A stretch of DNA of 64,000 nt from Gammaproteobacteria bacterium (lineage in GTDB: Bacteria > Pseudomonadota > Gammaproteobacteria > SZUA-152), in assembly GCA_029882975.1 (NCBI GenBank), contig JAOUJW010000020.1:1-64000 (forward strand), in the 5' to 3' direction. The notes beneath the pieces are model-generated. The model ran no database searches. It worked only from the letters and a program-made list of their open reading frames with translations, and was not told the DNA's origin. Positions 1 through 64,000 of the stretch are shown here, piece by piece. The position numbers and the translations under genes are program-made. How positions within the stretch are numbered: position 1 is the stretch's first letter; each line of letters begins with the position of its first letter.

Positions 1-95
1 CTCTCTATACCGCTGAAGGCTCTCTATACCGCTGAAGGCTCTCTATACCGCTGAAGGCTCTCTATGCCGCTGAAGGCTCTCTATACCGCTGAAGG
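1..95. repeat. 19-bp tandem repeat, 5 copies, at the 3' end of trhP
   Basis: Five head-to-tail copies of a 19-bp unit (ctctctataccgctgaagg on the + strand) run from base 1 to 95. Copy four has one A-to-G change; the others are identical. The array is cut by the window edge, so the true copy number may be higher. Read on the minus strand, the first unit encodes the last residues and TAG stop of trhP, and every later copy lies beyond that stop. The unit length is not a multiple of three. There are no spacers, so this is not a CRISPR. Confidence 0.95.
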
Positions 96-1442
96 CTCTT
101 TTTTCGCCAAAAGAGCCATACCATTGTCCCCTTCCGGTAGGACAATTTTCACTTCGTAACCGCTGCCTAATGCCTCTTGCAACGGAGCTCCGTGCATATC
201 CAACATGTGCTCCAGCACGAATTCGCGGTTACCATCGGGTCGAATCACTTCTATTTCATCCCCCAAACACAGTTTGTTTTTAACCGCCACGTGAGCCATT
301 CTGCTGCCGGCGTCGTAATCCAGCACTTCACCCACAAAGCGCTGTTTACCGGTATTGGAGTAATTCTCCAGATAGTTTTGATACTCCTGGTCTGCATGGC
401 GTTGATAGAATCCATCCGTATAGCCCCGGTTAGAAAGATTTTCCAACTGTGACCACAATAGCGGGTTGAAAGGCCGACCGGCCACCGCATCATCTATCGC
501 TTGGCGATACACTTGGGCAGTCCGGGCAACATAATAATGAGACTTGGTCCGTCCTTCGATTTTGAGGCAATCCACACCCATTTCCACCAAACGATGAATA
601 TAGTGTACAGCGCGCAGATCTTTTGAATTCATTATATAGGTGCCGTGTTCATCTTCCATGACGGGCATATACTGTCCCGGCCGGTTCGCTTCCTCAATAA
701 GATACGTGGCATCCGCCAAAGGATGACGCGCTTGCGGCTTCTCTTCGAATTGCGGAGCCGGTGCTTGCATCTGTGCCATAAAATCCACATTGAGTTTCTG
801 GACATCATGACAGTCGTCGGTTTCACCGCTATGTAGATTGTACTGCCAACGGCAGGCGTTGGTGCAGGTTCCTTGGTTTGGGTCTCTATGATTAAAATAC
901 CCGGATAACAAACAACGCCCCGAATAGGCTACACATAACGCGCCGTGGACAAACACCTCCAATTCCACATCAGGACATAGTTGGCGAATCTCCGCGATCT
1001 CATCAAAGGACAACTCTCTGGACAATATGATTCGAGTCAGCCCCAATGACGCCCAGAAACGCACAGCCGCATAGTTCACCGTATTGGCTTGTACAGACAA
1101 ATGAACAGGCATGTCCGGCCAGGTTTCGCGGATCATTAAAATCAAACCCGGATCGGCCATGATCAAAGCATCCGGTTGCATCGCAATAACCGGCGCCATG
1201 TCGCCTAAATAGGTTTTGACTTTGGCATTGTGCGGCATAATATTACTGGCCACATAAAACTTTTTCCCATGGGAATGGGCGTACTCAATACCCAAACCCA
1301 GGTTTTCCATGGTAAAACTGTTGTTTCGTACTCGCAAGCTGTAGCGCGGCTGCCCCGCATATACGGCATCGGCACCGAACGTAAAAGCATATTTCATGTG
1401 CTTAATGCTGCCCGCAGGGGAAAGAAGTTCTGGAACTTTCAT
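81..1442 (-). CDS. trhP: tRNA 5-hydroxyuridine synthesis protein TrhP (YegQ), peptidase U32 family
   Basis: A 453-residue U32-family protein, the same length as E. coli YegQ/TrhP, which takes part in prephenate-dependent 5-hydroxyuridine formation at the tRNA wobble position in the cytoplasm. The N-terminus reads MKVPELLSPAGS. The family signatures GADAVYAGQPRYSLRVRNN, LSVQAN, FVHGALC, GRCLLSGY and GTCTNACRWQY supply the conserved cysteines, and EDEHGTYIMNSKDLRA and LKIEGRTKS follow. An upstream in-frame GTG at 1472 would add 10 residues without matching the family, so the ATG at 1442 is preferred. The last codons and stop fall inside the tandem repeat at 1-95, so the C-terminal residues (KEPSAV) are repeat-derived. 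It is a single gene, separated from the upstream EAL gene by about 80 bp. Confidence 0.93.
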   Translation of the reverse strand: MKVPELLSPAGSIKHMKYAFTFGADAVYAGQPRYSLRVRNNSFTMENLGLGIEYAHSHGKKFYVASNIMPHNAKVKTYLGDMAPVIAMQPDALIMADPGLILMIRETWPDMPVHLSVQANTVNYAAVRFWASLGLTRIILSRELSFDEIAEIRQLCPDVELEVFVHGALCVAYSGRCLLSGYFNHRDPNQGTCTNACRWQYNLHSGETDDCHDVQKLNVDFMAQMQAPAPQFEEKPQARHPLADATYLIEEANRPGQYMPVMEDEHGTYIMNSKDLRAVHYIHRLVEMGVDCLKIEGRTKSHYYVARTAQVYRQAIDDAVAGRPFNPLLWSQLENLSNRGYTDGFYQRHADQEYQNYLENYSNTGKQRFVGEVLDYDAGSRMAHVAVKNKLCLGDEIEVIRPDGNREFVLEHMLDMHGAPLQEALGSGYEVKIVLPEGDNGMALLAKKEPSAV

Positions 1443-1519
1443 GAGTCTATCTACACAGGAAGGGGTTTGCACCCGAAGGCGCTTAGTTTACCCTAAACAA
1501 GGGCGGGGGAGCAAAAGGA

Positions 1520-3625
1520 CTATCCAGCCCGTTTAACCGGGGCTTTATCCATATAATGTAGTGCAAGAAAGTTCTCAAAATCCCTATACGGCAGAGGTTT
1601 ACTGAACAAAAACCCCTGAACCAAATCACAGTGATTATCCAACAGGAATTTATATTGTTCTATGGTTTCTATGCCTTCGGCGATAATTCTTAAGTTCAGA
1701 CTTTGTGCCATAGCTATGATGGTTTTTGCTAAAATGCCGCTATGTTCTAAACCATCGATTTCCTTAATAAAGCTACGATCAATTTTTAAGAAATCCACCG
1801 GGAGTTTTTGCAGAATACTCAACGAAGAATGCCCGGTCCCAAAATCATCGATATAAGTCAAAACACCCATTTCCCTGGCCTTACCCAACACGGCTAAAGT
1901 GTTATCGATGTTTTGCATGGCCAGACTTTCAGTGATTTCCAAACCCAAGGAGCTTGGTGGCAGACCTGTAGCGGCCAGCACTCGTTTTACATCCTCCAGA
2001 AAATCTTTCTTATTAAACTGAACCGGCGATACGTTAACACCAATGCGCAAGTGATCATAACCCATCGCATGCAGCTTTCGTGTTTCTTCGCAAGCCGTTT
2101 GCAACACAAAGTGGCCCAATGAATGGATCAGGCCGGTTTCTTCCGCCACCGGAATAAATTCCAGAGGTGAGACCAGACCCCGCCGCGGATGCTCCCAACG
2201 CAACAAAGCTTCCATACCCGCAATATCTTTGTCTTGTACCCGTATCTTCGGTTGATAGTAAACTTCAAATTCACCGCGCTCCATACCGCGACGCATTTCC
2301 GCCTCAATGGACAACCGATTACGCGCCAAGGTGTTCAATCCGGGAGAAAACATCAAACCCATGTTTCCACCCTGACGTTTAGCCTCATGACAAGCAGCCA
2401 ATGCATCTTTTAACAGGGAATGCGCTGTCGTATCCGCCAGCGGAAACAGACAATGGCCGATGCTAACACTGGCAAAGATGTCAAATCCGTTAACGTAATA
2501 TTGTTTATGTAACAACCCTAGAATTTGCTCCACATACCCGCTCACCGTATCCACATGGTCTATGTCTTCCAACAACACAGCAAAAGAAGCGCCATCCACA
2601 TACGCCACTTTCACCCGCTCTGATTGCAATAAGTTTAGGTCTTCCGACACCAGTTTCAAAAGCCTGTCAAATCCCTGATGCCCCAGAACCGCCGTGTGCT
2701 CGCGAACGCGATCCAACTCAACAACTAACAGCGCATGCAAGTTTTCATCATCTTCCAGTTGCTCTAACATCATTTGAAAGTGATGACGATTGGGTAACCC
2801 GGTTACGCGATCATAGTTGGATTGATAATCGATGGTTTCCTGAGCCCTTCGCCTTTCGGTGATATCTTGTATGACACACGCGACACCTATGATATTGTTA
2901 TAACTATCGCGCAAAGGCTCACCAAAATGGTGAACATAGCGTGTCTCCGCACCCACTTGCATCTCATGTTCCATGTGAAATTCAGAAGCATTGTGAATGG
3001 TCTGGCGCAAATGGGATTTGATACTTCCTGCATCTGACTCAGTAAAAAATGTCAAAAATTTTTCCAACGATTCGCTGTGGTTCAAACCCAGAATTTTTTC
3101 CAGGATTTCGGAAAAAACCAACTCATCGGTTTGCAGAAAGTATTCATAGTACCCCAGTTTTGCCAGCTTTTGGGCCCGAAACAACTGTGACTGTTTTTTT
3201 ATCAGCTCTGCATAGAGCCGCTGCGTGCGTAAGGAATACTTCACCCGTTGGGTCAGTAACGACCAATTAACCGGTTTGGTGATAAAATCTGTTGCGCCGC
3301 ATTCAAACGCCTTTTCCACTGATTGTACATCATTCAACCCGGTCAACAATAAAATGGGAACATGTTGCGCTCCCAGGGTATCACGAAGCTCTCGACATGC
3401 CGTATAACCGTCCATCTCGGGCATCATGACATCCATCAAGACCATGTCCGGTTTAAACTGTTCAAACTGGGACAAAGCTTCCACTCCAGTGGAGGCTTCT
3501 ATGGTGTTGTAACCAACCTTCCCCAGGGTTTTAGCCAGCGTTTTTCGGGTAATATTGTCATCGTCAACGATTAACAAAGTAACCGCAGTCGGCTCGCTGA
3601 TAGACTTGTCTAAAGGGGTACTCAT
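1520..3625 (-). CDS. REC-PAS-degenerate GGDEF-EAL response regulator (c-di-GMP phosphodiesterase)
   Basis: A 701-residue cytoplasmic regulator. Domains in order: receiver (about 15-135, phospho-acceptor in VLMDVMMPEMDG), PAS/PAC (about 150-260), GGDEF (about 275-430) and EAL (about 440-690). The GGDEF signature is replaced by DGASF, so cyclase activity is unlikely. The EAL domain keeps MEALLRW, the DDFGTG loop, LKIDRSF and AEGIET, so it should hydrolyse c-di-GMP. The start codon overlaps the stop of the upstream Hpt gene (ATGA), which indicates translational coupling. With the Hpt protein and the single-domain receiver it forms a three-gene phosphorelay operon. The sensor kinase is not in the operon. 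The input signal cannot be read from the sequence. Confidence 0.9.
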   Translation of the reverse strand: MSTPLDKSISEPTAVTLLIVDDDNITRKTLAKTLGKVGYNTIEASTGVEALSQFEQFKPDMVLMDVMMPEMDGYTACRELRDTLGAQHVPILLLTGLNDVQSVEKAFECGATDFITKPVNWSLLTQRVKYSLRTQRLYAELIKKQSQLFRAQKLAKLGYYEYFLQTDELVFSEILEKILGLNHSESLEKFLTFFTESDAGSIKSHLRQTIHNASEFHMEHEMQVGAETRYVHHFGEPLRDSYNNIIGVACVIQDITERRRAQETIDYQSNYDRVTGLPNRHHFQMMLEQLEDDENLHALLVVELDRVREHTAVLGHQGFDRLLKLVSEDLNLLQSERVKVAYVDGASFAVLLEDIDHVDTVSGYVEQILGLLHKQYYVNGFDIFASVSIGHCLFPLADTTAHSLLKDALAACHEAKRQGGNMGLMFSPGLNTLARNRLSIEAEMRRGMERGEFEVYYQPKIRVQDKDIAGMEALLRWEHPRRGLVSPLEFIPVAEETGLIHSLGHFVLQTACEETRKLHAMGYDHLRIGVNVSPVQFNKKDFLEDVKRVLAATGLPPSSLGLEITESLAMQNIDNTLAVLGKAREMGVLTYIDDFGTGHSSLSILQKLPVDFLKIDRSFIKEIDGLEHSGILAKTIIAMAQSLNLRIIAEGIETIEQYKFLLDNHCDLVQGFLFSKPLPYRDFENFLALHYMDKAPVKRAG

Positions 3626-3984
3626 CGCCCGGAACTGATTTTCTGCATCGCTTCTTTGGCTTTTTGAAACTCTGTTTCTACACTATGGATCAAGCCATCG
3701 AGGTCCTGACCCTGCTCCGCTTTGACCGTATCTTCCAGAACCTGGCAGGCGGCTGCGAAAGAACTGGCTCCCAAATTACCACCACAACCCTTGATTGTGT
3801 GGGTCACCATTGCCATTTCCTGCCAACGTTGACTCTTGGCCATTTCATGCAGACTTTCCAATTCCAATTGCACATCAGTTACAAATTCATCGAACAATTC
3901 AAAAACTTCATTTTCCAATGCCGCCACGAGCGCATCAATGGTATTGGGATCCAAAACAGGTAATGTGTTTTCACTCGATTGCAT
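3622..3984 (-). CDS. Hpt domain phosphotransfer protein
   Basis: A 120-residue single-domain histidine phosphotransfer protein. The phosphorylated histidine lies in the motif HTIKGCGGNLGA, followed by the usual helix-forming residues. An acidic N-terminus precedes the four-helix bundle. A GGAGG ribosome-binding site lies just before the ATG at 3984. Its stop overlaps the start of the EAL protein (ATGA), and the upstream receiver gene ends 16 bp away. It probably shuttles phosphate between an unlinked hybrid kinase and the two receiver proteins of this operon; the partner kinase is inference. Confidence 0.88.
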   Translation of the reverse strand: MQSSENTLPVLDPNTIDALVAALENEVFELFDEFVTDVQLELESLHEMAKSQRWQEMAMVTHTIKGCGGNLGASSFAAACQVLEDTVKAEQGQDLDGLIHSVETEFQKAKEAMQKISSGR

Positions 3985-4000
3985 ACGAGCCTCCGCTAAA

Positions 4001-4405
4001 CTAGAGTTCCGAACGACGCGAGGTCCAAACCCCTAACGTTTGTTTCAGAAGATCCATCCGTACAGGCTTGGCCATATAGTCATCCATGCCTGCATTCAGG
4101 CATTTTTCTCTGTCCCCCATCATGGCGTTAGCTGTCAGAGCCACCACCGGAATACTTTGTGCTGTACCCCCTAATTTGCGTATTTGTCGGGTCGCTTCAT
4201 AGCCGTCCATTTCCGGCATTTGGCAATCCATCAAAACCATCGCATAATCGTTGTTTTGTATTGCAACGACGGCGGCTTTGCCGTTTTCCACCAGATCAGC
4301 TTCATAACCCAGCTTTTTCAGCATACCCAGCACGACTTTTTGATTAATTCTATTGTCTTCCGCAACCAGGACTTTGCATGCCTTATCGCTCTTTACGTCA
4401 CTCAT
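4001..4405 (-). CDS. single-domain response regulator (CheY-like receiver)
   Basis: A 134-residue receiver domain with the acidic pair AEDN near the start, the phospho-acceptor Asp in VLMDCQMPEMDGYEA, the conserved Thr/Ala segment VVALTANAM and the Lys in MAKPV. It has no output domain. The sequence most resembles receivers cut from hybrid histidine kinases. The ATG at 4405 is preferred because GGTGG lies 6 nt upstream; a GTG at 4426 would add seven residues. It is the first gene of the operon REC - Hpt - REC/PAS/GGDEF/EAL, all on the minus strand with gaps of 16 bp or less. Confidence 0.87.
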   Translation of the reverse strand: MSDVKSDKACKVLVAEDNRINQKVVLGMLKKLGYEADLVENGKAAVVAIQNNDYAMVLMDCQMPEMDGYEATRQIRKLGGTAQSIPVVALTANAMMGDREKCLNAGMDDYMAKPVRMDLLKQTLGVWTSRRSEL

Positions 4406-4586
4406 AAATTCCACCAATTGACGCACTAAAACACTCCCACACTTTCCACGAATTACGATGTCGGTTGCACAATATGTTTGTGCTGCCTCTCAACGCTTAT
4501 CGGTAAACCACCAAACCCTTTTATACTTTATTGAAAACAGTTTGTTAATTCGTGACCGATTGTAACAACAATGCAAAGAGTAGGAC

Positions 4587-6023
4587 TTATCCCGACGTTT
4601 GTCGGCTATGTTGATCCAAAATGTGTACCACACAGGCAGTAAGTTTCTTCGCATAAGGGATATGTAAAAACTCATTGGGTCCGTGTGCGTTGCTCTTAGG
4701 ACCCAGCACCCCGGTGATTAAGAACTGTGCTTCGGGGTAACTCTCCCCCAACATTGACATAAAAGGAATACTGGCACCTAAACCGGTATACGCGGCATCT
4801 TGCCCATAAAACAATGTCGACGCTTCAGAGTTGGCCTGCTGCAACCAGGGAGCCAATTCAGGAGCATCCCAGCCTTTACCCCCTTGATCAAATTCCACAC
4901 TGACACGAGCGCTATAAGGCGAGTCTCGCGACAATTGCTGCTCGATCGCCGTTTTAGCCGTTTCCACAGTAACATTGGGAGGTAATCGAAAGGAAAGTTT
5001 AAAACGTGTATACGCCCGCAACACATTGCCTGCATCTTTTACGGCAGGAATACCATCCTGCCCCACCACACACACGGTGGGCTTCCAGGTATTGTTAAGC
5101 AACCTTTGCACAGGATCATCACTGACCGGCTCTAAACCGTCTATGCTACTAAACCCACCCAGCGCATCATTGCCGATCAAAGCGGCTGTTTGTTGCGCCT
5201 GATGCAATCTCGCCTCAGGTATCGGGCCATGCAACTCGGTGAGCAGTACTTCACCTGTGCGGGTGTCTTCCAATCGCTCCAATAATTCACGCATGATGCG
5301 CATGGAACAGGGCACAATGCCACTGGCTATGCCGGAATGGGTAGCCTCCTTCAGCACCTCCACCGTGACATTACAAGCCAACATGCCGCGTAACGATGTG
5401 GTAGACCATAAACGCTCATAGTCTCCCGTCCCCGAGTCCAGCGCAATCACCAAAGCCGGCACTCCGATGACGGATTCATAGTGGTGCAAATAGTCCGGCA
5501 AATGGGGTGAGCCACTTTCCTCGGAAAACTCTATTAAAATCACGATTCGCGCATGAGACCGCTTTAACCGCCGCAAGGCCTTAACCACCGCAACGGCGGC
5601 AAACAAGGCATAACCATCATCGGCGCCACCGCGGCCGTATAAGCGTCCTTGCTCGATAATAGGAATCCAGGGGCCGAAGCCCTCGCGCCAACCTTCCATC
5701 TCCGGCTGCTTATCCAAATGGCCGTACAGGAGCACAGTCTCTGTGTTGGCAGGATCACCGGCCGGTGGAATTTCCACCAGGATTAAAGGTGTTTTATTCG
5801 GAAGTGTCTCGGCATGCACTGTCCAATCGGCTTCAGCCTGATGTTCTAACCATTGCAGAGCCAAAGACCGCACATCTTCCATGTAGGGATGGCTTCGCCA
5901 CTGAGGATCAAAGTCTATGGATAAGCAGGGAATTTTAATGTAATCCACCAAAGTGGGAACAATGAACGCATCCCAGAAGGTCTCTACAAAATCCAAAATG
6001 GATTCCTCGGGTTTATGGACCAT
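4587..6023 (-). CDS. M20 family metallopeptidase (dipeptidase-like)
   Basis: A 478-residue zinc peptidase of the M20 family, which hydrolyses small peptides or acyl-amino acids in the cytoplasm. Zinc and catalytic motifs are visible: the first His/Asp in LLYGHLDKQPE, the bridging Asp in GRGGADDGYALF, the Glu pair in IEFSEESGSPH, and a late His in SNAHGPNEF. The inserted dimerisation domain lies at about 220-380. There is no signal peptide. The gene stands alone, with 120 bp to hipA upstream and about 180 bp to the phosphorelay operon. The exact substrate cannot be told; carnosinase-like or peptidase-T-like naming would be a guess. Confidence 0.88.
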   Translation of the reverse strand: MVHKPEESILDFVETFWDAFIVPTLVDYIKIPCLSIDFDPQWRSHPYMEDVRSLALQWLEHQAEADWTVHAETLPNKTPLILVEIPPAGDPANTETVLLYGHLDKQPEMEGWREGFGPWIPIIEQGRLYGRGGADDGYALFAAVAVVKALRRLKRSHARIVILIEFSEESGSPHLPDYLHHYESVIGVPALVIALDSGTGDYERLWSTTSLRGMLACNVTVEVLKEATHSGIASGIVPCSMRIMRELLERLEDTRTGEVLLTELHGPIPEARLHQAQQTAALIGNDALGGFSSIDGLEPVSDDPVQRLLNNTWKPTVCVVGQDGIPAVKDAGNVLRAYTRFKLSFRLPPNVTVETAKTAIEQQLSRDSPYSARVSVEFDQGGKGWDAPELAPWLQQANSEASTLFYGQDAAYTGLGASIPFMSMLGESYPEAQFLITGVLGPKSNAHGPNEFLHIPYAKKLTACVVHILDQHSRQTSG

Positions 6024-6144
6024 AGCTATCCTTCAATACTGTTTCGGTACACACTTATCCACAGATGGAAAGGAAAAGTATATACCACAAGCGGGCTTGG
6101 CGACATTGCCAGTCGTGTAATAGGACAAATCGTGTTCGCTAATA

Positions 6145-7398
6145 TCACAGCATGTGTGGTGATATCGAATCGAGGGCGGTTTGTACTTTTTGCACCGTTT
6201 CATAATCCACCGCGTGTTCCTGCGCCAGTTCGTTCCAGGCGGACACCGCCATGCGAACCTGGTCCACCACCTCCACTGCCGCGGCTTTTTTAATTCCATG
6301 CTCTTTGGCCAAGGCCAATACTGCCTGTAATTGCGGATGTTTTTCACCGCTAATGTCCATCGTATGCCATCCGGCAGCTCCGGCGGAATACACCACATCG
6401 TACGCCGGCGACAAAGACCAGCTACCGTTTGCATCCATAATGTAAGAAAAATTCTTGGCGTGATCGTCGCGATTGTAGGCCAAAATATTGAACACCATAC
6501 GCCGAAATGCCTCTAACACCTCCTCGTGATTATGAGTCAAATGCTGGGTCACTTTCAGAAAATGTCCATAACTGATCTCCGGCTTGCGAAAATCGGAGTG
6601 CAACAAACCCGCCAAGGTATGTGTATGGACCCGCAGGTTACCCTGTCGGTCAAAACGCTTTATTGCAAAAAATTGATCCTGGCCGGAGCGTAACAGACGG
6701 GTTTCCGGCATATTGATCCCGGACTTTCTTGCCATGATGGAATATATATATTCCACAATTCCGACGCTTTTCGGTTCGCGAAAACCTCTAAACTTCACCA
6801 CATAGTGTTCGTAGCCAGGCCCGATATCATAAACACCATACACCGCTGCATCGGTGCTGACATTTAAACCGATGAGCGCCTTAGGCCTGGCTCCACCCGG
6901 GGAGCCGCCTGCAACCACCACTTCTTTGACAACATGTTCTGTCTCCCCCTCCAAAATCAATTCCGACTCCCGCGCCAATTCCGCCAGATCCAGAGCCAAT
7001 GACTGCCCGGGTTCAAACAGATCACTTTGCGGCTTATAAGACAAAGCGCCGATGGCGCGATCCCCCACATAGGCCAAGCGGGACAAAGGCGATATGGAAT
7101 CGGGATCCAAGCCCTTACTGCGAAACACCCGATCCATCACCAACAAACCCCACCCATCGGGCAAGGAATCGTAAAACACCCCGGGCAAACCAAATAATTC
7201 CGATCGGCTGATTTGCTGGAAAAACTTTTGTCGCAGAGGTAATTTAAATGGGGAAATTTCCAAATTTCTTTGCCGAAACGACTCGTCGTATTCAAAGTAA
7301 ATTTGACCCCGACTTTCCGCAAGCTCTCCCACCGGAAGTGATTCACCCCCCCGGCGCAATACCACACTTAATTTACTTATTTCGGTTTTCTTAGGCAT
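6145..7398 (-). CDS. hipA: HipA-like serine/threonine kinase toxin
   Basis: A 417-residue HipA-family protein kinase, the toxin half of a type II toxin-antitoxin pair; E. coli HipA phosphorylates glutamyl-tRNA synthetase. The N-terminal subdomain (1-110) ends with the DSLPDGWGLLVMDR signature. A glycine-rich loop, GGSPGGARPKALIG, stands where HipA carries its autophosphorylated serine. The catalytic core reads YNRDDHAKNFS, and the Mg-binding motif is LSPAYDVVY. Both domains are present in one chain, unlike split HipS/HipT systems. It lies 32 bp after hipB in the same operon. All catalytic residues seem intact, so the toxin is probably active. Confidence 0.9.
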   Translation of the reverse strand: MPKKTEISKLSVVLRRGGESLPVGELAESRGQIYFEYDESFRQRNLEISPFKLPLRQKFFQQISRSELFGLPGVFYDSLPDGWGLLVMDRVFRSKGLDPDSISPLSRLAYVGDRAIGALSYKPQSDLFEPGQSLALDLAELARESELILEGETEHVVKEVVVAGGSPGGARPKALIGLNVSTDAAVYGVYDIGPGYEHYVVKFRGFREPKSVGIVEYIYSIMARKSGINMPETRLLRSGQDQFFAIKRFDRQGNLRVHTHTLAGLLHSDFRKPEISYGHFLKVTQHLTHNHEEVLEAFRRMVFNILAYNRDDHAKNFSYIMDANGSWSLSPAYDVVYSAGAAGWHTMDISGEKHPQLQAVLALAKEHGIKKAAAVEVVDQVRMAVSAWNELAQEHAVDYETVQKVQTALDSISPHML

Positions 7399-7430
7399 GT
7401 TTTAGCCGGGTTTCCTTGGTAATTGCCAGC

Positions 7431-7757
7431 TCAGTCATTGCCAGGCCTGGATCGCCCCCGTTGCCGTCGCACCGCCCGCTGCTCCAACTCGGCAATTGAG
7501 CCTGTTTCAGGTAAAGGAAATAGTTTTAGAAAATCCTGCTGGCATTGCATGGCCATGGCCAGTAACAATATATTTTCAATGGTTATTTGGCCCGTGTTCT
7601 CAAATCGTTTGATGGTTGCCTCAGTAACACCGGATTGGTCTGCCAAATACGCACGAGACCAATTGAAGTGATCCAAGCGTAAACGTCGGAAACGTTGCGC
7701 CAACAATTGCATCAGTTCTTTATGCGAAATCATACTTACAGGTAATATATTATCCAT
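7431..7757 (-). CDS. hipB: HipB-like antitoxin, HTH repressor
   Basis: A 108-residue Xre/Cro-type DNA-binding protein. The helix-turn-helix covers about residues 12-70 (LADQSGVTEATIKRFENTG as recognition region). The C-terminus is basic (RRQRGRSRPGN). It comes directly before the HipA kinase, the usual order in hipBA operons, and should both neutralise HipA and repress its own promoter. The ATG at 7757 lies inside one of two near-identical AT-rich palindromes (7741-7754 and 7782-7795), which are the likely operators. Confidence 0.85.
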   Translation of the reverse strand: MDNILPVSMISHKELMQLLAQRFRRLRLDHFNWSRAYLADQSGVTEATIKRFENTGQITIENILLLAMAMQCQQDFLKLFPLPETGSIAELEQRAVRRQRGRSRPGND

Positions 7758-7800
7758 AACATACCTTTTACTCTATTAATAGATAATATACTATCCATAA
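7741..7800 (-). promoter_or_regulatory. hipBA double operator
   Basis: Two 14-bp near-palindromes, GGTAATATATTATC (7741-7754) and GATAATATACTATC (7782-7795), match at 12 of 14 positions. Each is followed by CATAA, giving a 17-bp direct repeat with one mismatch. The centres are 41 bp apart, close to four helical turns. The proximal copy covers the hipB start codon. The layout fits cooperative HipB binding; binding itself is inferred. Confidence 0.6.
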
Positions 7801-7887
7801 AAAAACCTGACGTCAAGTTGGGGAAATGTCCAAAACGCGCATCTGTTCACAAATCTGAAGCAAAACCTTTTGTAGACTTTTGGAAAC

Positions 7888-7908
7888 GCCGTTATAGACG
7901 TTAACGGC
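7888..7908. promoter_or_regulatory. inverted repeat upstream of the parA-like gene
   Basis: A perfect 7-bp inverted repeat GCCGTTA / TAACGGC with a 7-bp spacer, ending 26 bp before the parA-like start codon. The position fits an operator. Which protein binds is unknown. Confidence 0.4.
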
Positions 7909-7934
7909 CAAACCCATTTGTATTGAGAAACGCC

Positions 7935-8669
7935 ATGCAAACGATCCTAGTACTCAACTCCAAAGGTGGCAGCGGTAAATCTACCGTAGCAACCAACCTT
8001 GCCAGCTATTATGCCGGCCAGGAATTTAAAACTGCCCTAATGGATTATGACCCTCAAGGTTCCAGCTTGCAGTGGTTAAAACTCAGACCGGTTTCCGCCA
8101 ACTCGATTCATGGCGCTAATGCCGCCAAACAAAAAACCGGCATAATCCGTAGCTGGAAAATGAATGTCCCGACCGACACAGAAAAACTGATCATTGATGT
8201 CCCTGCAGGAGTAGAAGGTCTGTTATTGCAGGAAACGGTTCGCAAAGCGGATTGTATTGTGATCCCTGTGGGACCTTCCAGCATTGACGTTCACGCAACC
8301 GCAGATTTTATCCGTGATTTGCTCTTAATTGGCAAAGTCAGACAAACCAAAACCCAGCTGGCCGTATTGGCGAACCGGGTTCGCGCTTCCATGCCCATTT
8401 ATGAACCTTTAGAACGGTTTTTAACCTCGTTGAAACTGCCGTTTGTTACGCGCTTATCCGATTCCGACAACTATATTCATGCGTACGCGCAAGGATTGGG
8501 TATCCATGAGCTAGACCGGGATACGGGCAAAGAACGGGAAGAATTTCAACCACTGATTAATTGGCTGAGCAACCCACTGAATAAATTAGTGTCGCCAAAA
8601 TTGACCACCGCTCCCCGCAGCATCAACAAAGTGGCTAAAATTCAACCGCTACCGGGTATCCGTCTGTAA
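7935..8669 (+). CDS. ParA/MinD-type ATPase, orphan
   Basis: A 244-residue deviant-Walker ATPase. Walker A' is NSKGGSGKST at the N-terminus, Walker A'' lies in MDYDPQGSSLQWL, and the switch II region is LIIDVPAGVEG. There is no N-terminal DNA-binding domain, so it is the short type Ib form. No parB or centromere-like repeat array is seen next to it; the only palindrome is at 7888-7908. Both neighbours are divergent or convergent, so the gene stands alone. A TTG four codons upstream (7923) is possible, but the ATG fits the family start MQTILVLNSKGG. It probably positions a cellular cargo or acts in a segregation role that cannot be inferred here. Confidence 0.82.
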   Translation: MQTILVLNSKGGSGKSTVATNLASYYAGQEFKTALMDYDPQGSSLQWLKLRPVSANSIHGANAAKQKTGIIRSWKMNVPTDTEKLIIDVPAGVEGLLLQETVRKADCIVIPVGPSSIDVHATADFIRDLLLIGKVRQTKTQLAVLANRVRASMPIYEPLERFLTSLKLPFVTRLSDSDNYIHAYAQGLGIHELDRDTGKEREEFQPLINWLSNPLNKLVSPKLTTAPRSINKVAKIQPLPGIRL

Positions 8670-8682
8670 TTCTGATACGTAT

Positions 8683-9429
8683 TTAGCGCCCGAAAACTTT
8701 CTTTAGCAAATCCGTCGTCCGAGCCAAAGGCTCGGTTCGAATTTTTTTCTCCTGAACCGCAATTTTCGTAAACAACCCGTCCAGGGTTTTCTCCGTTACA
8801 TACGCATCAATATCCGGCAAGTCTTTGGATAGAAAAGGATTGATTTTTTTCGCACGTTTTACCAATTTCTTGTATTTGGCAGTGACACCCGTCTGCCTAG
8901 TCGCATTTTGGACGATAGGGGAAATCAGTATGCGTAAACGAGCGCCCTTTTTTTCCCGAAAATACTCTGTGGCTTCATTATCTTTGCCTTTTAAAATACG
9001 CAAAGCATCACTCACCGTCATTGCCTGAATGGCATCCGCAAAAACCTTAAACGTGGTTGTCACCGCCGACTCCGCCGCCCGGTTCATGGTTTTCACAAAA
9101 TCATCCGCCAGTTTTTCCTGCCCCAGCTTGCGCAACAGCTTTTCCGCTTTCTTCAGCTTTTCAGGCATTAAAATTTTCACACTGGCATCAGCAAAAAAAC
9201 CATTATTTTTGCCCAAAACATCAACGGATTTACGTGCGCCAATATGTAAGGCTTGTTTCAATGCCTGGCTCACTTCTTTTTCACTGAGTGCAGCGGGTTT
9301 ATTACGAACGGTTTCTTTAACGTCTTTAACTTCCTTTTTTACGCTATCAACCAAATCGCGCCACCCGGCATTGGCATCCATGGCAAACCATATCCCAAAG
9401 ATCACGAACAACACCCGAACCGACACCAT
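8683..9429 (-). CDS. DUF4197 family exported protein
   Basis: A 248-residue protein with a signal peptide (about 1-21, ending near DANAGW) and the helical DUF4197 domain: ALSEKEVSQALKQAL, GARKSV, FFADASVKILMPEKL, FVKTMNRAAE, then the C-terminal DGLFTKIAVQEKKIR. Proteins of this family are periplasmic and of unknown function. GGAGGA lies 5 nt before the ATG at 9429; an ATG at 9441 has no such site, so 9429 is chosen. It converges with parA and diverges from the pfa cluster, 137 bp from pfaE. Confidence 0.8.
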   Translation of the reverse strand: MVSVRVLFVIFGIWFAMDANAGWRDLVDSVKKEVKDVKETVRNKPAALSEKEVSQALKQALHIGARKSVDVLGKNNGFFADASVKILMPEKLKKAEKLLRKLGQEKLADDFVKTMNRAAESAVTTTFKVFADAIQAMTVSDALRILKGKDNEATEYFREKKGARLRILISPIVQNATRQTGVTAKYKKLVKRAKKINPFLSKDLPDIDAYVTEKTLDGLFTKIAVQEKKIRTEPLARTTDLLKKVFGR

Positions 9430-9566
9430 TGAGTCCTCCATTTATCCAGTTAAGCGCAGCACAGACGTCGGGCTGCAATTCGCGGGCCACCCCTACCACA
9501 CATGAGCGGCTCCCATTCCAACAACAGCAATGGTAAACTGGGTGTTTTCGATGCAACACCAACCCT

Positions 9567-10274
9567 ATGGTCAAACTACTCCGTCTAAAGCATTTTCCGC
9601 CCCCGCTATTGGAAAATGCTATCCATGTGTTCACTACCCAGATCACCGATCTGGCGCAGGAACCCCGGTTAAGTCAATACCTCAATGAAACAGAACAACA
9701 ACGTGCCGCGCGCTTCTTAAATCCGGAACACGGTCGACGTTTTTCGCAGGTACGAGGATTATTACGAATGTGGCTCGGCACTTATTTGCAACAAAGCCCG
9801 CAAAGCGTTCAATTTAATTACAACCGCTACGGCCAACCTTCGGTGTCAGACAAGGACCGGCAAACACCCTTGTATTTCAATATTTCCCACTCCGGTGATA
9901 TGGCAGCGTTTATATTTGGCACTGTAAGAGTCGGTATTGATGTTGAACAGCACAAACCCATGAAAAACCTGAACGGCATGAGCCGTTACATATCCCACCC
10001 GAAAGAATTGGCTGAATTTGAACAATTGGATGAGGAAGCCGCGTACACTGCGTTTTTTCGTCTCTGGACCCGCAAGGAGGCTTACATAAAAGCCAACGGA
10101 CAAGGCCTCAGTATGGGTTTACGTTCCATATATATTGGCACACAGCGCGAGCCGGAAAGCCGGGTTGAATACAAGGACCGCATCCAATCCAATTGGCTTA
10201 TAAAAGATTTGGCAATTCCCAGCACAAACGGTTTACCCTACCAACTGGCTGTAGCCATAGAACACAACATCTGA
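9567..10274 (+). CDS. pfaE: 4'-phosphopantetheinyl transferase of the Pfa cluster
   Basis: A 235-residue Sfp-type transferase. It attaches phosphopantetheine from CoA to the carrier-domain serines of the synthase. The Mg-binding motif GIDVEQHKP (D125, E127) and the second motif WTRKEAYIKANGQG (E171, K170) are present, together with an upstream FNISHSGD segment. The gene comes first in a co-oriented cluster with pfaD, pfaA and pfaC. About 220 bp separate it from pfaD, so it may have its own or a shared promoter. PfaE is essential for PUFA synthesis in known systems. The likely substrates here are the three ACP domains of PfaA. Confidence 0.92.
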   Translation: MVKLLRLKHFPPPLLENAIHVFTTQITDLAQEPRLSQYLNETEQQRAARFLNPEHGRRFSQVRGLLRMWLGTYLQQSPQSVQFNYNRYGQPSVSDKDRQTPLYFNISHSGDMAAFIFGTVRVGIDVEQHKPMKNLNGMSRYISHPKELAEFEQLDEEAAYTAFFRLWTRKEAYIKANGQGLSMGLRSIYIGTQREPESRVEYKDRIQSNWLIKDLAIPSTNGLPYQLAVAIEHNI

Positions 10275-10498
10275 TCACTTTCCACCCACACTACGGATAC
10301 TGACAGCTTCACCGTATGCAAAATGTAAACACACAGCACCAAAACGTCTTATGCAAAGTACCGTAAGGATGAAACGCATTAGTGTGACCACCGCTTCCAA
10401 GCGATTAAGGTATTTACAGTATTGTTACCGCTCTTACTCTTCCCAATGATACCGTTGTTGAGTTATTGTTGCGCTACATTAGTGAGCATTTGTTTGAT

Positions 10499-12142
10499 AT
10501 GCATAAGCAGTTAGATCATCCCCAAGCCCTGCCCTCCGGCGTTGCGACTTTAGAGGAACCCGCGTTTACTCCTTCGGCTTTGATTCAGTGTGCCAGGCGT
10601 TTTCGACAAAGCTGTTGCGTGTTACAGGACGTACACAGTGGACACATGGGGGCCGCCTTATTGCGCCAATCCAGTGAAACAGGTTTTTCTAACGTGCAGA
10701 CAGGTGCGCAAGATCGCTTTCAAACCTTGGGGCTTTTACCACCGTTGTATCCGGAATGGCTGGGAGATCGTTCCTTTAACGAGTTTCACAACGTACGTTT
10801 CCCCTATATCGCCGGGGAAATGGCCCAAGGTATTGCCTCCACCGATATGGTGATAGCTATGGCGCAGGCCAATATGCTGGCAATACTGGGGTCAGGAGGA
10901 ATGGAGCTACACAAAATGGAACACAGCATTAAAACTTTAACAACCGCATTGGGCCCGAAAAAACCCTGGGGAGTGAACCTTATTCATTCGCCGCAAGAAT
11001 CTTACATGGAACAACAAGCGGTTGACTGTTTTCTGACGCATCGGGTCCATACCGTTTCTGCTTCAGCCTTCATGCGTTTGAATGAGCACATTGTACGCTA
11101 TGCTTGCAGCGGGCTGCACCGCGATCCATCCGGCAAACTGGTAAAACCCAACAAAGTGATCGCCAAAATATCCAGACCGGAAGTCGCATCGCAATTCATG
11201 TCTCCCGCACCGGATGTACTGCTTAGTAAATTACTGAAAAAAGGCTTGATCACTCACGCGGAAGCCACCTTAGCTCGAACCATTCCTATCGCCGAAGACA
11301 TTACGGTGGAAGCCGACTCCGGCGGACACACAGATAATCGGCCCTTGACCAGCCTACTGCCCACAGTAGCCCTACTGCGCGATGAACTGACACAACGTTA
11401 CGGCTACAGTACAAACATTCGCATCGGTGCAGCCGGCGGTATCGGTACCCCGACCGCAGCTGCCGCTGCATTCAGCCTGGGAGCCGCTTACATTGTAACC
11501 GGCTCCATCAATCAATCTTGCCGTGAAGCAGCTCAATCCGATTTGGTTAAACAAATATTGGCCCGGCAAGGCATAGCGGATGTCGCCATGGCACCGGCAG
11601 CAGATATGTTTGAAATGGGTGTAAAACTACAGGTGGCGAAGTGCGGCTCTTTATTTGCACCACGGGCCCTAAAGCTGTATGACTTATATCGCAGATACAA
11701 CAGCCTGGAAGAACTTCCTGAAAAAGCTGTGGTCGACTTAGAGCAAAATATCTTTCGTTGCACGTTACAAGACGTTTGGCAACACACACAAGCATTTTGG
11801 CAACAGCGCCATCCCGATACATTAAGCAAAGCGTTACAAGATCCAAAATTTAAAATGGCATTGGTGTTTCGTTGGTACCTCGGTAAAAGCTCCCACTGGG
11901 CCAGACGTGGGGATATCAACCGGCAAACAGACTTCCAAATATGGAGCGGTCCTGCCATGGGCGCTTTCAATCAATGGTGTAAGCACTCTTTTCTGGAACA
12001 CCCGGAGAACCGCACCGTTACACAAGTCGCCTACAACCTGATGGAAGGAGCGGCGGCAATTACCCGAGCCCACCAACTGCGCTGCTATGGGGTCCCCATG
12101 CCGGCACAATCCTACCAATCCGATCCCGTAGAATTAAAGTAG
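10499..12142 (+). CDS. pfaD: PfaD-type enoyl reductase
   Basis: An FMN-dependent TIM-barrel protein of the 2-nitropropane dioxygenase type (547 aa), the trans-acting enoyl reductase of PUFA synthases. Typical PfaD segments are the NVRFPYIAGEMAQGI region, GILGSGG-like MLAILGSGGMELHKME, WGVNLIHSP, the ADSGGHTDNRP motif and the FMN phosphate-binding GAAGGIGTPTAAAAAFSLGA. A TTG at 10466 would add 11 residues; the ATG at 10499 gives an N-terminus matching the family (PSGVATLEEP near the start). The gene lies upstream of pfaA, as in myxobacterial pfa1-pfa2-pfa3 clusters, not at the end as in Shewanella. Confidence 0.93.
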   Translation: MHKQLDHPQALPSGVATLEEPAFTPSALIQCARRFRQSCCVLQDVHSGHMGAALLRQSSETGFSNVQTGAQDRFQTLGLLPPLYPEWLGDRSFNEFHNVRFPYIAGEMAQGIASTDMVIAMAQANMLAILGSGGMELHKMEHSIKTLTTALGPKKPWGVNLIHSPQESYMEQQAVDCFLTHRVHTVSASAFMRLNEHIVRYACSGLHRDPSGKLVKPNKVIAKISRPEVASQFMSPAPDVLLSKLLKKGLITHAEATLARTIPIAEDITVEADSGGHTDNRPLTSLLPTVALLRDELTQRYGYSTNIRIGAAGGIGTPTAAAAAFSLGAAYIVTGSINQSCREAAQSDLVKQILARQGIADVAMAPAADMFEMGVKLQVAKCGSLFAPRALKLYDLYRRYNSLEELPEKAVVDLEQNIFRCTLQDVWQHTQAFWQQRHPDTLSKALQDPKFKMALVFRWYLGKSSHWARRGDINRQTDFQIWSGPAMGAFNQWCKHSFLEHPENRTVTQVAYNLMEGAAAITRAHQLRCYGVPMPAQSYQSDPVELK

Positions 12143-12186
12143 TATCGAGAAAATGTAACAGTAGAGCTTACGCATTAGCACATCTG

Positions 12187-12192
12187 TATAAT
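12187..12192 (+). promoter_or_regulatory. possible -10 element upstream of pfaA
   Basis: A perfect TATAAT lies 32 bp before the pfaA start codon in the 81-bp gap after pfaD. No good -35 element is seen 17 bp upstream, so this is only a weak promoter candidate. Confidence 0.3.
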
Positions 12193-12223
12193 CCAATAAA
12201 TGTAGAGAACCGCAGGCACAAAC

Positions 12224-19110
<6,887 letters not shown>

Positions 19111-19114
<4 letters not shown>

Positions 19115-22100
19115 TCAATGCTGTTGCCATCGTCGGCCGCGGTTGTGTACTACCGCAAGCCCTGAATGTGGAACAATTCAGGCAGTTTGTATTCGCAGGA
19201 GAATCTTCGCTGAGTCCGGCCAGTGCTCAACAATGGGACGCCCTGTTGCATAGAGTGCTACTGCCACTATCGGACTATAGAACCGATGTCACCTATTCCG
19301 GCATCGGCTCCCGAGTACAGGGCTTCGACTTTAGCGATCAGGGTTTACTCCTGTCACAACAGCAGTTACAGCAGTGCCTCAGCGCCGACCCGATAAACCA
19401 CTGGCTTATTGATGCCGGTCGCCAGGCCTTAACCGATTGCGGCTTCAACGACTTCTCCACCCTACCCGCAACCGGCGTGGTGATGGGAAACCTGTCTTAC
19501 CCAACGCAGGGACATAATTTTTTGTCCATGCAATACTGGCTTAAACAACAAGACCCCTTTTTACAAGAAGCACTTGCCCCGCTGCTGCAACAACCCATGC
19601 AGCACCGGGACCGTTTTTCCACCGGCCTACCGATCGCCACCATGGCTAAAGCCCTTGGCTGTACCGGCGGCAGCATGGCCTTGGATGCGGCCTGCGCCTC
19701 CAGCCTGTATGCCATCAAATACGCCTGCGATGAATTGCAGTCGGGTAGAAGGGATTTTATGTTGGCCGGGGCGGTGAATCACGCGGACAATTTGTTTCTG
19801 CATATCGGTTTTGCCGCTCTGGGTGCTTTGAGTAAAAGCGGCCACAGCCGCCCTTTTCAAACCGAAGCGGATGGACTCATCCCTGCCGAAGGCTGTGTGG
19901 TGTTTGCCCTTTGCCGGGTGGAGGAAGCGTTACGCCGTGGTCTGCACATACACGGACTTATCCGCGGCGTGGGGTTGTCTAACGACGGAAATCGCGGTGG
20001 TTTTTTGAACCCATCCCGACAAGGCCAACTGGCCGCCATGAAAAACGCGTATCGTATGTCGGGAGTAGATCCGGGTATTGTCTCCCTGCTCGAATGCCAC
20101 GCCACCGGTACACCCGTCGGTGACACAGTAGAGTTGCAAAGTATCAGACAATTCTTTAAACCTAAAAAACCCATACATATAGGCGCCTTGAAAGCCAATA
20201 TGGGACACTTAGTCACAGCTGCAGGCGGCGCGGGGCTACTGAAACTGCTCTTTGCCATGGAACAACGTACTATCCCCCCCACACCCGTTAGCGGCACACT
20301 GTTGGATGAGCTGCACTCAGGTCACTTATTGCTGAATCAAACCAGTGAGCCATGGGAAAGCGAAACACCATTCACTGCCGCTATCAATGCCTTCGGGTTC
20401 GGCGGAAACAATGCGCACTTGCTGTTGCAACAATGGCCCCGGAACCCAGGCAGTGATTCCGGCTTTGCATCCGCGAAACCACCGGCACTTCAAAGGGAAA
20501 AAACCGTAGCCATTACCCAAGTCGTTGTTCGTAACGGCACCGCCGGCACATCGGACTTCGTCAAACATCTATTCAACGCCGCAGAACCAGTAACACTCAA
20601 TCAAAAAGTGGAACAGTTTCAGCTGGACTTGACTCGCCTGGGCACCCCACCCAAAGATTTGCAACAGGCCCTGGGTCAACAATTAATGGTATTGCTCGCC
20701 ACGCTGGAGGCGGTAGATGGCCTGAACTTAATTCCCGAACGTAGCGCCATCTATGTGGGCATGGGCTGCGATACCGAAGTCAGCCGGCATAACGGCCGCT
20801 GGCGACTGCAATCGTATTTGGAAAAACATCTGGACACCGCAGTGGATGAGCACTGGCTGCAGCAGGCATGTGACGCCTTTATGCGACCCTGTGATGCATC
20901 ACGCGTGGTGGGAGCCATGCCCAACATCAGCGCCAACCGAATCAGCCAATTGCTCGACCTACAGGCTGGCGCTATCACGATAGGCGCCGAGGAAAACTCA
21001 GGGCCTGCCGCTCTGCAGCTGGCCCAAAATGCTTTACTCAATCACGAAGTGGATGTAGCGATTGTGGCCGCAGTGGATTTGAGTTGCGAACCCTTGCACC
21101 AGGAAACAGCAGCAAAACTGCTGCCGTCCAACCGACAAACCCCGGCGGATGCTGCAGTGGTGTTGGTGTTGCAACGCAGTGAAGACAGTAAATCCGGCAT
21201 TGCCGTACTCAGTACTTCCGTAGATGCAGACACAACGCAATTGAAATTGGAATTGGGCCCCACCCATCCCGGTTTGAGTGCCCGCTTTGGCCATGCCCAC
21301 GCCGCTTCGGGATTGTTACATGTAGCGGCCGCAGCCATGGCTCTAAAACATGGTGCCATTCCCAATGTCGATGCCGCTGCCATCCCCTGGTTGCCCGGCC
21401 CCAAACCCCGCAGCGCCTTGGTTCGAGTCACCGACCTGGGAGGCGAAACCCGTCAAGTGGTGTTGCGTGAATGGCAAGGACATACCATCACCGGTACATC
21501 CACACAAACACAAGGCTACGACCCCAGCCAACTTCAACTACATTACTATGCTGCACAAAACCAAGCGGAGCTCCTGCAGCGACTGAAGCATCGAATCCAC
21601 GGAGGCCAGGGGCCGGTGAAGCTGGCCTTTTGCAGTGATGCCGGCAATCCCGAATTGACAGCCGAACGACAACACCAACAGCTAACCCAAGCCTTAATCC
21701 ACGGTGGCATCGAGCAGCTGCCCCACTGTCATTTTTCCACCAAAACCATCCATGGCGAAATTGCCATGGTTTATAATGGCACTGCCGCTGCCTATGCAGG
21801 GATGGGCCGGGAATTGTTTTTGGCTGTACCTCAGCTGGCAAGCATGATGGCGCAACGCACACAGTCCTTAAATGCCTACCCACATTGTCTGGACCCGCGC
21901 ACGCCAATGTCGCAGTTGTCCTCCATGGATCTTATTTTCTCCAGCACGCTGTTCAGTCTACTCCATTCCCACTGGACCATGGGAATCGCTCAAATCCAAC
22001 CACAGGCAGCTATTGGTATTAGCGCCGGCGAATCCAACGCCTTGTTTGCCTTGGGCGCATGGGACGATCTTGATGTGATATTTCAACGCATTCATGACAG

Positions 22101-25100
22101 CGATTTTTACGGCTCGGCACTGGGTGCACCGTATCAAATAGTGAGTGACGCATGGCGCCGGGCCGGGTTGAGTCAGGCCGCAGAATCGGTGAGCTTCGGC
22201 TCTTGGCGCGTATTGCATTCGGTCGTTGAGTTGGAAAAGTGGATTGCCGATAAAATTCCCTTAATACGCATCACCATTATTCATACCGCAAACGATTGCA
22301 TTATTTCCGGTGACAAACAAAGCTGCCTGACACTGATTCGCCACCATAAGCTCAATGCGGCACCTTTGGTATTTACCCTGTCAGTACACACACCGGACAC
22401 TCAATCCTATTACCAGGGCTGGTATGAACTGCATAATCTCAAAACAACACCCGTACCCGGGGTGCGCTTTTATACCCATGCAGGCAATCGCGCCTATAAA
22501 CCAACCAGAAAAAGCGCGGCCGCAGCCATTGCCCAACAAGGGGTGAACCCGGTAGACTTTCCAGCGACCGTGCATCAAGCCTACAAAGACGGATGCCGAA
22601 TTTTCATTGAACACGGTCCGCGTAATTTGTGCAGCCAATGGCTGGACACTATCCTGGTAGACAAACCGCATGTTTGCGTTCCACTGGACGTGCCCGGCAC
22701 CAACTCCCTGTATCAAGCCCTAAGTGCCATTGGGCAGTTATGGAGCATCGGCGTACCGCTGGATATAGAAGCGGTGTGTAATGCGTTACCCACCCCTCTC
22801 AAACAACAGGATGACAGCAGCGAGGACCTGCGTACCCGCATTAGTGTTGCGGCACACCCCCCTGCCGTGATACTTCCACCCATGCCTCTGTCGCCCACAA
22901 CCGCAACAAAACCAACTGCCATTCCTGAATCGGTCAGCGCCCTATTCATGCAACCTGCTCCCATATTACCACCCACGAGCACATACCCGGATTCGGCAAT
23001 CGCTGCCGCCAGTGCACCCACATCCGCACAAACACAAACACAAACACAAACACAAACACAAACACAAACAGTCGACATAAGAAAAACGCTGCTACAACAA
23101 ATCAATCACATGCATACTCAATACTTACGTGGGATGCAAGCAGCGGCAACTGACTTAACCCAGTCCACGCGCTCCTATCTTAATCTGCTGCAAACCCAGC
23201 CCCGGTCTGGGCAACAGGTGAAGTCTCCAGGCGCAGCAAAGACTATTACCGAACCAACACCAACACCAACACCAACACCAACACCAACACCAACACTGGA
23301 CGCCACAAAACCCGGAGAATCCGCAACCGGGTCGCGGCCCATAGCGGCGCTACCCGGGCCCAAGTTCAATCGCGAACAATTGGAAATACTGGCCGCGGGG
23401 GAAATTTCATCCGTTTTCGGCGAAATATTCCAACAACAGGACTCCTACATGCGCCAGGTGCGCATGCCCATGCCACCTTTATTACTGGCAGATCGTGTAA
23501 CCGGCATAGACGCCGAAGCCGGAAGCATGAAAACCGGCACCATCTGGACGGAGACTGACATTCACGAGGACTCCTGGTATCTACACCACGGGCGCATCCC
23601 CGCCGGTATTATGGTGGAGTCGGGACAGGCTGACCTGTTACTGATCTCCTACCTTGGTGTGGATTTCATTAACCAGGACCAACGGGTATACCGTCTATTG
23701 GGCTGCGAACTTACATTTCACGACCGCTTGGGCCAAGCCGGTGAAACCTTACAGTTTGACATTCACATCAACGGCCATGCGGTTCACGCCGGCGTGCGCT
23801 TGTTTTTTTTCCACTATGATTGTCACATTAACCAAAGCCTGCACATGAGCGTACGCCATGGTCAGGCCGGTTTTTTTACCGACCGGGAATTGCAAGAATC
23901 CGAAGGTGTGTTGTGGTCTCCAAAAGATATACTCTGGGATAAAAACTCAAACCACGATGAAGCCTTGATATCAGACTACAAACACTGTTTAAGCACAGAA
24001 GAACTACAACACTTTGCCCAAGGCAAAGTGGCGGAATGTTTTGGTCCAGCCTACGCGCGCGCCAACACACACACTCGCAGCCCTGCAATCCCGTCGGGCA
24101 AAATGCGTCTACTGGACCGTGTCACCCATATCGACCACGAAGGAGGCCCCTGTGGCCGCGGCTATTTACGAGCAGAATTGGACTTAAAACCGGACCACTG
24201 GTTTTATCAAGGACACTTTAAAAACGATCCTTGCATGCCCGGCACATTGATGGCTGAAGGTTGTTTACAAGCTATGGCGATATACCTCAGCAGTCTGGGT
24301 TACACACTGGACAAGGATGGCTGGCGGTTTGAACCACTGCCGGAAAGACCTTTTAAACTGAGCTGCAGAGGCCAGGCAACACCGAGCAGTCGACTGCTAA
24401 GTTATGAAATATTTGTCACACGCGCTGACCGTCAGGGCAAGCCTTATCTCATCGCCGATGTACTTTGCAGTGTTGATGGCAAAAAAGCCTTCCATGGGCA
24501 AGGCATGGCCCTGGGTCTAAGTCCCGGCTGGCCCATTGAGTCCACCTTAGACCTGAACATGGAAACCAAACTCGAATCCGATTCAAGCACACCCCGCCTC
24601 ACCGCTGCCCGGAGCGGTGATGTAAGGGCTGACGCAGCCGCCATTCTCAATTGCGCTTTAGGCAAACCTTCCGCTGCCTTCGGGTCCGCTTATGACTATT
24701 TCGATGCAACGGGTATACCCGTACCCCGACTACCCGCTCCCCCGTATTTATGTATTACCGAGTTAACCCAAATTCCACCCTCGCCCGGTTCATTGGCAGC
24801 CGGTGGTGTCGTTGAAGCGCAATTCCACATTGACCCGCACGCCTGGTATTTTCAGGCCAATCCAGCCGCCGTTATGCCGTACTGCATACTATTGGAAGCG
24901 GCCTTGCAGCCCTGTGGCTGGTTGGCCTCTTATTGCATCGCCGGCACTCGAGAAACCGCTCTGTGTTTTCGCAATCTTGATGGTAGCGGTACCGTGTTGG
25001 GAGAGGTGCACCAAGATAAAGGCACACTCACAACCCGCGTGAAACAAACACAATACTCAGAATCGTCCGGCATGATTATTGTCGCTTTTGACGTAAAATG

Positions 25101-27936
25101 TCATCAACAAAATCAGCCCATTTATGAACTGCAAACCGTTTTCGGTTTTTTCCCGCCCCATACCCTGTTAAAACAACAAGGCGTGGGAGAAGACCCCGAG
25201 CTTAAACAACTGCTACAGGCCAAGCAAAGCAACTGGGATCCTGTGGACCTGCAATGTGAACCATTACGCTATTTTGACGGCCCATGCGCGCTACCGCGCA
25301 AACCCCTGTTGATGCTGGACCGTATCACCGGATTTTGGGACCAAGGTGGTCGCCATGGTTTGGGCGCACTACGCAGCGAAAAACAGGTAAACAGCAGCGA
25401 GTGGTTTTTTAAAGCCCATTTCTTTCAAGACCCGGTTCAACCCGGCTCACTGGGACTGGAAGCCATGTTGCAGTTGTTACAGTTTTACATGTTACACACT
25501 AAAATGCATCAAGGATTCAAAGCTCCGCGTTTTCAAGCCATTACCTTGAACCAAACCATGTCCTGGAAGTATCGCGGTCAAGTAATACCGGAGAATCAAC
25601 GAATCCATATTACAATGGAAATCACTGCAAAAAATACCATAGAACAAGGAGTCACTGTCAACGCGGATGCTTCTCTTTGGGTAGACGGACTGCGTATCTA
25701 TCACGCCACTAACCTGGGCATGAGCATAGTCGAAACCACCACTGCGAACAGTCACCATACAGACTTACCCAAGAAAGAAAAAGCCCAAACAACTGCAGCA
25801 AAAGTAACTGACAGCAGCAGCATCACAACGGTGCACACGGTAGTTAACCCGCATCAGGAAACGTGGCTGAAGGACCACAAACCCACCTACTGTGCTTCCA
25901 CCATGCCCTTAATGAGCATATTGGATCTCATTGGTTCAGCCGCAGCGCAGTGGAAACAACGGCCGCTTGTGGGTGTGGAGGAACTACAGGTTTTTCGCTG
26001 GTTGTTGTGTGATCGAGAGCGGCACCTAAGCATTCGATTGCAGCATTCGCAACCCCTATCGTCCGAATCAATGCAACCCAATTTACAACAACAAGATAGC
26101 TCCTTCGTGGCTGCAAAGCTTTTCACACTGGACAACGACGACCAGGGCACCGAACTCATCGCCCAGGCCCGATTAAGGTTGGCGCCCCAGTGGCCTCAGG
26201 CCCCGGCGGCCTTGCCGCCCCTGTGTGAAACCATACCAAGGAACAATCCCTATGCTGAGGGACACTTGTTCCACGGCCCGGCGTTTCACTACCTCACCGC
26301 TTTGTATATTAACTCCGAGGGCAGCAGCGCCCTCATTGATATTGACGCCGGCAATGTATCCTTCGGCAGTTTAAATCAAGGACTCTTGGATACCGCACTG
26401 CATTTTATACCAAATGACCGCATCTTTCTTTGGTGCGGCGACCACAGCAAAGAACGTGTGGCTTATCCGGTCCGCCTTAGAGATCTGCAATTTTTCCAAG
26501 CCCCACCACGTCACGGGCAATTGCGGGGGGAAGCTCGCTTTGCGGGGTTGAAACAAGCGCTGCTTTGCACTCGAGTACAACTGATCTATAACAACAAGGT
26601 ATGGATGCAATGCATCATCGAATCGGCTCTGATGCCGATGGAAGCGTTAAATCGGCAAGGACCCGTCAAAAGACGCGAATTCCTCCGCGATCTTACCTTT
26701 GTTGAGAATCTACGTTACAGCCATCCAGATAATCATAGCGAGGGATGTAATGACAAAAAGGAAAGTATTAACACACAGTATAGCCACCTGACATGCAGCG
26801 AGTTAAAAAACATTACCTGGCTACACGGAACCATCGAAAAAATATTTAACACGCCTGAGTCCCAGCCGCAATTATGTGAAATTGTTACCGCCAAGGAACA
26901 TATCGCCCATCAAATCAAGATTCATCCGGCCTACATACGCATAGACTTAGAACATTCCCAAGCGCAGTGCCCTCAATACCCCCTCACAACGTTTCCACTA
27001 CACCTGAAACGCAGGGGTGCTCGGGTCAGCGTGTGTAATGGCGAAGCCATTCAATGGAATCAACAACGTTTAAGCCAATTCTGGCATCAACACTGGCACC
27101 TCCAAGACACCGCGGTTGAAAATATCCTGTGGGCATTACTGCAGCAAACTCAAGTCTTTTTGCGCCTAAGTGAAAGCGAACAAAAGTACCGCTGCCCGAC
27201 TTTATACGTCTGCGACTTCAACGACGCACAGGATAATGTGGCAGCCTTGTGTTTTACCATTGGCATGAACGTGATCAGCGAGACACCCTTGGCGTTCAAA
27301 GCCCACCGAAAACACCACATTCATTGGGCCACTAAACTGTTACAGTTATGCTATCAGTATCCGCAAATACAGCTGCCACCGCTACACAGCCACTGCCTTG
27401 CAAGAGACAAAGTTGCAATACGACATCACGCAACAACCTTATTCCAACAAGCGACCAGCATAGCCCTGCCGGCCTCTGACCCAGACCTAAACCTGTATTT
27501 TAATCTGGCACAAGAGCAGCAATGGGCTGTTGTGCCCGTTAGTTTCACTGCGATGAACCCCCTCAGCAACCTCGCCACCGCTCAGAGCCGTTGGCACTGT
27601 TGTGTAGGCAGCCCTACAAACGCCGCAACTGCTACGCTTACAAAAGTATTCAAACAACACTACATTAGCAACTGGGAATACGTCGATAGCCCTGACGGGT
27701 TTATTCAACTGGCATCAAAAGCAGACAATTGGGTGAAGCAATACCCGTGTGACCGACCCTATGCCGCACTGGCTGTGACCTTACTGGAAACGGCACCGGG
27801 AAAACTGCACCCGCACTTGTTACAATTACTGAACGGTAAGCCGCTAAAACAGATAGCACCCAAGGAGAAGTACTTTTACAACACCCTGCGAGACTTCTTT
27901 TTTAAAAGTACCGCCATCGAGCCTGAGTTATCCTAA
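19111..27936 (+). CDS. pfaC: PfaC-type synthase with integrated acyltransferase (KS-CLF-AT-DH-DH-DH'-degenerate AGPAT)
   Basis: A 2941-residue protein whose ATG overlaps the pfaA stop (ATGA). KS at 1-430, with Cys195, His330 and His366. Chain-length factor at about 470-790, where GAEENSG (near 627) replaces the KS nucleophile. Acyltransferase at about 880-1200, with Ser971 in GISAGES, equivalent to PfaB. A linker carries (QT)7 and (PT)7. FabA-type hotdog domains follow: HHGRIPAGIMVESGQADL near 1494, GHFKNDPCMPGTLMAEG near 1698, a degenerate one near 1911 (NPAAVMPYCILLEAALQ), and AHFFQDPVQPGSLGLEAM near 2100. A PKS-type DH (about 2240-2540) has His2256 and Asp2427. The C-terminal 340 residues align by eye with the AGPAT domain of myxobacterial Pfa3, but the HX4D-like and EGTR-like motifs are gone. 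It is probably the dehydratase and chain-length partner of PfaA. Confidence 0.93.
23029..23070 (+). repeat. hexanucleotide microsatellite (CAAACA)7 in pfaC
   Basis: Seven perfect copies of CAAACA encode (Gln-Thr)7, residues 1307-1320, in the linker between the acyltransferase and the first FabA-type dehydratase. Confidence 0.95.
23254..23295 (+). repeat. hexanucleotide microsatellite (CCAACA)7 in pfaC
   Basis: Seven perfect copies of CCAACA encode (Pro-Thr)7, residues 1382-1395, in the same inter-domain linker as the QT tract, about 180 bp downstream of it. Both arrays have seven hexamers that differ by one base. Confidence 0.95.
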
Positions 27937-28417
27937 ACAGCCAGGTTACGCGCTGCACACCCTAAAAGCTCTCTACTCAAAAATTGGGGGCGCCCATGTC
28001 GGATCATATTCACATTAATACCAAACACCGCCAAGATACAGTTTCCGGATATAACTGCTGACATTCCACTGTATCGCTTCAGTGACTCAATGTTTCCATT
28101 TGTCTCAAAGAGATTGAGGCGAGCTAGACTGCTTTCTACCAAATCGAAAAAACAGAATAGTCCTACCGAACAATATCTCCAGACACCGCCGCCACGTATT
28201 CACAATTCGCCTTTGAAGAATATTTGTCCGATTCACTAGATGACACAATAAATATGTGCTAAAAATAGATACCATAAACAGCTGTTTCTCGGGCAATTGC
28301 AACTGATTTCAGCAGCTGCAGGCGGCCACCAGCATGGACCCGGTCGACAGCTGCTGCGCAACTAAGGCCGCACAGGCCCGTGCGTTATGGGAACGAAAGC
28401 CAAACAGGTAGGAATTT
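27937..28417. other. 481-bp gap after pfaC; AT-rich, one inverted repeat, no convincing gene
   Basis: No open frame here looks like a protein. The first 350 bp are AT-richer than pfaC. Near the end the composition changes to GC-rich and a perfect 9-bp inverted repeat, CAGCAGCTG (28310-28318) and CAGCTGCTG (28348-28356), brackets a 29-bp loop. No T-run follows, so it is not a classic terminator. The stretch marks the border between the pfa cluster and the accessory genes. Confidence 0.5.
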
Positions 28418-28855
28418 ATGTATCAAGGCGGGTGTCAATGCAAGCAAGTACGCTATTTGTTTAATGGTAAGCCGCTGACATGCTACGCATGTCACTGCAC
28501 TGAATGTCAAACATCCTCAGGCTCAGCGTTTACTTTATCGATGATACTTAATCGTAAGGACATAAAAATTATTCACGGTGAAGTCGCTATAAATAGATTC
28601 GATCATAATGGCGCCATTATTGACCGGTATCATTGTGGCAATTGCGGAACAGCATTTTGGTACGGCGCTGTCGATTATCCAGACATAATTGCGTTCAAAC
28701 CCGGCACCTTTGATGATACCAAATGGTTCAAGCCTGTTGCGCATTTATGGCTTCGCAGTGCTCAGCCTTGGGTCAAATTGGACCCTGAAATTGCGCACTA
28801 TCAAAAGCAACCGGATTTAACCGAGCTTATCCAATTGTGGGGAAATAGTGTATAG
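28418..28855 (+). CDS. GFA family (glutathione-dependent formaldehyde-activating-like) protein
   Basis: A 145-residue zinc-binding protein of the GFA/CENP-V fold. The zinc ligands are visible as GGCQCKQVRY near the start, CHCTECQ around residue 30, and CGNCGTAFW around residue 75. Members range from formaldehyde-glutathione adduct enzymes to uncharacterised proteins, so the substrate is unknown. It is the first of a run of small genes on the + strand that does not look related to the lipid genes upstream. Confidence 0.88.
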   Translation: MYQGGCQCKQVRYLFNGKPLTCYACHCTECQTSSGSAFTLSMILNRKDIKIIHGEVAINRFDHNGAIIDRYHCGNCGTAFWYGAVDYPDIIAFKPGTFDDTKWFKPVAHLWLRSAQPWVKLDPEIAHYQKQPDLTELIQLWGNSV

Positions 28856-28918
28856 TTTTTCCAGTCAAGTCGCTCTTTTTGGCAACCGGATCGCACTTTA
28901 AATGCGCGCATTTTTTGT

Positions 28919-29482
28919 ATGAAAGATATTGAACTCGCTACCAATCAGATCGAATCGATTCTCGGGAAAGTGATATCCGATGCGTCCGCAGTGACCCCTT
29001 CCCCGGAGAGATACTTTATAATCAATGACCAAAACCGAGATGATCACTGGGTTCTTGGGTTCTCATTTAAAAGCAAAGAGGATCTCCGCTGCGCATTGGA
29101 AAATGGAGTTTGTTACCAGATCCACAATTTTGTATTCAATAGGATTTCCCAAACAAATGAACTGGCTGAAGAGAAAGCCTACATTGTATTTGATTATGGC
29201 AAGGCACCAAAAACCAAACTCGACTATCGAAACTTACATAACAAATTTATCGAGCAGCTGAGCGCATTGAATAACGAGCAAAATAGTGGAGCGCTTGATA
29301 CTTGCGGACTCTGTGGGCACAGCGTTGATGAGCACTTATTGATGGGCCCCACAAGGAATGGTGAATCCGCACCAACAAAAGGCTGGATGATTTGCCCAGA
29401 CAAGGAATGTGTTTGCTTTAGGACCTGGGCTCTGGGAGGCGACGGCACTGACAACGAATCATTCGACACTGACAGACATTAA
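28919..29482 (+). CDS. hypothetical protein with C-terminal Cys/His motif
   Basis: I do not recognise this 187-residue protein. The first 120 residues are mixed, with no membrane segment; the part around 35-90 reads like a small alpha/beta domain (YFIINDQN, WVLGFSFKSKEDL, AYIVFDYG). The last 60 residues hold CGLCGHSVDEH followed by CPDKECVCF, an arrangement that could bind one zinc. It lies 63 bp after the GFA gene. Confidence 0.6.
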   Translation: MKDIELATNQIESILGKVISDASAVTPSPERYFIINDQNRDDHWVLGFSFKSKEDLRCALENGVCYQIHNFVFNRISQTNELAEEKAYIVFDYGKAPKTKLDYRNLHNKFIEQLSALNNEQNSGALDTCGLCGHSVDEHLLMGPTRNGESAPTKGWMICPDKECVCFRTWALGGDGTDNESFDTDRH

Positions 29483-29579
29483 TATGTCTTGGACGACCCT
29501 CTCTACTTTGCTGGGAAATATGAACACTTGGCATCACCACAGGCATGCTCGACACCATTTTTACTGAACGGACAATTTC

Positions 29580-30086
29580 ATGCACAGAATAAGATGGCTG
29601 TATATTCTCATTGGTTGTTTATTTAGCGGAAAATCAAAAGACCCTCTGGCGGTTGAAACATGCACCTTCTGGATTACTCCTTTTGATGTTGAGTTTGCAA
29701 GCGCATTTTCCCATACCTACTTTTCCTTCCAGGCTCTGGGTCGTTGGAAACATATAATTAAGAATTTTCCAATGCGCCGCCTAATTCGGGAAGCATGGTC
29801 ACCTTACACCTATGCAGAGATCATTCGGTTCCAACGCGCCATGAAATTGTTTTCAAAAGTACAGGTGGTCACCGGATTGTACTATTGGGATGAAAAGATG
29901 ATTTATTATGAACACAGAACAATCATAAACGGTGAACTTGCTGCCCGTGGATTTTCCAGAGGCGCCATGTGGAGTCGCAAAGGACGTGTCAACCCCTACA
30001 ATTTAGTAGACTTAGGGCCTTATAAAGGAGACATACCGGAAGTCGTAGTGAATTGGTGTAAAACTGACGATGCTATTAAAGAATAA
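29580..30086 (+). CDS. hotdog-fold thioesterase-like protein (4HBT_2 type)
   Basis: A 168-residue protein with a hydrophobic N-terminal segment (about 5-16), then a domain resembling THEM6-like/4HBT_2 acyl-CoA thioesterases: FWITPFDVEFASAFSHTYFSF at the usual position of the first strand and long helix, and VTGLYYWDEKMIYYEHR for the central strands. Family members hydrolyse or bind acyl thioesters. The Asp expected in the helix-turn region is not obvious, so activity is uncertain. It lies 1.6 kb downstream of the PUFA synthase, which makes a role in product release thinkable but unproven. Confidence 0.6.
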   Translation: MHRIRWLYILIGCLFSGKSKDPLAVETCTFWITPFDVEFASAFSHTYFSFQALGRWKHIIKNFPMRRLIREAWSPYTYAEIIRFQRAMKLFSKVQVVTGLYYWDEKMIYYEHRTIINGELAARGFSRGAMWSRKGRVNPYNLVDLGPYKGDIPEVVVNWCKTDDAIKE

Positions 30087-30104
30087 TCAAATCAAGGGAC
30101 GACC

Positions 30105-30344
30105 ATGAGACAGGGTAATTATTTCAATGTGAATCTTTATCCGGCGGACCCCCGTTTTGTCTCCAATCATTGGATGACCGACTACCGAACGGGTTCAGCA
30201 GTAGTTTTCCTTGTTACCCGGCAACACGCACATCGTGCCTATCCTTTTTCACCGCCCTCTTCACTGCATCGCACACATGAGACGCACTACCCCAACATTG
30301 AAAGTCATACATTGAAGGATTATAAGTGCAAGCAGGTACATTGA
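30105..30344 (+). CDS. doubtful small ORF (79 aa)
   Basis: It starts 18 bp after the thioesterase-like gene with a reasonable GGGA-type site upstream, and overlaps the start of the next gene by 19 bp. The protein has no recognisable motif, is rich in His, Tyr and Pro, and may be a remnant. I give it only because the position and spacing fit a gene. Confidence 0.25.
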   Translation: MRQGNYFNVNLYPADPRFVSNHWMTDYRTGSAVVFLVTRQHAHRAYPFSPPSSLHRTHETHYPNIESHTLKDYKCKQVH

Positions 30345-30820
30345 TATTGTTTTCGGGTAAAATGGGCGCAGGCAAAACGACCAAGTCGAAGCAGGTTTCC
30401 CTGGATCGCAATGCCGTTTTAATCTCTGAAGATGAATGGCTATCCAAGCTTTACCCAAAGCTAATCACGTCATTTTCCGATTACCGTTACTATTCGTCTT
30501 TATTGAAGCCGTTAGTAAAATCGCATGTTCTTGACATATTAAGAACCGGTACGAGTGTGGTTATGGATTTTCCTGCAAACACTGTAACTCAACGCAAGTG
30601 GTTTAAAGGATTAATTACCGAAGCCAACGCGCCAAACGAGCTTATCTATTTGAAAGTAAGTGATGTTGTTTGCTTGCGACAAATTGAGAAAAGGCGGATA
30701 GAACAGCCGGAGAGGGCGATTTTTGATACTGAAGCCATGTTCATTGAAGTCACCAAATATTTTCAAGAACCCGAACAAGGTGAAGGGTTCAATCTACAAG
30801 TTGTCGATGAAAACACATAA
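30326..30820 (+). CDS. P-loop ATPase/kinase-like protein (AAA_33 type)
   Basis: A 164-residue P-loop protein. Walker A is FSGKMGAGKTTKSK near residue 12, a likely switch Asp/Glu is in LISEDEWLSKLY, a second acidic strand is VVMDFPAN, and an Arg-rich lid-like segment IEKRRIEQPERA follows. The size and motifs fit small-molecule kinases of the zeta toxin/chloramphenicol phosphotransferase group (AAA_33). The substrate is unknown. No antitoxin-like gene is seen beside it. Confidence 0.72.
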   Translation: MQAGTLILFSGKMGAGKTTKSKQVSLDRNAVLISEDEWLSKLYPKLITSFSDYRYYSSLLKPLVKSHVLDILRTGTSVVMDFPANTVTQRKWFKGLITEANAPNELIYLKVSDVVCLRQIEKRRIEQPERAIFDTEAMFIEVTKYFQEPEQGEGFNLQVVDENT

Positions 30821-31175
30821 TGTGGCCCGCTTTTTTTGCAACCGACAGAAACTATGAAACCATAACTATTTTTCAGAGGATAAGCCAAGCTGGCAGAGAA
30901 TGTCGCAACGAACGAATCCGGTACAATTCCGGCAATTTCAGCCTATCCAAACCTCGCTGTGCTGACCCACGTACTCGTTGCTGCGTGAAAGATATTTTGA
31001 TAAAAGAAGGATACTATTGTCATACCCGCCCGCTTTCAGGCGCTGCAAAAAATCCGGAGCGAGAAAAAGATGGCCGCGGATGGGCTATTGTCGAGTGCGA
31101 CTGCAACAGACGACAGGCGGCTGGATCGATCGGACCGACGACAGCGGTTTATTTCTACTATAGTTGGTGAAAAGC
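30821..31175. other. 355-bp stretch, possibly a degraded gene
   Basis: An open frame of 116 codons begins at 30820, overlapping the stop of the kinase-like gene, and a second frame of 61 codons overlaps its 3' half. Neither has recognisable sequence. Both contain runs of Arg and Cys atypical of the neighbours. The simplest reading is a decayed coding region or a 3' untranslated stretch. No hairpin terminator is visible. Confidence 0.35.
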
Positions 31176-31466
31176 ATGTTTGGGCTACCTAAACCGATAA
31201 GATGGATATTCATTTTTCTGGGTGGAGCTATTATTCTTCTCGATATAGTGAATCAAAGGGATATGTTAAGTGACCATCCGGCAGTTGAGAATTTTTTGTT
31301 TCCGCATATTTGGGTTGTGGGGTTAGCTCTTATTTTTTTGGGTTATGGTTTTGAGAAAGATAATAACAAGCATAGCGGCAGCGGGGGTGTTGACGGCGCA
31401 CCCGGAATGGGTGAAAAAAAGAATAGTCCTTTTGGGGATCATTCTTCATCAGATGGAGGGGACTGA
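31176..31466 (+). CDS. small membrane protein with Gly/Ser-rich tail
   Basis: A 96-residue protein with two predicted membrane helices (about 8-24 and 44-61) and a hydrophilic C-terminus rich in Gly, Ser and Asp. I do not recognise the family. An ATG at 31176 is preferred to the TTG/GTG codons just upstream. The topology suggests both ends on the same side of the inner membrane. Confidence 0.55.
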   Translation: MFGLPKPIRWIFIFLGGAIILLDIVNQRDMLSDHPAVENFLFPHIWVVGLALIFLGYGFEKDNNKHSGSGGVDGAPGMGEKKNSPFGDHSSSDGGD

Positions 31467-31577
31467 AAATCGATCTACACAAACCAAAATCTTCACCCAT
31501 GGACCATCAGACTGAACGCTTTCGGCAAATAGTATTTACCACACCATCCGGGCGTTCAATATTGGGAGTGAATTGAG

Positions 31578-32123
31578 TTGACGATCGTCACCAAAGCAGA
31601 TTTGGTAGATCACCTTAATGGTGGCAATCAAGTAAGGTACCTGTTCTTTTGGGGACACCAGGAACAAAAGAACGAAGTAACCAAAAGCTGCTTGAGTCAG
31701 TGGTATGACTCACCGTTTGAAAGCAATGGCGTACATTTCGCAACGGCAGAGCACTATATGATGTACCATAAAGCTATACTGTTTGGTGACGCCCTATCTG
31801 CCGACAAGGCTCTCAAAGCGCCAAATCCCGGGAAAGCAAAAGCAATTGGCAGACGCGTTAAGGGCTTCACTGAAAAAACATGGGAAAAAGAACGATTTGA
31901 AATTGTGGTGAATGCCAATCTGGCCAAATTCGGCAATAACGGGAAATTGCGACAATTTTTACTGAATACCGGCAATCGCGTACTGGTCGAGGCCAGCCCG
32001 GTAGACAAAATTTGGGGAGTGGGCATGTCATCAGATAACCCGGCTATCGAAAACCCCAATTTGTGGAAAGGACTTAACCTTTTGGGCTTTGCACTAATGC
32101 TGGTGCGGGACCGGCTGACATGA
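31578..32123 (+). CDS. NADAR family protein (YbiA-like)
   Basis: A 181-residue protein of the NADAR/YbiA family. These act on N-glycosidic bonds, for example of riboflavin-pathway intermediates or ADP-ribose conjugates. Signatures are YLFFWGH near the start, SQWYDSPFESNGVHFATAEHYMM (Glu and His of the active site), AKAIGRRVKGF, WEKERFEIV, and the C-terminal DKIWGVGMSSDNPAIENPNLWKGLN with LG/LL after it. It probably starts at TTG 31578, with GGGAGTG just upstream; no ATG fits before the conserved part. Its neighbours give no pathway. Confidence 0.85.
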   Translation: MTIVTKADLVDHLNGGNQVRYLFFWGHQEQKNEVTKSCLSQWYDSPFESNGVHFATAEHYMMYHKAILFGDALSADKALKAPNPGKAKAIGRRVKGFTEKTWEKERFEIVVNANLAKFGNNGKLRQFLLNTGNRVLVEASPVDKIWGVGMSSDNPAIENPNLWKGLNLLGFALMLVRDRLT

Positions 32124-32228
32124 GGCTAGACATAACCGGATTAATGTCAGCCTTGAGAAGTACCCCCTACCGGCCTGTACCGCCATGACAATCGGTTTAC
32201 AATTGGGAATTGACGCGGAGAACTGCTG

Positions 32229-32780
32229 GTGAAGACAATAAGAATCTATCGCCCCTTGGTTCGGGTTCCATGCTATATTCTCGGCTTAGCCGGAGTTTTT
32301 TTAACCCTATATGCTCTGTCAGGATATTTATCCAGCACATTGACAAGCCGGGAATCCATCAGCAATGGTGTTATTGGGTTAATATCTACCTTAAGTGCCG
32401 GTCTGGGTTTGATTGTCCGTCGTGTTGATATAGATAAAAATAGAAATTTGATTGTTAAGAGTTTCACACTATTTTTTTTACGGTTTTTTTCACGAAGGTA
32501 TTCCCTGCACAAATATAATACAGTCAGGTTACTCGTAGACACACCGTCTCAGTACACTGAAAATGTACAACCATCAAAGGACTCGCTTAGTTATTTTGTT
32601 GTAGTACTTACACACGAAAAAGAACAACATACAATCTATGATATTGCGGGGCTGGACCGGAATAATATTTCTTACCTGGAAATTTTTCGTGACACGGACT
32701 ATGAAAACGCCAGAAAAATTACCGGCGATGTCGCCTCTGATACGGCGTTTACCAGCCAAGTCGTACAACAATATCTGTAA
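32229..32780 (+). CDS. hypothetical membrane protein
   Basis: A 183-residue protein starting at GTG. Two hydrophobic segments (about 12-33 and 45-62) precede a soluble, basic then mixed C-terminal domain of about 115 residues. The shape, two helices followed by a strand-rich domain, resembles PH-like membrane proteins, but I cannot name it. It is the last of the accessory run before the decarboxylase gene. Confidence 0.5.
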   Translation: MKTIRIYRPLVRVPCYILGLAGVFLTLYALSGYLSSTLTSRESISNGVIGLISTLSAGLGLIVRRVDIDKNRNLIVKSFTLFFLRFFSRRYSLHKYNTVRLLVDTPSQYTENVQPSKDSLSYFVVVLTHEKEQHTIYDIAGLDRNNISYLEIFRDTDYENARKITGDVASDTAFTSQVVQQYL

Positions 32781-32881
32781 CCGCTGAAGATATGCATTAT
32801 TGAAACTTGACTTTAACCCTGCGTTCCTCAGTGTTACTATAATCCCAACACCAGGCAACAGGGAAGAGAATACAACCTATA

Positions 32882-34402
32882 ATGTACAAAATTCTTTCGT
32901 CATTATTACGTTGGTTTTTATTCGCACTGCTGGTTTCTACCGCGCCTACAGTCTACGCAGCCGCCAACTCGATTGAAGCAAAGCCAGACAATTTCCCGGT
33001 CAGCTCAGAGACAGCCCACAAAGATTGGCAAGTCATCAGTCGTAAAAACACAAAAAGGGATAAAAGCCGTCGCATTTTTTCCTTATCTATTACGGCTTTG
33101 ATAGTTATCAGCATGGTATTGCCGGCGTGGGCTTGTGGTTTTCTATGGACAGGGGAAAAACACCGAGGCGCCATATTGTTGCTCTGGGCCCTAAGTCCTA
33201 TAGGGGCGCTACTGCTTTGGGGACTCATTGGCGCAATTACTGCGGGCGTCGCAATTTTGGTTATGCTAATCCTAGGTAGCTTACGAAATCGGCGGATGCG
33301 AAAATCCTTGCACCCTACACTCCCTCTTCATTCCCCTGGGCAGCGGCGACAATATGCCCAAGCCTCAATTAAGACCCAACCTCAACCAGGACGCAAGGCC
33401 CCGGGAATCTTGCAATTCGGAAGCACCGTTGCCATTTTCTCCACTGTTGCGGTAATACTGGCGTGGGAGGTACCCGATCTACTTCTGTGGGACAGACAAA
33501 AACAAAGCATCAACACCGAAACCGTCAGTACGCCGGTGAAAAAGTTGCAAAGTCTGCTGTACCCACACCCGCTGGTCACCAAAATTTTAGCCGCGGAGCC
33601 ATTATTGCAATGGTACACACAACAGTGTGGTGCATTTTTCTCCCGCCCGTTACTGACCGTGGCGGAAAAAAAACGGTACATCCACGATGCTTTTGTCAGC
33701 CCATTGCAAATAGACATGACTTGGTACCAAAAATCATCCTACGAAGAATATGACAACGTGAATGAGTGGTTTGCACGAAAAATTAAGCCCGGTTTACGCC
33801 CCATCGTCGCAGCGAAGGACCCTACGGTGCTTGTTTCACCTGCAGACGGCAAGCTCTCTTTGGCTTACGATGAGCCCATGAATATTAAAAACCAATCCCT
33901 CTCCATCTCTCAACTGCTGGGGGACCCGCTGGTCTATCACCAGATTCCCAACCCACTCGCCATCATTGTACGCTTGTCTCCCCAGGACTATCATCGCTTC
34001 CACTATCCTGTTTCAGGAAAAATCATTCAAACACGGCTTATAAAAGCTGACCTGCACTCCGTCACGCGAGATGCGATGACCCAGGACACCAACATCCTGG
34101 GGCAAAATACCCGCCACATCACGATCATAGAGAACCCGCAATTTGGCCATATCGCCTATATCGCCGTGGGTGCCGCCTGTGTTGGCTCAATAGAAATTCA
34201 AGCGACCGCCGGTGGCTCCACGATCAAAGGTGAAGAACATGGCTTTTTTCAATTTGGTGGTTCCACTGTGGTTTTGGTTGTAGACCAACAACGCATCAGA
34301 GTGGATCAAGATTTGAAAAACGCATCCGATATGGGCATAGAAACGATAGTGACCATGGGTAGCCGCATTGCGACGATGCACACCAAATCTCAACGTCAGT
34401 AG
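32882..34402 (+). CDS. phosphatidylserine decarboxylase with membrane N-terminus
   Basis: A 506-residue protein. The C-terminal half (about 265-500) is a phosphatidylserine decarboxylase: NEWFARKIKPGLRPI, VSPADGKL, LSPQDYHRFHYPVSG, and the self-cleavage site FFQFGGSTVVLV, in which Ser461 would become the pyruvoyl group. The usual bacterial enzyme is about 280 residues. Here about 260 residues are added in front: a signal-peptide-like segment ending near YAAANS, a pair of hydrophobic helices around 63-140 and another near 180-200. It may therefore sit in the membrane differently from E. coli Psd. The role is presumably phosphatidylethanolamine synthesis or a related decarboxylation. The gene stands alone. 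Confidence 0.85.
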   Translation: MYKILSSLLRWFLFALLVSTAPTVYAAANSIEAKPDNFPVSSETAHKDWQVISRKNTKRDKSRRIFSLSITALIVISMVLPAWACGFLWTGEKHRGAILLLWALSPIGALLLWGLIGAITAGVAILVMLILGSLRNRRMRKSLHPTLPLHSPGQRRQYAQASIKTQPQPGRKAPGILQFGSTVAIFSTVAVILAWEVPDLLLWDRQKQSINTETVSTPVKKLQSLLYPHPLVTKILAAEPLLQWYTQQCGAFFSRPLLTVAEKKRYIHDAFVSPLQIDMTWYQKSSYEEYDNVNEWFARKIKPGLRPIVAAKDPTVLVSPADGKLSLAYDEPMNIKNQSLSISQLLGDPLVYHQIPNPLAIIVRLSPQDYHRFHYPVSGKIIQTRLIKADLHSVTRDAMTQDTNILGQNTRHITIIENPQFGHIAYIAVGAACVGSIEIQATAGGSTIKGEEHGFFQFGGSTVVLVVDQQRIRVDQDLKNASDMGIETIVTMGSRIATMHTKSQRQ

Positions 34403-34459
34403 CTAAGCGTTACTACCGTTGCCCGGTATTTCTGGACTTGAAGGCGCGCCCCAAGCCGC

Positions 34460-36499
34460 CTATGCAATTTTGCTTTGCAATATGTGCAATGCGTTCATTA
34501 ATGGCTCTACAGAATCGTAACAACCATGGTGAATGGCAAATTGAATGGCCGTGGAAATTTCACTGATTTCTTTATATCCCATGGTACCGGCCGACCCTTT
34601 GAGATTGTGAACCATCACATCCAGCTCCTGCCAATCACCCGCTTTTACATAGGTACTCATGTCGGTCAGACGCTGTGACAGGGATTGCTCAAACTGTGTT
34701 TGCATCTGCTTTAAGTTTTGTAGCAGCTTCTCACGTCTCACGGTTTTTTCGTCTTGTATTTTTACCGGCAAATAGATACTCAGAAGTTCGAAAATCCGTT
34801 CTCGGCTGACCGGTTTTGGTGTAAATTCGGTACATCCCGCTTGTTTAAAGCGCTCAATGTTTTTTGGTAACACGTCGGCAGACAGGGCAATCACAGGCCC
34901 ATCGTAATGCTTGGCACGGAGATAGCGCACAGTATCCTCACCATTGAGTATTGGCATTTGCATGTCCAAAAAAATGAGGTCGTAATGTCGCAGCTCTGCT
35001 TTGTCCAGCGCCATGCGCCCATCGTTGGCCACATCCAACTCCACACCGGCGCCTTCTAGATAGATTTGCATGAGTTCGCGCAAATCCGGATTATCCTCCG
35101 CTAATAACACCGCTCCGGTGAATTGCGAGCCCGAAGAACTTGGTGTTTCCAGCCGCAATTCCTCCGGCCCCACTAACTCTTCACTACTATGCACAAAGTG
35201 ACAAGATGGAGGCAGATTTGCCGCGACAGTGACCTTAAAAACGCTGCCCGCAGCATCGCTTTTCTCCAAACTGACGGAGCCTCCCATTTTTGTGGCGATC
35301 TGACGGGAAATAACCAAACCCAAGCCGCTGCCACCATAGGCTTGGGCAATACGCGAATCCGCCTGTACAAACCGCTGAAACAAGTGCTGCTGTTGCTCTT
35401 CGCTAATACCAATTCCTGTATCGGTAATTAAAAAATTCAATTTCTCATCTTCCGGGGTATACGCAATGCTCAACTCAACATATCCCTTGGCGGTGAACTT
35501 AACCGCGTTGCCGCATAGATTGATGAGCACTTGCTTTAAGCGAGTGGCATCGCTCAACACAGTCCGCGGCAAAGGGTATTTGTAGTTCACCTCAAACTTG
35601 ACACCTTTGGTCTCCGCCGGTTTGGCAACAATACTCTGAACTTCCTCAATAAAACTAAAAAAATCCACTTCTTCTTCGTTAAGCTCAAACTGATTTGCCT
35701 CTATTTTAGACAAATCCAATATACCATTCACTAAATCCAAAATGTGACTGGCCGTTTTCTGGATCACAGTGGCGTAATTAACCATGGTGTCCCGATCAGT
35801 CCTTGCGTCAATGGACCCGGCATAGCCGATAATGGCGCTAAGAGGTGTTCGAATGTCGTGACTCATGTTGGCCAAAAAGTCGCTCTTGGCACGATTCGCC
35901 GATTCAGCACTTTCTTTGGCTGTCTCCAGCTCTGTCGTACGCTGTGCCACCAAAAGTTCCAAATCCTGGTTCTGCCTTTCCAGCACTCGATACAACTCGA
36001 AATTTTCCACGGTGTTACTGGTGTTGGCTAACACCATAGAAAGCAAACTCAGCGCGGCATCACGTACGTCTAACATTTCTTCCCGCAATATAGCCACGTA
36101 CATCCCCCGCACCCGCTGGCGGGTGGCTAACACATGAAACAACACTGTGTAGTTCTTATCGCTGGAACGTGCCAACACGGCGCGCGATTGGTTAATGGCC
36201 CATGCAAAGGTGCCTTTTTCAATATGAAAATTGATTTGCTCGTGCAAATAGTTTTCGCGCGATTTAGGGTTACAGGTAACGATGGCGAACTCATTGGATT
36301 CGGTGACGGTCATAAAGGCACTGGTATCAAACGAAAAAAGCTGATCGATACGTTCTTGCGCTTGAATGTATAGATACTCGGAAGTATTACCGCTATTAAC
36401 CGGAAAGTCGGCGATCCCTGCACCGAAGTGCAACGCCTTAACATACCAGTCCCGCAGATCTTCCAGGTAACGAATGTAGTCGGAGTCAGCGTCCATCAT
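34460..36499 (-). CDS. hybrid sensor histidine kinase (HK-REC-Hpt)
   Basis: A 679-residue soluble kinase with no membrane helix. An N-terminal GAF-like input region (about 20-170) is followed by a coiled coil. Then come HisKA with His214 in [10 protein letters not shown], HATPase ([24 protein letters not shown]), a receiver with the Asp in LIFLDMQMP, and an Hpt with the His in [10 protein letters not shown]. The start overlaps the stop of the HDOD gene. As a complete phosphorelay in one chain it could act by itself. It could also feed the Hpt/REC proteins at 1.5-4.4 kb, which is speculation. Confidence 0.9.
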
Positions 36500-37383
36500 C
36501 CGCCGCCTGTTTGCATCAAAGCTTCCATGGCACTTTCATACTGAATTTCAAATTGCTCCAACAAAGGAGTGAGTATGGCTTCGGGTAATTTTAATTGCTC
36601 CCAGGCACCGGCTTGCAGTGGCGGCACATGAGTTTCCCCAGAGCATCCGGCTTGTAAGCCGGTTGCAATCGCATCGGCCACATGTGCTAACGCAGCATCC
36701 CTACTGTATTTACCTGCGCCAAGTGGATCATGTGCATATCGAATAGCATTTACCACAGATCCCGGTAATTTCCACTGCTTCAGCAATGAATACCCCACTT
36801 CGCTCTGGCTATAGCCCAACAGCTTTTTTTCACTGTCATATAACAAACCACGATTTTGCTTGGCATGGTCAACGATTTCCGCGGCAGTGTCCGGAATGGC
36901 CATATAGATGATCAAGCGCCCGATATCGTGCAGCAAACCGATAATGAAAAAACGTTCCGGTGTGTCCAGATGCGCATAGATGGCCAAAATCCTGGCGACG
37001 ATAGCGCATGCTATACTATGGCGCCAAAAATCATTCATTGACACTAACACGTCCGTTTGGTCATCAAAGGCCTGCATGACCGTGGTCGCCAAGGCCAATT
37101 CGTGAACCCCACGCAGACCTATCACCGAAACAGCGTGGATGATGGTGTCGATACGCGAAGGATGACCGTACAATGCGCTGTTGGCTAAACGTAACAAGCG
37201 AGCCGCCAACGCCGGATCCTCACTTAAAATCTCCCCCACTTCGCGGCTGGTGGTACGCGGATCATCTATAACACGGGACAAGTTAAGATACGCATTGGGT
37301 AGGGACGCAATATTTTCGATACTTGCAAGCAAACCCAAGGGTGAAGGTACCGACATGGCGCCGGCATTACTTGATAGCCTCAT
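36496..37383 (-). CDS. HDOD domain signalling protein
   Basis: A 295-residue HDOD protein. The fold shows as [16 protein letters not shown], then [21 protein letters not shown], the [12 protein letters not shown] segment, and a central LLHDIGRLI that keeps an HD-like dyad. HDOD proteins are catalytically silent relatives of HD phosphohydrolases that work as signalling scaffolds. Its ATG overlaps the stop of the upstream small gene (ATGA), and its stop overlaps the kinase start, so the three are translated together. Confidence 0.88.
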
Positions 37384-37691
37384 CGGCGCGGCCCTGCTTC
37401 AAGTCGCGCCCGAAACAAGGCAGCGATCAGCGGATGGTTTCGATCGGTGAACTGAAAAAGTCTTTCAAGCTCCGCTTTCCATTGCGCAGACGCGCTTGTA
37501 GGCGGCTCTTGGGTGCTCGGATAACTGGAGTCCACTACGTCAGCCTGTAACAGCCCCCAGGTTTTAAATAATTTTATAGCAGCCGCGTCTAATACGGCTC
37601 CCCGTCTGGCCAGCAATCTACCATTGGACAACACAGCATCCGCTGCCAACACCATCCCTGGATTTAAATCTTTCAATTGAGTCTGAGCCAT
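37380..37691 (-). CDS. small protein of the HDOD/kinase operon
   Basis: A 103-residue protein. Its first 50 residues (LNPGMVLAADAVLSNGRLLARRG...AIKLFKTWGL) resemble the short domain found in front of HD-GYP and HDOD proteins. The C-terminal half is charged and helical. It is the first gene of a tightly coupled operon with the HDOD protein and the hybrid kinase. It is probably the third component of the same signalling unit. Confidence 0.72.
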   Translation of the reverse strand: MAQTQLKDLNPGMVLAADAVLSNGRLLARRGAVLDAAAIKLFKTWGLLQADVVDSSYPSTQEPPTSASAQWKAELERLFQFTDRNHPLIAALFRARLEAGPRR

Positions 37692-37811
37692 TTCACTTAC
37701 CGGAAGCCGGAAACCTTCTTTAACTATCGCTCCGGCTCCGTGTCTGCTTTAGCTCAGAGCTTGTTAACTTTTTGTGAAATACTCAGATGAGATCAGATGA
37801 GAGTGGAGGCA

Positions 37812-38243
37812 TTAACGGTATTTGTATTTCATATACACAATACCGGCGGATAACACCAGCCGCCAGGATAGCTCTATTTCCGGTGTGTACTCGGGATCCA
37901 GCTCCTTAACTGTCTCTAACAGGCAATCGATCCAAATATCATAGAGTTCGTCGGGAATATTTAAGGCGTGCTTACCGTGCTGCTTGGCAATTTTATCAAG
38001 GTAGTCGTTGGCATTGCTGGTGGCGTAGAAAATAAATAAGCTGTAAAAGGATTTTTCCAGCATTTCGCGCTGACGTTGCATATCCGTATTGCGAAAATGT
38101 TCCGCCACAATATCCGATGCCGTGATAAATTTATCATAAAAGATATCAAAGAATCCTTTCCCATGTTGACGAATTCCTTTTACCCGTTCGTAACTTTGAT
38201 CAAATAATTCATCGTGGCCCATGGTGGCAACCCGGCTAAGCAA
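37812..38243 (-). CDS. single-domain globin-like protein
   Basis: A 143-residue globin-fold protein, probably haem-binding. The segment IAKQHGKHALNIPDELYDIW fits the F helix region with a proximal His, and GFFDIFYDKFI fits the B/C region with aromatic residues. It ends with the H-helix-like WRLVLSAGIVYMKYKYR. Such proteins are found in several gammaproteobacteria and may sense or detoxify O2 or NO. The gene stands between SirB and the HDOD operon with no shared promoter visible. Confidence 0.75.
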   Translation of the reverse strand: MLSRVATMGHDELFDQSYERVKGIRQHGKGFFDIFYDKFITASDIVAEHFRNTDMQRQREMLEKSFYSLFIFYATSNANDYLDKIAKQHGKHALNIPDELYDIWIDCLLETVKELDPEYTPEIELSWRLVLSAGIVYMKYKYR

Positions 38244-38270
38244 TAGAGATGGTCAAATTATGACAAAAGA

Positions 38271-38651
38271 CTATACAAATAGAAAGGGTGTTTTAAACGT
38301 TGCCACCAGCGCAATATAGACAAATACGCTGATGGCAGCAGCATAGGCTGTAATTTTGATAGCTCGCGTCTTCCCTAATCGAAATGCAACCATACCCAAA
38401 CCAATATACAACAACAAGGCTATAATTTTGGCCACCAGCCAGGGGCTACTGATGGGGTACTGCTTTTGGATCACCAAAGCGACGGCCGACACCAGCAATA
38501 TCGTGTCATTGATGTGGGGTAGGATTCGTACCCATTTGGACTGCAGTAACGCTGAATGACGAATCATCCAAATACCGCGTAGCGTAAATCCGCTGATGGA
38601 CAGTCCAACTGTTATCACATGTATTAATTTAAGCGGTTCCACAGCTAACAC
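38271..38651 (-). CDS. SirB family membrane protein
   Basis: A 126-residue integral membrane protein with four predicted helices and the SirB signatures LKLIHVITVGLSISGF, LRGIW, LPHINDTILL and WLVAKIIALLLYIGLGM. SirB proteins are conserved in gammaproteobacteria; their molecular role is unclear. It starts at GTG and lies 18 bp downstream of dtd, so it may be cotranscribed with pip and dtd. Confidence 0.85.
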   Translation of the reverse strand: MLAVEPLKLIHVITVGLSISGFTLRGIWMIRHSALLQSKWVRILPHINDTILLVSAVALVIQKQYPISSPWLVAKIIALLLYIGLGMVAFRLGKTRAIKITAYAAAISVFVYIALVATFKTPFLFV

Positions 38652-38669
38652 TCAGGCTATTTTTATACG

Positions 38670-39107
38670 TCAAGTTTGCAATATAAAGGTTACCGGGCCA
38701 TCATTGATCAGTGCCACTTGCATATCCGCGCCAAAACGACCACTAGCCACATCCTTATGGTGAGCCCTCGCCTGCGTTACCAAGTAGTCAAATCGTTCCC
38801 GCCCCAGCTGCGGTGGTGCAGCCGATGAAAAGCTGGGTCGTGCACCTTTGCGCGTATCCGCCGCTAAAGTAAATTGCGGTACTAAAAGTAATCCCCCTGC
38901 GGTATCTGCCAGACTGAGATTCATTTTCCCACCCGGATCGGCAAAAATACGATAGCCCAAAACTCTTTGCAGCAAACGGTCAGCGTGGGCTGGAGTATCG
39001 TCTTTTTGCACACCAACAAAAACCAAGATACCTGCCCCGATACTACCGACCCGTTCGGCAGAAACTGTAACCGACGCTTCAGTAACCCGTTGTAACAGGG
39101 CAATCAA
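38670..39107 (-). CDS. dtd: D-aminoacyl-tRNA deacylase
   Basis: A 145-residue enzyme that hydrolyses D-amino acids from mischarged tRNA in the cytoplasm. Family motifs are LLQRVTEASV at the start, VPQFTLAADTRKGARPSF (usually SQFTL; here Pro replaces Ser) and the C-terminal NDGPVTF. The start appears to be TTG at 39107, with AAGGGTGAGAG immediately upstream; it matches the family N-terminus. It follows pip by 22 bp in the same direction. Confidence 0.93.
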   Translation of the reverse strand: MIALLQRVTEASVTVSAERVGSIGAGILVFVGVQKDDTPAHADRLLQRVLGYRIFADPGGKMNLSLADTAGGLLLVPQFTLAADTRKGARPSFSSAAPPQLGRERFDYLVTQARAHHKDVASGRFGADMQVALINDGPVTFILQT

Positions 39108-39129
39108 ACTCTCACCCTTATCGTACCTC

Positions 39130-40092
39130 TTAAGCGCCGGCGCGAAATTTTTTGCTGTATTTAATGGTAGCTCTCACCAAAGCATCGGCAATACCACGCT
39201 CGGTAGATGCATGCCCGGCATCGGGGATGATATCCAACTCCGCATTGGGCCAGGCTTTGTATAAGTCATGCGCTCCTTTCATGGGGCAAATAACATCATA
39301 GCGGCCTTGTACAATAATACCGGGAATATCCGCAATTTTGTCGACATTTGCCAGGATTTGATTTGGTTCCAGAAAAGCAGCATTTGTGAAATAGTGACAG
39401 CCAATTTTCGCAAGACCCAGGGCCATATGCGGTTCGGTTAAACTACCCACGGTTGATTTGCTGGGTACCAAAGTGGATGCTTGCGCCTCCCAACGAGACC
39501 ACGCCTTCGCAGCCCCCATACGGGCCAGCTCGTTATCGCCCAAAAGTCGATCCTTGTAGGCCTGAACCAAATCGCCGTGCTCCGACTCAGGTATGATGGA
39601 ACAAAACTCTTCCCAATGATCCGGCAATATAGCTGACGCTCCGCCCTCTTGGTAAAACCAGCGAATATCCTCCTCACGCCCCAAAAATACACCGCGCAGT
39701 ATCAATGCCATCACTTGATCAGGATAAGTTTCCGCATATACCAGACTCAGGGTTGCCCCCCAGGACCCACCGAATACAACCCAGCGGTCTACACCCAGGA
39801 ATTCACGAATTTTCTCCATATCTTTGACCAGATCCACAGTGGTATTACCTTGTAGTTCACCATGGGGAGTAGATTGTCCACAGCCACGCTGATCAAACAG
39901 GATGATGCGATAAGCCTCCGGGTCAAAAAATGTACGCTGCATCGGCAAGGTACCCGCACCCGGGCCACCATGTACCACGACCACCGGGATACCTTTAGGG
40001 TCTCCCGATTCTTCAACATACAATACGTGAGGTGAATCTACTTCCAGATGGTGAGTTGCATATGGTTTTATTCTCGGATACAGCCCTGGCAC
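39130..40092 (-). CDS. pip: proline iminopeptidase
   Basis: A 320-residue alpha/beta hydrolase of the S33 family that removes N-terminal proline from peptides. The oxyanion segment is VVHGGPGAGT, followed by FDQRGCGQSTPH. The nucleophile serine lies in FGGSWGATLSL, the aspartate in GRYDVICP and the histidine in DAGHAS. Length and motifs match family members closely. It starts at GTG 40092 and is the first gene of a probable pip-dtd-sirB unit. Confidence 0.92.
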   Translation of the reverse strand: MPGLYPRIKPYATHHLEVDSPHVLYVEESGDPKGIPVVVVHGGPGAGTLPMQRTFFDPEAYRIILFDQRGCGQSTPHGELQGNTTVDLVKDMEKIREFLGVDRWVVFGGSWGATLSLVYAETYPDQVMALILRGVFLGREEDIRWFYQEGGASAILPDHWEEFCSIIPESEHGDLVQAYKDRLLGDNELARMGAAKAWSRWEAQASTLVPSKSTVGSLTEPHMALGLAKIGCHYFTNAAFLEPNQILANVDKIADIPGIIVQGRYDVICPMKGAHDLYKAWPNAELDIIPDAGHASTERGIADALVRATIKYSKKFRAGA

Positions 40093-40169
40093 GTTAACAA
40101 TCCTTTAACATTCTAAGTCTCCACACGGGAGATCAGTTAATCAAAACAACGCTGAACTATTAGCTTAGT

Positions 40170-40730
40170 CTAGTCTTGTATCGGCTGCCCTTTGTAGCCT
40201 ATGAATGTCGCAACACCTGCCAGCAACAATCCCAACAAAATCAAAGCCGGTCCAACGCCTGTATTTAATATAGTCGCGGCCCACCCCCATTGAAACATCA
40301 CCATGAGATACATCACTCCGGAATGCAGTACCGTCCCCACAATAAATATCCAGCTTATAACCTGTTTGAATATTGTGGATATGGCTAAGTATGCCAGAAC
40401 AATACCAACCGCTATATTCAATAATGATTCTAGATTACCGTGAGCATGTGGACCACCTTTTATCATATCCACTGGCTGTTGTGCGTTAAGCAGTGTGTTC
40501 AATGCCAAAATTCCGTCTGTATTGGCCTTAGCAATAGCTTCAGGTGGTAATGCCTCCAGGTCTTCTTCAAAGTCATCCGCTTTTAAAGCCTGCAAACGTC
40601 CCACTGAGGATTGTTTTTTAGCTTGGGCTTCACCAACACCTGGCACATATTGAACAATCATATAAGGTCCTAACGCTGCCGTCAGAACCAGAAACAGAAA
40701 ACCAAAGACGATATTTTTTTTCCCTATCAT
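40170..40730 (-). CDS. hypothetical membrane protein
   Basis: A 186-residue protein with an N-terminal hydrophobic helix (about 7-28), a soluble acidic stretch (35-95), and three further helices (about 102-120, 125-145, 155-178). The short motif GGPHAHGNLESLL sits just before the second helix and resembles small uncharacterised membrane proteins of proteobacteria. No function can be assigned. It lies downstream of typA on the same strand, 167 bp away. Confidence 0.7.
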   Translation of the reverse strand: MIGKKNIVFGFLFLVLTAALGPYMIVQYVPGVGEAQAKKQSSVGRLQALKADDFEEDLEALPPEAIAKANTDGILALNTLLNAQQPVDMIKGGPHAHGNLESLLNIAVGIVLAYLAISTIFKQVISWIFIVGTVLHSGVMYLMVMFQWGWAATILNTGVGPALILLGLLLAGVATFIGYKGQPIQD

Positions 40731-40857
40731 TGCCGCATCACCTCATATCTTAGATAGCTGCCAGAATAGCAATAGGCCAGGGATTTGTTAAGCACCGCAA
40801 GCCTTAACATAGGTATAAAATGCAGGAAAAGTTTCTATGGAGAGATCGGAAAAGACG

Positions 40858-40881
40858 CAGGGGAACAAGTTCGTCCCCCTG
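40858..40881 (-). terminator. weak hairpin after typA
   Basis: Stem CAGGGG / CCCCTG with a 12-nt loop, 17 bp beyond the typA stop. On the minus strand it is followed by a short T-rich run (CGTCTTTTCC). It is a possible terminator of typA. Confidence 0.45.
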
Positions 40882-40897
40882 TAAAAACTAAAGTCGC

Positions 40898-42721
40898 TCA
40901 GCTTCCCGTGACAGCCCGAGAGGCGCGTTTACGCTCGTGCTCAAGCAATAGCTTCTTGCGTATACGAATGTTTCGAGGTGTTACTTCAACCAATTCATCG
41001 TCATCAATAAACTCTAATGCTTGTTCCAGGGTCAATACAATTGGCGGCGTTAAAATAATATTTTCATCGGTTCCTGCTGCTCGAATATTAGTCAATTGTT
41101 TCGCTTTTAATGGATTCACAACCAAGTCGTTGTCACGGGAGTGGATACCGATGATCATGCCTTCGTAAACTTCTGCACCGTGCCCAATGAACAAACGCCC
41201 CCGCTCCTGTAAATTGAACAACGCATAACCCAAGGCTTTACCCTGTGAATTGGCAATCAATACCCCGTTAATGCGTTGGCCAATGTTGCCTTTTTTCTGT
41301 GGACCGTAATGGTCAAACACGTTATACAACAGTCCTGTACCCTGGGTTGCGGTAAGAAATTCTGTACGAAACCCAATCAAACCCCGACTGGGAATGATAT
41401 AGTCCAATCGTACGCGACCACGACCATCGGGAACCATGTCTTTGAGTTCACCACCGCGCTCCCCCAGCTTTTCCATTACAGCACCCTGGTGCAACTCTTC
41501 TACATCAACGGTTAATTGCTCGTAGGGTTCATGAATCTCTTCACCGACTTGCTTTAAAATAACTTCCGGCCTGGAGACTCCCAGCTCATAACCTTCGCGG
41601 CGCATGTTCTCTATCAATATGGACAAATGCAGCTCACCACGACCGGACACTTTAAACTTATCCGGGTCATCGGTACTGTTCACTCGCAAGGCTACATTGT
41701 GCACCAATTCCCGATCCAGTCGCTCGCGAATTTGGCGGCTGGTTAGGAATTTACCGTCCTTGCCCGCAAAAGGAGAATTATTTACCTGAAAGGTCATGCT
41801 GACGGTAGGCTCATCCACTGTGAGAGGAGGCAAAGCTTCCACTGCGTTAGGACTGCAAAGCGTATCAGAAATACCCAGCCTCTCTATACCGGTAAAAGCG
41901 ATTATGTCACCACCCTGGGCTTCCGGAATCTCCACCCGCTCCAAACCAAGGAAACCGAATATCTGTAATACTCGACCGTTACGAGTTTTACCGTCCCGAT
42001 CAATAATGGTGACAGGCGTATTGGTCTTTACTCTACCGCGATTAATGCGACCAATACCGATGACTCCCACATAGCTGTTGTAATCCAGAGAGCTGACCTG
42101 TATTTGCAAAGGCCCATCCAGATCCACTTGTGGCGCTTGAACCTTTTGCACAATAGTCTCAAAAATAGGCGTCATATCGCCTTCCTTAACATCGGCATCA
42201 TAGCCGGCAAAGCCATTGAGACCGGAAGCATACACCACAGGAAAATCCAGCTGATCATCATTGGCCCCTAAGCGATCAAACAGATCAAAGGTCTGATCCA
42301 GCACCCAGTCCGGCCGAGCACCGGGACGGTCAATTTTGTTGATCACCACTATGGGTTTAAGGCCGTGTTCCAGTGCTTTTTGGGTAACAAAGCGGGTTTG
42401 CGGCATAGGTCCTTCCACCGCATCCACCAATAACAATACGGAATCCACCATGGATAACACCCGTTCCACCTCGCCACCGAAGTCTGCGTGTCCGGGGGTG
42501 TCTACAATATTGATGCGATAGTCTCTCCATTTGATAGCAGTGTTCTTGGACAAAATGGTGATACCACGCTCTTTTTCCAGGTCATTGGAATCCATGACCC
42601 GTTCCTGAGTTTCACCACGGCTCACCAGTGTCCCGGACTGCTGTAACAGCTTGTCCACTAAGGTGGTTTTTCCATGGTCGACGTGGGCGATAATGGCAAT
42701 GTTTCTTAAATTCTCAATCAC
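40898..42721 (-). CDS. typA: ribosome-associated GTPase TypA/BipA
   Basis: A 607-residue translational GTPase acting in ribosome assembly and stress adaptation. The G domain shows [12 protein letters not shown] (G1), RGITI (G2), DTPGHADF (G3) and NKIDRPGA (G4). EF-G-like domains and the BipA-specific C-terminus follow ([32 protein letters not shown]). The GTG at 42721 is chosen because it gives the family N-terminus ([14 protein letters not shown]); the frame stays open for 37 codons upstream, but that stretch is repeat-like. The 5' leader holds four imperfect copies of a TCTGTAA element. Confidence 0.96.
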
Positions 42722-42730
42722 GATACTTTC

Positions 42731-42783
42731 TCTGTAATAATAACGCTCTGTAATAACACTCTGTAATAATGATGTTCTGTAAC
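42731..42783 (-). repeat. imperfect direct repeats in the typA leader
   Basis: Four copies of TCTGTAA (TTACAGA on the coding strand) begin at 42731, 42747, 42760 and 42776, three of them extended to TCTGTAATAA. Spacing is 16, 13 and 16 bp. They lie directly upstream of the typA start codon. Confidence 0.7.
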
Positions 42784-42877
42784 GAACACTATCAATAAGG
42801 GGCTGAAGGCAAAGGCGCCGATTATACAGCAAATTTCGAGCCGGACAGGTTTTTTCGTACGTGGGAGAGTAAAAATA

Positions 42878-42905
42878 ATGGGCCCTGTAAACCAGGACCC
42901 ATAAA
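42878..42905 (-). terminator. Rho-independent terminator of the binding-protein gene
   Basis: Inverted repeat ATGGGCCCTG / CAGGACCCAT with a 5-nt loop. On the minus strand it is followed by TATTTTT. It lies 30 bp past the stop of the gene at 42935. Confidence 0.75.
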
Positions 42906-42934
42906 GAGTTAACTTGTTGAATTAATTAATTTTA

Positions 42935-43915
42935 TTAATTATCTCTAAGTTTCAAATCGGCTTCGGTGGCCTGAACAAAACCGTATTTAGCGTAAATGGC
43001 TTGCGCATCCGGTGTTGCCAAATAAGCCAAGAACCGAGCCGCATTGTTGGGATTGCGAATATTAGTCAGCTGGCCAATGGCATAGCCCACTTTATCTTGT
43101 TTGTTCAGCGGTGCCGGAATGGCCACACCTTCGATATTTCTACCCTCGGAGATGGCGTGCTGCACTTCTGTAGTCCATACAATGCCCACGTGAGCCTGAT
43201 TGGTTTCTATCCGGTGTGGAGTTTCCCGATGGTGCCGGGCAGTAAACCAAGTCTTTCCGGGGATGGCCCAACATTCCTTACATTCTTTACCACCGGTGAC
43301 TTTTTCATACAAACCGGCGTCTTTTAACATTTCTGAACCGTAAAATTTGAAAATACCTTCCGTTAACGGATTGGGATGGGATTGCACCAAATCCGCACGT
43401 CCCAAATCCTCTACCCCTTTAATATTCTTAGGATTGCCTTTTTTGACCATCAGCTCCAATTTATTGTGAGTGTAAATCATGAATTTGCGCATTCGATTGA
43501 GCTTAATGAGTTTGCGTAAGTGATTTTGGTTAACACTGGCAAACAAATCCGGGTTTTGAGAGGTCATTTGCCCGTCAATTTCTCCCTGTTTCAAAATTTG
43601 ATTCTTTAAAATTTGTCCCGGCGGTATGGTTTCTACATAGACAGAGCGAACTGACGGGTATTTTTTTTGAAAATCCTGGATTAACTCCTGCATTACCATG
43701 AACTGGTTTCCGGCCAAATACATGACTAATTCCGCACTATATGAATCGCCTATGTCCCCGTAATCAATTTTCCCATCAACATGAAATGTTCGATAGTCTT
43801 TACTGTGACCGGCGTCCTCTTTTTGCTCTTCAGCTTTGGCAGCCTCCTCCGCTGCCAAGGGCAAGCAGAACAGGGTAAAAATTGAAAAAACTACCGGTAA
43901 TGTCGTTATACGCAT
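42935..43915 (-). CDS. periplasmic substrate-binding protein (ModA-like fold), copy 1
   Basis: A 326-residue exported protein with a cleavable signal peptide (about 1-21, LPLAAEEA). The body reads as an extracellular solute-binding protein: MYLAGNQFMVM, ETIPPGQILK, NPDLFASVN, LVQSHPNPLTEGIFKFYG, VGIVWTTEVQ, and a YLATPDAQAIYAKYGF C-terminus. A pair of cysteines (KECKECW) followed by RHHRETPHRI is unusual for this fold. No permease or ATPase gene lies beside it. A strong AGGAGGTGA site precedes the ATG. It is a paralogue of the lipoprotein at 55251-56255, which shares nearly every motif. The ligand is unknown. Confidence 0.82.
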   Translation of the reverse strand: MRITTLPVVFSIFTLFCLPLAAEEAAKAEEQKEDAGHSKDYRTFHVDGKIDYGDIGDSYSAELVMYLAGNQFMVMQELIQDFQKKYPSVRSVYVETIPPGQILKNQILKQGEIDGQMTSQNPDLFASVNQNHLRKLIKLNRMRKFMIYTHNKLELMVKKGNPKNIKGVEDLGRADLVQSHPNPLTEGIFKFYGSEMLKDAGLYEKVTGGKECKECWAIPGKTWFTARHHRETPHRIETNQAHVGIVWTTEVQHAISEGRNIEGVAIPAPLNKQDKVGYAIGQLTNIRNPNNAARFLAYLATPDAQAIYAKYGFVQATEADLKLRDN

Positions 43916-44171
43916 TGATTCACCTCCTGAGTTCCATTTAATAAATGGCCTTTCGGTTTTACATCAAAGGCTTGGCACAGATGTCATCTTACGGGACAAA
44001 CCCATACACCACAATGCTAAATACCCATTTAACCTTTGCATGCACCGAAAACCTAAAGTAAAAATAGTTCACGCCGACAAATTTATGGACCCAAACACAG
44101 CTTTATCATTGATTGCAGGATAATCATACAAACACGGATTTTCCAAATTGATTCCAGCAGAGCATTGAGTT

Positions 44172-44708
44172 ATGAAGAACAATACCGCGCAAAAAATGCA
44201 ACAGCACTGGAACCCGGAACAAGAAACAGCCCTATTGCTCCGACTCGCAATCGCACAAATCAAAGTCACCATGGAAAGCGGCGATGAATCCATCACGGCA
44301 TTGGCCAACTCGTTCACCATCATGATGGACAACATGCAGGATATCAGCTTAGCTGCACAGGAACTGGAGAATGATATGACTGCCGATATCATCAAGAACG
44401 ATTGTGCGATGGTATCCGAACGCATTCAGTCTGCTATTATTGCCTTTCAGTTTTACGACAAATTGTCACAACGCTTGGCCCACTTAAGTTTCAGTCTGGA
44501 CCGCCTATCTGAACTGGTCAGCAACGAAGAACAGTTGCAAGACCCATCCCATTGGAAGGCGCTTCAAGACGCCATACGGGACAAGTACACCTTGGAATCG
44601 GACCGCCATTTATTCAATGCAATCGTATCCGGTATAAGCTTGGAAGACGCCGTCAATATGAGCCATGAAGAACCGGAAAAACCGGATGATGATATCGAAT
44701 TGTTCTAG
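44172..44708 (+). CDS. hypothetical helical protein, CheZ-like in part
   Basis: A 178-residue soluble, almost wholly helical and acidic protein. The segment IIAFQFYDKLSQRLAHLSFSL recalls the helix of CheZ-type phosphatases (QFQDxxRQ), but the rest cannot be aligned by eye. It has no membrane segment and ends in an acidic tail (PEKPDDDIELF). It is divergent from the binding-protein gene and convergent with the DUF2892 gene. Confidence 0.6.
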   Translation: MKNNTAQKMQQHWNPEQETALLLRLAIAQIKVTMESGDESITALANSFTIMMDNMQDISLAAQELENDMTADIIKNDCAMVSERIQSAIIAFQFYDKLSQRLAHLSFSLDRLSELVSNEEQLQDPSHWKALQDAIRDKYTLESDRHLFNAIVSGISLEDAVNMSHEEPEKPDDDIELF

Positions 44709-44751
44709 AGAACTTCTGGAAAAACCTAAAGAAACTTACTGGCCTTGGTAG

Positions 44752-44787
44752 AAAAAAACAGCGCCGGCAAAGAGACGGGACCGGCGC
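44752..44787 (-). terminator. Rho-independent terminator of the DUF2892 gene
   Basis: Perfect stem GCGCCGG / CCGGCGC with a 13-nt loop (44761-44787). On the minus strand it is followed by a seven-T run, 46 bp after the stop at 44833. On the + strand there is no T-run. Confidence 0.8.
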
Positions 44788-44832
44788 AACCCTCCATTAC
44801 CAAAGGAAAGAAAAATTGACGGAAACGGACAT

Positions 44833-45243
44833 CTATGCCGCTTCCGTGTCGAATTGGGTAATTTGCTGCAGCTCACTCGCCACACCCAACCCCGCACTCG
44901 TTCCCATACCCGCCACAGGGGTTCCTGTGGCAAAAACAAACACGGGTTTTACAGGGGTGGTCGTCCCGGCCTGCGTTACTTTTTCTATAGAAGTAGTTTG
45001 CGGAGCAGCCTCATCATAGGTTGAAATCCCCAGAAAATCGTAAAAAGGGTCCCATGACAACAGGGCTGTGGTATAGAAAAAGATAGACAGTAACGCGAAC
45101 GAGCCGGGATGATCCACATGGGAGTTAACCGTCAAGGTGAGCAATATGAGTGCACAGCAGATCAGCAGACGACTTACCCGGTCGGCATGACTCAGGTTTG
45201 GGCTGGTCTTCATAGGCATCAAAATTTTTACCAAATCAATCAT
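44833..45243 (-). CDS. DUF2892 (YgaP-type) membrane protein
   Basis: A 136-residue protein. Two hydrophobic helices, LLICCALILLTLTV and FALLSIFFYTTALLSW, ending in DPFYDFLGIST, match DUF2892. A low-complexity Thr/Ala/Gly-rich C-terminal tail of about 60 residues follows. An internal ATG at codon 11 (MKTSPNLSHADRVSRLL) gives an N-terminus closer to the family. The gene lies downstream of a predicted sigma-54 promoter with two GlrR-type enhancer sites and a leader of about 200 nt, and ends in a strong terminator. This suggests envelope-stress or GlrK/GlrR control. Confidence 0.78.
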   Translation of the reverse strand: MIDLVKILMPMKTSPNLSHADRVSRLLICCALILLTLTVNSHVDHPGSFALLSIFFYTTALLSWDPFYDFLGISTYDEAAPQTTSIEKVTQAGTTTPVKPVFVFATGTPVAGMGTSAGLGVASELQQITQFDTEAA

Positions 45244-45441
45244 ATTGTTCCCATTGTTTCGTTCTAGGCAGCAAAGCCTGGACTTCCCATCGAATACTCC
45301 ATGTCGTACTGCGTGTGTCCCACGCTCGAAAGAGTTTCAATACACCCTCGTAACCCCAACTCTTTACAACGCAAGCGCGTGAACGGGTGGGAGAGTAGTC
45401 TGGCGTCCCGATAGGAAGTCGCTACTAACCGGCTGCCCTCA
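45244..45441 (-). ncRNA. predicted sigma-54-dependent leader RNA or small RNA
   Basis: About 200 nt lie between the predicted start site near 45441 and the DUF2892 gene, with no open frame. On the minus strand it can form an 8-bp stem AAAGAGTT / AACTCTTT and smaller stems such as AGGC / GCCT near its 3' end. The size and GlrR control recall GlmY of enterobacteria, but I see no sequence resemblance to GlmY. It may simply be a structured 5' UTR. Confidence 0.35.
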
Positions 45442-45451
45442 ATCCCTATAT

Positions 45452-45467
45452 AGCAATCCTTATGCCA
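45452..45467 (-). promoter_or_regulatory. predicted sigma-54 (-24/-12) promoter
   Basis: On the minus strand the sequence reads TGGCAT-AAGGA-TTGCT, matching the TGGCAC-N5-TTGCW consensus with one mismatch and exact GG-to-GC spacing. Transcription would start near 45441 and run towards the DUF2892 gene. Two GlrR-type palindromes lie about 110 and 175 bp upstream, as expected for enhancer sites. Confidence 0.65.
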
Positions 45468-45539
45468 ACTTTATTTTTTGTTAATTATCAATTAGATAGA
45501 GCGATATTTGAGTTGAATAACAGGAAAGATCCGAGGTAA

Positions 45540-45559
45540 CTGTCGCCAGATTGCGACAG
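45540..45559. promoter_or_regulatory. GlrR-type enhancer site 1 (TGTC-N10-GACA)
   Basis: Perfect palindrome CTGTCGC-N6-GCGACAG. It fits TGTC-N10-GACA, the motif bound by GlrR upstream of glmY in enterobacteria. It lies about 108 bp upstream of the predicted start site. Confidence 0.65.
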
Positions 45560-45605
45560 CCATACAAGAAAGCCAGCCAAGCAAATGATTTTATTGAATT
45601 AATTC

Positions 45606-45625
45606 CTGTCGCTGAGGCGCGACAG
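45606..45625. promoter_or_regulatory. GlrR-type enhancer site 2 (TGTC-N10-GACA)
   Basis: Second perfect CTGTCGC-N6-GCGACAG palindrome with a different 6-bp centre. It is 66 bp from the first (centre to centre) and just past the glrR stop codon. Only the arms are conserved between the two sites, which points to protein binding rather than recent duplication. Confidence 0.65.
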
Positions 45626-45632
45626 ATGATAT

Positions 45633-47000
45633 CTACTCATTTTCCATGGTGTCTGTGCGTTTAAAGAAAGCGGGATCGATATTATGGCGATTCAGTAGGC
45701 GATAAAACTCGGTACGATTGCGCTTGGCCAATCGTGCAGCCTGGCTCACTTTACCCGAAGTGATTTGCAGTAACTGACACAAATACTGTCGCTCAAAACG
45801 ACCTCGCGCTTCGGCATAGGACATAATTTCGTGACTGGGATTTTTTAAAGCCCGCTGCACCAACGAAGCAGGAATAATAGGGGTTGTGGTCAAAACGCAC
45901 ACCTGCTCCACCACATTGAGTAACTGCCTTACGTTTCCCGGCCAGGGTGCAGCCACCAGCAGCTCCATTGCTTCGGGGGAAAAAGCGGTGATTTTTTTCT
46001 TGGTTTTACTCACCACATTTTTCAAAAAATGCTGCGCTAACAATGGGATATCTTCCCGACGCATATTGAGAGCCGGCAAATCGATGGCTACAACGTTGAG
46101 TCGATAATACAAATCCTGACGAAATAAACCGTCCTCCATGGCTTTTTCCAAATCCTTATGGGTTGCGGAAATAACTCTTACATCCACTTCCACATCTTCG
46201 CTGCCACCGATGGGACGAACCCGGTTCTCCTGCAATACACGCAATAATTTTGCCTGCAAGGCCAAAGGCATATCGCCTATTTCATCCAGAAGTAAGGTGC
46301 CGCCATGGGCCGATAAAAACAAACCTTTATTATCTTTAATAGCGCCGGTAAAGGAGCCTTTACGATGCCCGAACAACTCTGACTCCAACAAAGCCTCGGG
46401 GATGGCACTGCAGTTTATTGCCACAAAGGGCTGATTGCGCCTCGGACTGGCCTTATGCAACGCATCGGCGATTAATTCTTTACCGGATCCACTGGGACCG
46501 TTAATAAATACACTGATGTTCTCCTGTGCAATCATACGCACTTGGCGCAGTATGTCCTCCATCGCCGGACTGCGGGTAACAATAGCATCGCGCCAGGAAG
46601 TATCACCGTCTTCTTCATCGGGCTTGATCACCGCAGACAGCTGTAAAGCCTTGTCGACTTTTTCAATGAGTTCCTTGCCGTCAAAAGGCTTGGAAAGAAA
46701 ACTAAACACACCCCGGTTAGTAGCTTCCACCGCCTCGGGAATGGTGCCGTGCGCAGTTAATATGATGACAGGCAAGGAAGGATTCATTTCATGGATCACA
46801 TCAAACAACTCCAAGCCGTCCATACCATCCATGCGCAAATCGGTAATCACCACATCGGGACGCACCACTGCCAATTTGGCGATGGCCTTCTCCGCACTCT
46901 CAACCGCATTGACTTCGTAACCGGCCGACTGCATTCTGATGGACATTAACCGCAACAAATCCGGGTCGTCGTCCACTAATAGGGTTTTGCCTCGAATCAC
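45633..47000 (-). CDS. glrR: sigma-54-dependent response regulator GlrR
   Basis: A 455-residue NtrC-family activator: receiver (1-120, Asp in VVITDLRMDGMDG), AAA+ domain (about 140-370) with Walker A NGPSGSGKEL and the sigma-54 contact loop GSFTGA (Ser in place of the usual Ala), and a C-terminal Fis-type helix-turn-helix ending near RNRTEFYRLLNRH. Order and sequence match GlrR (QseF) of the GlrK-QseG-GlrR system, which controls envelope-stress small RNAs in E. coli. Its start overlaps the QseG-like stop (ATGA). Two matching enhancer palindromes and a sigma-54 promoter lie just downstream. Confidence 0.9.
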   Translation of the reverse strand: MIRGKTLLVDDDPDLLRLMSIRMQSAGYEVNAVESAEKAIAKLAVVRPDVVITDLRMDGMDGLELFDVIHEMNPSLPVIILTAHGTIPEAVEATNRGVFSFLSKPFDGKELIEKVDKALQLSAVIKPDEEDGDTSWRDAIVTRSPAMEDILRQVRMIAQENISVFINGPSGSGKELIADALHKASPRRNQPFVAINCSAIPEALLESELFGHRKGSFTGAIKDNKGLFLSAHGGTLLLDEIGDMPLALQAKLLRVLQENRVRPIGGSEDVEVDVRVISATHKDLEKAMEDGLFRQDLYYRLNVVAIDLPALNMRREDIPLLAQHFLKNVVSKTKKKITAFSPEAMELLVAAPWPGNVRQLLNVVEQVCVLTTTPIIPASLVQRALKNPSHEIMSYAEARGRFERQYLCQLLQITSGKVSQAARLAKRNRTEFYRLLNRHNIDPAFFKRTDTMENE

Positions 47001-47632
47001 TGTGCTGCTTCCTCTGGTTGATTTTGGCGTTGACTGATACTCTCCTCAATGGATTTCAAAGCCTCGAGTTTTTGTTCCAATTGCAACCTGAGCTGCTGTT
47101 CGTGACGCAATTTACGTCGTAAGTTGGTGGACTCCAGCTGGAATTTGGCTTTCTTGTCAATATCTTCCAGTAACACAAAAGCATATTCCCGCAGCGTTGG
47201 AGCATGTTCTTCACTCTCTTCGATAAATTCAATAAGAATGTTTTTGGCTTTCCTGGCGTCATGAAAATGTGCCGTGGGTAAACTCAAGAGCATGGCGAGT
47301 TTAAAGCGGCTGCGCACCGTAGGCTCGCTGACATTGAGTCCACTGATTTTTTCATGCTCCCGGGTTATTTCCGGCTTGGTCAACTCGGCAATAAAGCGCG
47401 AATAACGCATCAAGGTTAACAGGGTTTCTTCATCCGAAGGATTGACGACCGCCATACTGCTTTTGGCTTCTTCCCGCGCCAATCGTTCACTTTCCTTTAG
47501 TTGCTGTTCATATGAAAACTCAGCCACTGGAGCCGGTCGCTCCAACATGGATTGATTGAGCACCTCGCAAGCAGCTAGAAATATAACGACAGTAACACTT
47601 ATAATTATTTTCAAATACATATACAACGTCAT
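46997..47632 (-). CDS. qseG: QseG-like lipoprotein
   Basis: A 211-residue lipoprotein with signal sequence and lipobox VIFLAACEV (lipidated Cys near 22). A tetratricopeptide-like helical region follows, then a long C-terminal coiled coil (about 160-205, RRKLRHEQQLRLQLEQKLEAL). It sits between glrK and glrR with ATGA overlaps on both sides, the position of QseG, an outer-membrane lipoprotein that activates the GlrK (QseE) kinase. Sequence identity to E. coli QseG cannot be judged here; the assignment rests on position and architecture. Confidence 0.78.
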   Translation of the reverse strand: MTLYMYLKIIISVTVVIFLAACEVLNQSMLERPAPVAEFSYEQQLKESERLAREEAKSSMAVVNPSDEETLLTLMRYSRFIAELTKPEITREHEKISGLNVSEPTVRSRFKLAMLLSLPTAHFHDARKAKNILIEFIEESEEHAPTLREYAFVLLEDIDKKAKFQLESTNLRRKLRHEQQLRLQLEQKLEALKSIEESISQRQNQPEEAAQ

Positions 47633-49092
47633 GCAGCCCCCTGAGCCACGTCCAACGGCAATCGCAAGGATACATGCGCTCCCTTTATATTCTTCTCATT
47701 GACAGCGATCTGACCACCGTGCGCTTGCACATAGTCCCTGGCAATTGACAGTCCCAATCCCGTTCCCTTGATGTGCCCTTCAGCAACCGATTCACCTTGG
47801 TAGAACGCCTCAAAAACCCGCTCTTTTTCCCAGGAATGAATCCCCGGCCCGGCATCGCGAATGTCTACCGCCACGCTGTTTTCCAATTTTCTCACCGCAA
47901 TCTCAACTTTTCCTTGTCGAGGAGAAAATTTTACGGCATTTGAAAGCAGGTTATCAAACACCACTCGCAATTTTTCTTTGTCACCGCGGATAGAAACCGG
48001 GTCAAATCGTACATTTAACCGCAGTTGCTTCGACATTATGGCTAATTTCTGATCGGCTATCACCCGACGCATGAGTTTGTCCAAAGGCACTCTATCCTGG
48101 TGTAAATCCGGTTTTTTCAGATGCGCCACGCTAAAATTCAGTAGATCTTCAATTAAATGCTGCAATTGTGCCGTATTAGAACCTAAAATTTGCACCACCT
48201 CCTTTTGTTGCGGTTTCAACTGACCCACCAACCCATCCGCCAATAAATCCGTACCTTCACGCAAAGCGGTTAAAGGCGTTTTCAACTCGTGCGACACATG
48301 GCGCAAAAACTTCACTTTCTCTTCTTCCACCTCTGCCAAACGTTGGCGTAACCAGTTTAAACGCTCTCCCAAAGACTCCAAATCTTGCGGTCCCGCCACC
48401 TGGATGGGGGTAGAAAGTTCCCCATCGCCGAGCTTGCGTATGGCCTGGTCAATTTGTGCAATCGGCCGAGAAATCAAAATGGTAAACCCCAGCACAATCA
48501 GCACCACAGCCGGAATCACTGTTAAGCCAAACCAGAAAATGAGTTTTTGGGCTTTACCTGCCAAATCGTACATCTCTTGCACTTCCCTATCGATGACGGT
48601 TTGACTGCCGTTCAATATTTCCCGTGATCCCGAAGCCAGTTGCTCAAACCCGGCAATTTCCGCCTTGCTCTTTTCACTGTTGTAGGGATTGTTTTCCATC
48701 ACCCGCAGAATTCGCGACTCTATACTGTTTAACTGCGTCAGTTGAAATCGAACTGTTTCCTCCAAGGGAAACGTTAACAAAGTGGCCACCGTCTGCTGAA
48801 ATTTGTCATGCGCTTCTCGATACGCCTTAAACAATGCCACATCCCCCAGCACTTGATATTGCCGGGCCGCGCGTTCCATAACCGTTACCTGCTCCACTAA
48901 CATACGGCTACTTTGAGTCGCAACAGCGGCTTGATACACTGCCCGCTGACTTTGATCCGCCATCTGGTCCGCATACCAGGCGGCCAGACCCAATGCCACC
49001 AACAGGGGTAACACCACAAAGGCAAAACCGAGCAGAATCAGTTTTAGAAACGACTTTGGGCGGGGTAGACTAAAATTTAACTTGCGGTTCAT
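47629..49092 (-). CDS. glrK: sensor histidine kinase GlrK
   Basis: A 487-residue inner-membrane kinase. Two membrane helices (about 15-35 and 180-200) flank a helical periplasmic domain. A HAMP segment (SRPIAQIDQAIRKL) is followed by HisKA (FLRHVSHELKTPLTAL) and HATPase (LLSNAVKFSP, DAGPGI, GTGLGLSIARDYV). The ATG at 49092 (MNRKLNF) is chosen because the upstream 25 codons look non-coding. The gene starts the tightly overlapping operon glrK-qseG-glrR. Confidence 0.9.
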   Translation of the reverse strand: MNRKLNFSLPRPKSFLKLILLGFAFVVLPLLVALGLAAWYADQMADQSQRAVYQAAVATQSSRMLVEQVTVMERAARQYQVLGDVALFKAYREAHDKFQQTVATLLTFPLEETVRFQLTQLNSIESRILRVMENNPYNSEKSKAEIAGFEQLASGSREILNGSQTVIDREVQEMYDLAGKAQKLIFWFGLTVIPAVVLIVLGFTILISRPIAQIDQAIRKLGDGELSTPIQVAGPQDLESLGERLNWLRQRLAEVEEEKVKFLRHVSHELKTPLTALREGTDLLADGLVGQLKPQQKEVVQILGSNTAQLQHLIEDLLNFSVAHLKKPDLHQDRVPLDKLMRRVIADQKLAIMSKQLRLNVRFDPVSIRGDKEKLRVVFDNLLSNAVKFSPRQGKVEIAVRKLENSVAVDIRDAGPGIHSWEKERVFEAFYQGESVAEGHIKGTGLGLSIARDYVQAHGGQIAVNEKNIKGAHVSLRLPLDVAQGAA

Positions 49093-49401
49093 AGGCTCAA
49101 ACCAGAAAATTAGCAGTGTCTCTCCACTGATTGGCGCTGACAGCGAGCGGTTGGGAATGTACATCACACTCTGTTTTTAACCCACCTATTCTACCGTGTC
49201 TCCCTACTAATTAACCACTATACTTTAATTTTTAATATCAATCACTTAACTTTCAAGCTCGAAACTCGTTCGAAATACGGCCCAGAAAAACCGACTCCAT
49301 CTTGAGGAAAAAAGTCCAGTGGATGCGAATAACCCACCTGGATTAAACAAGGTGTCCCTTTATTATTATACAATTAAACTTTTCAGGACGTACTGAAACC
49401 C
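49093..49401. other. 309-bp divergent intergenic region between glrK and the ABC genes
   Basis: AT-rich, with no open frame, no clear terminator and only a weak imperfect inverted repeat around the CCAGTGG / CCACCTGG segment at 49317-49345. It should contain divergent promoters for glrK and the exporter operon. I cannot identify them firmly and see no TGTC-N10-GACA site here. Confidence 0.5.
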
Positions 49402-50286
49402 ATGGAACAGACGCTCGAAGTCAAAAACCTGCACAAAAACTTTAAGAAACTCAATGCTGTAAACGGAATATCCTTTTCTATTCCCGCCGGCAGCTGTTTT
49501 GGCTTACTTGGACCCAACGGCGCAGGCAAAACCACTACCATAGAAATGCTGGAAGGCATTCAGCAAGCCAACAGCGGAGAAATCCTCTATAAAGGGCAAT
49601 CTCTTGGGGATCGCTTCCGTGCCGAAGCCGGCATCATGTTCCAATCGACCGCCTTACCTGAATTTATTACTGTACAGGAAACTCTCGATTTATTTTCCAG
49701 CTTGTATGAAAAAACGGCTGCCATCGACACCTTGATCGATAAATGCGCACTATCCGAGTTTTTACAGCAGGACACCCAAAGCCTGTCCGGAGGACAAAGA
49801 CAACGGGTATTGTTAGCCATTGCTCTGATTAATGACCCGGAAATCATATTTTTGGATGAACCCACCACCGGACTTGATCCTCAGTCCAGACGTAATTTCT
49901 GGGATTTAATCAATCAAATCAAACAGGACAACAAAACCATTCTGATTACCACCCACTATATGGAAGAAGCCCACGCCCTATGCGATGAAATCGCCATTAT
50001 GGATCATGGTAAAATCATCGCCCGTGGCTCTCCCAAGGAACTGTTAACCAGCCACTTTAGTGACACTGTATTGGAATTCCACAACCGGGACGCCGAAGCC
50101 GCCTGCAAAAGCTTAGGACTGCACCCCATAGCCCATGGCGAGCACTTTTCCGTGACCACTCCCGATGTTAACCATACCCTGGAACAACTGATGCAAAAAG
50201 GCGTTTCCCTGAACCAAATGAATGTACGCCACGCAACCCTGGAAGACTTGTTCATTGAATTGACGGGCAAGGAGTTGCGATCATGA
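49402..50286 (+). CDS. ABC-2 type transporter ATP-binding protein
   Basis: A 294-residue ABC ATPase. Walker A is GLLGPNGAGKTTT, the Q-loop is in MFQSTALPEF, the signature is SLSGGQRQRV, Walker B is IIFLDEPTTGLDP and the H-loop is in ILITTHYMEEA. The C-terminal regulatory extension matches the CcmA/drug-exporter type. Its stop overlaps the start of the permease (ATGA), so the two form one exporter. The substrate is unknown; lipid or drug export is common for this class. Confidence 0.92.
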   Translation: MEQTLEVKNLHKNFKKLNAVNGISFSIPAGSCFGLLGPNGAGKTTTIEMLEGIQQANSGEILYKGQSLGDRFRAEAGIMFQSTALPEFITVQETLDLFSSLYEKTAAIDTLIDKCALSEFLQQDTQSLSGGQRQRVLLAIALINDPEIIFLDEPTTGLDPQSRRNFWDLINQIKQDNKTILITTHYMEEAHALCDEIAIMDHGKIIARGSPKELLTSHFSDTVLEFHNRDAEAACKSLGLHPIAHGEHFSVTTPDVNHTLEQLMQKGVSLNQMNVRHATLEDLFIELTGKELRS

Positions 50287-51305
50287 ATCTAAGACGCTTT
50301 AATGCGGTGTTCATCGCCCGTAATTTGGAATTTTACCGCGATCGTTCAGCCTTAGCCTGGAACATTCTTTTCCCGGTATTGCTGGTATTCGGCTTTGCCT
50401 TCGCCTTTTCCAACAAGTCTATGGATGTCTACAAGGTAGGGCTCATGGGTGAAAGCGCCACCATCGCCAAACCGCATTTTTTGGAGGCCAAGTATATACA
50501 GTTTATACCTGTGAGTGACCAGGAAACCGCTCTTCACAAGGTAGCGCGCCACCAACTCGATATGCTGCTAAACACAGACACCCGGCAATACTGGATTAAC
50601 CCCGAGTCACCCAAAGGCTATGTCCTGGAGCGCATGTTCCACGGTACTGAATTGCTGGCACGAAACAAGGATACAGCGTACAAAAAAGGCGAAATCAGCG
50701 GCAAGCAAGTACGCTACATCGATTGGCTGGTTCCCGGGATTCTCGGCATGAACATTATGTTCAGCGCCTTATTTGGTATCGGCTATGTCATAGTGCGCTA
50801 CCGAAAGAACGGAGTTTTAAAACGTCTTAGCGCCACGCCCTTAACTGCACTGGAGTTTCTAAGCGCCCAAATCGCTTCACGCTTGGCACTCATCACCGTG
50901 ATCACCATGGGTGTCTATGCAGGAGTGGATTTTTTCCTGGATTTCAGCATGGCAGGCTCCTATGGCACCTTGTTCCTACTGTTTTTGCTGGGCACGGCCA
51001 GCATGGTCGCCATGGGCCTCATTGTAGCCGCCCGGGTCAGTAACGAGGAATTAGCCGGTGGTATATTGAATATGATCAGTTGGCCGATGATGTTTCTTTC
51101 CGGCGTTTGGTTCTCTTTGGAAAATCTGGACCCAGTGGTTAAGCAGTTGGCGCAGGTCTTTCCTCTGACCCATATGATTGACGGCGTCAGAGCGGTGATG
51201 ATCGACGGAAAAACTTTACCGCAGCTCATTCCTGAAATTGCGACTCTGAGCATCATGACCCTGGTATTTTTGCTGATAGGTGCTGTGGCTTTCCGTTGGA
51301 AGTAA
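50283..51305 (+). CDS. ABC-2 type transporter permease
   Basis: A 340-residue permease with one N-terminal membrane helix (about 25-43), an extracytoplasmic domain of about 120 residues, and five C-terminal helices (from about 155 on, e.g. VPGILGMNIMFSALFGIGYV). ABC2_membrane motifs include RKNGVLKRLSATPLTALEFL and MISWPMMFLSGVWFSLE. It is coupled to the ATPase by a 4-bp overlap and converges with the DUF374 gene. Confidence 0.9.
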   Translation: MNLRRFNAVFIARNLEFYRDRSALAWNILFPVLLVFGFAFAFSNKSMDVYKVGLMGESATIAKPHFLEAKYIQFIPVSDQETALHKVARHQLDMLLNTDTRQYWINPESPKGYVLERMFHGTELLARNKDTAYKKGEISGKQVRYIDWLVPGILGMNIMFSALFGIGYVIVRYRKNGVLKRLSATPLTALEFLSAQIASRLALITVITMGVYAGVDFFLDFSMAGSYGTLFLLFLLGTASMVAMGLIVAARVSNEELAGGILNMISWPMMFLSGVWFSLENLDPVVKQLAQVFPLTHMIDGVRAVMIDGKTLPQLIPEIATLSIMTLVFLLIGAVAFRWK

Positions 51306-51327
51306 TCCCTAACTATGACTTCAAACT

Positions 51328-52014
51328 CTATGACTCCAAACTCGCTTCAGCCTGCTTCACCAATGCCTGCAATCGAGTTTGAGCCAGCAACCGCGCCTCT
51401 TCCAGCTCTTCTTTAGAAGATCTTTTTGCCACATAAACCGGCTCACCTACTACAATTTGCACGCGCGCAAACGGTTTGGGGATCAGAAACTGATCCCATG
51501 AGGAAAGTTTCCAGTAGCGATCAGCAGCAAAGGCAATGGGTAAAATAGGCGCTCCTGTGATTTGCGACAACAGGACCACGCCGGCTTTGAAATGGAAAAC
51601 AGGTCCGGTAGGACCATCCGGCGTATGTATTGGAGACACCTTATCCTGGGTAACTAAGCGATACAAATCCCGGATTGCTGCAGCTCCGGTACGTGTTGCC
51701 GAACCCCGTACTACGCCAACCCCCCAAGATTGTACCAAGCGCGCCGGAAGTTCCCCGTCCACTGAAGGACTAATTAATACGCCGACACCCAAACCTCGTC
51801 GCACCAGTTGTACCATGTAGTAGAAACAAAAAAGAATTTGCTGGTGCCAATAACAAGGGATAACCGCTTGGCCTTGCTGCAGAAACGGCCTTACATGCTC
51901 GTCACCCTGCACGGCCTGTACACGGCAACTAAACCATATGAACCGTATGATGGCAGATAACACCGGCTTGGCGAACCAATATGCCAAACGCCGGCCTGTG
52001 GTCATTTTTCTCAC
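51328..52014 (-). CDS. DUF374 lysophospholipid acyltransferase family protein
   Basis: A 228-residue membrane-associated protein of the DUF374 branch of lysophospholipid acyltransferases. The catalytic His lies in PCYWHQQILF, followed by the conserved SPSVDGEL, GSATRTGAAAI and TPDGPTGP motifs. An N-terminal hydrophobic helix anchors it. Relatives acylate lipid A or other lysolipids. It lies between an exporter and an acyl-AMP ligase, both on the opposite strand. It is one of two acyltransferase-like sequences in the window and the only one with intact-looking motifs. Confidence 0.85.
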   Translation of the reverse strand: MRKMTTGRRLAYWFAKPVLSAIIRFIWFSCRVQAVQGDEHVRPFLQQGQAVIPCYWHQQILFCFYYMVQLVRRGLGVGVLISPSVDGELPARLVQSWGVGVVRGSATRTGAAAIRDLYRLVTQDKVSPIHTPDGPTGPVFHFKAGVVLLSQITGAPILPIAFAADRYWKLSSWDQFLIPKPFARVQIVVGEPVYVAKRSSKEELEEARLLAQTRLQALVKQAEASLES

Positions 52015-52223
52015 ATTAATCCTCTAGCAATGCAAAAACATACCAACTGAACCCACCTCAACTGGATTTTGGTCCACTTTGCAGCCCAAAACTCCGTTTT
52101 CAAGATAAATCCAGGTAATTGACATTTTTTCCCGAAGCGTGCGCCGGGGCCGCCATTTTAACCGAACTTGGGTTATAATACCCCGCCATTTGAGCGGCCT
52201 ACTTACAATACTTTGGACATCCT

Positions 52224-54206
52224 ATGACTTTCCCCACAACCTTGATAGAAGCGATACAACAGAACAAAACCGAACAAAATAAAATCACTTTTATTCACGG
52301 TTTCAATTCGGAAACTCACTTGTCTTATCCCCAACTGTATGAGAAAGCATTGCAACGGCTGTGGGTATTTCAAAGCCGAGGCATTCAGGAGGATCATCAT
52401 GTCATTATTCACAGCAATGATTTGCAGGAATTTCTGATCAGCTTCTGGGCCTGTATTTTGGGCGGTATTGTTGCTGTTCCCGTTGCTGTGGGTATTAGCG
52501 ACGAGCACCGGGGAAAACTGGTGCGTATTTTCAAAAGACTCAATCACGCACAATTAGTCACCAACGAAAAACAAATAGACATGTTATTGAAGTTCCTGGA
52601 CGCCAAACCCGATCTGGATCTAAGCCCAAAACAATTACGCGACGCCGCCATACTGCTGGAGCAACTCCCCGCCGAGGGTGACAAAGCCGAACCCGCGGCA
52701 ATTACGCCGGATCGCATTGCGTTTATCCAGTTTTCCTCCGGCTCTACCCGGGAACCCAAAGGCATCATGCTAAGCCATGCCAATCTCTTGGCCTGCACTA
52801 AAGCCTCCGGGGACCGCAATGGTTATAGCGACAAGGAGACTTTTCTCAGCTGGATGCCTCTAACTCACGACATGGGTTTGATAGGGTTTCACCTGTTCCC
52901 AACTGCCTATGGCATGTCCCATTACCTGATCCCCACGGATTTGTTTAGCCGGCGCCCGCTAATTTGGCTGAAAAAAGCCAGCGAGCACCGCGCCACTGTT
53001 ATTAACTCACCCAACTTCGGCTATAAGCACTACCTGAAAGCCTATCGCAACAAGCCGGATACCACCCTGGACCTCTCCAATGTGCGTTACATCTATAACG
53101 GTGCCGAACCCATCTCTGTGGATTTATGTGAAGATTTTATGCAAACCATGCAAGCCAGCGGCCTGGCAGAACAAAGTATGCAACCGGTATACGGCCTGGC
53201 AGAAGCCACTTTAACCGTAACCATGCCTGAGCCGGACACCGGATTAAAATATGTTTGCGTCGACCGACACCAATTGAAAATCGGCGACCGCATTAAACCT
53301 GCAGAACGTAGCGACCCGGACAGCTTGGCCTTTGTTATTGAAGGACCAAATATCGATTCCTGCGAAATCAAAATTACCGATGAAGACAATAACCGCCTCG
53401 ACGAAAATCACGTAGGTGAAATCCAAATCCGTGGTGCTTCAGTGACCCGTGGCTTTTATCGAGATGAGGCCGGTACGGCCGAGGCCTTCACCGGAGATGG
53501 CTGGCTCGACACCGGCGATGTGGGCTTTATCCAAAACGGTGAACTGATTATTACCGGACGCACTAAAGACATAATATTCGTCAATGGCCAAAACTATTAT
53601 CCCCATGACTTGGAAACCATTGCCCTGAATGCGGATCCCTATCTGGAGTTGGGAAAAATCGTCGCTTATGGCCTGACTCAGGACGTTGCCAAAGACAGCG
53701 AATTGATATTTTTTGTAGTGTTCCGCAACGATTTGAAAATGTTCGTCCCTCTGGTAAGAAATATCAGCCGTACCATTAATGAGCAAACGGGTTTAGTCGT
53801 CTCCAAAGTCATTCCTGTCAACCGAGTCCCCAAAACCACCAGCGGTAAAATTCAAAGGCATCACCTGGGAGCCGCTTATATCAACGGTGACTTCAACGAG
53901 CCGCTGGAACAGCTACAGACCCTAATGGCACCCTTCCGGCAAGATGCCATTGACAACGCAAACAACACTGAAACCGTGGACGTAAACTCCACAGAAGCGT
54001 ATCTGCTGAAGATCTTCAATGAAGCTATGGAGAGCAAAACCTTAGGAAAGAACGATAATTTATTCGAAATTGGTATCAGCTCCCTGGCACTGACGGAGTT
54101 GCATGAAAAAATTGATGTTGAATATCCTGGACGTTTGGATTTGACCGATCTATTCGATCTACCCACCATAACAGAAATCGCCAAACGGATAGACACAAAC
54201 ACCTGA
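52224..54206 (+). CDS. fatty-acyl-AMP ligase fused to an acyl carrier domain
   Basis: A 660-residue two-domain protein. The adenylation domain (1-570) has the P-loop FSSGSTREPKGIMLSH, SWMPLTHDMGLIG, YGLAEATLTV, GWLDTGDVGF and GRTKDIIFVNGQNYYPHDLE. The last of these and the overall layout are typical of FAAL enzymes, which make acyl-AMP and pass the chain to a carrier protein instead of CoA. A carrier domain follows (about 578-655) with the likely phosphopantetheine serine 620 in IGISSLAL. No PKS or NRPS module is adjacent, so it is a stand-alone loading unit. The PfaE transferase could arm its carrier (inference). Confidence 0.88.
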   Translation: MTFPTTLIEAIQQNKTEQNKITFIHGFNSETHLSYPQLYEKALQRLWVFQSRGIQEDHHVIIHSNDLQEFLISFWACILGGIVAVPVAVGISDEHRGKLVRIFKRLNHAQLVTNEKQIDMLLKFLDAKPDLDLSPKQLRDAAILLEQLPAEGDKAEPAAITPDRIAFIQFSSGSTREPKGIMLSHANLLACTKASGDRNGYSDKETFLSWMPLTHDMGLIGFHLFPTAYGMSHYLIPTDLFSRRPLIWLKKASEHRATVINSPNFGYKHYLKAYRNKPDTTLDLSNVRYIYNGAEPISVDLCEDFMQTMQASGLAEQSMQPVYGLAEATLTVTMPEPDTGLKYVCVDRHQLKIGDRIKPAERSDPDSLAFVIEGPNIDSCEIKITDEDNNRLDENHVGEIQIRGASVTRGFYRDEAGTAEAFTGDGWLDTGDVGFIQNGELIITGRTKDIIFVNGQNYYPHDLETIALNADPYLELGKIVAYGLTQDVAKDSELIFFVVFRNDLKMFVPLVRNISRTINEQTGLVVSKVIPVNRVPKTTSGKIQRHHLGAAYINGDFNEPLEQLQTLMAPFRQDAIDNANNTETVDVNSTEAYLLKIFNEAMESKTLGKNDNLFEIGISSLALTELHEKIDVEYPGRLDLTDLFDLPTITEIAKRIDTNT

Positions 54207-54274
54207 CAAACGCACAACGCAGGGTAAAACCGTGTGCAATAGCAACAACGGATATTTAGCACCGCACCGCAAGG

Positions 54275-54445
54275 TTATGCATCAAGCGGTGCCATCTCAA
54301 AATCCGACTTTGATACCCCACAATCGGGACACATCCAATCGTCCGGAATATCGCCCCACAATGTTCCGGGCTCGATTCCTTCTTCCGGCAGCCCTTCCGT
54401 TTCATCATAAATAAATCCACAAACCTGACATTGCCACCGCTTCAT
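54275..54445 (-). CDS. rubredoxin
   Basis: A 56-residue rubredoxin, [15 protein letters not shown] at the start and [14 protein letters not shown] near the end. The four iron-binding cysteines form CxxCG and CPxCG pairs. Rubredoxins carry single electrons in the cytoplasm, for instance to alkane hydroxylases or in oxidative-stress defence. GGGAGCAGAG precedes the ATG at 54445. The gene is convergent with the acyl-AMP ligase, 68 bp from its stop. No reductase or hydroxylase lies beside it. Its short length makes it easy to overlook. Confidence 0.95.
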
Positions 54446-54704
54446 AAGACTCTGCTCCCATTACGCATCAGTAAGCAGTGTAGATCCATTCCTCACTGCT
54501 GACAATTACTGAACCGTTTTTGCAACAATTGCTGCTACAAAAATAGCCGTAACAATTTTGTAACTAAATAATATCACACCCCATTTTTAGGATATAGTTA
54601 GATAACATTACCACGCATCATTTTAGTGTAAATCTTTAACCAACAGTCGGTTTCCACGACTGTAAGAAACCAACACCGAATACCAAAATAAAACAGGTGA
54701 AAAC

Positions 54705-55172
54705 ATGAAATACTTCCATATGCCCAACATAAAAACCTATGCCAGCGGTTTACCCGTGCTGATTCTTTTCGCCGCCATTGCAGGATTTTCTGCACCGGTG
54801 CTGGGGGATAACAGCAGCACATTAATATTTGGCGTATTGGCCGGCTTGCTCATTGGTCACTTAGTGGGAGTGACGGTTCCAGGTCGCCCCAGCGATGGCC
54901 TCCAAGAAAACGTAAAAACCATCTATGTAGGCAATCTCTCCTTTAACGCCAACCGCCATGATCTGACCAATCTGTTCAAACCCTATGGAGCGGTACATTC
55001 ATCCCGTATCATGATTGATCGCGCCACCCGAAAATCTCGCGGCTTTGGTTTTGTGGAAATGAGCGCCACCAATGCAGACGCCGCCATCGCAGCACTGGAT
55101 GGCATCGACTTCAGTGGGCGTAATATCCGAGTCAATGAAGCCACGCAACAAACACCGCATCACCGCCGCTAA
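54705..55172 (+). CDS. membrane-anchored RRM RNA-binding protein
   Basis: A 155-residue protein with two hydrophobic segments at the N-terminus (about 15-33 and 40-58) followed by one RNA-recognition motif (about 70-148). RNP2 is IYVGNL and RNP1 is KSRGFGFVEM, both with the aromatic residues used for RNA stacking. It ends in a short basic tail (HHRR). Bacterial single-RRM proteins are usually soluble, so the membrane anchor is notable. An earlier downstream ATG is absent, so both segments belong to the protein. It is terminated by the hairpin at 55198-55225. Confidence 0.88.
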   Translation: MKYFHMPNIKTYASGLPVLILFAAIAGFSAPVLGDNSSTLIFGVLAGLLIGHLVGVTVPGRPSDGLQENVKTIYVGNLSFNANRHDLTNLFKPYGAVHSSRIMIDRATRKSRGFGFVEMSATNADAAIAALDGIDFSGRNIRVNEATQQTPHHRR

Positions 55173-55197
55173 GCAATAGGCAGATACCAAATAAAAA

Positions 55198-55229
55198 CCC
55201 CCCGGTAGCTATGCTGCCGGGGGGCTTTT
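55198..55229. terminator. bidirectional Rho-independent terminator
   Basis: Stem CCCCCCGGTAGC / GCTGCCGGGGGG with a short loop (one G-U pair), followed by CTTTT on the + strand and by TTTTTAT on the minus strand. It serves the convergent RRM and binding-protein genes. Confidence 0.9.
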
Positions 55230-55250
55230 CGCTTTAACAACAATCTTGAA

Positions 55251-56255
55251 TTACAGATCTTTAACCGTTAACTCTTCAGCGGTCGCGTTAAGAAAGCCGT
55301 ATTTGGCGTAAATACCCTGCGCGGCCTCGGTAGCCAGATACTGCAAATAGCGGTTGGCATTTTCTGCGTTTCGAGCTTCGTTCAAAGCACCGATAGCATA
55401 AGCCACTTCTTCCTGCTTGTTGTAGGGAGCCGGGATGCTGACACCATCAATTTTTCGGCCTTCGGCTTTAGCGTGTACCACTTCGGTGGTCCATACAATG
55501 CCTACATCGGCTTCGCCGTTTTCAATGCGATGAGGAGTTTCGCGGTGATGGCGCGAGGTAAACCAGGTTTTGCCGGCAACCGCCCAACAGCTCTTACATT
55601 TAGCACCCGCGGTTACTTTGTCATACAAATTGAGATCTTTGAGCATGGCTGAACCGTAGAACTTGAAGATACCTTCGGTTAAAGGGTTTGGATGCGATTG
55701 AACCAGATCATCCCGCCCCAAGTCCTCTGGACCTTTAATACCTTTGGGATTGCCTTCAGCCACCATCAACTCCAACTTATTGTGAGTGTAAACGATGTGC
55801 TGGCTCATACGGCCTTTTTTCTTCAGCTTTTTAAGATGGTTGATATTTACGCTGGCGAACAGATCCGGATTTTGGTTGGTGTCCTGACCATCAATCTGAC
55901 CTTGCGCCAAAATCTGTTTTTTCAAAATTTGGCCTGGGGGAATGGTTTCTACATAAACGGTTTTGATATCCGGGTTTTTACTTTGGAAGTCTTTGATCAG
56001 CTCTTCCATAACCATGAACTGGTTTCCAGCCAAATACATAACCAGATCCGCGGTATAAGAATCACCAATTTTGCCGTAATCGATCTTACCATCGGTGTGG
56101 AAAGTGCGGTAGTCGTGCCCGTGACCGGCATCTTTCTCTTCCGCTTTTGCGTGGCCATCGTGGCCGGCCATTTTTCCGCCCCCGGTGGAAGCACACCCGA
56201 CAACCAAGCCGGCAGTAAACAACGCCGTTGTTATGGATTTTGCAATTGTATTCAT
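55251..56255 (-). CDS. substrate-binding lipoprotein (ModA-like fold), copy 2
   Basis: A 334-residue lipoprotein: lipobox LVVGC (Cys21), then a His-rich stretch (MAGHDGHAKAEEKDAGHGHDY) likely able to bind metal. The rest matches the paralogue at 42935-43915 motif for motif (MYLAGNQFMVMEELI, ETIPPGQILK, HPNPLTEGIFKFYGS, the CKSCW cysteine pair, RHHRETPHRI, VGIVWTTEVVHA). It is anchored to a membrane, whereas the paralogue is soluble. No transporter subunits are adjacent. A GGGAGAGG site precedes the ATG. The ligand is unknown; an oxyanion or a metal is plausible. Confidence 0.82.
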   Translation of the reverse strand: MNTIAKSITTALFTAGLVVGCASTGGGKMAGHDGHAKAEEKDAGHGHDYRTFHTDGKIDYGKIGDSYTADLVMYLAGNQFMVMEELIKDFQSKNPDIKTVYVETIPPGQILKKQILAQGQIDGQDTNQNPDLFASVNINHLKKLKKKGRMSQHIVYTHNKLELMVAEGNPKGIKGPEDLGRDDLVQSHPNPLTEGIFKFYGSAMLKDLNLYDKVTAGAKCKSCWAVAGKTWFTSRHHRETPHRIENGEADVGIVWTTEVVHAKAEGRKIDGVSIPAPYNKQEEVAYAIGALNEARNAENANRYLQYLATEAAQGIYAKYGFLNATAEELTVKDL

Positions 56256-56610
56256 TACCTCTCCCTTACGTGAGTTATAAACAAATATATAGTTATAGAC
56301 ATACTTTAAGTTTGATCCCCTAAACTTGCATCCTGGGTTTCAAACAATGGAAACTCAGGAATTATGGCACGTCATGATACCAACAAGTCCAACTTTCACA
56401 GCATGTATGGACCGCAGTGTAATGCATCCCTCTCTGTAAAAACACACTTGTATGACAAACCACTAAATCAGCCGGCCGTATGAACAAGGTGTGTGGACGA
56501 TCCTGATATTAATCTTAATACAAAGAAAGGAAAATAAATCTAGGGCAAACCCTAGAACGGTAACTATAGGAGAGTTTTCCAGTCCCGCAATACGGGACTG
56601 GAGGGTTATA
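56256..56610. other. 355-bp gap with two hairpins, no gene
   Basis: Between two minus-strand genes. It contains a perfect hairpin CTAGGG-caaa-CCCTAG (56540-56555) and a perfect 9-bp stem CCAGTCCCG / CGGGACTGG with a 5-nt loop (56579-56601). Neither is followed by a T-run on the minus strand, so they are not classic terminators of the VWA gene. They could be mRNA 3'-end stabilisers or protein sites. The rest is AT-rich and should hold the promoter of the lipoprotein gene. Confidence 0.55.
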
Positions 56611-57303
56611 TTAGTTTATTAAAATATTATCGATCTGGTCCATGTCGTTAGTGACTTTCCATTTTCCACCACCCGACTCCACTCTGATCTGCCATTCCTG
56701 TAAACGATCCAGGTACTCTTGAGGATTGAAATTATCCGTACGCAGTTTCGTTACGTTTAAAGCAATAACATCATAACCTTTGAGTTTAAATTGGATGTCA
56801 CGATTATAGCGTTTATCCAATTCTTCCTTTAAGTCAGAAAAAATCAAAATGGTCTTTTGTCCCGGATTTTTTTCATTTAAATATTCCGCCGCCTGCAAAA
56901 TACCTCCGGTGATATCGGTGTAAGAAGCCGGTTTAACGCTTTTCACAAACTTGTTAATTTCTTCTTTGAATATACGTTTTTGTTGATTGGCTTTACTGGG
57001 CCGGTCATCAAAGGTCACCTTAGCCACAATGTCCTTCTCGCTGAAACTGCCCGTATCGATTCTGGCCACGGCAAAAGAATCACCGGGATACAGCTTTGAC
57101 AACAAGACATTGATAATCTGCTGCGCCTTGCGCAACTCTCTGGTATACGTCCCGGAGGTATCTATTAACATATATACGCCACGTGCATGAGAGGTAGGGC
57201 CGGTGGACGCCTTTTCCTTTTCGTCCTCACCCGAACACCCACTGAGAACACCTATCAATACCAGCAGAAAAGCCCAAAAAACTTTAGCCATAACATTAGG
57301 CAT
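56611..57303 (-). CDS. VWA domain lipoprotein
   Basis: A 230-residue lipoprotein (lipobox VLSGC, Cys23) with a von Willebrand factor A domain at about 40-210. Metal-site residues are visible: DTSGTYT for the DxSxS element (Thr in the last place), SYTDITGG and IFSDLKEE. Such domains bind partners through a bound Mg/Ca ion. The start codon overlaps the stop of the membrane-protein gene by one base (TGATG), so the two are coupled. It is probably exposed in the periplasm. The function is unknown. Confidence 0.8.
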   Translation of the reverse strand: MPNVMAKVFWAFLLVLIGVLSGCSGEDEKEKASTGPTSHARGVYMLIDTSGTYTRELRKAQQIINVLLSKLYPGDSFAVARIDTGSFSEKDIVAKVTFDDRPSKANQQKRIFKEEINKFVKSVKPASYTDITGGILQAAEYLNEKNPGQKTILIFSDLKEELDKRYNRDIQFKLKGYDVIALNVTKLRTDNFNPQEYLDRLQEWQIRVESGGGKWKVTNDMDQIDNILIN

Positions 57304-58757
57304 CAGGACGCCTCCTTCATAACGGCCTGTTCCAACTTCCTTTGTCGCGGCCCTGAGGCAGCCACCGGCCGGGGTTTGTTTTTAACCATTTTCTCCAGCC
57401 ACAGAGGCATAAATACCAGCAGATCAAACAAGTGCACCATCAAATTACCCAAATGCAAGAACCCGTTACCCGTGATTCGTAAACCAAAGGCGCCGACGCG
57501 AATCAAGGCCACCGTTACCCCCCCCATCACGGAACGCAAGGAAGAAACAAAGGTTTCCAATGGGATTGCCACAAAAGTCAAAGCAAAAGGTAAAACAAAA
57601 CCCATACCCATTTGCGCCACGGTGGTTATCCATAAATAACCATTATCCACAGCTTCTGCTGCTCCCCCTCTTAACAAGGCGGATGTCGCGAGTTCATCTT
57701 GTACCAACAATTCACGCATGTACGCCAGCCCGGCTTCAACAAAAGCCAGTGACAGTAGAATGGTAAATGTAAACCAAATCATTTTGACTCGAATATAGTC
57801 CTTTAATGAACCAATAGCAGGAAACAAACGAGTAATACGCATACACTCCATGAGAAACAACCCCATGGTGATTTCCACCAAAATAATCACCATGGCCGCA
57901 ATGTTTGCCACTTTATAGTCCATGATATACGTATTACCGCCCACCATTTCTGCCATGGGACGGGCAATGAGACTGAAGTTGATCATGGCGCCACCGACCG
58001 CTATCAATAACACAAAGGTGGACGTAAAAAAATGTTTGAAGGAGGACTCGGACAACTCCCGAACGGCCCGGTCGGTTCCGTTAATGATCTGTTCATAGTC
58101 ATCCATATAACGGTCTATGATCTTGGCGCGCTCCAATAGAGCAGTGACATTCTTGTCAGCCGTGTTGACTACTTCCAGCATTTTACGCCAGGAAGGCACC
58201 ATATTTTTCAGTAACTGGTGCCGTTCTTTGCGGGAATTGCGGTATTCCTCTGTAGTGTTATTGTGAGCCTTTACCAGAGAACCGTGAATATCTTCCAGGA
58301 TATCCGCAACTATGGGGTCACTTTTCGCCGGAATCTTAGCGACGGCATCGACTGCATTAACCCAACCCGGCGGCGGAGGCGGAACCTCGGCACTGAGTTT
58401 GTAATCGTCTTCCAGCTTAGTAATTTCTTCCAATACACGCCGATTCAACGTGGGCGTATCAGCCAGTTCCTTCTTCACCGCTGCGCTAATGCGTTCAAAT
58501 TCTCGCTCCAGCTCACGCTCCTTAGCTTCACGTCCGGCTGCCAACAAAACTTCCTTATTACGCAGCGCGACTTTGTGTTCCAAAGGGACCAAAGTACGTG
58601 CAGACATACGAAAACCATTACGGAGGATCCGGCATAAGGACAAAATGGTTTTGTGAGCCGCATCTCTGGCCATATAGAGAAATAGTGTCAGCAGGAAAAA
58701 CCAGACAATTCCAGAGACCACCGGGCTGGAACCAATTTGTAAATCCGAGAACGACAT
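57303..58757 (-). CDS. membrane protein with coiled-coil domain, partner of the VWA lipoprotein
   Basis: A 484-residue protein I cannot assign to a named family. One N-terminal membrane helix (about 12-30), then about 200 residues of charged helices that look like coiled coil (KERELEREFERISAAVKKEL) with a short Pro run (EVPPPPPGW). About five membrane helices follow between 245 and 460. It ends with a basic tail. A GGAGG site 5 nt before the ATG at 58757 fixes the start. It forms a two-gene operon with the VWA lipoprotein. Confidence 0.7.
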   Translation of the reverse strand: MSFSDLQIGSSPVVSGIVWFFLLTLFLYMARDAAHKTILSLCRILRNGFRMSARTLVPLEHKVALRNKEVLLAAGREAKERELEREFERISAAVKKELADTPTLNRRVLEEITKLEDDYKLSAEVPPPPPGWVNAVDAVAKIPAKSDPIVADILEDIHGSLVKAHNNTTEEYRNSRKERHQLLKNMVPSWRKMLEVVNTADKNVTALLERAKIIDRYMDDYEQIINGTDRAVRELSESSFKHFFTSTFVLLIAVGGAMINFSLIARPMAEMVGGNTYIMDYKVANIAAMVIILVEITMGLFLMECMRITRLFPAIGSLKDYIRVKMIWFTFTILLSLAFVEAGLAYMRELLVQDELATSALLRGGAAEAVDNGYLWITTVAQMGMGFVLPFALTFVAIPLETFVSSLRSVMGGVTVALIRVGAFGLRITGNGFLHLGNLMVHLFDLLVFMPLWLEKMVKNKPRPVAASGPRQRKLEQAVMKEAS

Positions 58758-59391
58758 AACAACCTCCGTCTGTTTGACGAGTATAGAGTGTATATAATAC
58801 AAACAATTCAGTGCCCGCCAAAACACTAAATCGACCTTGTCCCTGACTAAACATCAAGCGCCACAAACGGCGCAAGGGTCGGCAAACCCTTGTTGAAAAC
58901 CCAGCATTTACTGTGCCGATCCTCGGTCGACCCGTTAAGAAAAAACGGGTGTGAAAAGCACCAACACCACGAAAACCAATGATTTATCCAACTGCAGGCA
59001 CCCTAAAACCACAGGGCTTTACAAGTAACTAGGCGAAATCCGACAAAATAACGTACAATCCACCAGCGGCTAGTCACAGGCTACTAGGTGCGGCCAACAC
59101 GGAATTTTTCAAGAACACGCCCTGTGGAACAAAACTCATGCGCATTGAACCAATGATATTACGAACCCATCGTTTTCGAGCTTACAACCGTGGGGGTTAG
59201 AGCCATGGGAGTTAGAACCATGGTTACAACCGGGGTTGACATGAGCGTTACAACTGAGCCTGCCATAACGCCGAACCCCCATGGAAATGACGCAATCGTA
59301 TTGCAAAATAATGGCCTATTCATACCCGGTTCGCAACATTGGCGCGGGTCTTAATTGACATAGCAGCTGTACACTATTTAACCATCCCTTG
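58758..59391. other. 634-bp divergent region with stem-loops, no gene
   Basis: No convincing open frame. Two perfect 7-bp stems are present: CAAGGGT / ACCCTTG (58873-58892) and ACCCGTT / AACGGGT (58930-58950), 38 bp apart. Further on, GTTAGAGCCATGG (59196-59208) and GTTAGAACCATGG (59211-59223) repeat with one mismatch, next to related TTACAACC elements. The stretch could hold a small RNA as well as the promoters of the two flanking genes. Confidence 0.45.
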
Positions 59392-61554
59392 ATGAATTCG
59401 TCCACCCACACATTCTTTGCCACCGCCGCTAAAGGCTTAGAGCCCTTAATTGCCGATGAGTTGCAATCTTTTTCCGCAAAAAATATTCAGCTCAGCGGAG
59501 GTGGCGTGAGTTTTAACGGCTCCATGGAACTGGCCTACCGCATGTGCCTCTGGTCTCGGGTTGCCAATCGGATTTTGTTGCTGCTAAAAACATGCGAAGT
59601 ACAGGATATGGAAGCATTGTACGATGCGGTCTACGCACTGGACTGGTCACAACATTTTGGCGCCCACAACAGTATTGCCGTGGATTTTGTCGCCAAACAC
59701 TCCTTTGTGCGCAATAGCTTATTTGGCGCCCAAAAAACCAAAGACGCCATTGTGGATCAATTCCAAAGCAAACTGGGGCAACGTCCCAATGTGGACCTGC
59801 AATCGCCTGACATACGTATTAACATGTTTATGAAATCCAACCGGGTCAGCCTAAGCCTGGACTTATCGGGTCATAGCTTACACCAACGGGGTTATCGCCA
59901 AAATAAGGTGAAAGCTCCCATCAAAGAAAATCTGGCCGCTGCGATTTTGCGACGTGCCGGCTGGCCTGACATAGCCGCTAAGAACGGTGGCTTACTGGAC
60001 CCCATGTGTGGCTCCGGCACATTCCTGATCGAGGCCGCCCTCATGGCTGCCAATATTGCCCCCGGCCTTTACCGCAGGGACTTTGGCTTCACCCATTGGA
60101 AACAGCACGATGCGTCCTGCTGGAATCAATTGCTGGAACACGCACAACAGCAGCAAGTGGAGGGTTTGAAAAGCCTACCCAAAATCTTTGGCTATGACCG
60201 TGACCCGCGCGCCATCAAATCAGCAAAACTCAACATCCGCGCCGCCGGTCTGGAGGATTATATTGATGTAGGGCAACAGGAACTGTCGCAACTCCATGGT
60301 GAACCCAACCTGACTCCCGGGCTGATTCTCACCAACCCCCCATACGGTGAACGGCTTTCGGAGAAAAACCACTTGCCGGAACTGTTTGAATTGCTGGGAA
60401 ACCAATTAAAAAGCCACTTTTCACAGTGGAAAGCCACCATTCTCTGCGCGGATGCAATCTTGGGCAAGCGCTTGGGTATGCGCAGCCACCGAATCCATAC
60501 GATCTATAATGGCCCTATAGAATGCAAATTATTGCATTTCAACATTGATCCCCAATGGTTTTTCAGGGAACCTCACCACCTGACCCCGGATATGAGCGCC
60601 TTGGAAAACGAGCAGGCACTCATGTTTAAAAACCGCCTGGAAAAAAATCTCAAACGCCTCAAACCCTGGATACAAAAAGAAAACATTCAAGCATACCGCG
60701 CATACGATGCCGATCTACCCAATTACAATGTAGCCGTGGATGTGTATCACAGCGACATAATTCGGGTTAATGTGCAGGAATATCAGGCACCTAAAACTAT
60801 TGATGCCGGTATTGCCAAACAACGCTTGCGTGAAGCTTTGGCCATTGTTGGTGATGTGTTCCATATTCCATCGGAGCAGGTGTTTGTCAAAATCCGCCAA
60901 CGCCAACGTCAACAGCAGCAATATGAGAAGTTCGGCGACAGTAAAGACTTTCATATTATTGAAGAAAACGGCGGTAAACTGCTGGTGAACCTAAAGGACT
61001 ACCTGGATACGGGTTTGTTTTTAGACCATAGGCCCACCCGTTTAAAAATCCAGCAGCTTAGTAAGAAAAAGAGATTTCTAAATCTGTTTTGTTACACTGG
61101 AGCCGCCACTGTCCACGCCGCCTTAGGTGGAGCGACTTATACCTGTTCGGTGGACATGTCCCAAACCTATATTCAATGGGCTGGCAAAAACCTGGAACTC
61201 AACGGTTTTGCCCTACAAAACCATGAACTCATCCAGGCAGACTGCCTGCAGTGGCTTCGCAATTCCGTGAAGGGTGATTTTGATCTTATTTTTATGGATC
61301 CACCCACTTTTTCCAACTCCAAACGCATGAACCATGTTCTTGATATACAAAGAGATCATGGGGAATTAATCCAATATGCGATGAAACGACTGAAATCCGA
61401 CGGTATGTTACTGTTTTCCACCAATTTTCGTAAATTTCAATTGTCGGACCCGCTACATGAACTCTTCCAAATCCTGAAAATGGAAGATAGCCTGCCTCCG
61501 GACTTTCGGCGCAATGGGAAAATCCACCAGTGTTGGCAGATTAGACATAAATAA
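59392..61554 (+). CDS. rlmL: 23S rRNA methyltransferase RlmKL (fused)
   Basis: A 720-residue bifunctional enzyme that makes m2G2445 and m7G2069 of 23S rRNA (E. coli numbering). An N-terminal ferredoxin-like/THUMP region (to about 160) precedes the RlmL methyltransferase (DPMCGSGTFLIEAA, LTNPPYGERL). The RlmK methyltransferase is at about 440-720, with NLFCYTGAATVHAALGGA and FMDPPTFSNSKRM. The fused form is typical of gammaproteobacteria. The ATG at 59392 is preferred to the TTG codon directly before it. Confidence 0.95.
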   Translation: MNSSTHTFFATAAKGLEPLIADELQSFSAKNIQLSGGGVSFNGSMELAYRMCLWSRVANRILLLLKTCEVQDMEALYDAVYALDWSQHFGAHNSIAVDFVAKHSFVRNSLFGAQKTKDAIVDQFQSKLGQRPNVDLQSPDIRINMFMKSNRVSLSLDLSGHSLHQRGYRQNKVKAPIKENLAAAILRRAGWPDIAAKNGGLLDPMCGSGTFLIEAALMAANIAPGLYRRDFGFTHWKQHDASCWNQLLEHAQQQQVEGLKSLPKIFGYDRDPRAIKSAKLNIRAAGLEDYIDVGQQELSQLHGEPNLTPGLILTNPPYGERLSEKNHLPELFELLGNQLKSHFSQWKATILCADAILGKRLGMRSHRIHTIYNGPIECKLLHFNIDPQWFFREPHHLTPDMSALENEQALMFKNRLEKNLKRLKPWIQKENIQAYRAYDADLPNYNVAVDVYHSDIIRVNVQEYQAPKTIDAGIAKQRLREALAIVGDVFHIPSEQVFVKIRQRQRQQQQYEKFGDSKDFHIIEENGGKLLVNLKDYLDTGLFLDHRPTRLKIQQLSKKKRFLNLFCYTGAATVHAALGGATYTCSVDMSQTYIQWAGKNLELNGFALQNHELIQADCLQWLRNSVKGDFDLIFMDPPTFSNSKRMNHVLDIQRDHGELIQYAMKRLKSDGMLLFSTNFRKFQLSDPLHELFQILKMEDSLPPDFRRNGKIHQCWQIRHK

Positions 61555-61715
61555 TAACTTAGTGTATTGATCAATTATTCATAATTCAATACCATGCGCT
61601 CTTGTTATCTCTGTGAAGTATATTTCCGCAGTATTGGATTGTTTCAATTTCTTGTTTATGTTTTTTTGCTGAACCGAGGGAATACCATTCCCTTGATGTA
61701 AGGAGGATTAGAATA

Positions 61716-62321
61716 GTGGGTGTATTAGTTGGCCGCAAGGCTCCTGATTTTACGGCTCCTGCCGTGCTGGGTGACGGTTCCATCGTTGATAACTACAATT
61801 TTACCGAGACGGTGAAAGGAAAATACGCAGTTGTATTTTTCTACCCGCTCGATTTCACGTTTGTTTGTCCGTCCGAGTTAATTGCATTTGACCATCGTTT
61901 GGATGAATTTAAAAAACGCGGCGTGGAAGTCATTGGTGTTTCCATTGATTCCCACTTCACCCACAATGCCTGGCGCAATACGCCAATCAACAGCGGCGGT
62001 ATTGGCCCGGTGGGATACACTTTGGTTGCCGATATGACACATGCCATTTGCAAAGCCTATGACGTGGAAACACCGGATGGCGCTGTCGCCTTCCGCGGCT
62101 CCTTCCTTATCGACCGTGACGGGATGGTACGCCACCAGGTCATAAATGACTTGCCTTTGGGACGAAATGTTGATGAAATGATACGCATGGTTGAGGCCCT
62201 GCAGTTTACCGAGGAACACGGCGAAGTTTGCCCGGCAGGCTGGAACAAGGGCGACAAAGGTATGACAGCCACTCCGGATGGGGTGGCCACTTATTTGGCC
62301 GCAAACGCGGACAATCTATAG
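61716..62321 (+). CDS. 2-Cys peroxiredoxin (AhpC/Prx1 type)
   Basis: A 201-residue peroxiredoxin that reduces peroxides. The peroxidatic Cys is in FTFVCPSELIAF and the resolving Cys in HGEVCPAGWNKG near the C-terminus. Other conserved segments are GVSIDSHFTHNAWR and AFRGSFLIDRDG. The GTG at 61716 is chosen as start, since AGGAGG lies 10 nt upstream. It stands alone, terminated by the hairpin at 62344-62373. Confidence 0.94.
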   Translation: MGVLVGRKAPDFTAPAVLGDGSIVDNYNFTETVKGKYAVVFFYPLDFTFVCPSELIAFDHRLDEFKKRGVEVIGVSIDSHFTHNAWRNTPINSGGIGPVGYTLVADMTHAICKAYDVETPDGAVAFRGSFLIDRDGMVRHQVINDLPLGRNVDEMIRMVEALQFTEEHGEVCPAGWNKGDKGMTATPDGVATYLAANADNL

Positions 62322-62343
62322 AATCTCGCTTCTCGCTAAGTGA

Positions 62344-62373
62344 GGACCCCGGCGGGATTGCCGGGGTTTTTTA
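62344..62373 (+). terminator. Rho-independent terminator of the peroxiredoxin gene
   Basis: Stem ACCCCGGC / GCCGGGGT with a 6-nt loop, followed by six T residues. It lies about 23 bp after the peroxiredoxin stop. Confidence 0.92.
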
Positions 62374-62394
62374 TTGCCTACCGCAAAGTAAAAA

Positions 62395-62667
62395 TCATTC
62401 GTCGCCGGGTTTCCATACACCAAATGCCTCATCTTCCACTGCCGCCGGTGCAGCGACATCATCAAACACATGCTGAGCAAATCCCAATAACTGGTTTAAA
62501 TACTCACTTTTTTCATCGTAGTCTCCCGGTTGCTCCCCCACCACATAACCCAAAACCGCAGCAAGATATTGCACTGCAAACCCGGGATCATTGGCCCTGG
62601 CGTCAACTTTTACCAGTGCCTGTTGCAGGTCGTGAATCAATTCATCGGATATTTGCAGTTCGCTCAT
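62395..62667 (-). CDS. hypothetical small acidic protein
   Basis: A 90-residue, acidic, mostly helical soluble protein starting MSELQISDELIHDLQ, without recognised motif. An AAGGTAAC site sits just before the ATG. It lies downstream of the parvulin-type lipoprotein gene on the same strand, 48 bp away, and may be cotranscribed with it. Confidence 0.6.
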   Translation of the reverse strand: MSELQISDELIHDLQQALVKVDARANDPGFAVQYLAAVLGYVVGEQPGDYDEKSEYLNQLLGFAQHVFDDVAAPAAVEDEAFGVWKPGDE

Positions 62668-62714
62668 TGGGTTACCTTTGTAAGCTGTGTCAGCTTTGTC
62701 ATTAATAAATCTAC

Positions 62715-63575
62715 TTAACGGGTCGCTATTTTAAACCGATTCTGTTCCTGTCGGACTTTTTCATCCACCAGCTTATTCAGTCTCCCGGTTTCCTGTAATT
62801 TCAGGGCATAGCGAAATTGACGTTCCACCTGATCTTTCACTTTGTCAAATTCGCGCTCTTGGATGGCGGGCTCTTCCAGTGTTTTGAGAATCACCAGGCC
62901 GTCCTTGGTTTCCAGGGGACCGGCCACGGTGCCTTTAGGCAACCGTACAGCGGTGTTAAACACTATTCGCTCCAGATCCGACTCTGCTTTCCAACCAAGA
63001 TCCCCGCCCTTGGCCGCATTCTCCTTGTCGTCAGAATGTTTTTTTGCCGCTGCAGTAAAATCCGCTCCGGGTTTCCTCAGTTGTATGACCAGCGCACTAA
63101 GCTGGTCCAGAATTTTCTGTTTCTTTGCCGCATTCGCCGGCTTTTTCTTCAGGATCAGAGCCAACCTCAATTTTTTATCCGCAAACTGCGCCTTGTTTTT
63201 TTCGTAGTACGCTTTCAGCGACTCTGATGTTACCTGCTGCTGTATGTAGTCTTCAAAATAGTTATTGATCAGGATTTGATTGCGTCGATCCTTGACATGC
63301 GACAACGCCTTGGCCTGACCGGACCACTGTTGCTGTAAAATAGTTTCCGCCAGCGCATTGCGCACAATTAAAGATCTCACAGCACGCTCTCGTTTTTGCT
63401 TGTCTGACTCAGCAATATTCTTGTATTGCAGATAAGAATCCACATCGGCCTGAGTCAAAGAAAAATCGTACAATGGTTTAGCATTGGCGGCGGGTGCGTT
63501 CGCGCCTTGATTACAGGAAACCCCCATGACAGCCAGACAACTAAACAGCAAAGATTTGTAGATATTGTTATTCAT
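62715..63575 (-). CDS. parvulin-type peptidyl-prolyl isomerase lipoprotein
   Basis: A 286-residue exported lipoprotein (lipobox VMGVSC). An N-terminal helical chaperone-like segment resembling SurA/EpsD proteins covers about 30-130, followed by a rotamase domain (about 145-240) with the signatures KKHSDDKENAAKGGDLGW and LPKGTVAGPLETKDGLVILKTLE. A basic helical tail closes the protein. The ATG at 63575 is chosen because the alternative at 63599 is a TTG and lengthens the signal sequence. It should help fold proteins in the periplasm; EpsD-family members serve exopolysaccharide export, but no such genes are seen here. Confidence 0.85.
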   Translation of the reverse strand: MNNNIYKSLLFSCLAVMGVSCNQGANAPAANAKPLYDFSLTQADVDSYLQYKNIAESDKQKRERAVRSLIVRNALAETILQQQWSGQAKALSHVKDRRNQILINNYFEDYIQQQVTSESLKAYYEKNKAQFADKKLRLALILKKKPANAAKKQKILDQLSALVIQLRKPGADFTAAAKKHSDDKENAAKGGDLGWKAESDLERIVFNTAVRLPKGTVAGPLETKDGLVILKTLEEPAIQEREFDKVKDQVERQFRYALKLQETGRLNKLVDEKVRQEQNRFKIATR

Positions 63576-63619
63576 AGCTAACACCTGTTTTACGGCCAAA
63601 CTAATACTTACATAAAATT

Positions 63620-63868
63620 TTATGCCCCTGACACCATATCCTTTGGTGGTAATTGTAAATAAAACCCTTGTTCCTTGATTTGTTGCATGACCTGCCTTGG
63701 GTCAGCTAACGCCAGAGTTTTTCGTTGCGCCAGATTCAATTGCATAACAAACTCCAACTGTCCCAACAACCCCGCCAGCGACTCCGGCAAAGCGGAAAAC
63801 TCGCCTTCTTTATCCAGATAAACATATGTATCCGGCTTTCGCAAACTTTTGTATATGTAACACAACAT
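63620..63868 (-). CDS. YcgL domain protein
   Basis: An 82-residue YcgL (UPF0745) protein: MLCYIYKSLRKPDTYVYL at the start, EFVMQLNL in the middle and IKEQGFYLQLPP at the end match the family closely. The function is unknown; the family is a gammaproteobacterial marker, often next to RNase D. The gene before it on the same strand is cut by the window edge. Confidence 0.9.
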   Translation of the reverse strand: MLCYIYKSLRKPDTYVYLDKEGEFSALPESLAGLLGQLEFVMQLNLAQRKTLALADPRQVMQQIKEQGFYLQLPPKDMVSGA

Positions 63869-63882
63869 AATACTGATACCGC

Positions 63883-64000
63883 CTATGGCTGTGTTGAGTC
63901 GTCAACCGCTTTATCCCTGGCAACGGTTTTTTTCGCGGTTGCTGCGGAATCGGTTTGCTGGGTAGCCGCCGGCTTGGCAGATGTAAGTTGTTTGGGCTGC
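63883..64000 (-). CDS. 3' end of an unidentified gene (partial)
   Basis: The last 38 codons of a minus-strand gene run off the window and end in TAG at 63883-63885. The tail is Ala-, Thr-, Lys- and Gln-rich (KPAATQQTDSAATAKK) and of low complexity. Position next to YcgL would suit RNase D (rnd), but the tail alone does not show it. Confidence 0.55.
   Translation of the reverse strand, partial: QPKQLTSAKPAATQQTDSAATAKKTVARDKAVDDSTQP

What the first reader, a model, noticed from the sequence alone, without database searches (positions are those of the whole stretch)
9567..27936. Myxobacteria-like PUFA synthase cluster in a gammaproteobacterial setting
Gene order is pfaE-pfaD-pfaA-pfaC, with the PfaB-type acyltransferase (Ser971, GISAGES) built into PfaC and an extra PKS-type dehydratase after the FabA-like ones. 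This matches the pfa1-pfa2-pfa3 type known from myxobacteria, not the pfaA-B-C-D type of Shewanella and relatives. The surrounding genes are gammaproteobacterial, so horizontal transfer or a deep separate lineage is likely. Only three carrier domains are present, and the product may differ from EPA or DHA.
Basis: partly seen in the sequence, partly recalled or inferred. Interest (0 to 1): 0.75.

Follow-up and report, generated by a model that had tools for sequence, protein, structure and literature searches.

The report
Type-L PUFA synthase with decayed AGPAT
A gammaproteobacterium carries a complete gene set for making polyunsaturated fatty acids of a known soil-bacterium type (type L), unusual in that the domain thought to hand the finished fatty acid to a membrane lipid has decayed beyond working order, which suggests that another domain does the final step.

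Summary
At 9567-27936 there is a complete pfaE-pfaD-pfaA-pfaC cluster in one direction. PfaC (true start 19111, 2941 aa) carries a PfaB-type acyltransferase (Ser971), FabA-type dehydratases and a PKS-type dehydratase (DH4). This is the "type L"/pfa1-2-3 architecture.

KS trees put PfaA and PfaC outside the classic marine clade (Moritella PfaC as anchor; no Shewanella or Photobacterium sequence was available). Nearest is the gammaproteobacterial MAG UBA6915, then a planctomycete. Grouping with Minicystis/Sorangium is rejected (p 0.005), so the cluster is myxobacteria-like but not a copy from those producers.

Type L in gammaproteobacteria is not new: Saccharophagus was listed in 2011, and I found several more.

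Both catalytic motifs are gone. UBA6915 and the planctomycete lack the domain.

Across 85 PfaC proteins the PfaB-type AT and an intact AGPAT almost never go missing together (1 observed, about 10 expected; p at most 0.005 on the tree). I propose that they are alternative chain-release domains and that this enzyme uses the AT. The product is probably a C20-C22 PUFA; its identity is not predictable.

The parts
9567..10274 (+). pfaE, 4'-phosphopantetheinyl transferase (Sfp/HetI type), 235 aa; activates the carrier domains
   Evidence: PF01648 E 3.4e-19; HetI-type model 130 bits, below that model's equivalog cut-off
10466..12142 (+). pfaD (= pfa1), enoyl reductase, 558 aa (TTG start as called; an in-frame ATG lies at codon 12)
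   Evidence: TIGR02814 634.5 bits, cut-off 449; 52-57% identical to UBA6915 and Minicystis Pfa1
12224..19114 (+). pfaA (= pfa2), 2296 aa: KS-MAT-ACP-ACP-ACP-KR-DH1
   Evidence: TIGR02813 1392 bits, cut-off 1010; Pfam domains; HMM architecture
15767..16664 (+). three tandem carrier domains of PfaA (LGIDSI at residues 1214, 1311, 1433)
   Evidence: HMM hits
18236..19093 (+). PfaA C-terminal PKS-type dehydratase (DH1); catalytic Asp of the second half replaced by Glu (LLEGCLQL)
   Evidence: alignment with 11 relatives, all of which have Asp there; PS-DH E 9.5e-10
19111..27936 (+). pfaC (= pfa3), 2941 aa from ATG 19111: KS-CLF-AT-4 FabA-type hot-dog units-DH4-degenerate AGPAT
19111..19114 (+). ATGA overlap of the pfaC start with the pfaA stop (translational coupling inferred)
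19111..21510 (+). KS-CLF didomain of PfaC (active KS DAACASS at residue 192)
   Evidence: Moritella PfaC KS-CLF structure 6riw matched at E 5e-97
21748..22935 (+). PfaB-type acyltransferase domain within PfaC; Ser971 at 22021-22023, catalytic His in SVHTPD
   Evidence: S. baltica PfaB 9ry8 E 4e-13; Ser/His alignment
23338..25740 (+). two pairs of FabA-type hot-dog domains; active motifs HFKNDPCMPG (residue 1702) and HFFQDPVQPG (residue 2103)
   Evidence: PF07977 E 4.6e-95, 3 stretches
25813..26610 (+). DH4, PKS-type dehydratase homologous to Minicystis DH4; His (DHKPTY) and Asp (LLDTALH) kept
26803..27933 (+). degenerate AGPAT (PlsC-like) domain: NHQVxxES and EGTR motifs both lost
   Evidence: profile built without the window scores it 30 bits against 270-546 for motif-bearing relatives; alignments; no Pfam Acyltransferase hit; model's best PDB match is PlsC 5kym
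17100..17156 (+). in-frame (AAC) repeat coding for an Asn/Ser run before the PfaA KR
23027..23070 (+). perfect in-frame hexamer repeat (QT)n in the AT-DH linker of PfaC
23253..23296 (+). perfect in-frame hexamer repeat (TP)n in the AT-DH linker of PfaC

Best explanation
The cluster encodes a complete iterative PUFA synthase of type L (pfa1-pfa2-pfa3 kind). PfaE primes three carrier domains on PfaA. PfaA and PfaC condense malonyl units (two KS, one CLF). KR, DH1, the FabA-type DH/isomerase pairs, DH4 and the PfaD enoyl reductase decide at each round between saturation and a cis double bond. The finished chain is taken off the carrier by the PfaB-type acyltransferase of PfaC (Ser971), because the C-terminal AGPAT domain, proposed in myxobacteria to place the chain on lysophosphatidate, has lost both catalytic motifs and is a non-catalytic relic. 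A separate PlsC then puts the fatty acid into phospholipid. The lineage (window + UBA6915 + an Isosphaeraceae MAG) is old, outside the marine pfaA-B-C-D clade and not derived from the Minicystis/Sorangium group. Shown: genes, domains, catalytic residues, motif loss, tree position, AT/AGPAT pattern. Inferred: activity, release by the AT, product class (C20-C22 PUFA; DH4 argues for fewer double bonds than DHA).
For: Family models above curated cut-offs. Catalytic residues present in KS (both), MAT, ACP (three), KR, FabA-type DH, DH4 and the PfaC AT. The AT matches crystallised PfaB, which is reported to be the terminal, product-determining acyltransferase of marine PUFA synthases (PMC12895367). 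AGPAT motifs lost in the window although the domain is still recognisable; nearest relatives UBA6915 and Isosphaeraceae L033 end after DH4 with no AGPAT. In 85 PfaC proteins: AT only 46 (window included, its AGPAT scored as absent), both 19, AGPAT only 19, neither 1; Fisher p 1e-7 without correction; 0 to 0.5% of trait simulations on the tree give so few double losses; at least 10 changes of AT and 9 of AGPAT. KS trees: window + UBA6915 100/99 (PfaA) and 99 (PfaC), + Isosphaeraceae 97/94 and 99; Moritella-type clade apart. AU tests reject a clade with Minicystis/Sorangium (p 0.005) and with the marine type (p 0.046, marginal). DH4 inserted into the Aetherobacter synthase shifts its product from DHA-type to EPA/n-3 DPA (PMC6731297).
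Against: No product data. The DH1 catalytic Asp is Glu, so full function is not certain. One complete cluster (L185) has neither AT nor AGPAT in the cluster or about 13 kb around, and the reduced cluster L151 also lacks both, so other release routes exist. PfaB-type ATs might set chain length rather than release the chain. The decayed domain might have acquired a structural role. The tree has long branches and only one experimentally known marine anchor (Moritella PfaC); PfaA had none of its own.
Confidence: 0.72

Rival explanations
1. Direct horizontal transfer of a myxobacterial PUFA cluster into this gammaproteobacterium.
For: Same gene order and nearly the same domain order as Minicystis and Sorangium; GC 50-54% against 44-50% in the flanks; absent from the sampled members of the same family.
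Against: Window is not nested in Myxococcota in either KS tree; a clade with Minicystis, Sorangium and kin is rejected, AU p 0.005; only 36-49% identity to Minicystis over long stretches.
Confidence: 0.1
2. Old presence in Gammaproteobacteria with many losses (vertical inheritance), no transfer into this genus.
For: Nearest relative UBA6915 lies in the same class and is about as diverged as expected for an old split.
Against: Gammaproteobacterial type-L clusters fall in several places; one clade is rejected at p 0.029. The sister of window + UBA6915 is a planctomycete. Absent from sampled relatives in the family.
Confidence: 0.3
3. The AGPAT-like tail is still an active acyltransferase with shifted catalytic residues, so release is by transfer to lysophosphatidate as proposed for myxobacteria.
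For: The region is an open, full-length domain with recognisable flanking motifs and a confident fold in parts (mean pLDDT 76).
Against: No His anywhere in the motif-I region; EGTR and about 8-13 residues around it deleted; sister lineages lack the domain.
Confidence: 0.08
4. The cluster does not make a PUFA but another long-chain fatty acyl product (secondary lipid) because of the DH1 change and DH4.
For: Products of most type-L clusters are unknown (PMC3098273); DH1 Asp to Glu; DH domains determine product (PMC6731297).
Against: Both FabA-type DH/isomerase motifs, which give the cis double bonds, are intact; Asp/Glu are interchangeable in the wider hot-dog dehydratase superfamily (own knowledge).
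Confidence: 0.25

Closest known systems
Type L secondary lipid synthases (Shulse and Allen 2011, PMC3098273; members listed: Saccharophagus degradans, Sorangium, Plesiocystis, Streptomyces, Nakamurella)
   Same: pfaD at the 5' end, then pfaA, then a fused pfaBC
   Different: Here pfaE heads the same run of genes and the AGPAT-like tail is decayed
Minicystis rosea pfa1-pfa2-pfa3 (AA/DTA-type; PMC6731297, PMC8436480; locus L068)
   Same: Same gene order; Pfa3 KS-CLF-AT-DH2-DH3-DH4-AGPAT; three carrier domains by the same HMM
   Different: 36-49% identity; intact AGPAT (NHQVAVES, EGTR); Pfa2 DH1 with Asp; separate branch of the KS trees
Aetherobacter pfa1-pfa2-pfa3 (DPA/DHA-type; PMC6731297, PMC4882568)
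   Same: Gene order, AT within Pfa3
   Different: Reported without DH4 and with intact AGPAT; pfaE at another locus; sequence not tested here
UBA6915 cluster (MAG, DKAX01000033; L032 + L160)
   Same: Nearest relative in both KS trees; pfaD-pfaA-pfaC; AT and DH4
   Different: PfaC ends after DH4, no AGPAT; pfaA broken into several frames in the MAG
Marine pfaA-B-C-D (types A/B; Moritella PfaC 6riw, S. baltica PfaB 9ry8)
   Same: Homologous KS-CLF (34% identity) and AT
   Different: AT is a separate protein PfaB, pfaD last, no DH4, no AGPAT; window lies outside this clade

Membership tests
Type L (Shulse and Allen 2011) | pfaD (ER) homologue at the 5' end of the cluster, before pfaA | tested here: met
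   pfaD 10466-12142, pfaA 12224-19114
Type L (Shulse and Allen 2011) | fused pfaBC: AT domain in the same protein as KS-CLF-DH2 | tested here: met
   AT with Ser971 in PfaC, matched to PfaB structure; the 2011 text writes the domain order as KS-CLF-DH2-AT, here it is KS-CLF-AT-DH
Type L (Shulse and Allen 2011) | KS phylogeny with type L | tested here: met
   Groups with Sorangium, Streptomyces and kin against Moritella-type; position within is a separate deep branch
Myxobacterial pfa1-2-3 (PMC4882568, PMC8436480) | C-terminal AGPAT domain in Pfa3, called its most characteristic feature | tested here: not met
   Domain present only as a relic without NHQxxxES and EGTR
Myxobacterial pfa1-2-3 | pfaE at a separate locus (reported for Aetherobacter and So ce56) | tested here: not met
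   pfaE 9567-10274 directly precedes pfaD
Myxobacterial pfa1-2-3 | DH4 as in Minicystis (not in Aetherobacter) | tested here: met
   DH4 with His and Asp
Marine types A/B (pfaA-B-C-D) | separate pfaB gene, pfaD after pfaC, KS in that clade | tested here: not met
   No pfaB gene; pfaD first; trees
PUFA synthase in function | production of methylene-interrupted PUFA | not testable with these tools
   needs FAME analysis

The most novel reading that the evidence does not exclude
In type-L PUFA synthases the PfaB-type AT and the AGPAT domain are two interchangeable exits for the finished chain; a cluster must keep at least one. This window is a snapshot of one exit (AGPAT) decaying while the other (AT) is kept, and its sisters have finished the loss. 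The identity of the exit may decide whether the chain leaves as an acyl thioester or directly as phosphatidate.
Probability: 0.45. Interest if true: 0.55.

Novelty: new variant of a known kind. Interest (0 to 1): 0.38.

Why it matters
How bacterial PUFA synthases let go of their product is an open question: an AGPAT domain, a thioesterase and, since 2026, PfaB have each been proposed. A natural enzyme in which AGPAT is dead and the AT is intact, together with a pattern of mutual cover in 85 clusters, makes that question directly testable by domain knock-outs. It also widens the taxonomic range of AGPAT-bearing clusters, described as confined to myxobacteria, to Planctomycetota, Acidobacteriota, Mycobacterium, Desulfobacterota and Proteobacteria. 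The cluster itself is an additional, not a startling, source of PUFA genes.

Tried and rejected
- Marine reference PfaA/PfaB clusters: a class-wide search for PfaB and a search of another order found no Shewanella-type cluster; Moritella PfaC (6riw) and two anonymous relatives of it (L148, L149) served as the marine anchor instead.
- A locus of E. coli could not be used as the centre of a genome search.
- Thioesterase 29580-30086 (4HBT_2) as the release enzyme: rejected as part of the cluster, because a further unrelated gene frame and about 1.6 kb lie between and no relative carries it next to its cluster.
- Promoter/terminator scans around the cluster gave nothing above shuffles.
- Insertion-site test with flanking genes: DUF4197 has no counterpart in 8 relatives, and the phosphatidylserine decarboxylase-like gene only distant paralogues, so no empty site could be shown.
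- A strict either/or rule for AT and AGPAT: rejected after one complete exception, L185; the pattern is strong, not absolute.
- Desulfobacterales, L038 and L087 AGPATs have NHQxxxES but an altered EGTR (EGRL, EGAM, EGQL); they were scored as present, which is a judgement. L038 and L087 lack the AT, so scoring them as dead would add two exceptions.
- The pair-wise independence test on supported branches alone had too few pairs.
- One search repeated the KS-CLF search on AT-less genomes instead of the intended PfaB search; a stand-alone PfaB elsewhere in those genomes was therefore not excluded.

Full report
What is there. Four genes lie head to tail on the + strand: pfaE 9567-10274, pfaD 10466-12142, pfaA 12224-19114, pfaC 19111-27936. 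PfaD and PfaA score above the curated cut-offs of their families. PfaA is KS-MAT-ACPx3-KR-DH1. PfaC is KS-CLF-AT-(FabA-type hot-dog)x4-DH4-tail.

Catalytic residues. Both KS cysteines, the MAT serine, three carrier serines, the KR tyrosine, the two active FabA-type motifs and the DH4 His/Asp are present. The PfaC AT keeps Ser971 and the His of SVHTPD and is homologous to the crystallised S. baltica PfaB, E 4e-13. One deviation: the DH1 Asp conserved in all 11 aligned relatives is Glu here.

The tail. The region after DH4 aligns with the AGPAT domain of Minicystis, Sorangium and others. Pfam finds the acyltransferase domain in those (25-40 bits) but not in the window. A profile built without the window gives it 30 bits, against 270-546 for motif-bearing relatives. 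NHQVAVES has become a stretch with no histidine, and EGTR with its surroundings is missing. The AlphaFold model (pLDDT 76, pTM 0.79) has LPA acyltransferase PlsC 5kym as its only convincing PDB match, but weakly: E 0.008, probability 0.97, TM 0.28/0.39. The alignment given to AlphaFold held intact AGPATs, so this is not independent evidence. In UBA6915 the rest of PfaC lies on another contig and stops after DH4; in the Isosphaeraceae MAG L033, DH4 is a separate frame and no AGPAT follows. Decay and then loss within this branch is the simplest reading.

Relatives. A scan of 84,980 genomes with the PfaC KS-CLF found at least 545 coding stretches; the best 80 span Myxococcota, Planctomycetota, Acidobacteriota, Desulfobacterota, Actinomycetota and Proteobacteria. 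Gene order pfaD-pfaA-pfaC is the rule among them. In a sample of 369 genomes of the window's class, the window and four others (G056, G036, G027, G254) score high; two of these, G036 and G027, have split or reduced genes. In the window's own family, 22 relatives including one of the same genus show no type-L PfaA; two have other PfaA-like synthases. Several of these are incomplete MAGs.

Trees. PfaA KS (45 rows, careful search): window + UBA6915 100/99, + Isosphaeraceae 97/94. PfaC KS-CLF (71 rows, quick search): 99 and 99, with Moritella and its two relatives in a clade of their own at 100. AU tests: window + UBA6915 with the marine type p 0.046, marginal; with Minicystis/Sorangium and kin p 0.005; all gammaproteobacterial type-L rows as one clade p 0.029. 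These groups were partly chosen after seeing the trees, and long branches are present, so the p values are indicative.

AT and AGPAT. In 71 complete PfaC proteins from the first samples, none lacked both domains. A further sample of Myxococcota brought one exception, L185, with neither in the cluster or about 13 kb around. Together, after removal of one duplicate: AT only 46, both 19, AGPAT only 19, neither 1, in 85 rows; the window is counted as AT only. About 10 double losses would be expected. Simulations of each trait on the tree give as few as observed in 0 to 0.5% of runs under five rate settings. At least 10 changes of AT and 9 of AGPAT are needed. The review of 2016 states that AGPAT occurs only in myxobacterial type L (PMC4882568); here it is seen in many phyla. 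I found no statement of the mutual cover in the papers I could search, but the library lacks most subscription journals, including the original Aetherobacter paper.

How it most likely works. Loading, elongation and double-bond formation as in known PUFA synthases (established for the family, PMC6731297). Release by the AT: inferred from its intact catalytic pair, the dead AGPAT, the pattern above and the finding that PfaB is the terminal acyltransferase in Moritella and Shewanella (PMC12895367). Product: a C20-C22 PUFA is likely; since adding DH4 to the Aetherobacter enzyme gives EPA and n-3 DPA instead of DHA-type products (PMC6731297), DHA as main product is less likely. The DH1 change may move this further. 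None of this is measured.

What is known. The type was defined in 2011 as type L, with the gammaproteobacterium Saccharophagus degradans among its members (PMC3098273), and synteny with Tahibacter, also a gammaproteobacterium (own knowledge), was reported in 2021 (PMC8436480). So neither the type nor its gammaproteobacterial host is new. New as far as I can tell are the AGPAT relic, the pfaE-first arrangement, the branch window + UBA6915 + planctomycete, and the AT/AGPAT pattern.

Origin. GC is 50-54% over most of pfaA-pfaC against 44-50% in the flanks, and the cluster is patchy. This fits acquisition but does not prove it; no empty site could be shown. The nearest sequences are too distant (47-57%) for a recent transfer from any sampled lineage.

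Noticed in passing
window 18236-19093 (PfaA DH1): Catalytic Asp replaced by Glu and HxxxG changed; unique among 12 aligned sequences.
   Followed up: partly
window 17100-17156, 23027-23070, 23253-23296: Three in-frame simple repeats (AAC and two perfect hexamers, 7 copies each) in linkers of PfaA and PfaC; they can change linker length without shifting the frame.
   Followed up: partly
G000:C6, locus L028 3886-12384: A second, unrelated 1860-aa KS-AT-DH-KR synthase with its own PPTase gene 5' of it in the same genome; product unknown.
   Followed up: no
L148 and L149 (G139, G239): Gammaproteobacterial clusters ordered pfaA-pfaC(with PfaB-type AT)-pfaD whose KS-CLF is 46-48% identical to Moritella PfaC: marine-type KS with a fused PfaB.
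   Followed up: partly
L185 (G974:C1, 203-209 kb): Complete pfaD-pfaA-pfaC with neither PfaB-type AT nor AGPAT nearby: the single complete exception to the AT/AGPAT pattern.
   Followed up: partly
L151 (G027:C11): Reduced cluster split over five genes, without FabA-type dehydratases, AT or AGPAT; very long branch, may make something else.
   Followed up: no
L083 (Bauldia MAG) 9813-10802: A second, independently decayed AGPAT tail (RGGDGP, no EGTR) in a PfaC that also keeps the AT.
   Followed up: partly
L059: Record titled Klebsiella pneumoniae carries a type-L cluster that groups with a proteobacterial MAG; the title is probably a mislabelled MAG.
   Followed up: no
window 8683-9441: DUF4197 gene next to the cluster, with no counterpart in 8 sampled relatives of the family.
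   Followed up: partly
window 1-99: 19-bp unit repeated 5.2 times at 97% identity.
   Followed up: no

Follow-up and report, generated by a model that had tools for sequence, protein, structure and literature searches.

A transcription unit directly behind glrR in a gammaproteobacterial genome is very probably a GlrR-dependent sigma-54 unit of the GlrK/GlrR operon, which encodes a cell-envelope sensor; its product is most likely an RNA to which the gene of a DUF2892 membrane protein was added later. The unit lies in the window, the whole analysed stretch of 64,000 nucleotides. Its assignment to GlrR is a conclusion from sequence comparison, drawn from the orthology of the regulator, the adjoining genes and the identity of the sites.

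Architecture of the locus and comparison with E. coli glmY

On the minus strand the order of elements is glrK, a lipoprotein gene, glrR, two palindromes, a predicted sigma-54 promoter, a 136-aa ORF and a terminator.

47629-49167, minus strand: glrK, sensor histidine kinase (32% identity to E. coli QseE/GlrK)
46997-47632, minus strand: lipoprotein gene in the qseG position (assigned by position and lipobox)
45633-47000, minus strand: glrR, NtrC-family response regulator, ortholog of E. coli GlrR/QseF (56% identity)
45606-45625, minus strand: distal putative GlrR upstream activating sequence, perfect palindrome CTGTCGC-N6-GCGACAG (0 mismatches)
45540-45559, minus strand: proximal putative GlrR upstream activating sequence, same palindrome (0 mismatches), 66 bp from the distal one
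45452-45467, minus strand: predicted sigma-54 promoter TGGCATAAGGATTGCT, expected transcription start near 45440
45267-45438, minus strand: predicted folded 5' domain of the transcript with a GGCAGC/GCTGCC closing stem (predicted fold)
44833-45243, minus strand: gene of a 136-aa YgaP-like transmembrane protein (PF11127, DUF2892; by Pfam)
44790-44810, minus strand: conserved hairpin CTTTCC...GGAGGG directly before the terminator (four-genome alignment)
44752-44787, minus strand: intrinsic terminator GCGCCGG-T-CCCGTC-loop-CCGGCGC with T run (GCGCCGGTCCCGTCTCTTTGCCGGCGC), its sequence kept in three genera

A preliminary description of this DNA had recognized two perfect palindromes behind glrR, a sigma-54 promoter downstream of them, a strong hairpin about 690 nt further on as the end of the transcript, and the regulator gene next door. 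Each of these was recovered: both palindromes are exact, the promoter lies 90 bp past the second one, the predicted transcript from promoter to terminator is 689 nt long, and glrR adjoins the unit.

Among the NCBI models, the window GlrR scores best with that of GlrR (619 bits, below the cut-off of 763 of this model), and its helix-turn-helix is nearly identical to that of E. coli GlrR (RNRTEFYRLLNRH vs RNRTEFYKLLSRH). Forty-two matches to GlrR were scored in the window genome (G000), a single one of which passes E 1e-140. The genome also encodes rpoN (sigma-54 DNA-binding domain at E 9e-70). The middle gene of the operon had been named qseG, which its position and the lipobox of its 211-aa product bear out, but sequence does not: no similarity to E. 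coli QseG was detectable (best alignment 23 residues, E 0.27). Where found, its nearest relatives share 27-40% identity with it and, judged by its sequence, it is a fast-changing accessory lipoprotein.

The consensus of GlrR/QseF sites is given as TGTC-N10-GACA (TGT-N12-ACA) in PMC8745638 and PMC6075780 (parts of both texts). Both window sites have the TGTC-N10-GACA form exactly, and the promoter has the form GG-N10-GC at enhancer distance. As a positive control, the same scan of E. coli found palindromes TGTCGCTTTCTGGCGACA and TGTCTCTTTTTAGCGACA 63 bp apart, a sigma-54 promoter TTGGCACAGTTACTGCA 169 bp after the first and 106 bp after the second palindrome and, following the promoter, the Rfam GlmY family (146 bits, 148 nt matched). 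One of the E. coli palindromes has six-base arms, TGTCGC/GCGACA, identical to those of the window. The window unit is therefore built like the glmY promoter. The likeness to the glmY-qseE-qseG-glrR locus of Enterobacteriaceae extends to the orthologous regulator, the tandem sites (63-66 bp apart), the position of the sigma-54 promoter (90-106 bp past the second site) and, probably, the RNA nature of the product in the lineage of the window. The loci differ in that the glmY unit stands in front of glrK whereas that of the window stands behind glrR, in that two sites were detected in the window vs three reported at E. coli glmY (PMC6075780, part of the text), and in the RNA itself, which in the window is longer than GlmY, lacks a GlmY/GlmZ match and, in G000, carries the YgaP-like gene.

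Genome-wide, the palindrome pattern with up to 2 mismatches is not above the control (149 vs 220), and therefore it is the exact pair and its geometry that constitute the palindrome evidence. The sigma-54 promoter match, taken alone, is not significant (48 sites vs 47 expected, up to 2 mismatches). The exact 12-base core TGTCGC-N6-GCGACA occurs at three sites of the 5.18-Mb genome, i.e. the window pair and C12:64766, and with up to 3 mismatches allowed the window holds one further match of the full pattern, with 3 mismatches. The combination of palindrome and promoter is the sole one in the window, while the reversed window yielded one weak single-palindrome match. Across the whole of G000, a palindrome followed at 50-80 bp by TGGY-N8-TGC was found twice (control: 0), in the window unit and at a tandem pair on contig C1.

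The C1 pair (L001 2377-2905) has its nearest promoter facing the gene of a 321-aa protein, which is divergent from a gene for a 4Fe-4S/pyridine-nucleotide oxidoreductase. A genome of a different family (L037 of G226) likewise has a tandem of GlrR-type palindromes flanked by divergent genes, and one of these genes encodes such an oxidoreductase; on sequence grounds this locus is a candidate conserved regulon member. A further palindrome unit at C12:64766 (L002 3267), whose second site is degenerate and which has TGGTGCGAATCCTGCT (by eye), precedes the gene of a secreted Calx-beta/Ig-domain protein beside exopolysaccharide-type genes.

Conservation and product of the unit in the family

GlrR orthologs (at least 57% identity) were found in 17 of 24 genomes, including a truncated one in G003. 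With G021 left out (its contig ends too early), 16 same-family genomes were testable, and the check that had been proposed, a search for the unit in related genomes, found it beside glrK/glrR in every one of them. In four of them (G000, G001, G002 and G004) the unit follows glrR, and in the other 12 it precedes glrK. The geometry is constant: the first palindrome and the promoter are 155-160 bp apart in all 16 units, and the spacing of the tandem repeat (65-67 bp) and the palindrome arms are likewise kept in 16/16. Where arms have changed in the relatives, they have often changed symmetrically (e.g. TGTCTC/GAGACA). Assignment of the motif to GlrR, as put forward in the preliminary description, is thus favoured by comparative genomics, and E. 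coli glmY shares both the layout and the six-base arms.

The genome holds many GlrR paralogs and the third unit, at C12:64766, adjoins an apparent exosortase/exopolysaccharide cluster, which would fit binding of the palindromes by an NtrC-family activator other than GlrR, e.g. the PrsR of the PEP-CTERM system. PrsK/PrsR PEP-CTERM promoters share with the window unit an NtrC-type activator site, a sigma-54 promoter and a long non-coding region; however, according to the same source (PMC1569441, part of the text), their activator motif, which stands before the sigma-54 site, comprises 17 nt ending in TTTACA. This 17-nt motif was not found at the window unit, where the activator site is TGTC-N10-GACA beside glrR. 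In addition, each of the 16 testable genomes of the family has the palindromes next to glrK/glrR, and the palindromes agree with the GlrR/QseF sites of E. coli. We consider a different activator quite improbable, though another NtrC-family regulator may share the palindromes despite the conservation of the GlrR ortholog.

The 136-aa ORF, as had been noted earlier, encodes a DUF2892 protein (30.1 bits against PF11127, cut-off 25.3; residues 15-76 aligned); we take DUF2892 to be the former name of the Pfam family PF11127 YgaP-like_TM. The gene is present in the target unit but was probably not its original payload, being absent from the units of a same-genus relative (G001) and of two sister genera (G002 and G004), so that G000 is its only in-unit occurrence. 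Weak relatives of the gene exist elsewhere in the family. The DUF2892-like loci of G002 carry no palindrome-promoter unit and therefore do not speak for DUF2892 as a target of GlrR in general.

The predicted transcripts of G001, G002 and G004 measure 343, 342 and 370 nt, respectively, that of the window being longer because it contains the YgaP-like gene. No convincing ORF was found in these three units, the longest (about 58 aa, in G001) being unshared. A short ORF over the terminator, seen in all four genomes with the unit behind glrR, was dropped, as its translation would require terminator read-through. The three units are strongly structured by prediction (folding z of -5.0, -4.4 and -3.4 for G001, G002 and G004, respectively), while the window leader is weakly (z -1.6) and the whole window transcript moderately (z -2.5) structured. 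The terminator with the CCCGTC loop occurs in four of the 24 same-order genomes, precisely those whose unit follows glrR. The pre-terminator hairpin is common to these four, as is a CAGCC motif close to the 5' end. The comparison involves four sequences, which align well jointly at the 3' end only. A common fold of G002 and G004 has 37 pairs unchanged, 12 changed on one side, 9 changed on both sides and 0 broken, the pair changes having been counted on the same two sequences from which the fold was derived. A scan of 84,980 genomes with the terminator pattern returned at least 118 stretches, mostly GC-rich background; among the matches listed, the gene context of the window appeared in two, on contigs of G001 and G004.

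Because DUF2892 is missing from the three other units and the 3' end is conserved, the RNA is read as the product of the lineage; on balance, with clear if not overwhelming preference, we favour this reading with DUF2892 as the addition. It is most likely that the shared product, as far as sequence can tell, is a GlrR-controlled regulatory RNA. The unit might also be no more than a GlrR-regulated mRNA of the DUF2892 protein, with an untranslated leader and no role for the RNA itself. The ORF is a genuine member of its family and occupies most of the transcript, the leader in the window is weakly structured, as given above, and elsewhere the payload, where it could be identified, is a protein in most genomes. 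Such an mRNA is nevertheless less in keeping with units of the same genus and two sister genera that lack the gene, and in which the terminator and the hairpin preceding it are kept at sequence level, and we hold this explanation to be tenable but doubtful.

At gathering score, Rfam gave no GlmY/GlmZ match in the window or in the relatives' loci (L004-L006), nor did the window unit match GlmY/GlmZ at a relaxed E-value; weak matches of the unit to other families (e.g. Spot 42, 20 bits vs a cut-off of 80) were taken as chance. The lineage RNA is therefore set beside GlmY as most likely analogous in control, and not as its homolog, in so far as sequence comparison can decide. That it would be a true but highly diverged GlmY/GlmZ, acting as a RapZ decoy that raises glmS expression, could be argued from the common regulator, the common promoter layout, the predicted strong structure of the sister RNAs and the occurrence of RapZ (PF03668) in 5/5 genomes tested. 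RapZ is a widespread family, so that its presence is weak evidence for a GlmY-like role. Given the Rfam results, the length (342-690 nt vs 148 nt matched in E. coli) and the position of the unit at the opposite end of the operon, this homology appears unlikely. A GlmY-like RapZ decoy role of the RNA is possible, RapZ being present but a sequence or structure match lacking.

Units and payloads in other families

Among 369 genomes of the class, 13 carry the strict tandem motif (control pattern: 0), two of them in the window's own family (G000 and G003). Ten of the 11 outside the family have a GlrR ortholog; the exception, G295, shows a different direct repeat. With the threshold E 1e-140, GlrR orthologs were found in 84/369 class genomes, and 84 glrR loci outside the family (L203-L286) were analysed. 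Thirty-six of these loci contain 43 units (17 tandem), the reversed sequence giving 1 unit. Within 1.2 kb behind glrR, 34/84 loci have a unit (19 tandem), whereas the reversed control gave 1 unit (0 tandem) and the opposite strand 2; in the other 50 loci this 1.2-kb scan found none. A unit behind glrR is common and recurrent, far from universal. The position of the target behind glrR, which had been described as a departure from E. coli, is thus correct for the window but no peculiarity of it, as 34/84 outside-family loci share it.

These counts bear on a further explanation, namely that the palindromes serve the glrR mRNA as terminators or repeat hairpins, the promoter being a chance match. 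The first palindrome does start a few bases past the stop codon of glrR, a 7-bp hairpin could form from it, and the promoter alone is, as stated, not significant. Yet a T run is absent after the palindrome, the tandem stands in front of glrK in 12 relatives at equal distance to the promoter, and the 19 tandem units behind glrR face 0 in the reversed control; this explanation is scarcely credible.

Of the 41 tandem rows, five duplicate palindromes of other rows as read from the opposite strand; with these included, 31/41 rows have their palindromes 66 or 67 bp apart, and 17/41 (pooled) have IHF-like sites between them, vs a shuffled mean of 1.9 (maximum 7). Among 77 exact sites close to strong promoters, 58 have complementary bases at positions 5/14, vs 43.0 expected (11 are T/A), on account of which the palindrome arms are seen to change in a compensated way. 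No such excess was found at positions 6/13 of the same 77 sites (53 vs 52.4 expected).

In the family of the window, the unit in front of glrK precedes the ORF of a small secreted EF-hand protein in 10/12 genomes; the same scan did not find this ORF in the units of G012 and G013. Outside the family an EF-hand ORF is found near glrR in 26/84 loci, 23 of which have a promoter score of at least 13 before the ORF and 16 also a palindrome, and the reversed-sequence control contained no EF-hand ORF. The EF-hand protein is the commonest payload of the unit, whether behind glrR or in front of glrK (L203-L286 and L056-L067). We found no paper that pairs an EF-hand protein with QseF or GlrR in a literature search whose coverage mostly excludes subscription journals.

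Automatic classification of the 34 units behind glrR gave 12 EF-hand, 8 RNA-like and 14 other payloads. Hand correction removed L226 from the RNA-like class (it encodes a 26-aa membrane peptide) and moved L225, L235, L237, L240 and L271 into the EF-hand class, which resulted in 17 EF-hand and 7 RNA-like units. The latter (L207, L217, L229, L239, L242, L249 and L259) lie directly behind glrR and are followed by ybgC. They have a strong terminator within about 330 nt of the promoter and no gene with a plausible ribosome-binding site before it. Rfam at gathering score found no match for these seven loci, and no GlmY/GlmZ on 11 distant loci.

In the RNA-like units the terminator is often preceded by stretches rich in C (CCCCCTCC and similar). 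Between L229 and L239 a stem is apparently kept by compensatory change (GGACTCA/TGAGTCC vs GGGCCCA/TGAGCCC, by eye). L226 and L230, from two genera of one family, encode a 25-26-aa membrane peptide behind glrR (MKSVVGFLIFGVALFYAATYASLLG / MKAIVGTLIIGVSMFYFASYMSIIG). A putative unit drives an acyltransferase-like gene (LRYQVYC.EKGYED) behind glrR in L212 and L216 and in front of the operon in L206; by its look, we take this gene to be of the exosortase-associated type.

Proposed mechanism and significance

We propose that, in response to a signal, GlrK would phosphorylate GlrR, which would then bind the two palindromes. The DNA in between would be bent, probably by IHF, and the looped GlrR would open the sigma-54 polymerase at 45467-45452. 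One RNA of about 690 nt would be made, with its 3' end at 44752, consisting of a 5' region with a predicted fold, the YgaP-like gene and a 3' end that is conserved in genera without the protein gene. From glrR to the start of the unit, inspection by eye revealed no hairpin followed by a T run, and a co-transcript of glrR and the unit is therefore possible.

A co-transcript of a regulator gene and an sRNA has been described for cbrB-crcZ of Pseudomonas/Azotobacter, where a sigma-54 response regulator likewise has an sRNA adjoining its gene and the RNA is made from a sigma-54 promoter (PMC6292655, part of the text). The two systems differ in their regulator and in their RNA: CrcZ antagonises Hfq-Crc repression (same part of PMC6292655), while the window RNA is without a match to any Rfam family.

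Taken across families, the unit may be a portable GlrR sigma-54 cassette, the control part of which is fixed while the payload is exchanged in evolution, GlmY being one independent payload; we rate the chances of this broader proposal as about even. The payloads of such a cassette would be GlmY in Enterobacteriaceae, the secreted EF-hand protein in many gammaproteobacteria besides these, sRNAs unrelated to GlmY in several further families and, in the lineage of the window, a new family of long structured RNA to which a membrane-protein gene was added in one species.

The literature consulted deals with GlrK/GlrR mostly as an enterobacterial system that targets GlmY and rpoE, and the stimulus in E. 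coli K-12 is given as unknown (PMC6075780, part of the text). The present comparison puts the GlrR promoter architecture outside the enterobacteria. If the cassette proposal is true, an older envelope circuit would have several independent RNA payloads, GlmY among them, and the unit would provide a case of a fixed regulatory cassette whose product switches between RNA and protein. The candidate payloads, above all the secreted EF-hand protein, could reveal what GlrK/GlrR senses or controls.
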